A stretch of DNA of 27,555 nt. Origin: a virus. Shown one piece after another: positions 1 to 27,555 of this stretch. The notes beneath the pieces are model-generated. The model was not told where the DNA came from. It did not search any database and saw nothing but the letters and a program-made list of their open reading frames with translations. Position numbers and translations under genes: made by a program. Location of the stretch: positions 1 through 27,555 of IMG/VR virus record IMGVR_UViG_3300048586_000253; one strand, given 5' to 3'. Within the stretch, counting starts at the first letter, position 1; each line of letters starts with the position of its first letter.

Positions 1-307
1 CCGCCTTGTTGCCCTGGACCTCGTGGTTGGACGAGCCGGGCTGCGCGACCGTGCCGACCGAGCTGACGCGGTACCAGAGCTGGCCCTCGAACCACCGGGT
101 GTCGTACACCCGGCGGCCACGGACGTTGCCTGCGGTGACGTACCGGCTGAAGAAGATGTTCCGCTGCTCGGCGTTGGTGCGGATGCCTGAGGTGACCCGG
201 ATGTTGATGCCGGGGAAGCGCCGCGAGAAGTCGCAGTCGAGGCGGTTGATCTGCCACAGCATCCACGGCGTGAGCCGGGAGCCGTCCCTGTAGACGAACG
301 CTACCAT
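1..307 (-). CDS. Endolysin, M15 (VanY/L-Ala-D-Glu-type) peptidase domain, partial (C-terminus beyond window)
   Basis: The frame starts with ATG at 307 and stays open to base 1, so only the first 102 residues are present. Residues 40-45 (SGIRTN) followed by a Ser-Ser-Asn-His at 92-95 match the zinc-peptidase M15 pattern, in which the His of an SxH motif is a zinc ligand and an Asp shortly after it is the second. Here His95 is visible and the Asp should lie just beyond the window edge. Such enzymes cut peptide stems of peptidoglycan, and this one is placed last after the tail genes, as expected for an actinophage endolysin. The start overlaps the upstream stop as TGATG, implying coupled translation. 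No signal peptide is seen, so release would need a holin, which is not in this window. Confidence 0.8.
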   Translation of the reverse strand, partial: MVAFVYRDGSRLTPWMLWQINRLDCDFSRRFPGINIRVTSGIRTNAEQRNIFFSRYVTAGNVRGRRVYDTRWFEGQLWYRVSSVGTVAQPGSSNHEVQGNKA

Positions 308-543
308 CAGCCCTCCTCCGTCCAGTCGTCGCCCTCGGAGACGTAGCCCGTCTCTTCCAGCTTGACGCCGGCCACGACGACGAGCTCGCCGTCGGGGCCG
401 AGGCCGAAGGCGTCGTGGATGCCATCGCCGGTCAGGTCCACCTCGATGGGGATGAGTGGGCGCTCGTCGCCCAGGCCGCGCATGGCCTGCAGCGCGTCAC
501 GCAGGACCTCACGGTCCTCCTCGGAGATGTCGTTGATGCTCAT
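307..543 (-). CDS. Small acidic protein of unknown function between tail fibre and endolysin
   Basis: A 78-residue acidic protein. Its start is supported by a strong AAGGAGG seven bases upstream of the ATG. Residues 36-44 read as D-L-T-G-D-G-I-H-D, a calcium-loop-like spacing of acidic residues as in EF-hand/dockerin-type loops, followed by a short strand-rich segment. I do not recognise a named family. It sits between the fibronectin-type tail protein and the endolysin and overlaps the endolysin start by one base (TGATG). A structural or lysis-associated role is only a guess from position. Confidence 0.7.
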   Translation of the reverse strand: MSINDISEEDREVLRDALQAMRGLGDERPLIPIEVDLTGDGIHDAFGLGPDGELVVVAGVKLEETGYVSEGDDWTEEG

Positions 544-552
544 GGAGCCTCC

Positions 553-1644
553 TTAGCTCGCGGTGATCCAGGTGGTACCATTCGAGACGGCCAGCTCCAC
601 CGGAATCCAGTTGGTCCCGTCCGACACGAAGACGCCACAGGGGCGCCAGGTCGAGCCGTCGGAGTAGTAGACGCCCGAGACGGTGGTCACCTGCACGGCT
701 TCGCTCCAGTCGCCTGTGCCGGCCGAGTTGGTGGCGGAGATGCGGAACCAGTAGTCCGTGGACGGGGCCAGGTCGTCGAACGCGTAGGTGAGAGCGGTAC
801 CGGCCGAGAAGGACGTCGAGTCCAGGGTGAACGCCGCGTCCCGCGCCCGCTGGACTGTGTAGCCGGTGATGGCGGCGCCGCCGTTCGAGGCGGGCGCCTG
901 CCAGACCAGGTCGAACGAGGTCGGGGCCAGGTCCTGGGCCACCGGGTTGAGGGGCGGGCCAGGCTTGCCAGCGGCTGTGGTCATCTTGACGCGCGCGGTG
1001 TAGGCGCTCGCACCGATCGCGTTGACCGCGCGGTACGCTACCCAGTAGTCCCGGTTCGAGTCCAGGGTCCCGGGCGTCGTCTGCGAGGACGAGCCGCTGG
1101 ACCAGGACTGCACCAGGTTGCCGCCGGTTGCCGCGTCGTAGACGACCATGTTGTAGGTCGTGATCGCCGAGCCGCCGTTGTCGGCCGGCTGCGCGATCGT
1201 GAACGTCAGGCTGGTCGGCGTCCGGCTGTTGTAGACCGGGAGGGGCGGGGTGTCCGGCGGCTTGGGCAGGCGGTTGGCCGAGAAGCTGCTGGATCCGCTC
1301 GCGGTGCCGAAGAGGCCTACTGGTCCGTGGCTAAACGAGAAGTTGACCGTGAGGTAGCCATCTGCGTTGTGGGTCTTCCAGCCTGTCGTTCCCTGAGCGA
1401 TGACGATGGAGCTGGTGTTGCGGAAGTCCAGGTTGTGGCTACCGCTCCAGGTATCACCCTCGACGTTGACCGACCAGGGTTCCGGATCGAGCGAGTACGA
1501 GGTCGCGCCGAACTTCCTGGCGGTGAGCCTCCAGCTCCAGCGCGACTGGTTAGCGCTGTTCGAGGTGTACCGCCAGACCTCGAGGATTGCGTCGTTGGAG
1601 GTGCGGCCGGAGTAGACTCCGACGACGTAGCCCGAGTTGGCCAT
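553..1644 (-). CDS. Minor tail protein with two fibronectin type III domains
   Basis: A 363-residue protein. Residues 1-125 form a beta-rich N-terminal domain of no family I recognise. Residues about 131-224 and 228-322 are fibronectin type III domains, shown by the conserved Trp, the GYTV/TYNM strand and the NSAG turn followed by the final VTT strand. The C-terminus (about 325-361) carries three short Trp repeats of the type SDGSTW, SDGTNW and SNGTTW, seen at the tips of phage tail proteins. FN3 domains in siphovirus tails are surface exposed and thought to bind cell-wall carbohydrate. The ATG at 1644 is preceded by AAGGAG with good spacing. It belongs to the tail-tip/fibre group following the Gp37-like protein and may affect host adsorption. 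Confidence 0.8.
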   Translation of the reverse strand: MANSGYVVGVYSGRTSNDAILEVWRYTSNSANQSRWSWRLTARKFGATSYSLDPEPWSVNVEGDTWSGSHNLDFRNTSSIVIAQGTTGWKTHNADGYLTVNFSFSHGPVGLFGTASGSSSFSANRLPKPPDTPPLPVYNSRTPTSLTFTIAQPADNGGSAITTYNMVVYDAATGGNLVQSWSSGSSSQTTPGTLDSNRDYWVAYRAVNAIGASAYTARVKMTTAAGKPGPPLNPVAQDLAPTSFDLVWQAPASNGGAAITGYTVQRARDAAFTLDSTSFSAGTALTYAFDDLAPSTDYWFRISATNSAGTGDWSEAVQVTTVSGVYYSDGSTWRPCGVFVSDGTNWIPVELAVSNGTTWITAS

Positions 1645-1655
1645 GCGGTCTCTCC

Positions 1656-2405
1656 TTAGCTAGGGAGCTTGACCCAGATGCGACCAACCTCGTGGGCCGG
1701 CGCCGCGCTCTGGGCGTAGATGTTGATGCCCTGCTGGGCCGCCACCTTGGTCGTGCCGCCCGTGCCGCCCTTGCTCACCGGCAGGGTGCCGGCGAAGGTG
1801 CTCAGCTGGGTGGAGAGGGTTGCGATGTCGGCCCACGTCACGCCGTCCAGCGAGGCTTCCCACTTGGAGGTGGTGAGGTTCCACCCGAAGGCGGGGCCGG
1901 AGGTGGGGCGGGAGGTCGTCGGCCAGGCGCCGACCTGCGTGCCGAGGAACGCCCGGCGGTCGGTGATGTTGGCGTTCGAGATGACCGTCGCGCCGGCCGC
2001 GACGGCGACCTGGGCGAGGGGAATCTCGTACTGGTTCGAGACGCCCCAGACCGGGGCGGGCGGGGTCGAGCTGCCCGACGTGCCCTGGCGGACGGCCGGG
2101 GCGATGGTGTTCGTGGCGTAGTCGAGGCGCAGGACCACGAGGTCCACGCGCGCGCCGGCCGAGGCGGCCGGGACAGTCACGAGCTCGTTGGCCGTCATCA
2201 GGACGCCGTGGCCGCGGACGACCGCGAAGGATGCTGCGCCGACCGAGGTGACGGTCAGCTGCATCGAGGTGCCGGCGGCCGTCACCTTGAAGTTGTTGGC
2301 CGCTGCGCCGCCCGAGATGCCGGACTGCATGGCCAGGCCGATCAGGGCGCCGTACTGGGCCTCGGTGATGTCCTGGCTGTCGAAGGGGTAGGGCACAAGG
2401 GCCAT
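1656..2405 (-). CDS. Minor tail protein / tail fibre-like protein
   Basis: A 249-residue Ala/Thr/Gly-rich protein. The N-terminal 150 residues resemble the beta-structured receptor-binding module common after Gp37-like proteins in actinophage tails, with phrases such as RVDLVVLRLDYATNTI and an ITDRRAFLG segment near 153-161. A Gly-rich hinge (about 207-218) leads to a short C-terminal segment ending GRIWVKLPS, which resembles the attachment ends of tail fibres. The assignment rests on composition and position between the Gp37-like protein and the FN3 protein. No enzymatic motif is visible. The start ATG at 2405 lies just after the stop of the 52-residue gene upstream. Confidence 0.65.
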   Translation of the reverse strand: MALVPYPFDSQDITEAQYGALIGLAMQSGISGGAAANNFKVTAAGTSMQLTVTSVGAASFAVVRGHGVLMTANELVTVPAASAGARVDLVVLRLDYATNTIAPAVRQGTSGSSTPPAPVWGVSNQYEIPLAQVAVAAGATVISNANITDRRAFLGTQVGAWPTTSRPTSGPAFGWNLTTSKWEASLDGVTWADIATLSTQLSTFAGTLPVSKGGTGGTTKVAAQQGINIYAQSAAPAHEVGRIWVKLPS

Positions 2406-2408
2406 AGG

Positions 2409-2567
2409 TCAGTCCTCTCGGGGCTGGAGCGCGCCGAGCTTTGTCAGCAGTGCGCGCCCCGTTTCGGGGTAGTGGAAGGCCATCAGCATGGCCAGCTCAT
2501 TCACACCAGACTGGTCCTCACGATCAGCGAGAGCCGCGGTGACGACGTCGTAGACTTCCTGGTCCAT
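2409..2567 (-). CDS. Small protein of unknown function in the tail module
   Basis: A 52-residue open frame from the ATG at 2567 (MDQEVYDVV...) to TGA at 2411-2409. It fills the only gap between the Gp37-like gene and the next tail gene. Its start overlaps the upstream stop as TGATG, the same coupling used by neighbours, and its end is four bases before the next ATG. The predicted protein is acidic and mostly helical, with a central ELAMLMAFHYPETGRALLTKL-type amphipathic stretch. A gene here is likely from the tiling; its function is unknown. Confidence 0.65.
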   Translation of the reverse strand: MDQEVYDVVTAALADREDQSGVNELAMLMAFHYPETGRALLTKLGALQPRED

Positions 2568-4513
2568 CAGGCCCACCTCACTGGGGTAACCTCCATGCTG
2601 GAGTAGTTCATAGCGGCTGTCGAAGACGACACACTCTTACGGGCGGCCATCTGGAAGACGGACGCGACCCCGGCGGGGATGAGCACCCTCTTGGTGCCTG
2701 TCAGCTGCACCTGCTGGGTGCTCCGTGAGAACGGGGCATAGATGCCGTACATCGGCGAACCGGTGTAGCCCGTCATGTTGGGGTCTGCGTTCTCTACCGG
2801 GATAGACCAGGCGCCACCCGCCTGCTCGAAGATTGACACACCCACCATCCAATAGCCGGTGTTCGTCACCCCCAGAGCTCCGAACTGCACGTCCACCCAG
2901 AGGCCCCGCGCGCGCGCCGGCCATTCGTGGCGCAGCGCGCCGCCGATACTGTTCCAGCCCGTGCCCGAGCCTACCGGCGCTCCCGACGGGCCGTTGCCAG
3001 TCCATGCGTCCGGCAGCGGGTCCTGGGGATCGAAGGTCACAGCCCACGGCGTCCAGACGTTGTTGTCAGCAGTGCGCTGCCAGACCTTGCCGTCAGTCTT
3101 GTTGGTGACCCGCTGGAACCCGCGGTGGATGTTGAGGAAGAGGGTCTCGACTTCGCCCAGCGTAGTCGGGAAGCCCGAGCCTGCGATGCCGATCGAGTAA
3201 CCCACGGGGAAGGCGTTGGGCACGGTGGTTGCGTTGACAGTACCCAGGTTCACGACGCCGCCCACGCCGGCTACCGAGAGCCATGCCGGCTTGCCCGACA
3301 CGCCGTCCCAGGTGACGCCGGCGTCCACGAGGCGCTCGAGGTCGCTGATGCGGGTCTCCTGCTCGCGGATGCGGCTCGAGACCTTAGCCTCCCAGTCGTA
3401 GCCGACGGGGTCGCCCACCGTGGCCGTGCGGATCACGCCGGCGGCCGTGACGCTTGTCGCCACTTCGGTCACCGTGGCGGTGGCCGGCGCGTCGTCCAGG
3501 ATGACCGTGACGACGTCGCCCAGGCCCCAGTCGATGCCGATGCGCTGGTTGGGGGCGTCCGACGGGGTGACCTTCAGCGAGTGGACGGTCATGCCCTGCT
3601 CGGTCAGAATCTCCTCGCCGGCCTGCTGCAGCTCGGTGGGGTCGTCCGTGTTGCGCTGGTCCTTCGGGACCTCCCAACGGAGGCCCCAGAGGAGGGCCTC
3701 AGCGGCGGCCTCGGTGCTGGTGACCCGGCGGACCGTGCGGTCCACGCCCTGGCCCTGGCCGAGCACGAGGGCCTCGGTTGCCGACGGCGCGGAGTATCCG
3801 AGCTCGGTCGACTGGAGGCCACCGTTGCGGATGTCGAGGCGGATGTAGGCGCTCTTGTCGGCCGGCTCGTAGACGTCGAACTCGACGTTCGACCCAACCT
3901 GGCGGAACCGCCAGCCCAGCCCGGACTTGATGCCCAGCGAGGTGAGCAGGTCGCCCAGCTTGTCGAAGCGGGCCGACGCTGAGACGGCCGAGCCGCGGGC
4001 GAGGTCCGGGGCGACAGTCAGCCAGGCGTACTTGCGCGCGGCGATCGCGCCCGAGCCGGCGTTGAGCTGTACGGCCGCCTTCATGACGGTCTCGCCGGCG
4101 CCGGCGTAGTTCCAGTAGTCGGACTCCTGGAGGTCCGCCGCGTGGGCGGGGTCGGGGAGCACGGCCACAGCCGCGCCTACGACGTTGTCGTCCACGCCCG
4201 TGATGAGCCAGGTGCCCTTGGGGTCTGAGGCCGCCTGAGAGAGCACGGCCGTCTGCATACGACCCGAGAAGGTCGAGTACCCGATCACCTGGCCGAAGCT
4301 GTCGCGGATACGCTCCGTGACGATGATGCCGGAGCCCTTCTGCTTGAGGTCGGCGAGGAGGGGATGCTCGGCCGGCAGCTTCATCTGCCAGGCGCCGACG
4401 CCACGGAATACCTCGACCATCTGGAGGTCCAGGAACTCGGGGGCGATCTGGCCCAGCCGCTTGAACGCGCGGTCGCGGACCTCAACCACGAAGTCGGAAG
4501 CCTTGGACACCAT
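2567..4513 (-). CDS. Siphovirus ReqiPepy6 Gp37-like minor tail protein (tail hub)
   Basis: A 648-residue protein with the features of the Siphovirus ReqiPepy6 Gp37-like family: the N-terminal FVVEVRDRAFKRLGQI and GAWQMKLPAEHP blocks (about 8-50), then the WLITGVDDNVVGAAVAVLPDP region (about 101-123). A coiled-coil segment lies near 384-402 (RIREQETRISDLERLV). The rest (about 405-648) is beta-rich and probably reaches the outside of the tail tip. In such phages the protein follows the distal tail protein and forms the central baseplate hub. The neighbours fit exactly: distal tail protein upstream, fibre proteins downstream. It ends as TGATG with the small gene at 2567. The family assignment is from memory of its sequence pattern, not a search. 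Confidence 0.8.
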   Translation of the reverse strand: MVSKASDFVVEVRDRAFKRLGQIAPEFLDLQMVEVFRGVGAWQMKLPAEHPLLADLKQKGSGIIVTERIRDSFGQVIGYSTFSGRMQTAVLSQAASDPKGTWLITGVDDNVVGAAVAVLPDPAHAADLQESDYWNYAGAGETVMKAAVQLNAGSGAIAARKYAWLTVAPDLARGSAVSASARFDKLGDLLTSLGIKSGLGWRFRQVGSNVEFDVYEPADKSAYIRLDIRNGGLQSTELGYSAPSATEALVLGQGQGVDRTVRRVTSTEAAAEALLWGLRWEVPKDQRNTDDPTELQQAGEEILTEQGMTVHSLKVTPSDAPNQRIGIDWGLGDVVTVILDDAPATATVTEVATSVTAAGVIRTATVGDPVGYDWEAKVSSRIREQETRISDLERLVDAGVTWDGVSGKPAWLSVAGVGGVVNLGTVNATTVPNAFPVGYSIGIAGSGFPTTLGEVETLFLNIHRGFQRVTNKTDGKVWQRTADNNVWTPWAVTFDPQDPLPDAWTGNGPSGAPVGSGTGWNSIGGALRHEWPARARGLWVDVQFGALGVTNTGYWMVGVSIFEQAGGAWSIPVENADPNMTGYTGSPMYGIYAPFSRSTQQVQLTGTKRVLIPAGVASVFQMAARKSVSSSTAAMNYSSMEVTPVRWA

Positions 4514-4515
4514 GG

Positions 4516-5373
4516 TCAGTACACCACCTCACGGCGCTCGGGGTAGATACCCTGGATGTAGCTCTGTACGCCGGTGTCGGTCATCGTGGCGGTGACCACG
4601 GACACTCCGGTCGGGAGCTCGGGGAAGATGGGAACGGGGCTGGTCTGGAGGAAGCCATAGAGGTTCGCGCCAGTCTGGTCCTCGATCACCCAGCCGCTGT
4701 CCCGGTACTCGACTGTCACGACGTCGCTGCCGCCCAGTATCTTCTGGAGGACGAAGCCCTCGCCGTTGACCTTGAAGGTCGGGTTAGTGCCCGGGCCGTG
4801 GATCGTCAGGGTCGGCCGGCTGGGGACGTCGCCGACGTTCGTGACGGTGACCTCACCGAAGGCCGCCGAGGAGGCGACGTTCAGGCCGGCGAACTTGGGG
4901 AGGAACGGCGCGTCGGCCGGGACCGGCGCGATGGTGAAGCTCTGGGCCGCGTCGCTGGTCCAGTAGGGGTCGGGGCACGAGAGCGTGACCACCATGCTGT
5001 TCCACTCGGAGGGCGCCGACGAGTAGACGCCCTCGATGCCCGACTCATAGACGGCCTCGATCCAGAAGGTCTGGCCATCCTCGAGGTCGATGTAGACCCG
5101 GAAGGGGTCGCGGACGATGCGCACCAGGTCCCTGATGGCCCGCTCGACGGCACGGGGGGTGCCGCCGAACGCGCCGACCGGGATGACCAGCTGGCGGCGC
5201 GGGCGACGGGTGCCACGGTGGACATCCCCATCGCCCGCGCCCTCGAACCAGGAGTTCACGACGGGGGCCATGCCCCAGCCACTGCCCCCGGGCTGGCGGT
5301 GCAGCTCTTCGGCCGAGTCGGTGAGGGTCACGGTGTACCCGTTGCCGACCAGGCGGACAGTGGAGTCGATCAT
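4516..5373 (-). CDS. Distal tail (Dit)-like minor tail protein
   Basis: A 285-residue protein directly after the tape measure gene and before the Gp37-like protein, the position of distal tail proteins in siphoviruses. The middle part resembles siphovirus tail-component proteins: RRQLVIPVGAFG (about 61-72), an Arg-rich helix ERAIRDLVRIVRDPFRVYIDLEDG (about 78-101), and SMVVTLSCPDPYWTS (about 126-140), a motif typical of this family. The C-terminal half has strand pairs like a galectin-like domain (about 170-285). Dit forms the ring joining tube and baseplate. The ATG at 5373 overlaps the tape measure stop as TGATG. Confidence 0.75.
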   Translation of the reverse strand: MIDSTVRLVGNGYTVTLTDSAEELHRQPGGSGWGMAPVVNSWFEGAGDGDVHRGTRRPRRQLVIPVGAFGGTPRAVERAIRDLVRIVRDPFRVYIDLEDGQTFWIEAVYESGIEGVYSSAPSEWNSMVVTLSCPDPYWTSDAAQSFTIAPVPADAPFLPKFAGLNVASSAAFGEVTVTNVGDVPSRPTLTIHGPGTNPTFKVNGEGFVLQKILGGSDVVTVEYRDSGWVIEDQTGANLYGFLQTSPVPIFPELPTGVSVVTATMTDTGVQSYIQGIYPERREVVY

Positions 5374-8252
5374 CAGAGTCCCTTCGCGCGGTTCGCGAAC
5401 TGGTTGAGCGCCTGCTCGGGCGACTGCCCGATGGGCGCGTAGTTGTTGAACGTGACGTGAGCGCCGGGCAGCTCATCGTAGTCCGGGTTCACCTGAGCGC
5501 CCCGGGGCAGCTTGAGCAGCTCCGGACCGCGCTCGCCGACGACCACGTGGCCACCGCGCGTCACCGTGCCGCCGCCCTGGAGACCAGGGACCACGCCACC
5601 CTGCGCCATGGCGAGGTGGACGTGGTTGTAGTGCATCCGCTTCACCGCCGGCGACCAGCCCGAGAAGGGCTTGCCGTTCAGCAGCTGGCGGGCGCCGGCG
5701 GGGGTGTAGATGAGCTCGGACGCGTTCGGGAAGAGGCGGGCGACCGCGTTGAACGTGGCCATGCTCGCCGGGACCAGGTCGATCGCGCGGCCCTGGGTGT
5801 GGTACGAGCCCTTGACACCGCCCGCGGCCGCGTTGGCCGAGGGGCTGCGGTACCCGGACGTCATACGGACGCCCGGGACGGCGTTCCGAACGATGTCCCA
5901 CATAGCCTGCCAGCCCATGCCCTTGGTGCCGCGTGACGGCGGGTTGAGCAGCTTGGCCAGGTTCTTCACGACCATGCCGGGGAGGGCACCAACCGTCTTC
6001 GCGAAGACGCTGTCGCCAGCGCCCCCGAGGAGGGGGTTGATGATGCCCTCGATGACGTGCTTCTGCACGGCCCCTACGGGGTCGGCGAAGAAGTCACCGA
6101 TGACGCCGGCCACGTTGGTGACGTTCTCCCACACGTCGCCGGCGAAACTGCCGAGCGTGTCGAAGACGCCGCCGTCCTTGAAGGCCAGCGAGCCGCGGCG
6201 CGCCATGGCGTTCAGCCGCGCGACGCCGGCCTTGCCGCCGACGAGGCGGGTGAACTCCGGGCGCATGATCGCTTCGCCGCCGGAGAGCGCGAGCCCGCCG
6301 GCGGTCGGGGACCAGAACTGGTGGACGTCCCGGCCCGGCGTGTAGCCGGGCATGACGCCACCGGACGCGAACTTCACCAGCTTGGCGGCTGGCAGCTTCA
6401 TGTCCTTCAGGCCGAGGTTCGTGACCATGTCGTTCCAGAAGGAACGGAGGCCCTTGTTCCAGACCGTGTCCAGGACGAAGTTGATCGGGACCGCGGCGGC
6501 CTTCTTGATACCGTCCCAGGCCGTGCCGATCGCCTTGGCCGTCAGCTCGAAGGCCTTGCCGATGAGGTCGACGCCGGTCTTGAACGGGGTGAAGACGTTC
6601 TGGTCGATCCACTTCCACGTGGTGGAGATGGCCGAGGAGATGCCCTCCCAGACCGGCTTCACGACGTTCTTGTAGAGCCAGTTGAAGACGTCGCCCAGGA
6701 CCTTCAGGCCGGCGCCGATGGCGTCGGAGACGGGCTTGATGACGTTCTTGTAGAGCCAGTCGAACAGCGCGCCCCATGCCTTGAACTGGGGCTCGATGAT
6801 CGTCTTCCACAGCCACGTGACGATGTCACCGATGAACTTGAACGCCGGCTGAATCGCGTTGACCCACAGCCAGTTCGCGATCGCGCCGACCAGGCGGAAG
6901 GCGTTGACGATCAGGTCGAACTGGAGCTTGAACGCGGCTGCCAGCCAGCCGACGATGTCGCCTATCGCGGTGAAGACCGGGGAGAGGATGTTCTCCCACA
7001 GCCAGGTCGCGATGTCACCGATCGCCTGAAAGACGGGCTGGATGACGTTCTCCCACGCCGCCACGAAGAAGGCCTGGATGTTGGCCCAGGCCTCGCCGAG
7101 GAAGCGGGTGAACTCTGCCCAGATGGCCTTGCCCAGCTCGGTCTGCGTGAAGAAGTACACCAGGCCGGCCACGAGCGCGCCGATGGCCGTCACGATGAGC
7201 ATGATCGGGTTGGCGTTCATCACAAGGTTGAACGCCGCCTGGGCGCCGGCAGCGAGCTTGGTGGAGGCCATGAACTTGGCCACGCCGCCGGCCGCCTGCA
7301 CGCCGGCCGCGAAGCTGATGGCCTGGTAGCCCGCGGCGACCACGCCCAGCGCGATGCCGAGGGGCACCAGCCACTGCTGGTTCTCGATGGCCCAGTCGAT
7401 GACACCGGTGCCGCCGGCGATGACCTCGGAGAGCCAGCCCACCATGGCGGTGAACGCCGGCTGGAGGCGGGCGAAGATGTCGGCACCGACCTTGACGATG
7501 CTGGCCTGGAGGTTGCCTAGGGCGCCCTCGAAGGTCTCGGTGCTCTGGGCGGCCGCGACCGCGACCGGGTCCTCGCCGAGCTGGAGGAGGGCGGAGTTGA
7601 ACTCCTCCGCCGTAATCTCGCCCTTGGACATGGCCTCGCGGAAGTTGCCGACGTAGGCGCCGTTGGCGAGGAGGGCCTGCTGAATCTTGCCGGACGCGCC
7701 GGGGATGGCGTCGGAGAGCTGGTTCCAGTTCTCGGCCGTCAGCTTGCCCTGGCCGGCCGTCTGGGTCAGCACCATGCCGACCGACTTGAAGGTCTCGGCG
7801 TTGCCGCCGGCGACGGCGTTCAGGTTACCGGCCGCCTCGGCGAGGCGGTCGTAGTCCGCGACTCCGTTGGAGGCCAGCTGGGCGGTGATGTTGCGGATGT
7901 CGGAGAGGCCGTAGACCGTCTTGTCGGCGTACTCCTGCGTCGCCTTGGTCAGGCGTTTGATGTGCTTGTCGGAGACGCCCGCGAACTCGAGGGTGCTCCG
8001 GAACTTCTTGGTGCTGTCGACCTGCTCGGCCATCTCGCCGACCAGGTTCTTGATGCCCTGGAGGGCCGACGCGGCGAGCGGGGCCACGATACCGGCGATC
8101 GCGCCGGCCATCGCGCCACCGAAGCGCTTGCCGGACTGCTTACCGGCCTTCTCGGCCTCCCCGCCCAGCTCCTTGGAGATGACGCCCTGCACGCCCTCCA
8201 TCGAGGGGATGATGCGGACCCACGCGGTGGCGAGCTCGACTCCGTTGGCCAT
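5373..8252 (-). CDS. Tape measure protein with C-terminal M15-type peptidase domain
   Basis: The largest gene (959 residues), after the tail assembly chaperones as usual. The N-terminal third carries the tape-measure core (about 85-245, with MSKGEITAEEFNSALLQLG). Hydrophobic segments follow near 295-318 and 345-365. Residues about 385-570 contain some five imperfect repeats built on WLWxNxIxPxFxxIGDI, probably alpha-helical length-determining units. A domain at about 775-885 resembles M15/D-Ala-D-Ala carboxypeptidases: SGYRSP, then His in SYHTQGRAIDL with its Asp, then HYNHVHLA, giving the His-Asp-His zinc set. It probably cuts peptidoglycan during DNA entry. I prefer the ATG at 8252 to the one at 8258, because AGGAG lies six bases before 8252 and directly abuts 8258. 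Confidence 0.9.
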   Translation of the reverse strand: MANGVELATAWVRIIPSMEGVQGVISKELGGEAEKAGKQSGKRFGGAMAGAIAGIVAPLAASALQGIKNLVGEMAEQVDSTKKFRSTLEFAGVSDKHIKRLTKATQEYADKTVYGLSDIRNITAQLASNGVADYDRLAEAAGNLNAVAGGNAETFKSVGMVLTQTAGQGKLTAENWNQLSDAIPGASGKIQQALLANGAYVGNFREAMSKGEITAEEFNSALLQLGEDPVAVAAAQSTETFEGALGNLQASIVKVGADIFARLQPAFTAMVGWLSEVIAGGTGVIDWAIENQQWLVPLGIALGVVAAGYQAISFAAGVQAAGGVAKFMASTKLAAGAQAAFNLVMNANPIMLIVTAIGALVAGLVYFFTQTELGKAIWAEFTRFLGEAWANIQAFFVAAWENVIQPVFQAIGDIATWLWENILSPVFTAIGDIVGWLAAAFKLQFDLIVNAFRLVGAIANWLWVNAIQPAFKFIGDIVTWLWKTIIEPQFKAWGALFDWLYKNVIKPVSDAIGAGLKVLGDVFNWLYKNVVKPVWEGISSAISTTWKWIDQNVFTPFKTGVDLIGKAFELTAKAIGTAWDGIKKAAAVPINFVLDTVWNKGLRSFWNDMVTNLGLKDMKLPAAKLVKFASGGVMPGYTPGRDVHQFWSPTAGGLALSGGEAIMRPEFTRLVGGKAGVARLNAMARRGSLAFKDGGVFDTLGSFAGDVWENVTNVAGVIGDFFADPVGAVQKHVIEGIINPLLGGAGDSVFAKTVGALPGMVVKNLAKLLNPPSRGTKGMGWQAMWDIVRNAVPGVRMTSGYRSPSANAAAGGVKGSYHTQGRAIDLVPASMATFNAVARLFPNASELIYTPAGARQLLNGKPFSGWSPAVKRMHYNHVHLAMAQGGVVPGLQGGGTVTRGGHVVVGERGPELLKLPRGAQVNPDYDELPGAHVTFNNYAPIGQSPEQALNQFANRAKGL

Positions 8253-8289
8253 GGGCATCTCCTGGAGGGGTTAGGGGGCTGAGACGAGG

Positions 8290-8324
8290 GAAGCCCCCGA
8301 CTTCAGAGAGAGGTCGGGGGCTTC
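8290..8324 (-). terminator. Perfect 12-bp hairpin between chaperone and tape measure genes
   Basis: The arms at 8290-8301 and 8313-8324 are exact complements with an 11-base loop. The hairpin spans the stop codon (8303) of the frameshifted chaperone product. It has no U-run on the minus strand, so it may be a weak terminator, an attenuator or an mRNA-stabilising element. Confidence 0.5.
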
Positions 8325-9018
8325 TTCGCGGCGCGACGCGAGCGGCGCTTGGAGCGCTTGGAGTCCCACCAGTCGTTGAACTTGCTGATCGGGATGGCGT
8401 CCTTGCCGACGGTGGTCGCCTTCGGCTTCTCCCACGGGCGCGGGACACGCTTGGGCTTGGGGGCCGAGCGGCGACCGGCGCGCTGCCAGTTCGCCATGTT
8501 CAGGGCGTCGACCACCTCCGCCATGAGCTGGGCCTCGACCGACCAGGTCGGGCCGTGGACCTCGGTGGACAGGGCCGAGGTCGGCTCCCGCTGGACCAGC
8601 TTCGCGAAGATGAGCAGGTCCAGCCAGGAGAGGGCCTCGGTGCCCAGGTCGTCGATGTGCAGCCCGTGGGTCAGCAGGTCGTAGTGAAGGGCCTGCCGCC
8701 TCCGCGGGTCAGTTAGGACGTCTGCGCGGAGGCCGAGGATTCCCCCACGCTGAGGCCGCTGTCCTCCTGCCAGGCGAGCATGAGCGCCTCGAGCTGCTCG
8801 ACGTCGAGGGTGCGCGCAGCGGCGGCGGCCTCGGGCTCGTCGAAGAGCGTGAGGAGGTCGGCCATGTTGAGGTCGTCGCCGAGCTCGCTCAGCTTCTCGA
8901 CCTGGCCGATGGTGAGGTACTTCGCCTTCGGGACGGAGTAGGTCTGCCCGTCGGGCAGCTCGAACTCGAAGCGGTTCTGGGCGATGGAGCGCTTGGACTC
9001 GGGAACCTTGAAAGCCAT
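8303..9018 (-). CDS. Tail assembly chaperone, long form produced by -1 frameshift (G-T type fusion)
   Basis: Reading starts at the ATG at 9018, passes GGGGGAA at 8746-8740 and continues in the -1 frame to TGA at 8305-8303, giving about 238 residues. The two frames differ by exactly -1. The second frame is open from well before the slip site, and its sequence after the slip (ILGLRADVLTDPRRRQALHYD...) looks like a real chaperone, with a Leu-rich helical block followed by a very basic Lys/Arg-rich tail (KRSKRRSRRAAKK) near the end. This matches the lambda gpG/gpGT arrangement found upstream of most siphovirus tape measure genes. The product would bind tape measure protein during tail assembly. 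The slip site is inferred from sequence only. Confidence 0.8.
8713..9018 (-). CDS. Tail assembly chaperone, short form
   Basis: A 101-residue product starting MAFKVPESKR at the ATG at 9018 and ending at TAA 8715-8713. An in-frame GTG lies upstream at 9048 but has no good ribosome site, and the protein start fits ATG 9018 better. The protein is acidic with a DGQTYSVPKAKYLTIGQVEKL block typical of short siphovirus chaperones, followed by helical Glu/Ala-rich sequence. It lies between the major tail protein and the tape measure gene, as the gpG counterpart does. Most ribosomes should make this form; a minority would shift at GGGGGAA (8746-8740). Confidence 0.85.
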   Translation of the reverse strand: MAFKVPESKRSIAQNRFEFELPDGQTYSVPKAKYLTIGQVEKLSELGDDLNMADLLTLFDEPEAAAAARTLDVEQLEALMLAWQEDSGLSVGESSASAQTS

Positions 9019-9081
9019 GGGAGGGAACCTTTCGGATGGGAGCAACACTGAAGGATTGGGAGCCGATTCTTACGGATGAGT

Positions 9082-9114
9082 ACCGGGGGGACGGGCTCCC
9101 GTCGTCCCCCCGGT
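9082..9114 (-). terminator. Perfect 12-bp GC hairpin after the major tail protein gene
   Basis: The arms at 9082-9093 and 9103-9114 are exact complements with a 9-base loop, starting eight bases beyond the tail protein stop. No U-run follows, so termination would be partial at best. The position after an abundant structural gene suggests a terminator or 3'-end stabiliser. Confidence 0.5.
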
Positions 9115-9121
9115 TGGTAGG

Positions 9122-9709
9122 TCACGGCGCGGCGCTGAAGACGCCGTCGTCGGTGTAGATGTAGATGTTCTGGCCGGCCGCGTCCGGGTAGGTCGCGAGC
9201 TCGACGGGCAGCGTGATGGCCCCCGTCGCGGTCAGCGGAATCTCACCGCGGGACGTGATCTGGCCGTGCGGCACGAAGACCACGACGCGCTTGTCGCCGT
9301 CCTTGATCTTGAAGTACCAGGCCTTGGTCGGCAGGCTGTTCTTGCCGAGGGCCGCGCGCATCTGGGTGCCGCTCGAGGCGGTCGCCGGGTTGACGTCGAC
9401 CTGGTCCTCACCGAAGTAGTTGCGGGCCGCGCCGGCCGACAGCTCGAGGTGGGTCCAGGCGATGGTGCCCGTGAACTCGGTCAGGATGCGCCGCACCTCG
9501 GAGCCCGACCAGTCCTTGATGGACTCGGTCGTGTCCTCGGGGGTGATCGTGACGCCGTCCTCGTTCACGTAGCCCGAGTCGGTCAGGCCGGTGAAGACGA
9601 AGTCGTCGATGGACTCGGGGATGACGTCGGTCTCGGGGCCCGAGAGGATCGCTCCGGTGGTCGCCTGATCCGGGCTACCCACGAAGACGTTGTTTGCATT
9701 CACTGCCAT
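9122..9709 (-). CDS. Major tail (tube) protein
   Basis: A 195-residue protein with the tail-tube pattern: an N-terminal VFVGSPDQATTGAILSGPET segment, GLTDSGYVNEDGVTITPED (about 41-59), a central FTGTIAWTHLELSAGAARNYFG block and closing strands VVVFVPHGQITSRGEIPLT with LPVELATYPDA. Tube proteins polymerise into stacked rings around the tape measure. It lies between the tail terminator and the chaperones, the standard position. An AAAGGAC site precedes the ATG at 9709. A strong hairpin follows the stop, consistent with high expression. Confidence 0.85.
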   Translation of the reverse strand: MAVNANNVFVGSPDQATTGAILSGPETDVIPESIDDFVFTGLTDSGYVNEDGVTITPEDTTESIKDWSGSEVRRILTEFTGTIAWTHLELSAGAARNYFGEDQVDVNPATASSGTQMRAALGKNSLPTKAWYFKIKDGDKRVVVFVPHGQITSRGEIPLTATGAITLPVELATYPDAAGQNIYIYTDDGVFSAAP

Positions 9710-9725
9710 GGGACAGTCCTTTCAG

Positions 9726-10121
9726 TTACAGCGAGGTCACGCGCCGGCGGATGTCCGGGGCGATCGTGGTGACGTACCGCCGGTGGGACGGGACGCTGGG
9801 GAGGGGATAGTTCTGGGGGAGGCCGCTGACGGCCATGGCGTACGCGACCTCGCCGCCGAGGCGCCCGTGGCGCACGGCGAGCTGGAGGCGCGCGACGATG
9901 TCTGCCGAGGCCCGGAAGGCCTCGGACTCGCGGAGCGCGAAGACCTCGAGAGTCAGCCACGGGGTGTCCGTGACTAGGTCGCGCTGGTCGCCGCCGGTCG
10001 TGAGGACGCGGACGAAGAGGTCCGGCTTCGGGTCGGGGATGCCGGTGCCGACCACGTAGAGGCCATCGAGCTCGTCGATGACTGCCTGCTCGGCGTCTGC
10101 CGGGGTGATGAGCTGGTCCAT
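9726..10121 (-). CDS. Tail terminator protein
   Basis: 131 residues from the ATG at 10121. This start has a near-perfect GGGAGGTGAC site and lies one base beyond the upstream stop; the frame reads further back but without support. The protein starts with helix-forming ITPADAEQAVIDEL, then strands LFVRVLTTGGDQRDLVTDTPWLTLEVFA, a helix FRASADIVARLQLAV, and a C-terminal strand RYVTTIAPDIRRR. This is the alpha/beta pattern of tail terminators (lambda gpU/HK97 gp10-type). It sits directly before the tube gene and after the neck protein. It would cap the finished tail and join it to the head. Confidence 0.7.
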   Translation of the reverse strand: MDQLITPADAEQAVIDELDGLYVVGTGIPDPKPDLFVRVLTTGGDQRDLVTDTPWLTLEVFALRESEAFRASADIVARLQLAVRHGRLGGEVAYAMAVSGLPQNYPLPSVPSHRRYVTTIAPDIRRRVTSL

Positions 10122-10122
10122 G

Positions 10123-10437
10123 TCACCTCCCGCGATCGAGGGCGCGGATGAGCGCCATGGTCTCGGCCGATGTCTCGCGAGCCGCGTCATTGCCGGTGCG
10201 GACCGTGACGTTGGCCCGGTCGGTGTCGAAGGTGCTCAGCAGCCACTGCTCGCCGTTGGCTGTCGGGAGGGCAGCCTGCACGGCCTGGCCGCGCCGCATG
10301 AGGTCCCTGCGGACCTCGGCCGACTTGAGGAACTGCCGGATGCCCGCGCGATTGAGGCGCACCTTGGTAACGCCGGCCTTGAGGCCCTGCGCGAGCTGGG
10401 CGGAGGAGACGGAGTAGGAGGACGCGCCGGCGGCCAT
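10123..10437 (-). CDS. HK97 gp10-like neck / head-tail joining protein
   Basis: 104 residues from MAAGASSYSV (ATG 10437, overlapping the upstream stop as TGATG). It has a helical start (SAQLAQGLKAGVTKVRLNRAGIRQFLKSAEVRRDLMRRG), then short strands WLLSTFDTDRANVTVRTGN and a final helix. The KSAEVRRDLMRRGQAVQAA segment resembles the gp10-like family often seen between the stopper and the tail terminator in actinophages. Position and length support that role. A frame exists upstream of the chosen ATG but it would run across the neighbouring gene. Confidence 0.65.
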   Translation of the reverse strand: MAAGASSYSVSSAQLAQGLKAGVTKVRLNRAGIRQFLKSAEVRRDLMRRGQAVQAALPTANGEQWLLSTFDTDRANVTVRTGNDAARETSAETMALIRALDRGR

Positions 10438-10766
10438 CAGCCCTCCCATCGGGACAGGCGCACGACCATGTGGTCGAGCACGCCGGAGGTCCACGCCTCG
10501 GGGGCGCCGTTGACCCGGAACTCGCCGTCGGGGAGGACGAGCACGTCGTCGTCGCGGACGTCGCTGCCAGGCTGGGCCCAGACGGTCTTGACGACCTCGT
10601 AGCCGTTCCGGTTGATGACGTCCTCGGTGCCGGTGCCCGGCTGGGCGTCGCCGTAGACGACCCCCGTCTCGGGCTCCGCGCTGAAGTCGCGCACCATCGT
10701 GCCGTGGTCCGAGACCATCGGGTAGCGCTTGCGCGTGTACGTCTTCGTCATGAAGCTCGGGAGCAT
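10437..10766 (-). CDS. Head-tail connector (stopper/head-closure) protein
   Basis: 109 residues from the ATG at 10766, which has AAGGAGG six bases upstream and overlaps the preceding stop as TGATG. The protein is rich in strands (TKTYTRKRYPMVSDHG, VVYGDAQPGTGTEDVINRN, DDDVLVLPDGEFRVNG), which fits a beta-barrel stopper such as SPP1 gp16 or HK97 head-closure proteins. It stands between the adaptor and the gp10-like neck protein, where such proteins are encoded. The exact family is inferred, not seen as a catalytic motif. Confidence 0.65.
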   Translation of the reverse strand: MLPSFMTKTYTRKRYPMVSDHGTMVRDFSAEPETGVVYGDAQPGTGTEDVINRNGYEVVKTVWAQPGSDVRDDDVLVLPDGEFRVNGAPEAWTSGVLDHMVVRLSRWEG

Positions 10767-11329
10767 CAGACCTCCTTCGGGAGGAGGTACGCCGCGAGGA
10801 CCGCGTAGTCGCGGTCGAGCAGTGAGAGGCCGCCGGAGACGCCCGGGGCCGTGGTCGCCCACGACATGGCTACCTGGCCGGCCTGCTCGCGGGTCGCCCC
10901 CGTCGGCGAGCTGAGCGCCACGGAGACGACCTGGAGGACGATCTGCTTGAGGTCGGCGGGGACGACGTCGTAGCCCGAGTTGAAGACCACCTCGTAGCCG
11001 CCCCACACCTCGGCGAACCCGCGCCCGCAAGAGGACTTGCGGCGGAGGTTGCCGGTGACCCGAGACCACTCGAAGAGCGAGAGGTCCTGGGGCACGCCGT
11101 CGATCGTCAGGGAGTCGACGGAGTTGACCTGCAGCGAGGGGAGGTAGAGTACCTCGCCCCCGCCGTCGAGGATCGCAGACACGTCCTCGGCCGGTGCGAT
11201 GTGCCAGCCGGCGTAGCGCCGGAGGGCCTCAGTGGCGCCGTCGAGGAGTGGCTGCGACCGCTCGTCGGTCGGAGAGATAAGGCCCTTGGTGTACGCCGAG
11301 AGCTCAGCGGGAGTCGCGAACGCAACCAT
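10766..11329 (-). CDS. Head-tail adaptor (gp6-like connector) protein
   Basis: 187 residues, with AAGGAGGT before the ATG at 11329. The opening (FATPAELSAYTKGLISPTDERSQPLLDGATEALRRYAGW) and the helix PADLKQIVLQVVSVALSSPTGATREQAG are characteristic of HK97 gp6-like/SPP1 gp15 head-tail adaptors, which sit under the portal as a ring of helical bundles. The middle contains strand segments such as LYLPSLQVNSVDSLTIDGV, as in actinophage versions. It comes directly after the capsid group and the small A/K-rich protein. Confidence 0.8.
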   Translation of the reverse strand: MVAFATPAELSAYTKGLISPTDERSQPLLDGATEALRRYAGWHIAPAEDVSAILDGGGEVLYLPSLQVNSVDSLTIDGVPQDLSLFEWSRVTGNLRRKSSCGRGFAEVWGGYEVVFNSGYDVVPADLKQIVLQVVSVALSSPTGATREQAGQVAMSWATTAPGVSGGLSLLDRDYAVLAAYLLPKEV

Positions 11330-11343
11330 CGGACCGGACCTCC

Positions 11344-11610
11344 TTAGTCCTGCTTCTCTTCAGCCGGCTTCTTGTCGGCCTGCTTGTCGGCGGGCTTGCG
11401 GCCAGCCTTGTTGGCGGGAGTCACGTCGGCCTTCTTGTCCACGACCTCGCCGGCAGCCTTGTCGCCCTCGGGCTCGGCCTTGGTCTGATCGTGGAACAGG
11501 ACGACGGGCTCGGCCGCGACCTCCTCGGCGACGAGCTCCGCGCCCTCGGGCACGTCCTTCTCGTCGAACAGGTAGGTGCGGTCGCCTACGCGGTACTCGC
11601 TGAGAGCCAT
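11344..11610 (-). CDS. Small head-module protein with Ala/Lys/Glu-rich tail
   Basis: 88 residues. The first 40 residues look folded (MALSEYRVGDRTYLFDEKDVPEGAELV). The remaining half is low-complexity Ala/Lys/Glu/Asp, ending KPADKQADKKPAEEKQD, so it should be disordered and highly charged. It follows the capsid gene, with GAAAGGAAGG before the ATG at 11610. Small proteins of this kind are common between capsid and adaptor genes of actinophages, but I know of no proven function. Possible roles are capsid decoration or a DNA-binding internal protein. Confidence 0.65.
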   Translation of the reverse strand: MALSEYRVGDRTYLFDEKDVPEGAELVAEEVAAEPVVLFHDQTKAEPEGDKAAGEVVDKKADVTPANKAGRKPADKQADKKPAEEKQD

Positions 11611-11644
11611 GTGGCCCTTCCTTTCGTCAGGAGTGGAAACCCCA

Positions 11645-11667
11645 GGGCCCGCGGGTTAGGCGGGCCC
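11645..11667 (-). terminator. GC-rich hairpin with short U-run after the capsid gene
   Basis: The arms 11645-11652 and 11660-11667 pair over 8 bp with a 7-base loop. On the minus strand the 3' arm is followed by TGGGGTTTCC, a short U-run. It begins about 12 bases after the capsid stop, so it may terminate part of the transcripts or stabilise capsid mRNA. Confidence 0.5.
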
Positions 11668-11678
11668 CAGGGTCATGC

Positions 11679-12869
11679 TCACACTGCGGGGGTGAGGGTC
11701 ACCTTCACGAAGGCGGTCGGACGGTACACCGCGAGCAGCACGCGCTCCTCAGCGCGCAGGGCGACGCGGTTGTACTTGAAGTCGTCCTCGTTGGAGTTGG
11801 TCGAGTCGACCTGGATGCCGCCCTTGCGGAACAGCTGCGCGGCCGTGTTGAACGCACCGACCAGGGCGGTACCCTGGGCGATGGCCGGCGTCACGACGGT
11901 GCGGTAGCCCCAGAGGTTGGGGTTGGCGCCACCCTCGAAGGGGCCGCCGCCGTAGTACTGACCGTTGGCGTCCTTGGAGAGGCGGATGACCTCGTAGTCG
12001 GCCGGGTTCATGACGATCGCGTCGGCGGTCTCCTGCGCGGAGCCGGTCGAGACCAGCGTCACAGCGTGGAAGATGCCGTCGGCCCACTCGCCCGCCTCGG
12101 TGGCGTACGTCTGGATGCCGGAGCGGTTCAGGAGGCCGCGCAGGTTCGGAGCGGTGCCGTCACCGTTCAGAATCTGGTCCTCCTCGACCACCTGCAGGCG
12201 GCCGACGAGCTGCGAGTTGATGACGGACACCAGGTAGTCGGTGTCGGCCATGGCCTCGTCGCTGATCTTGGTGATGACCGCGATCTTGGACAGGGCCTCG
12301 GTGACCGGGGAGAAGTTGAAGTGGATGGACGGCTTCAGACCGTTCTCACCCACCGTTCCGGGGGCGCCCTCGACCGCGCCCTGCACCCAGTAGGTGAGGG
12401 AGGTGTTGGACATCGTGCCCTGGCCGAGCAGGCCAGCCACGGTCAGGCGGCGCAGCGGGGTCGCGACGACACCGCCGTACTGGACCTTGCCGTTGGTGCC
12501 GGCGACGTTGACGTCGGCGGGCGCCTTGAACTCGGGCGCGGAGGTCGTCCGCTGGCCGGAGCCCTTGACGAACTCGGCCTGCGCACCCGACTTGACGAAG
12601 TGCTCGCCAAGCGAGGCCGCCTTGGGGCTGCCGTCGTTCTCGACCTCGTCGACCTTCTCGGCGCCAGCGCCCAGGTCGGCGAACTGGGCCATGAGGGCCG
12701 CGTTCTTCTCGCCGCGCTCGATGAGGGCCTTGAGCTCGACGATGCGAGCCGCGTCCTTCTCCATCTCAGCGGACTCGGCGTCCGTCAGCTCGCGCTTCGC
12801 GGCCTTCACGCCCGCGATGATCGCGGAGTTCTTCGCCTGCAGTGCTGCAAGCTCTTCCTTCGGGTTCAT
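11679..12869 (-). CDS. Major capsid protein, HK97 fold
   Basis: 396 residues from the ATG at 12869 (MNPKEELAAL), which has AAAGGG at suitable distance. An in-frame GTG at 12899 is less likely because that N-terminus (TNYPLKGNP) includes the ribosome site itself. Residues about 1-75 are a charged coiled-coil region like the HK97 delta domain, which would act as internal scaffold and be removed by the protease. The rest shows the HK97 capsid pattern: VVATPLRRLTVAGLLGQGTMS, AVITKISDEAMADTDYLVSVINSQL, an E-loop-like LKPSIHFNFSPVTEAL, and the closing RVALRAEERVLLAVYRPTAFVKVTL. The neighbouring protease and portal confirm this. Confidence 0.92.
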   Translation of the reverse strand: MNPKEELAALQAKNSAIIAGVKAAKRELTDAESAEMEKDAARIVELKALIERGEKNAALMAQFADLGAGAEKVDEVENDGSPKAASLGEHFVKSGAQAEFVKGSGQRTTSAPEFKAPADVNVAGTNGKVQYGGVVATPLRRLTVAGLLGQGTMSNTSLTYWVQGAVEGAPGTVGENGLKPSIHFNFSPVTEALSKIAVITKISDEAMADTDYLVSVINSQLVGRLQVVEEDQILNGDGTAPNLRGLLNRSGIQTYATEAGEWADGIFHAVTLVSTGSAQETADAIVMNPADYEVIRLSKDANGQYYGGGPFEGGANPNLWGYRTVVTPAIAQGTALVGAFNTAAQLFRKGGIQVDSTNSNEDDFKYNRVALRAEERVLLAVYRPTAFVKVTLTPAV

Positions 12870-12905
12870 GGGGTTCCCTTTCAGGGGGTAGTTTGTCACT
12901 CAGCT

Positions 12906-13661
12906 TCAGCTGAGCAGGAAGGACATCTCTGCGAGAGCGGACTTGGAACGCGTCGCGGCAGACTTGGCCTCCTGGCCCTCGTCTACGGTCGACTTGCCCG
13001 AGCTGGCCTCATCGTCGTTGTCATGGGTGGAGGCCTTCGCAGCGGCGATGACGTCACCGAGGTGAGCGTACGCTGTCTCGAGGGACTCCAGGTTCTTGGC
13101 GGAGATGGTGCGGCCGGCCTTGAGCTCGAGCGACTGCTCGAGGGCCTTGACCGCGAGGACCTCCGTGTCGGAGTTGGCGCCGAACGGAACGACCGACGCC
13201 TCGTGGATGCGGAGCTTCCGGAGCTCGCGGGCCACGACCTTGTCGTCGCCCCCGGCCTTCGGCACCTCGACGTCGCCGGACTCCAGCACGTCGTAGGCGA
13301 AGCTCATCTGGTTGATGCGCCGGCCCTTGAGCATCCGGTAGACCTGCTTGGCCTTCGGGTTCTCGAGGTCCAGGACGGCGTGCACGAGGAGGCCGTGGTC
13401 GTCCTCCACCAGCGACTTGGCGTAGCCGAGGTTGCTGAAGGGGTCGACCAGGTCGTGGCCGAAGAGGATCGGCATAACCGTGTCCTTCGACTCCCACTCG
13501 GCGATCGAGTCGGCGAAGGCGCCCTTGGCGACGACGTCGCCGTAACTGTCGGGCTCGCGGGTCCAGGTGCTGACGTAGGCCGTGAACTCGCCCTCAGCGA
13601 GGTCCACGCCGTCGTCGCCGGCAGCCTTGAGCCCGGAGAGCCGTACGGACTTGAGGTCCAT
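12906..13661 (-). CDS. Prohead protease (HK97 gp4 / peptidase S78 family)
   Basis: 251 residues. His69 lies in ILFGHD and Ser120 in NQMSFAYDV, the catalytic His and Ser positions of HK97-type prohead proteases, followed by a RKLRIHEASVVPFGANSDTEV block (148-168) typical of the family. The last 80 residues are charged and low in complexity and probably include a self-cleaved tail. It acts inside the prohead, removing the capsid delta domain. AGGAG precedes the ATG at 13661. It lies between portal and capsid as in HK97. Confidence 0.9.
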   Translation of the reverse strand: MDLKSVRLSGLKAAGDDGVDLAEGEFTAYVSTWTREPDSYGDVVAKGAFADSIAEWESKDTVMPILFGHDLVDPFSNLGYAKSLVEDDHGLLVHAVLDLENPKAKQVYRMLKGRRINQMSFAYDVLESGDVEVPKAGGDDKVVARELRKLRIHEASVVPFGANSDTEVLAVKALEQSLELKAGRTISAKNLESLETAYAHLGDVIAAAKASTHDNDDEASSGKSTVDEGQEAKSAATRSKSALAEMSFLLS

Positions 13662-13668
13662 GTTGCTC

Positions 13669-15696
13669 CTACTCGTTGTAGTTGATGTCGACGCCGCAGG
13701 CGCAGTTGCTCACGCCAGCCGCACCGAGCACCGGGTCACCGGGCCAGTCGGCACCGTTGGAGAACTTCTCGCCGATCGGCACCGTCTCGCCGTTCATCGC
13801 CGCGTGACGGCTGTTCGGCTTGCCGGAGCTGACCCACGTCTTGGTCGGGCCCTTGTCGGGGACGAGCTGCTTGGCCACTTCGACCGTCGCCCACGCCATC
13901 AGCATGGCCGCGATGGTCATCGTGGCCTCGCCAGCGCGCGCTTCCTCGGCGACCTCGAACACGTGCTTGACGGCGGCGACCGGGTCGTCGGCCTGGAGGG
14001 CCGCCTCGAGCTGGTCGCGGGTCGTCGCGTTGATGAGGTCCGCGCGGGAGTCGCTCACGGCCTCGAGGAAGGCCTTGGTCTGCGCCACCGAGTAGGCGTC
14101 CGGGTCGAGGCCCTTAGCCCCAGCTACCTGGCGGGCCGTCCCAGTGGACACGGTCAGGAGGTGTGGCAGGAGGATCGCACTCAGCTCCTGATTCCAGCTC
14201 TTCTGGTCCCACCATTCTGGTGCCTTTCCGTTGACTGCGCGGGCCACAGCGCGCCCCTGGCGGCCGAAGAAGGCCTTCAGGTCGTCCGCCATGGCCGCGA
14301 TGACCGGGTCGTCGGGGTCCGGGGCCTTGTGACCGTCCGCGTGGCCTCCGTGGGTCGCCTTCTGCGGCTTCGGAGCACCAGCACTAGCCTGCCCAGATTC
14401 TGGGGCTCCAGAGGGCTCCGTGCCGATGGGCTCGTCGGCTGCCGGGCCGTTGTTCCCCGCCGCACCCATGTTGAGCGGGGCCAGCAGGACGTCGCCGCCG
14501 TCGATCGGGGGCATATTCGTCCGCTTGCGGGCCTCGTTCGGGGTCATGTAGGGGCCGCCGACGGCCTGGAAGAGCACGTTGCCCTGCTCTTCGAAGTCGC
14601 CCTGCAGCTTCTCGGCGATGTTCAGCTCGAGGTACTGGTTGCGCGGCGCGCCGACGAGGGGGAAGAGGAAGGTGTTGATGGTCTCCTCGACCTGGGCGAT
14701 GAGGGGGCCCAGCGTCTCGGTGTAGAGCATCTTGCGGAACTCCTTCACCGAGGCGAAGGAGGCCGCGGCACCCTGCACGCCGACCATGGAGGGCGGGACG
14801 TGGTAGGCGCCGGCCACCGTGGCGAGCGACAGGGTCGCCGCCTCGAGCCACTGCTCTTCCTTCGCGGTGAAGCCGACGCGCTTGAGCTCCATGCCGTCCT
14901 CGAGGAGGGGCGTGGAGCCGGCGTTGGCACCGCTGCCGGACCAGTTGTTCCGCCAGTTCTGGATGAACTTCTGCTTGGCCTCCTTGGACCAGACAGGCGC
15001 GTCCTTCGGGCGGGTCATGTACATGCCGACCCGGCCGCCGCGCTTCCACATCTGCTCGCGGAAGGTCATGGAGGCGACCTGCTCGGCGAGGGTGGAGCGG
15101 AGCGAGCGCACCGCGGAGCTGCCGTGCTTGAAGCCCGACGGCGAGTAGCCGCGGAACACGATGGCGTCCTCGGCCGGCACGAAGGTCGGCTGGGACTTGT
15201 CGGGGTACTTGACGTAGAAGCCCGAGCGGCGGAAGGCGTCCTCGCCCTTGGAGCCGGTGATCCATTCCCCGGGGATGGGGTCGATCTGCCAGCGCCCGTC
15301 GCGCAGCACGGGGACCCAGATGGCCATGTCGTACAGTGCGAGCTCGCTGAAGAGCATGTTGAAGAGGTCGAAGCCGGTCATGTAGTCGTTCGGCTTCGCC
15401 AGCAGCTCGGCCACGCCCCCGCGGACGCGCTCGCGGCCGTCGTCGGCCCCGCGGGCGTAGACGTGCCGGCCGAGCTGGGCCCCGTTGCGGGCCACGAAGG
15501 ACACCACGGTGCGCAGGTGCGGCTGGGTCTCGTAGAGGTCGCCGGCCGTCATGCCGTCGATGATGCTCTTGGCGACCACCGGGTCGAACACGTTGACGTC
15601 GGCCGCCAGGGTACCCGAGGGCTGACCGGCCTGCCACGGGCCCGTGCCGAACACGACGTTCGCGGCCGCCTTGACGGCGGAATCGAGCCAGGCCAT
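13669..15696 (-). CDS. Portal protein fused to a C-terminal MuF-type head morphogenesis domain
   Basis: 675 residues. Residues about 1-415 are a portal protein of the HK97 type: KPNDYMTGFDLFNMLF near 101-116, a WQIDPIPGEWITG strand block, FREQMWKRGGRVGMYM, and the stem region FASVKEFRKMLYTETLGPLIAQVEETINTFL. A Gly/Pro/His-rich linker follows (about 425-465). The C-terminal part ends in TWVSSGKPNSRHAAMNGETV with an FSNGADWPGDP and CACGVDI finish, the signature of the MuF (SPP1 gp7/Mu gpF) morphogenesis domain. MuF proteins normally form a separate gene and help portal function or bind DNA. AGGAGG lies before the ATG at 15696. Confidence 0.88.
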   Translation of the reverse strand: MAWLDSAVKAAANVVFGTGPWQAGQPSGTLAADVNVFDPVVAKSIIDGMTAGDLYETQPHLRTVVSFVARNGAQLGRHVYARGADDGRERVRGGVAELLAKPNDYMTGFDLFNMLFSELALYDMAIWVPVLRDGRWQIDPIPGEWITGSKGEDAFRRSGFYVKYPDKSQPTFVPAEDAIVFRGYSPSGFKHGSSAVRSLRSTLAEQVASMTFREQMWKRGGRVGMYMTRPKDAPVWSKEAKQKFIQNWRNNWSGSGANAGSTPLLEDGMELKRVGFTAKEEQWLEAATLSLATVAGAYHVPPSMVGVQGAAASFASVKEFRKMLYTETLGPLIAQVEETINTFLFPLVGAPRNQYLELNIAEKLQGDFEEQGNVLFQAVGGPYMTPNEARKRTNMPPIDGGDVLLAPLNMGAAGNNGPAADEPIGTEPSGAPESGQASAGAPKPQKATHGGHADGHKAPDPDDPVIAAMADDLKAFFGRQGRAVARAVNGKAPEWWDQKSWNQELSAILLPHLLTVSTGTARQVAGAKGLDPDAYSVAQTKAFLEAVSDSRADLINATTRDQLEAALQADDPVAAVKHVFEVAEEARAGEATMTIAAMLMAWATVEVAKQLVPDKGPTKTWVSSGKPNSRHAAMNGETVPIGEKFSNGADWPGDPVLGAAGVSNCACGVDINYNE

Positions 15697-15707
15697 GGGG
15701 CCTCCTA

Positions 15708-17273
15708 TCAGAGCATCATCTCGAAGTCCTCATCGGCGTCCTCGTAGGCGGACTGCTGCACGACGACCTCCTTGTTGAGGAGGGCCCACACGGCCGCGGT
15801 GACAGCGACGAGGGGGCTGATGTCGGCAGGCGACTTGGAGCGGTCCCACATCCAGCCGTCTCCGGCGGTCTTGGGGATAGCGGTGTTCGCCGCGACGTCG
15901 AGCGCCGGCTGCGGACGGTGGAAGAGGAAGGGGTCGGGCTTCTCGTCATCGTCCAGGTGGGCGATGCCGTCGTAGAGCTGACCGGACGCGCGGCTGAGGT
16001 CGCTGCCACCCCACGGGACCGTGGGGAGCGAGGACTTCTCAAGGGCGTCGGTCAGGCTCGACACGGGCGCACCGGCGACCTGCCAGGTGACCATGTCGGG
16101 CTTGCGCTTGCGGTCGGGGGACTCCAGCCACGGGATGACCCAGTCAGTCCCGGCGCGGGATGCGACGACCTCGAAGTGGACCTTGCCATCGGGGCGGTAG
16201 CCGGCGATCGCGATCCTGGTCATCGTGCGGTCCCACGAGGTGTCGACGCCATAGGCGACGAGGCTGCCCGGGGCGAGCTGGGACTCCGGGTCCGTGCTCG
16301 CGGCCCACGTTCCAGCCGGGAACGGGCCCTCGGTCGCGCCGTCGAACCACTGGCAGAGCACCTCCGTACGGAAGGTCCACTCGGGGTCGCTGACCAGGGC
16401 GGCCAGGATGGCCTTCTCGGTGATCGTGTAGCCGAGGGAGGGGTTGGCCTCCTGCCAGCCGATGCGGTCGCGGACCGAGCGGCCCGGCGCGGCAGACCAC
16501 TCGAAGATGCCGAGCGTGTCGTCCGTGGGGAGCTCGTCGTCCTCGACGTCGATCAGGTCCTCGGTGATGGGCTCGCCCGTGGCGGGGTCGACCCAGAGGC
16601 CGTCCGGGTCGCCGAGTGCGCGATGCGCCTGCATCCGCAGGTGGCGGAGCACGACCGACGAGATGTCGCCGGCGTTGGAGAGGGCGAAGACGATGGAGTT
16701 GTCGCGGGCCATCGTGGTCTTGGAGATGGCCGACCATGCGGCCCAGGTCTGGTGCTCGCGGAGCTCGTCCAGCATGACCAGGTCGCCCGAGAGACCACGA
16801 CCACCGCGACGGGTGGCGGCCTGCACCTTCCAGCGCGAGCCGCTGACCAGCTCGAGCGCCTTGGAGCCGCGCTGCTGCACGACACGGGCGACCTTCTGGA
16901 CCAGCTCCTCGTCGCCGTTGGCTATCTCGACGCCACCGGCCCAGACCTCCTCGGCGATGTCGAGGTTCTGGGCGGTGCTGAGGACCAGCGGGACCTCGAC
17001 CACGTACATGAAGAAGAGGGCCAGCAGCTGGGCGAAGGTCGACTTGCCGTTCTGGCGAGCCACGAGCAGCACGACGGTGCGGAAGCGGAACTTGCCGTTC
17101 GGCAGCAGCTCGAGCATGTGGATGGCGAGCCATCGCTGCCAGGGCAGGAGGGGGATGCCGAGCATGTCGGCGAACATGATGAGGGCGAAGCCGAGAGACG
17201 TCTCAGGCGTGAGCTCGCGGAGAGGCGGCGTGTAGACGCGAGGAACCTCGTTGCCGAGCAGGGCCTGAGCCAT
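15708..17273 (-). CDS. Terminase large subunit
   Basis: 521 residues. Walker A lies at 71-79 (VARQNGKST), Walker B with catalytic Glu at 164-170 (DLVMLDE), and the coupling motif near 196-201 (FALSNA), making the N-terminal ATPase motor. The C-terminal nuclease domain starts near 338, with the metal-binding Asp in VAYGVDTSWDR (Asp344) and further acidic residues downstream. It would drive DNA packaging and cut concatemers at the prohead portal. AGGAG is close before the ATG at 17273. It follows the probable small subunit and precedes the portal, the standard order. Confidence 0.92.
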   Translation of the reverse strand: MAQALLGNEVPRVYTPPLRELTPETSLGFALIMFADMLGIPLLPWQRWLAIHMLELLPNGKFRFRTVVLLVARQNGKSTFAQLLALFFMYVVEVPLVLSTAQNLDIAEEVWAGGVEIANGDEELVQKVARVVQQRGSKALELVSGSRWKVQAATRRGGRGLSGDLVMLDELREHQTWAAWSAISKTTMARDNSIVFALSNAGDISSVVLRHLRMQAHRALGDPDGLWVDPATGEPITEDLIDVEDDELPTDDTLGIFEWSAAPGRSVRDRIGWQEANPSLGYTITEKAILAALVSDPEWTFRTEVLCQWFDGATEGPFPAGTWAASTDPESQLAPGSLVAYGVDTSWDRTMTRIAIAGYRPDGKVHFEVVASRAGTDWVIPWLESPDRKRKPDMVTWQVAGAPVSSLTDALEKSSLPTVPWGGSDLSRASGQLYDGIAHLDDDEKPDPFLFHRPQPALDVAANTAIPKTAGDGWMWDRSKSPADISPLVAVTAAVWALLNKEVVVQQSAYEDADEDFEMML

Positions 17274-17276
17274 CGT

Positions 17277-17588
17277 TCACTCCTGGGACTGGGCGGTCTT
17301 CGCGGCGTCCTTCATGAGCTGCAGGCGGCTGGCCTTCTTCGACTCGGCGGCCGCGAGGCCGAACTGCTTGCGGGCCGCCGGCGTCGCGAGCAGCTCGCGG
17401 AGGATGGCGACCAGGTGGGGCGTCAGGTAGAGCGCCTTGGTCTTGTCGGTGGCGGTGGCCTTCTCGTCGCCGAGGATGTCGTCGATGGACCGGGCCAGCG
17501 AGCGGCCGGTCTCGACCACCGCGGCGTCAACGTCCTCGACGTGGGTGTTGCCCTCGACCGCCTTGTTGAAGGAGTCGAGGAGGCTCAT
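17277..17588 (-). CDS. Probable terminase small subunit
   Basis: 103 residues, mainly helical. The N-terminal part (MSLLDSFNKAVEGNTHVEDVDAAVVETGRSLARSIDDIL) is followed by a KTKALYLTPHLVAILRELLATPAARKQFGL block, which resembles the small terminase subunits of actinophages that have this YLTPHL...LRELL..P.AR pattern. The small subunit recognises the packaging site and hands the DNA to the large subunit. Position directly before the large subunit and the ATGA overlap with the upstream gene support this. I cannot see a clear DNA-binding helix-turn-helix. Confidence 0.65.
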   Translation of the reverse strand: MSLLDSFNKAVEGNTHVEDVDAAVVETGRSLARSIDDILGDEKATATDKTKALYLTPHLVAILRELLATPAARKQFGLAAAESKKASRLQLMKDAAKTAQSQE

Positions 17589-17818
17589 ACGGGGGCCACC
17601 GCCTGGGGGACCTCGATCTTAGCGACCACCTTGCCGGCCAGCCGGTCATCCTCGATGATGCCGAAGGCGCGGAGCTTGTCCATGTACTCGTCGGCGTGGT
17701 GGCCGCAGTAGTGGACCTTGCGCTCGTTGTGGTCGAACTGGCTCACGTGCACGAGGGCCCGGGCCGGGCAGGTCAGGCCGTCAGCGGTGCGGGTGTCGCA
17801 GCCGATCCATTCGTCCAC
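17585..17818 (-). CDS. Small Cys/His protein, DUF7455-like
   Basis: 77 residues from the GTG at 17818, chosen because AGGAGG lies five bases upstream; an ATG further out (17875) has no site. The pattern Cys-Asp-Thr...Thr-Cys-Pro-Ala-Arg-Ala (first Cys pair), then VHYCGHHADEY (about 41-51), resembles the small DUF7455-type actinobacterial proteins that bind zinc. Its job is unknown. It lies just before the terminase genes and overlaps the small terminase as ATGA, so it may be co-translated with it. Confidence 0.7.
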   Translation of the reverse strand: MDEWIGCDTRTADGLTCPARALVHVSQFDHNERKVHYCGHHADEYMDKLRAFGIIEDDRLAGKVVAKIEVPQAVAPV

Positions 17819-18049
17819 GGGAGCCTCCTGGGGAGCGGGTGCCGGCCAGCTGACGTTGCGCTGCCGGCCGGGCATCACGGGTACAGTGCGGGGAGGCCGC
17901 ACACCTTTACTGCGCGCGTGCGCTCGGGATGGGGTGGCCCCTCCGCACACACACAAACCATTGCCGGGACTTGAGCCTTGGCCCGTCCGTCCCAGGGATC
18001 GCACCCCCCTACCCGGGCGGGGACCCCCGCTAGCCGCGGAACACCACCG
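17819..18049. other. Noncoding gap between HNH gene and packaging genes (candidate cos/pac region)
   Basis: 231 bases without a convincing gene. It has a GC-rich interrupted inverted repeat with arms 18017-18022 and 18025-18030, and a CACACACACA tract near 17946-17955. Phages with an HNH nuclease next to the terminase are often cos phages with the cohesive end nearby, so this is the best place to look. No cohesive sequence can be identified from the sequence alone. Confidence 0.25.
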
Positions 18050-18325
18050 TCAGAACTCCTCCGACAACGCGCCGAGACCGGCCGAGAAGTGCTCAGAATC
18101 ACCCTTGACCTGGTTGCAGCGGAGGTGGCTCGACACCACGTTGCCAGGGTCGTAGCGGAGCTCCGGGTGCCTGGCCCAGGGCCGGAGGTGGTCGGCGCTG
18201 AAGGACCAGGGATGAGGCCACTCGAGGTCGTAGTCGATGGGCTGGCCACAGTGGAAGCAGGGGAGTCGCTTCGCACGCTGAGCCGCAGCCACCTGCTTCC
18301 AGCGGTAGTCACTGCCGCGTGCCAT
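18050..18325 (-). CDS. HNH endonuclease near terminase
   Basis: 91 residues from the ATG at 18325. Sequence order: basic N-terminal helix (RWKQVAAAQRAKR), then Cys-Phe-His-Cys with a second pair later (SHLRCNQ), His in SADHLRPW and Asn in YDPGNVVSSHLRCNQVKGD, which together form the beta-beta-alpha-metal HNH fold with zinc. HNH proteins beside terminase are needed for specific cos cleavage in several phages; that is my inference here. The SD-like GGAG lies within the 3' acceptor strand of the tRNA-Gln gene just upstream. Confidence 0.85.
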   Translation of the reverse strand: MARGSDYRWKQVAAAQRAKRLPCFHCGQPIDYDLEWPHPWSFSADHLRPWARHPELRYDPGNVVSSHLRCNQVKGDSEHFSAGLGALSEEF

Positions 18326-18328
18326 GAG

Positions 18329-18399
18329 CTGCTCCAGCTGGGGTCGAACCAACACTACCCGGTCCAGAGCCGGGCGTCCTGCCATTAGACTACAGAGCA
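18329..18399 (-). tRNA. tRNA-Gln (anticodon CTG)
   Basis: A 71-nt cloverleaf. The acceptor stem (18399-18393 with 18336-18330) has 7 pairs including G-U. The D arm is GTC/GAC with an AATGGCA loop. The anticodon stem is CCCGG/CCGGG with loop CTCTGGA, giving anticodon CTG (Gln, codon CAG). The T arm is GTTGG/CCAGC with loop TTCGACC. Discriminator is G at 18329. No CCA is encoded. It would supply the CAG codon favoured in a GC-rich genome. Confidence 0.9.
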
Positions 18400-18406
18400 C
18401 CAGCAA

Positions 18407-18488
18407 GCAGACAGGCAGGAGTCGATCCTGCTTCGGTCCGTCGTCACCCAACCTAGAGCGTCCTCATCCTGGGCTGAGCTACTGTCTG
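18407..18488 (-). tRNA. tRNA-like gene, anticodon not resolved
   Basis: Length is about 82 nt. The acceptor stem is CAGACAG/CTGTCTG (7 perfect pairs). The D arm resembles the usual TAGCTCAG...GG...GAG arrangement. The T arm is GCAGG/CCTGC with loop ATCGACT (A54 instead of T). The anticodon arm is irregular: CGCTC and GGGTG can pair around only six loop bases, or four pairs around an eight-base loop. The extra length implies a long variable arm. It could be a real class II tRNA with a non-standard loop or a decayed copy. Confidence 0.5.
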
Positions 18489-18494
18489 CTGCAG

Positions 18495-18584
18495 TGGACC
18501 TGATGGGAATCGAACCCATGTTTCGGCAGGGACTGGTCTCAGCCCTGACGGCTGAGCAGTTTGTCGACGAAGCCAGACAGGCCC
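18495..18584 (-). tRNA. tRNA-like gene of class II length, possibly Leu(CAG)
   Basis: 90 nt. The acceptor is GGGCCTG/CAGGTCC (one G-U), discriminator A, as in tRNA-Leu. The T arm is perfect (ATGGG TTCGATT CCCAT). A stem CTCAG/CTGAG frames CCGTCAGGG, in which a normal seven-base loop would present TCA with G at position 33, whereas a nine-base loop would present CAG after a T. The D loop lacks the usual GG pair. The variable segment can form a small CAG/CTG hairpin. It looks like a divergent tRNA; the identity is uncertain. Confidence 0.5.
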
Positions 18585-18616
18585 GCGTGGGCGGTCATAT
18601 TGTCCTAACCGCCCTC

Positions 18617-18630
18617 ACATATGTATATAG
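18617..18630 (-). promoter_or_regulatory. AT-rich promoter candidate for the tRNA/packaging operon
   Basis: On the minus strand the segment reads CTATATACATATGT, an AT island in a GC-rich region, with TATATA/TATACA as a possible -10 box, placed just after a terminator and about 33 bases before the first tRNA-like gene. I see no good -35 box (only TTTCCG at a plausible distance), so the confidence is low. Confidence 0.35.
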
Positions 18631-18648
18631 CGTCTTCTGGGGACGGAA

Positions 18649-18679
18649 AGGGCCGGCCACCGCGGAGGTAGCCGGCCCT
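18649..18679 (-). terminator. Rho-independent terminator candidate
   Basis: The arms 18649-18657 and 18671-18679 (AGGGCCGGC/GCCGGCCCT) pair over 9 bp around a 13-base loop; the last pair is followed by TTCC on the minus strand. It lies just after the stop of the 18685-19056 gene and before the tRNA promoter candidate, so it separates two transcription units. Confidence 0.6.
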
Positions 18680-18684
18680 GTCGG

Positions 18685-19056
18685 TCACTGGGGCGGGGCG
18701 GTCAGGTCGATGACCTCGTGGGCCGCGACCTCGTCCTGCAGCGCACTCGTGATGCGGAGCTCGAGGGTCGCGTCCGGGAGGAGGTCGCCGTGGTCCTCGG
18801 CTACCTCGTCCCAGCGCGCGGCCACCTGGGCCAGGCCCTTGCCCTTGCTGCCGGCCAGCCAGCGCTCGCCGTTGAAGATGGTCAGGCCCGGGTAGACGTC
18901 TCCCGAGATGACCTTGTCGTGGGTGGTCCCCGAGAGGAACCGCTGCACCACGACCTGCATCTCCTCGACCGTCAGCTCCTTGCTGACTGAGAACTGCCAG
19001 GGCACCGCGGTGAGGCGACTCGCCTTGTGGGGAACCGGGATGAGGGTGGTGCTCAC
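18685..19056 (-). CDS. Protein of unknown function
   Basis: 123 residues, GTG start at 19056, overlapping the upstream stop as GTGA. Mixed alpha/beta with SVSKELTVEEMQVVVQRFLSG (about 23-43) and a basic segment WLAGSKGKGLAQVAARWDEVAED. I do not recognise a family. It is the last gene of the small-gene run before the terminator at 18649-18679. Confidence 0.7.
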   Translation of the reverse strand: MSTTLIPVPHKASRLTAVPWQFSVSKELTVEEMQVVVQRFLSGTTHDKVISGDVYPGLTIFNGERWLAGSKGKGLAQVAARWDEVAEDHGDLLPDATLELRITSALQDEVAAHEVIDLTAPPQ

Positions 19057-19280
19057 AGGCTCACCCCCGCAGCGTGGAGGATGTGGTGGGCCTCGTTGAC
19101 CGCGAGCGCCTGCTTGGTCGCGAGGTCGCTGGCTGCCTGGGCCTCGGCGGCGTACCGGGCGAAGTCCTTGGCCGAAGCGGCCTCGTCTCCGGCGGTGGCC
19201 TCGAGCTCAGCCTGCTTGGCGGCGAGCTGGTCGACCAGCGGGGCGGCGGGCGTCTTCTTGAAGGGGTTGATGGTGCTCAC
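19053..19280 (-). CDS. Small Ala-rich coiled-coil protein
   Basis: 75 residues from GTG 19280, with AAGGAG upstream. The central 50 residues are almost all Ala/Glu/Gln/Lys (VDQLAAKQAELEATAGDEAASAKDFARYAAEAQAASDLATKQALAV), a long amphipathic helix likely to form a coiled coil. Function unknown. Both ends overlap neighbours as GTGA. Confidence 0.65.
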   Translation of the reverse strand: MSTINPFKKTPAAPLVDQLAAKQAELEATAGDEAASAKDFARYAAEAQAASDLATKQALAVNEAHHILHAAGVSL

Positions 19281-19489
19281 TGGTCGTTCTCCTTGTTCGT
19301 GGATTCTGCGGGAACCGCCGCAGCGGGGTGGATGGGGTGGATGACCTCGACGGACCGCGGGGTGCTCTTGACCACACTACCGCCGATCTGGTCGGCCATG
19401 GCCCGGAGCTCGTCCAGGTTCTCGTCGGTGTCCTCGCCGGCAATCTCCTCGCCGACCGAGTTCAGCACGGTCCAGAAGGTGGGGGCCAT
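19277..19489 (-). CDS. Small acidic protein of unknown function
   Basis: 70 residues, ATG at 19489 (TGATG coupling). The sequence begins MAPTFWTVLNSVGEEIAGEDTDENLDELRAMADQIGG, followed by a His/Pro segment HPIHPAAAVP and a short tail. No family recognised. Confidence 0.65.
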   Translation of the reverse strand: MAPTFWTVLNSVGEEIAGEDTDENLDELRAMADQIGGSVVKSTPRSVEVIHPIHPAAAVPAESTNKENDQ

Positions 19490-19857
19490 CAGCTGAGCCC
19501 CCCTGCCTGCCGGCCGAACATGCCGGCGATGATGGTGCGAGCCTGCTCGGGGGTGAAGCCCTGGTCCTCGAGCTGCTTGGCCGCGCCGGCCAGGGTGGCC
19601 GCCATGTCGTGGAAGGCCTCCGTGAACTGCATCAGCTGCTCGCCCAGCGTGGGCTCGGCCCGCTCGATGGCGTAGGGCCCGCCGTAGGAGTAGCCGTCCG
19701 CGTCGGTCAGGCTGCCGACGCCCTCCACGGAGTCGTTCCAGGCCTGGGCGCCCTCCTTGCGCTCTACGATGACGACCGAGCCGTTGGCCAGGCCCCAGTC
19801 CTCACCGACGAGGCGGACGCGGTCACCCACCTTGAGGTCGCGGAAGTCGGCGGTCAC
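19489..19857 (-). CDS. Protein of unknown function with an SH3-like N-terminus
   Basis: 122 residues from GTG 19857, with AAGGAGG seven bases upstream. The first 35 residues (LKVGDRVRLVGEDWGLANGSVVIVERKE) look like a small beta-barrel/KOW-type strand set found in nucleic-acid or protein binding modules. The C-terminal half is helical (LGEQLMQFTEAFHDMAATLAGAAKQLEDQGFTPEQARTIIAGM). Function unknown; GTGA overlap with the upstream gene. Confidence 0.7.
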   Translation of the reverse strand: MTADFRDLKVGDRVRLVGEDWGLANGSVVIVERKEGAQAWNDSVEGVGSLTDADGYSYGGPYAIERAEPTLGEQLMQFTEAFHDMAATLAGAAKQLEDQGFTPEQARTIIAGMFGRQAGGLS

Positions 19858-19991
19858 GCCTTCGCCTCCTTGTCCTCGTGGATCGCCTGCCAGACGATGC
19901 CGGCCGCGCGGAGCGCGCGGGTCAGCGCCTGGACGGACTTGGCCTTGACGCGGTAGACGCGCTTCTTGCCGATGACGGTGAACTGTGCCAT
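19854..19991 (-). CDS. Small basic protein of unknown function
   Basis: 45 residues from the ATG at 19991, with AAGGAG seven bases upstream; the frame continues further up but without a ribosome site. Sequence MAQFTVIGKKRVYRVKAKSVQALTRALRAAGIVWQAIHEDKEAKA: a basic strand pair followed by a helix, possibly nucleic-acid binding, but no known family. Confidence 0.65.
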   Translation of the reverse strand: MAQFTVIGKKRVYRVKAKSVQALTRALRAAGIVWQAIHEDKEAKA

Positions 19992-20035
19992 GAGTGAACT
20001 CCTTGTTTGTGAATAAGTCGGGAACTGCCGCAGGC

Positions 20036-20125
20036 CTACCGACCGGGCCGCTTCCACTGCTTGAGGCCGACCGCCGAGACGATCAGGACCACCAGGAGAG
20101 AAGCGACCCAGAGGGTTGCGAGCAT
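20036..20125 (-). CDS. Short single-span membrane protein
   Basis: 29 residues (ATG 20125 to TAG 20038-20036). LATLWVASLLVVLIVSAVGL forms one membrane helix, followed by the basic end KQWKRPGR, which would stay in the cytoplasm. It overlaps the upstream membrane-protein stop as TGATG. Too small for a named family; function unknown. Confidence 0.55.
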   Translation of the reverse strand: MLATLWVASLLVVLIVSAVGLKQWKRPGR

Positions 20126-20319
20126 CAGCGCTTGCCGGCGCCGACGCGACCGCTGAAGAAGATCAGCGCCGCGAGGAAGAGCCAGAAGGCTCCCCAGAAG
20201 GACGGGACTGCGATGAAGGCCATCAGCAGCCAGGCCAGGACGGCCGCAGCCGCGCAGACCAGGACGGCCGCGATGAGCGCGACCAGGATGAGGCCGAGGA
20301 GGCCGGAGGCGAGCTTCAT
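20125..20319 (-). CDS. Membrane protein of unknown function
   Basis: 64 residues from MKLASG (ATG 20319, TGATG overlap). Two membrane helices are visible: about 5-36 (GLLGLILVALIAAVLVC and AAAAVLAWLLMAFIA may be one long or two short spans) and about 40-55 (FWGAFWLFLAALIFF), with a basic C-terminus (GRVGAGKR). It is in the early region, so it need not be a holin. It could alter the membrane or exclude other phages; neither can be seen. Confidence 0.65.
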   Translation of the reverse strand: MKLASGLLGLILVALIAAVLVCAAAAVLAWLLMAFIAVPSFWGAFWLFLAALIFFSGRVGAGKR

Positions 20320-20567
20320 CAGAGGGCCGCCGTCCCGTTGGCCAGGCCCTCGCGGAAGGCCTCGGCGCTGATCTTGACGACCCGCTTGGTCAGGTCGTCC
20401 AGGACCTCGCCGGCTGCCTCGGGCGGCAGCAACTGGAGGATGGGCGCGACCTCGGAGGCGCTCTGCGCGACGGTCTTGATCGCGGCGTAGATGAAGGCCT
20501 CGAGGGGCTTCGGCTCCACGACCTCGGCGAAGTCGTTCAGCTGGTGGACGTTGTCGTTCTCTGCCAT
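20319..20567 (-). CDS. Small acidic helical protein of unknown function
   Basis: 82 residues, with AAGGAG five bases before the ATG at 20567. Predominantly helical (KPLEAFIYAAIKTVAQSASEVAPILQLLPPEAAGEVLDDLTKRVVKISAEAFREGLANG). No family recognised. It is the first gene after the ThyA-family enzyme in the direction of transcription. Confidence 0.7.
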   Translation of the reverse strand: MAENDNVHQLNDFAEVVEPKPLEAFIYAAIKTVAQSASEVAPILQLLPPEAAGEVLDDLTKRVVKISAEAFREGLANGTAAL

Positions 20568-20576
20568 GGTGTCTCC

Positions 20577-21494
20577 TTAGACGGCGGGCTTGCCTGCGTC
20601 GATGACGCCGGCAGGGTTGTAGTTCTGGACTGTGACGTGGCCCGCCTCGAGCGAGCCGTCGAGGAGACGGAGGCTCGGGAAGGGGCCGATACCGATCGTA
20701 GCACGCATCGGCTCGGCTGTGCGCCACTGCTCGAGCTGGAGCTCGGCGGGGGCTACCTGGTTCTCGTAGACGTGGACGTCACCCGCGGACCAGACCAGCC
20801 GGCCGGCGCGCACCTGGCGGCCAGTGATGAGCGTGAGCTCACGGGCCACGGCGTGCGCGAGGAAGCCGGCCTGGAACAGGTCAAACGGGACGCCCAGCAT
20901 CATGTCGGCCGAGCGCTGGTAGACGTGGAGCTCGAGCCGGTCGTAGTTCGGCCCGCGGAGGCTGAACTGGAAGAGGACCATGCAGGGCTCGAGCGCCATG
21001 TCGCGGAGCTCAGGGACCGACCACAGCGAGACGACTGCCCGGCGCGTGTCGGGGGCCTCGACCAGGCGCTTGACCACCTCGGTGAGCTGGTCGACGCCGT
21101 ACGTCCCGACGGGCTGGCCGTACGGGTCACCCCAGGACGGCGGCTCGATCTGGAGGAGGGAGCCGCCGGCGTCACGCCACTGTGCCCCGTAGGTCGGGCC
21201 GATCTGGCCGGCCGGGTTGGCCCAGGCCTTCCAGATGCCAGCCATCTGCGGGGAGGACTTGGCGAGCTCGTTGACGTCGGTCGAGCCGGAGAGCATCCAC
21301 AGGAACTCCCGCAGCGCCATCTTCCACGGTACGGCCTTGGAGGTGATGAGCGGGACCTTCATGCCTGAGAGGTCGAAGACCAGCGGGTCGGGCGCGAAGA
21401 GGCTGCGGGTGCCGGTGCCGGTGCGGTCGGTGCGGACCTCGCCGTAGTGGAGGACGGCCCAGAGGAGGTCCTCGTAGCTGGTGAACTGAGTCAT
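20577..21494 (-). CDS. ThyA-family pyrimidine C5 transferase, probably dCMP hydroxymethylase or methylase
   Basis: 305 residues with a full ThyA fold: DRTGTGTRSLF at 23-33, Glu63 in LREFLWML, GPTYGAQWR at 99-107, catalytic Cys171 in LEPCMVLFQF, QRSADMMLGVPFD at 193-205, and GDVHVYEN at 239-245. Thymidylate synthases have Asn at the last position of the PFN motif (E. coli Asn177), which selects dUMP. Here it is Asp205. In T4 dCMP hydroxymethylase the same position is Asp, and Asn-to-Asp in Lactobacillus casei TS favours dCMP methylation (published work from the Santi laboratory). The His usually after Cys is Met. So the likely reaction uses dCMP and methylene-tetrahydrofolate. GAGAGG precedes the ATG at 21494. 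Calling it thymidylate synthase is possible but less likely. Confidence 0.85.
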   Translation of the reverse strand: MTQFTSYEDLLWAVLHYGEVRTDRTGTGTRSLFAPDPLVFDLSGMKVPLITSKAVPWKMALREFLWMLSGSTDVNELAKSSPQMAGIWKAWANPAGQIGPTYGAQWRDAGGSLLQIEPPSWGDPYGQPVGTYGVDQLTEVVKRLVEAPDTRRAVVSLWSVPELRDMALEPCMVLFQFSLRGPNYDRLELHVYQRSADMMLGVPFDLFQAGFLAHAVARELTLITGRQVRAGRLVWSAGDVHVYENQVAPAELQLEQWRTAEPMRATIGIGPFPSLRLLDGSLEAGHVTVQNYNPAGVIDAGKPAV

Positions 21495-21868
21495 GCGTTC
21501 CTCTCGGGGTCGTCCCAGTAGCGGAGGGTGTACACGCCGGGGTTGAGGCTGTACCAGTTCAGGATGCGGCGGCGGAGCCAGCGCCTGATCTGGCCGAGGT
21601 CCTCCTCGCGCTTGCCGGAGTAGGCGAGTATCACGCTCTCGTTGCCCTCGGGGTCGACGTGGCTGCCGACGACGCGGTGGCGGCGGGAGCGCTTCTCGTA
21701 GGCCTTCTTGAACGCCCAGAAGTTGGACGGGCTGATGAAGGACCCGGGAGGGCCCGTCAGGACGGCGAGCGTGGTCACCCGCTTCCGGATGGCCGAGGGC
21801 ATGTCGAAGGACTCGACCACCACCCCCGGCATCCCGAAGAGGCGCTTCACGGGCTTGGACGCGGTCAC
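21491..21868 (-). CDS. Protein of unknown function in the nucleotide-metabolism block
   Basis: 125 residues from GTG 21868, overlapping the upstream stop as GTGA and the ThyA-family start as ATGA. Basic, with SPSNFWAFKKAYEKRSRRHRVVGSHVDPEGNESVILAYSGKREEDLGQIRRWLRRRI in the middle. No known motif is obvious. Its tight coupling with the ThyA-family gene suggests a related role, which cannot be named. Confidence 0.7.
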   Translation of the reverse strand: MTASKPVKRLFGMPGVVVESFDMPSAIRKRVTTLAVLTGPPGSFISPSNFWAFKKAYEKRSRRHRVVGSHVDPEGNESVILAYSGKREEDLGQIRRWLRRRILNWYSLNPGVYTLRYWDDPERNA

Positions 21869-22200
21869 GCCACCCACTCCCACGCGGTTGCGACCTCTGC
21901 GTCCTCCACGTCCTCGCCGGCCAGGAGGGCCACGAAGTTGCGGTGGGTCAGGGTGGTCGTGCGGACAGGCCCGCCCGAGGAACGGCCGTCGGCCAGGGAG
22001 CCGGTCAGGTACCAGCGCTCATTGACGAAGATGGCGGCGTAGGTCAGGCGCTGCTTGCGGACCACCACGTTGGTGTCCCGCATGGGGTCGTACTCGCCGG
22101 CGACGACGCGGACGAAGCGCACGACGGTGCCGGCTGCGGGGCCGGCCTCACGCTCGACGGCCTTGCGGAGGGCCTTGGCTGCGGGGGATACGTTGCTCAC
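21865..22200 (-). CDS. Protein of unknown function in the nucleotide-metabolism block
   Basis: 111 residues from GTG 22200, with AAGGAG eight bases upstream and GTGA overlap with dihydrofolate reductase. Sequence contains a basic strand-rich section (TVVRFVRVVAGEYDPMRDTNVVVRKQRLTYAAIFVNERWYLTG). No recognised family. Its position between DHFR and the ThyA-family enzyme makes it a candidate partner. Confidence 0.7.
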   Translation of the reverse strand: MSNVSPAAKALRKAVEREAGPAAGTVVRFVRVVAGEYDPMRDTNVVVRKQRLTYAAIFVNERWYLTGSLADGRSSGGPVRTTTLTHRNFVALLAGEDVEDAEVATAWEWVA

Positions 22201-22802
22201 TTGGTGTTCTCCTTCTTTGGGGCCAGGGTCACGTAGGTGGCCTGGTCGGTGATGCGCTGATCGATGGTCTTGCCGAGGGCCGCGAGGCTGACGAGCCCCT
22301 CCTCCACCTGACCGGTGAAGGGGGCGCGGGTGTCGCCCTCGTAGGCCCCTGCAATGAGGGTGATCCAGGCCTCGTCGGTGAGAGGCCAGAAGAGCTCGAT
22401 GACCGAGGGACCGCCGACCACCGCGACGTCCTTGCCCGGGAACCAGACATGGAGGGCGCGCAGGAAGGCCTCGGCGTCCTCGGTGTCGTCGACCCAGGGG
22501 ATGCCCTGGACCATCACGCCGCGCGCCTGCTCGTGGAGCTCGTGGAAGCGCGAGGTCAGGACGACGATCGGGCGCTCCTCGGTCGAGCGGCGGGTCTTGA
22601 GGACGGCCGGCAGGGACTCGAAGGTCCTGGAGCCCATGATGAGGACGCGATCACGCGTCGCCTCACGGAAGCGGCGGAGGTCCTCGGACTGGCGGGGCCA
22701 GGGGAGCCCGCCGTCGCGGCCGATGACGATGGCGTCACCGGACGGGGTCACCGCCTCGGCCCATACGGCCCGGACGTGCGGGATGGTCTTGTCAGTGGTC
22801 AT
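22197..22802 (-). CDS. Dihydrofolate reductase
   Basis: 201 residues. The fold signals are clear: AIVIGRDGGLPWPRQSEDLRRF at 24-45, with Asp41 matching the catalytic acid, then RVLIMGSRTFESLP (52-65) of the cofactor region, and VVGGPSVIELFWPLTDEAWITLI (128-150) with the Gly-Gly dinucleotide-binding turn. The enzyme reduces dihydrofolate to tetrahydrofolate with NADPH. Thymidylate synthase or a dCMP methylase produces dihydrofolate, so its place two genes upstream of the ThyA-family enzyme fits. A pure hydroxymethylase would not need it. The start at 22802 lies 11 bases inside the upstream gene. Confidence 0.88.
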   Translation of the reverse strand: MTTDKTIPHVRAVWAEAVTPSGDAIVIGRDGGLPWPRQSEDLRRFREATRDRVLIMGSRTFESLPAVLKTRRSTEERPIVVLTSRFHELHEQARGVMVQGIPWVDDTEDAEAFLRALHVWFPGKDVAVVGGPSVIELFWPLTDEAWITLIAGAYEGDTRAPFTGQVEEGLVSLAALGKTIDQRITDQATYVTLAPKKENTK

Positions 22803-23097
22803 AGGTCTGTCCGATCTGCGAGTAGGTTGTTGCCTGAACGGGGATGTACCACTCCACGGTTCCGCCGATCTTCTCGGCCCAGCGGTCCGCGGCTTCGCGG
22901 TCGGAGTGGGTGCTGAACTGCGAGCCGTCCCGGGTGCGGACGAGCCAGAACGGCTTGACCGGCCTCGGGTCCAGGACGCCGGCGTCGCGGTACTCCTGGA
23001 GGGTGGTGAACTTCTTGCGGGCAGGCTCGACGTCGATCGCCGGGCCCTTGAGCCTGTGAGAGCGGCCCGACGCGGTGGGATCAGAGGGCTTGTTCAT
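22792..23097 (-). CDS. Protein of unknown function, probably translated from a leaderless mRNA
   Basis: 101 residues from the ATG at 23097. A -10-like TAGGTT lies at 23109-23104, exactly six bases before the ATG, with no ribosome site, as in leaderless actinobacterial genes. The protein has a basic N-terminus, a DGSQFSTHSDREAADRWAEKIGGTVEWYI segment and no known motif. Starting here, the genes run through DHFR to the ThyA-family enzyme. Confidence 0.65.
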   Translation of the reverse strand: MNKPSDPTASGRSHRLKGPAIDVEPARKKFTTLQEYRDAGVLDPRPVKPFWLVRTRDGSQFSTHSDREAADRWAEKIGGTVEWYIPVQATTYSQIGQTYDH

Positions 23098-23103
23098 GAC
23101 TAC

Positions 23104-23109
23104 AACCTA
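23104..23109 (-). promoter_or_regulatory. -10 box of a leaderless transcript (TAGGTT)
   Basis: TAGGTT on the minus strand, six bases from the ATG at 23097. The same spacing is seen at 25663-25668. No clear -35 box. Confidence 0.5.
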
Positions 23110-23115
23110 GCGCGT

Positions 23116-23145
23116 GGGGGCGGGAACCAGAGCGGCCCCGCCCCC
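23116..23145 (-). terminator. GC-rich hairpin between two transcription units
   Basis: The arms 23116-23124 and 23137-23145 (GGGGGCGGG/CCCGCCCCC) pair over 9 bp with a 12-base loop. It lies after the stop of the gene at 23163-23651 and just upstream of the leaderless promoter. There is no U-run, so termination may depend on the stem only. Confidence 0.5.
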
Positions 23146-23162
23146 GGGACTCGGCGGGAGCC

Positions 23163-23651
23163 TCAGTCCTCTTCGGTGTCGACGGCCTGCCCGGAGAGGG
23201 CGGCGAGCTCCTCGTCCGTGAGCTCGCGCTCGGGGTCGGAGAAGTCGAGGCGACCGTAGATCTGCTGGAGGGCGTCCTGGACGGACATCCCCAGGACGGC
23301 GACGAAGAAGCCGACCTCGTGGGCGTTGTCGTAGGCCGCGTCCAGCACGACCTTCGAGTAGACGCGGACAGCGAGCTGGAGCGCCTCCTCCGGGGTCTCG
23401 GGCTTCGGGACGCGCCCGGCCTCGACTTCGGCGTTGATGGCGGTGAGGATCGCGCCCTCGTCGTTCAGCATGTACTCGAGCGACTGGTAGTGCGCCCGGG
23501 TGTGCTGGAGCTCCATCTGCAGGTGCTCGACGTCGCCCGACTGCAGGGCGTCCGTCACCATGTTGAAGGTGCGAGTGGACGGCAGCGCGCCGGCGGTGCG
23601 GGGGGCGAGGTCCTCGATGGCGTCGATCTTGTCAGCGTACGTGGTGGACAT
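23163..23651 (-). CDS. Protein of unknown function, helical
   Basis: 162 residues, with AAGGAG before the ATG at 23651. Mostly helical, with charged ends. Segments include FNMVTDALQSGDVEHLQMELQHTRAHYQSLEYMLNDEGAILTAINAEVEAG (about 29-79) and a hydrophobic VGFFVAVLGMSVQDALQQIYGRL. It could form coiled coils. No family recognised. It is the first gene after the regulatory gap at 23652-23858. Confidence 0.7.
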   Translation of the reverse strand: MSTTYADKIDAIEDLAPRTAGALPSTRTFNMVTDALQSGDVEHLQMELQHTRAHYQSLEYMLNDEGAILTAINAEVEAGRVPKPETPEEALQLAVRVYSKVVLDAAYDNAHEVGFFVAVLGMSVQDALQQIYGRLDFSDPERELTDEELAALSGQAVDTEED

Positions 23652-23719
23652 GCGGGTTGCTCCTTCTGAGCGAGTTGGTTTGGTGGTGTTCAGTTGTGGG
23701 GTCCTGCGTTGTGGTCTCT

Positions 23720-23725
23720 ACTGTA
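23720..23725 (-). promoter_or_regulatory. Promoter-like motif TACAGT in conserved TAYAGTAGAGA context
   Basis: On the minus strand CTACAGTAGAGACCACAA occurs here, and CGTATAGTAGAGATACAA occurs at 25576-25571. Both precede the first gene of a run, so this is likely a phage promoter family. The -35 is not obvious. Confidence 0.5.
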
Positions 23726-23774
23726 GCGCGTCCGGCGGGACTCTACCAGCGGAGATGCCCGGGAATCGCGTCCA

Positions 23775-23801
23775 GGGCGGTTAGGGCGATTAGGGCGTCG
23801 C
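23775..23801 (+). repeat. Three tandem 9-base GGGCGRTTA-type units
   Basis: Units GGGCGGTTA, GGGCGATTA and GGGCGTCGC follow each other without gaps. The first two differ by one base. The third keeps only GGGCG. They are iteron-like and lie in the regulatory gap. Confidence 0.6.
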
Positions 23802-23814
23802 GTTCCATTACAGC

Positions 23815-23835
23815 CTAAAGGGCGAGGCCCTTTAG
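23815..23835. repeat. Perfect 9-bp hairpin with 3-base loop
   Basis: CTAAAGGGC at 23815-23823 pairs with GCCCTTTAG at 23827-23835 around GAG. On the minus strand it is preceded by TATAGT within about ten bases, and no U-run follows. Operator, attenuator or 5' stem are all possible. Confidence 0.6.
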
Positions 23836-23858
23836 AACTATATAGGAAGCGCGCCACC

Positions 23859-24257
23859 CTACTCGCCCTTTTCGCCCTGAACGGGGCCCCCGGGACGCGG
23901 AACATGCCTCCCGGCAGCATAATCGAGCGTTATGCGGGTGATGACCAGGTCCGGAGGGGCCACCCAGTCAGGGCGCGAAACTACCCTGCGGAGGCGCAGG
24001 CGCCGGGACGCCGGCACCCCCACCGCGGTCATCCAGGCCGTGGGAGGCCTGTCGGACTTCGCCCCGTTGCAGCGGTCGCACGCCGGCACGAGGTTGCGGA
24101 CCTCGTTGGTGCCTCCGAGGCGAGAGGGCACGAAGTGGTCCACGACCATGCCGGCACCGCGCCCACAGTAGACGCAGTGCCAGCGGTGCTTCGGTCCCCA
24201 GCGGGTCTCGGCCAGGCGGACGAGCTCGAGGGACTCGGAGATGGACTTGTGACTCAC
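23859..24257 (-). CDS. HNH endonuclease
   Basis: 132 residues from GTG 24257, overlapping the upstream stop as GTGA. The HNH fold is visible: CVYCGRG (first zinc pair), VVDHFVPSRLGG with the catalytic His, NEVRNLVPACDRCNGAKSD with the second Cys pair and Asn. The C-terminus is basic (SRRLRLRRVVSRPD). Such genes are often mobile, inserting into phage genomes, but no interrupted gene is seen here. The last codons carry GGGCGA twice, in line with the repeats in the gap that follows. Confidence 0.85.
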   Translation of the reverse strand: MSHKSISESLELVRLAETRWGPKHRWHCVYCGRGAGMVVDHFVPSRLGGTNEVRNLVPACDRCNGAKSDRPPTAWMTAVGVPASRRLRLRRVVSRPDWVAPPDLVITRITLDYAAGRHVPRPGGPVQGEKGE

Positions 24258-24514
24258 GGCGCCCGCCAGTCCTTCGGGACCTTCCGGCCCTCCTTCTTCT
24301 CGGCACGGTAGTGCCGGCCGGCCTCGACGCACCGCGGGCAGCGGCAGCCCATGGTGTAGGCCGACACACCTCCGTGGCGCGGGTCGTCGTGGTCGAAGGG
24401 GACGTTGCGCTCGCCCTCCATGAAGAGGGGCGGCTTGCGGGCCTGACCCGCCTTGAAGGCGGCGTGGGTGCCCTCCCGCCGGCGGCGGGCCTGCTCTGCG
24501 GCGTCAGTCGCCAT
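24254..24514 (-). CDS. Small actinophage protein with GCRCPRC motif
   Basis: 86 residues from the ATG at 24514, with AAGGAG six bases upstream. The C-terminal half has HGGVSAYTMGCRCPRCVEAGRHYRAEKKEG, a Cys-Arg-Cys-x-x-Cys pattern known in many actinophage small proteins, likely zinc-binding. The N-terminal half is basic (EQARRRREGTHAAFKAGQARK) and could bind nucleic acid. The specific function is unknown. It overlaps the HNH gene at its end (GTGA). Confidence 0.7.
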   Translation of the reverse strand: MATDAAEQARRRREGTHAAFKAGQARKPPLFMEGERNVPFDHDDPRHGGVSAYTMGCRCPRCVEAGRHYRAEKKEGRKVPKDWRAP

Positions 24515-24602
24515 GGGAACTCCTTGAGGGTGAGAGGTAGACGGTGGCCACCGCGAGGATGGCCACCGCCCAGAGGAACAGACTACGCCGCGCGGACCGC
24601 AT
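24504..24602 (-). CDS. Short single-span membrane protein
   Basis: 32 residues from the ATG at 24602 to TGA 24506-24504. A basic start (MRSARR) is followed by a clear membrane helix (LFLWAVAILAVATVYL) and a short tail. CAGGAG lies seven bases before the ATG inside the preceding gene's 3' end. It overlaps both neighbours, filling the gap between 24583 and 24514. Function unknown. Confidence 0.6.
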   Translation of the reverse strand: MRSARRSLFLWAVAILAVATVYLSPSRSSHGD

Positions 24603-25035
24603 CCACGAACTCCTGACGGGCCTCGCCCCAGGGACGGTTGACATCCTGGGCGCGCTGGGCCTCGAGGAGGGCATCGACGGTGGCCTCGTCCTCGAAGGTG
24701 ACGAACGGCTTCCACGCGCCGTACTCGGGCCCGCGCTCCTTGCCGACGATGGCGGCGATCGCCTTCACCGAGCCGGCCTCACGGCGAACAAGGACCTCCT
24801 CCTCACCGTAGTAGGGCGAGGGCTGCGGGGACTCCTTCTCCACGATGCGCTCGAAGCCCTCGGGATCGACCAGTGCGATGACGGCGCCGACGATGCATGC
24901 CGGCCGGCCGTCCTCGAAGCTGTAGAGGCACTGGTCCCCGTTCTCGGCGCGGGGGTAGACGTAGTCCTGGCCCCGCTCGGCGACGACCTTGTCGAGCGCC
25001 TCGGCGACCTCGGCGCGGGTGATGACCTTGCTCAT
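24583..25035 (-). CDS. Protein of unknown function (DNA/nucleotide region)
   Basis: 150 residues, ATG at 25035 overlapping the upstream stop as ATGA. The start (VITRAEVAEALDKVVAERGQDYVYPRAENGDQCLYSFEDGRPACIVGAVIALVDPEGFERI) is a pattern repeated in actinophage proteins of unknown function. The rest is acidic and helical. No catalytic motif. Confidence 0.7.
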   Translation of the reverse strand: MSKVITRAEVAEALDKVVAERGQDYVYPRAENGDQCLYSFEDGRPACIVGAVIALVDPEGFERIVEKESPQPSPYYGEEEVLVRREAGSVKAIAAIVGKERGPEYGAWKPFVTFEDEATVDALLEAQRAQDVNRPWGEARQEFVDAVRAA

Positions 25036-25535
25036 GCGTTCTTCTCCTTGTTGTCGATGTACTCACGGAGGGCCACGATGGTGGCCTCCGCGTCCTCGAT
25101 GCTGAGGCTCCTCTTGAATGCCTCAAGCTTCGCCTGGGCGTTCTCCTTCACGCGCGCCGCCTCGGCGCGGGTGTCGTAGTCTGCGCGGTCCTCGGCGAGC
25201 TCGGGCCCGTCCGGGGTGTAGAGCGCCGTGGAGTCGTAGCTGTACTCCGCCTGGCCCTCGAAGCGAGTGCCCACACGGCCCTTGGTGTAGGCCCACCGGC
25301 CGTTGTCCACCAGCATGCGCTTGGTGAGGTGGCGGCCGTCCTGCAGGTCGCGGCCCAGCACGAGGCGGGTCTTGAGCACCTTCTCGACGGTCCAGACCAC
25401 CTCGGTGCGGGTGCCGACGGCGCCCCACGAGTTGCCCCGGCGCACGACCTCGATCAGCTGGTCGCCCTCGGCGAGGTCGTCGATGTGAAGGTCAGTGGCC
25501 TCCGGCATGTTGTAGGGCCGTGTGTTGCTCGCCAT
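25032..25535 (-). CDS. Protein of unknown function
   Basis: 167 residues, with GAGGAG before the ATG at 25535. N-terminal half contains strand-like segments (DQLIEVVRRGNSWGAVGTRTEVVWTVEKVLKTRLVLGRDLQDG), C-terminal half is helical and charged (TRAEAARVKENAQAKLEAFKRSLSIEDAEATIVALREYIDNKEK). No family recognised. First gene of the leftward unit driven by the TATAGT motif at 25571-25576. Confidence 0.7.
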   Translation of the reverse strand: MASNTRPYNMPEATDLHIDDLAEGDQLIEVVRRGNSWGAVGTRTEVVWTVEKVLKTRLVLGRDLQDGRHLTKRMLVDNGRWAYTKGRVGTRFEGQAEYSYDSTALYTPDGPELAEDRADYDTRAEAARVKENAQAKLEAFKRSLSIEDAEATIVALREYIDNKEKNA

Positions 25536-25570
25536 GATGTGCTCCTCGGTAGTGGCTGGCTTGTATCTCT

Positions 25571-25576
25571 ACTATA
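25571..25576 (-). promoter_or_regulatory. Promoter motif TATAGT in conserved TAYAGTAGAGA context
   Basis: On the minus strand GCGTATAGTAGAGATACAAG lies 36 bases before the ATG at 25535. It is closely similar to the motif at 23720-23725. A good -10 match; -35 not clear. Confidence 0.55.
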
Positions 25577-25600
25577 CGCTGCCGGCCACAACGAGAGAAG

Positions 25601-25639
25601 CCCCCCAGTAGAAGTCCCGGAGAAACTTCTACTGAGGGG
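25601..25639. repeat. Inverted repeat between two divergent genes
   Basis: CAGTAGAAGT at 25606-25615 pairs with ACTTCTACTG at 25625-25634 over 10 bp. Past one mismatch (25605/25635) CCCC (25601-25604) and GGGG (25636-25639) also pair. The loop is 9 bases. It is in the gap between the leftward and the rightward gene. The AGTAGA core also occurs in the two promoter motifs. It may be an operator or a bidirectional terminator. Confidence 0.6.
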
Positions 25640-25662
25640 TTATGCGCGATGCCCGCGCGCGT

Positions 25663-25668
25663 TAGAAT
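25663..25668 (+). promoter_or_regulatory. -10 box of a leaderless transcript (TAGAAT)
   Basis: TAGAAT is followed by exactly six bases and then ATG at 25675. No ribosome site is present. This matches the leaderless -10 arrangement, and 23104-23109 has the same spacing. Confidence 0.55.
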
Positions 25669-25674
25669 AGAAAC

Positions 25675-25857
25675 ATGAACAGCAACGAGCGACCCAACAT
25701 CAAGCGCTTCTCGACCGTCCTGATCGACGGTCGCATGGGCGGCAACTTTACGGGGCGGGTCAACCGCTTCGAGGAGGTCTGCCCCGGGCTCTGGTACGTG
25801 CACCTCGTGGGGCACCGCCTCATCTACCCGGTGGCAGACATCCTCGAGGTCCTCTAG
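25675..25857 (+). CDS. Small protein of unknown function on the plus strand, probably leaderless
   Basis: 60 residues from ATG 25675, the only rightward gene. The sequence (FSTVLIDGRMGGNFTGRVNRFEEVCPGLWYVHLVGHRLIYPVADILEVL) looks like a small folded beta-rich protein. It has a TAGAAT box six bases before the ATG. Its stop TAG overlaps the stop of the sigma-like gene on the other strand, both using CTAG at 25854-25857. Function unknown; the position suggests a regulatory role. Confidence 0.65.
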   Translation: MNSNERPNIKRFSTVLIDGRMGGNFTGRVNRFEEVCPGLWYVHLVGHRLIYPVADILEVL

Positions 25858-26579
25858 TCCTCGACCAGCTCCGCCCGCATTTTCTCGAGCGACCGCTGGC
25901 GCCTCTTCTTGACGGCACCGCGGTCCTGCTCGAGGACGCCGGCGACCTCTTCGTCCGACTTGGCCTCTCCGCGGAACCCGTAGGCGAGCTCGATGACGTC
26001 CCGCTCCGCCGGCGACAGCACCGACAGTGCGTGGTGCGCGAGGCGGTAGGTCTCGTCGTCGGGCGTCGGGACCCCTGCACTGTACGGGACGCTGACCCAC
26101 TCCGAGCCGGCATGCGCCAGCGCGTGCTGGATCGCCCGGAAGGTGTTTGCCGTCATGCCCATGGTTGGGGCCAGCTCCGCCGCGCGGACGTAGTCCTGGT
26201 CGGCGGCACGCCAGACCTTGAACCAGCGGTCCAGTGTCCCGCTCGGGACCGCCAGCGCCGTCGCCATCTCGGTGGCCACCCCCCGCAGGATGCTCGGAAG
26301 TACCTGGCTGAGGCGGGTGTACTTCTCCAGGTCGAAGGACTTGACAGCCTCCACGGCCGCGAGCACCAGGTCTGCCTGGAGGTCCTCGACCTGTTCGGCC
26401 GTCATCCCCCGCACCGACGCGCGGGCAGAGTTGGCCGTCTTCTGGAGGATGCCCCGGTACTGCACGAGCAGTGCCCACACAGCTTCGCCGTCGCCGGCCT
26501 GGGCCGCCACGATCAGTGCCCGCTCCTCGAGCAGGGGGAGAGATACGCGGCCAGAGCCGCCCTTGAAGAGCTCGTCCAT
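25854..26579 (-). CDS. Sigma-70-like protein / region 4 helix-turn-helix protein
   Basis: 241 residues from the ATG at 26579 (TGATG overlap). Residues about 24-106 resemble sigma region 2 (AAQAGDGEAVWALLVQYRGILQKTA..., VEDLQADLVLAAVEAVKSFDLEKYTRL). A middle part 110-155 could be another helix-turn-helix. Residues about 183-238 match sigma region 4 (ALSVLSPAERDVIELAYGFRG, then SDEEVAGVLEQDRGAVKKRRQRSLEKMR). It would direct host RNA polymerase to phage promoters. It could also be only a sigma-like DNA-binding protein. Region 2.4 is not clear. Confidence 0.75.
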   Translation of the reverse strand: MDELFKGGSGRVSLPLLEERALIVAAQAGDGEAVWALLVQYRGILQKTANSARASVRGMTAEQVEDLQADLVLAAVEAVKSFDLEKYTRLSQVLPSILRGVATEMATALAVPSGTLDRWFKVWRAADQDYVRAAELAPTMGMTANTFRAIQHALAHAGSEWVSVPYSAGVPTPDDETYRLAHHALSVLSPAERDVIELAYGFRGEAKSDEEVAGVLEQDRGAVKKRRQRSLEKMRAELVED

Positions 26580-26881
26580 CAGCCCTGCCACCTTTCGAAC
26601 GCGGTGTTGAGATGGCGCTCGGCCGCCTGGAGGGTGCGGCCGGCGCGCTCGAGAGCTACCTCCGCCTCGAGGACGGCGGCGCGGAGCGCGAGCCGGCGCG
26701 CGTCGACCACGATTGACGGCGTCGGGTCGCTGGTCAGGCCCTTGCTGCGCTCGGTCGTGTCCTCCTTGGGGACGGGCGACTTGCCGGCGCGCCACTGGGC
26801 GTCACCCACGTCGGCGACGAGCTGGCGCACGCGCAGGTAGGTGGCCCCGAAGGCCTCGAGGGTCGTTGGGGTCGCGGTCAC
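26579..26881 (-). CDS. Small helical protein of unknown function
   Basis: 100 residues from GTG 26881, which overlaps the upstream stop as GTGA and has AAGGAG eight bases before. The C-terminal half (RRLALRAAVLEAEVALERAGRTLQAAERHLNTAFERWQG) is a coiled-coil helix; the middle has TSDPTPSIVVDARRLALR, a pattern common in actinophage proteins of unknown function. It overlaps the sigma-like start as TGATG. Confidence 0.7.
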   Translation of the reverse strand: MTATPTTLEAFGATYLRVRQLVADVGDAQWRAGKSPVPKEDTTERSKGLTSDPTPSIVVDARRLALRAAVLEAEVALERAGRTLQAAERHLNTAFERWQG

Positions 26882-27075
26882 TTGTTGTACTCCTTCAGCT
26901 TGGTGGTCCAGACCTTACAGTCCGTGCAGGCGATGCGCTCGCCGACGTTGGTGATGCCGTCGAGGTCGATCCTCTGCAGGACGTACCTCTTCAGCGCGGG
27001 GTTGAAACAATGGGGGCAGAGGCCGTCGACCTCGGGGGTGTCGCGGAAGTGCGCGTACTGGTGGATTGCCGCCAT
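26878..27075 (-). CDS. Small zinc-ribbon protein
   Basis: 65 residues from the ATG at 27075, which overlaps the DNA polymerase stop as TGATG. Cys-Pro-His-Cys at 20-23 and Cys-Thr-Asp-Cys at 50-53 form two pairs separated by a strand-rich part, the zinc-ribbon pattern. It may bind DNA or the polymerase. A longer frame exists upstream inside the polymerase gene, but it has no ribosome site. Confidence 0.7.
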   Translation of the reverse strand: MAAIHQYAHFRDTPEVDGLCPHCFNPALKRYVLQRIDLDGITNVGERIACTDCKVWTTKLKEYNK

Positions 27076-27555
27076 CAGAAGGGCCTCTCTGTGAACAGGG
27101 GGGTGTCGAGGGCGGACTTGCCCGGAGGGTGGTAGTCGGGGCCGTGACCCCATGAGAAGCCGTAGACGACGCCGTCGGAATCGAGGCGCATCTCACCGAT
27201 GGAGGTCTCCATCGCCGAGCGGATGGCCTGGGCCACGTCCTCCGCGTCCTCGGTCGGCGCCTGCGCGATCATCTCGTCGTGCACCGGCATCAGGAGGTAC
27301 TCGCCCAGCCCGCCGGTGAAGAGCGCCTCCATGGCGTTCTTCAGGACGTCGGCCGCCGTCGACTGGACCATGTAGTTGATGGCCGCGTAGGTGCGGTCAC
27401 GGTCCAGTGTCAGGATGCGGCCGGTCGGCGAGCGGAGCACCATGCCGTTGCGCTTGGCATCCCGCTGGAGCTTGTTCGAGTACCGCTTGATTTCCGGGTA
27501 GACGCGGTTGTACGCGCGGACGACCGCGGTGCTCTGCGCTACCGAGATGCCCAGC
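27075..27555 (-). CDS. DNA polymerase I (family A), C-terminal part
   Basis: The frame is open at the window end; 159 residues of the C-terminus are present. YAAINYMVQSTAADVLKNAM is part of the family A fingers/palm segment (the motif seen as NxxxQgtaADilK), and LLMPVHDEMIAQ holds motif C with the catalytic Asp in HDE. The stop is TGA at 27077-27075. It would replicate the phage DNA. It is the most upstream gene of the leftward unit in view; the N-terminus lies outside the window. Confidence 0.92.
   Translation of the reverse strand, partial: LGISVAQSTAVVRAYNRVYPEIKRYSNKLQRDAKRNGMVLRSPTGRILTLDRDRTYAAINYMVQSTAADVLKNAMEALFTGGLGEYLLMPVHDEMIAQAPTEDAEDVAQAIRSAMETSIGEMRLDSDGVVYGFSWGHGPDYHPPGKSALDTPLFTERPF

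Follow-up and report, generated by a model that had tools for sequence, protein, structure and literature searches.

To our knowledge, replacement of cytosine by 5-methylcytosine across a whole genome is known chiefly from phage XP12. All cytosines of XP12 are 5-methylcytosine, and AXL1, one of its relatives, is resistant to most enzymes whose sites contain G/C (PMC9206674). The XP12 dCMP methyltransferase lineage comprises Pamexvirus/Bosavirus (AXL1, PaMx28) and also RcSimone-Hastad and Achromobacter JWX. Its members share a ThyA-family enzyme with Asp at the position of E. coli Asn177, 5-methyl-dCMP as predicted or known product and, usually, genes for dihydrofolate reductase (DHFR) and a pyrophosphohydrolase alongside. 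In AXL1 the DHFR, dCMP deaminase, ThyA and pyrophosphohydrolase genes lie side by side (PMC9206674), and in XP12 relatives we found the D177 ThyA gene adjacent to those for DHFR and a pyrophosphohydrolase.

Residue 177 (E. coli numbering) selects the nucleobase. According to the account of work by Liu and Santi 1992 and others given in PMC8670742, an N-to-D change at this position makes thymidylate synthase a dCMP methylase. C-modified and unmodified phage contigs are best told apart by two sites, 177 and 147 (PMC8670742). In T4-type dCMP hydroxymethylases the attacking water is activated by an Asp, or in some by a Glu, that precedes the catalytic Cys by three residues; thymidylate synthases have Leu there, and the D145N variant of T4 gp42 gives no hydroxymethyl product (PMC6400193).

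Here we describe an actinophage enzyme annotated as a thymidylate synthase which is probably a dCMP methylase, serving a precursor pathway for 5-methylcytosine phage DNA. XP12 is its functionally closest known system.

The ThyA-family gene and its surroundings

The window, i.e. the whole 27.5-kb stretch of DNA analysed (27,555 nucleotides), comes from a Microbacterium phage that belongs to the Dismasvirus group (cluster EB of SEA-PHAGES). Genomes in this group measure about 40-42 kb. Judged against Jovita and Dismas, the window spans the genes that lead from the polymerase I end past ThyA and on round to the tail genes; missing from it is the stretch with the exonuclease, pyrophosphohydrolase, kinase and primase genes. 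The contig crosses the ends of the related linear records (from the tRNA/HNH end to terminase) with about 14 kb missing, a layout consistent with a genome that is circular or permuted. A tRNA-Gln(ctg) at 18328-18399 (minus strand) lies near the genome end, as it does in Dismas and Lahqtemish. Just downstream of the DNA polymerase, a sigma-factor-like protein is encoded at 25854-26795 (minus strand; phrog_351, E = 2e-21), at a position labelled 'DNA binding protein' or sigma factor in relatives.

Table 1. Features of the ThyA region of the window.
Feature	Position	Strand	Remarks
ThyA-family enzyme, predicted dCMP (C5) methylase	20577..21494	-	Cys171, Met172, Asp205, Leu168
Asp205 codon, nucleobase-selecting position (E. 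coli Asn177)	20880..20882	-	alignment
Cys171 and Met172 codons (E. coli Cys146-His147)	20979..20984	-	alignment
Leu168 codon, three before catalytic Cys	20991..20993	-	Asp/Glu there in T4-type hydroxymethylases (PMC6400193)
130-aa protein, function not assigned	21491..21883	-	stop overlaps ThyA start (ATGA)
111-aa protein, function not assigned	21865..22200	-	phrog_1342; between DHFR and ThyA
Dihydrofolate reductase	22197..22802	-	PF00186, E = 6e-19; phrog_316
Phage DNA polymerase I, C-terminal part	27075..27443	-	PF00476, E = 7e-13; near contig end

An earlier note on this DNA, which gave no strand, had drawn attention to the ThyA-family gene. The gene lies on the minus strand, where 21494..20577 translates without interruption into a protein of 305 aa; on the plus strand the reading frame of this interval is interrupted. 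The protein matches PF00303 (E = 2.8e-65, residues 6-298) and PHROG 160, and the catalytic Cys, Arg, Glu and His/Tyr are present, placing it in the ThyA superfamily. Its AlphaFold2 model (mean pLDDT 85.5) shows the fold of thymidylate synthases, and its best PDB matches by TM-score are thymidylate synthases. The nearest named relatives of the protein come from Microbacterium phages, mostly of the genus Dismasvirus (66-74% identical), and all of these are labelled 'thymidylate synthase' in GenBank.

That label could be taken at face value: an ordinary thymidylate synthase tolerating Asp177 would act alongside DHFR, dUTPase and a TMK to raise dTTP in the infected cell. The Pfam, PHROGs and structure matches, all to thymidylate synthase, agree with this, as does an identity of about 40% to bacterial ThyA. 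The fold, the folate-side and C-terminal residues and Leu143 are common to the window enzyme and canonical ThyA (E. coli, Microbacterium, M. tuberculosis), and DHFR, a pyrophosphohydrolase or dUTPase and a TMK-like kinase fit ordinary dTTP synthesis equally well. Discrimination rests on residues 177 and 147 and on the association with the kinase, on which grounds we consider the ordinary synthase unlikely.

Residues 177 and 147 are changed throughout the phage group

In an alignment that includes E. coli ThyA, T4 gp42 and relatives from phages, Cys171 corresponds to C146 of the E. coli enzyme, Met172 to H147 and Asp205 to N177. The earlier note's reading of Asp at the base-selecting position, and of Met in place of His after the catalytic Cys, is thus borne out. 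Other catalytic residues are retained: Arg24 (R21), Glu63 (E58), Trp88 (W80), Tyr102 (Y94), Arg151/152 (R126/127), Arg194-Ser195 (R166-S167) and His241/Tyr243 (H207/Y209).

Our survey covered 188 rows of the ThyA family, taken from bacterial genomes as well as from phages and viral contigs. Met147 and Asp177 occur together in 18/18 distinct enzymes of the group (Microbacterium and Curtobacterium phages, metagenomes), and His147 and Asn177 in 164/164 canonical ThyA rows; the scan patterns left residue 177 free, and at 147 one of the two accepted no residue other than M or H. Other members of the group, Curtobacterium phages included, are 58-74% identical to the window enzyme. Because both changes are found in every distinct group sequence and the canonical pair in every canonical row, the M147 and D177 substitutions are conserved and not due to chance. 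The Asn177 of canonical thymidylate synthase is Asp here and in all relatives, and its His147 is Met in all 18.

These changes argue against an ordinary thymidylate synthase. D177 is fixed across the group, it is the residue which in the literature account cited above switches specificity to dCMP, and it is joined by a second change at 147, the other site marking C-modified contigs. The group resembles the engineered L. casei/E. coli N229D/N177D dCMP methylase in its thymidylate synthase scaffold, base-site Asp and, as predicted, methyl-type chemistry; it differs in being natural, with a co-varying H147M and partner genes. A shift of the window enzyme from dUMP to dCMP, as the earlier note had proposed, is well supported by sequence, because D177 and M147 are fixed and because a linked kinase has distant relatives beside D177 enzymes (see below).

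Methylation is favoured over hydroxymethylation

The earlier note had left open whether the product would be 5-hydroxymethyl- or 5-methyl-dCMP. D177 is common to T4 gp42, the viral-contig enzymes of its type and the window enzyme, and could point to a gp42-type hydroxymethylase making 5-hydroxymethyl-dCMP. The remaining diagnostic positions do not follow T4. Residue 143 is Leu168 in the window and Leu or Ile in all 18 group members, as in thymidylate synthase, in place of the water-activating Asp/Glu whose loss in T4 D145N abolishes the hydroxymethyl product (PMC6400193). The position of T4 Ser94 is Pro in the group, again as in thymidylate synthase, where a T4-type enzyme would have Ser/Thr. 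At 147 the group has Met, compared with Thr in 29/29 hydroxymethylase-type enzymes found beside kinase homologues. Asp177 without a water-activating Asp/Glu at 143 is instead the combination of dCMP methylases of the XP12 functional class.

The neighbouring DHFR gene is a further feature of this class. In methyl transfer, methylene-tetrahydrofolate is converted to dihydrofolate, which hydroxymethylation does not yield. A methylating enzyme thus makes DHFR useful. In the window, DHFR, two small proteins and ThyA form a run with overlaps of 4, 19 and 4 bases. In Stromboli DHFR directly precedes the ThyA-family enzyme. Each of the group's 94 Microbacterium records has a DHFR relative, and the gene was found in 14/14 Microbacterium-group records tested and 3/4 XP12-lineage relatives tested. 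It was found in 0/31 contigs with a distant kinase homologue, of which 29 carry the hydroxymethylase signature, the contigs often being fragments. No PF00186 DHFR was detected in the Curtobacterium phages SunnyD and CliffHanger, and both keep the D177/M147 enzyme and the kinase. Because the kinase contigs are often fragments and the groups compared are lineages, this distribution is consistent support and not independent replication. In the deposited records, gene 58 of PP358746 (TukTuk), a DHFR, is labelled 'thymidylate synthase'.

Because of Leu/Ile at 143 and the DHFR gene in the same overlapping run, the sequence favours 5-methyl-dCMP as product, and for the same reasons hydroxymethylation is placed second. 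The window group also stands apart from T4-type enzymes in the tree described below. On this evidence a gp42-type hydroxymethylase seems quite improbable, even though distant relatives of the partner kinase occur beside enzymes with the hydroxymethylase signature.

A TMK-fold kinase accompanies D177 enzymes

The earlier note expected a kinase and saw none. This is correct for the window; complete relatives, however, carry one in the part of the genome missing from it. There a 'thymidylate kinase' gene directly follows a MazG- or dUTPase_2-type NTP pyrophosphohydrolase, and both lie upstream of the DNA polymerase I part, beyond the window end. From these relatives we infer both genes for the window phage. 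Kinase and ThyA each occur in 98 records with identical host tallies (94 Microbacterium and 4 Curtobacterium, RefSeq/GenBank duplicates included). The kinase encoded by gene 32 of MZ820083 (Doobus) is labelled 'thymidylate synthase'.

A profile of the kinase only recovered 38 viral contigs, 31 of them with distant homologues (20-36% identity). In 29/31 a ThyA-family gene adjoins the kinase (median gap 183 bases, maximum 1610), and 29/29 of these ThyA proteins carry the hydroxymethylase signature (Asp143, Thr147 and Asp177). At 70% identity they fall into 21 clusters, at 50% into 10. The two exceptions are a contig whose kinase resembles a conventional thymidylate kinase (L218) and one with 199 bases of sequence ahead of the kinase, on the side on which a ThyA gene would be expected by analogy (L219). 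Among 50 contigs with canonical ThyA there were only 2 weak kinase matches, neither near the ThyA gene. The distant relatives of the kinase thus keep company with D177 enzymes, and none was found next to an H147/N177 enzyme, a further point against an ordinary thymidylate synthase.

The modelled kinase (pLDDT 92) has a TMK fold. A PDB sequence search gave only one clear match, YorR of SPbeta (2axp, E = 2e-6), and a structure search returned thymidylate kinases with moderate TM-score; nucleotide specificity is not readable from the fold. Because the kinase is associated with Asp177 enzymes from two distinct lineages of ThyA, it would most simply act on 5-substituted dCMP. This association is the strongest evidence beyond the active-site residues. 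A kinase homologue was not found in four XP12-lineage records or in T4, and is therefore not needed by every D177 enzyme.

In diverse IMG/VR contigs, the TMK-fold kinase and D143/T147/D177 ThyA recur as a compact module, often with a MazG-like pyrophosphohydrolase near the pair. It is likely a 5-hydroxymethyl-dCMP module, and may mark cytosine-modifying phages.

Phylogeny favours an independent origin

In a maximum-likelihood tree the group forms one clade (100/100) nested within canonical thymidylate synthases. Apart from it lie the clades of the T4-type enzymes (100/98) and of the XP12 lineage (100/99); T4 gp42 and some hydroxymethylase-type rows have long branches. Common descent of the group with the XP12 lineage, represented by relatives as stand-ins for XP12 itself, had a p-AU of 0.006 and was rejected. 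One clade uniting all D177 enzymes was not rejected (p-AU 0.35), which also tempers the separation from T4-type enzymes as an argument against hydroxymethylation. Because the joint clade with the XP12 lineage is rejected and the all-D177 clade is not, an independent origin of the group's enzyme is favoured but not proven.

The active sites differ as well. AXL1, to which the window enzyme is 26% identical, and three further XP12-lineage relatives have Asn143/Pro147/Asp177, compared with Leu-Ile143/Met147 in the window group. The operon of the XP12 lineage also contains a dCMP deaminase and, as noted, no kinase homologue was found in this lineage. T4 gp42-type enzymes differ in Asp143 and Thr147, and no DHFR was found in their contigs; a distant kinase homologue stands beside many of the viral-contig members.

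A predicted pathway to 5-methylcytosine DNA

Active-site residues, their conservation, DHFR linkage and the kinase and pyrophosphohydrolase genes of relatives are read directly from sequence. From them we infer substrate, product, partner-enzyme specificities, incorporation into DNA and benefit as follows. With Asp205 for Asn and Met172 for His, the enzyme would bind dCMP and not dUMP. A one-carbon unit from methylene-tetrahydrofolate would be added to C5 through Cys171 and reduced by hydride transfer, as in thymidylate synthase, giving 5-methyl-dCMP and dihydrofolate, the latter recycled by the phage DHFR. The NTP pyrophosphohydrolase of complete relatives (MazG or dUTPase_2 type) may supply dCMP and deplete dCTP, and their TMK-fold kinase may phosphorylate 5-methyl-dCMP. 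5-Methyl-dCTP would then enter phage DNA and block cytosine-sensitive restriction. Modified virion DNA and its protective role, both also proposed in the earlier note, are predictions of this scheme; that note's interpretation as a whole is partly supported.

5-Methyl-dCMP could alternatively be a step towards dTMP by deamination, with no role in DNA modification. XP12-lineage and JWX loci do have a dCMP deaminase beside the D177 enzyme. No deaminase is annotated in the complete genomes of Jovita, Dismas, SunnyD, Armstrong and Eden, and a dedicated kinase is conserved instead, making this route very improbable.

We thus retain the dCMP methylase reading. A broader form of it, which we offer tentatively as a possibility somewhat short of probable, is that actinophages evolved a second, independent natural dCMP methylase from a thymidylate synthase that acquired cytosine specificity by N177D and H147M. 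Working with a TMK-fold 5-methyl-dCMP kinase, one of the family that also stands beside hydroxymethylase-type enzymes, it would exchange cytosine for 5-methylcytosine, fully or on a large scale, in the phages of about a hundred deposited records (RefSeq duplicates counted). In the literature searched, outside which many subscription papers lie, we found no report of modified cytosine or of a hydroxymethylase in Microbacterium phages. If the reading is true, cluster EB, a group widely isolated in teaching programmes, replaces cytosine as XP12 does, and 'thymidylate synthase' and 'thymidylate kinase' are misannotated in 98 records. The kinase family could mark cytosine-modifying phages, since its members go with D177 enzymes from two distinct ThyA lineages. 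Cluster EB phages are archived and can be grown on a laboratory host, so the prediction is cheap to check.

The slot before the kinase is occupied by a PRA-PH/MazG protein in Jovita (23039-23692) and by a dUTPase_2 in Dismas (23391-23957). Two pyrophosphohydrolase families in one slot suggest replacement by a functionally equivalent enzyme.
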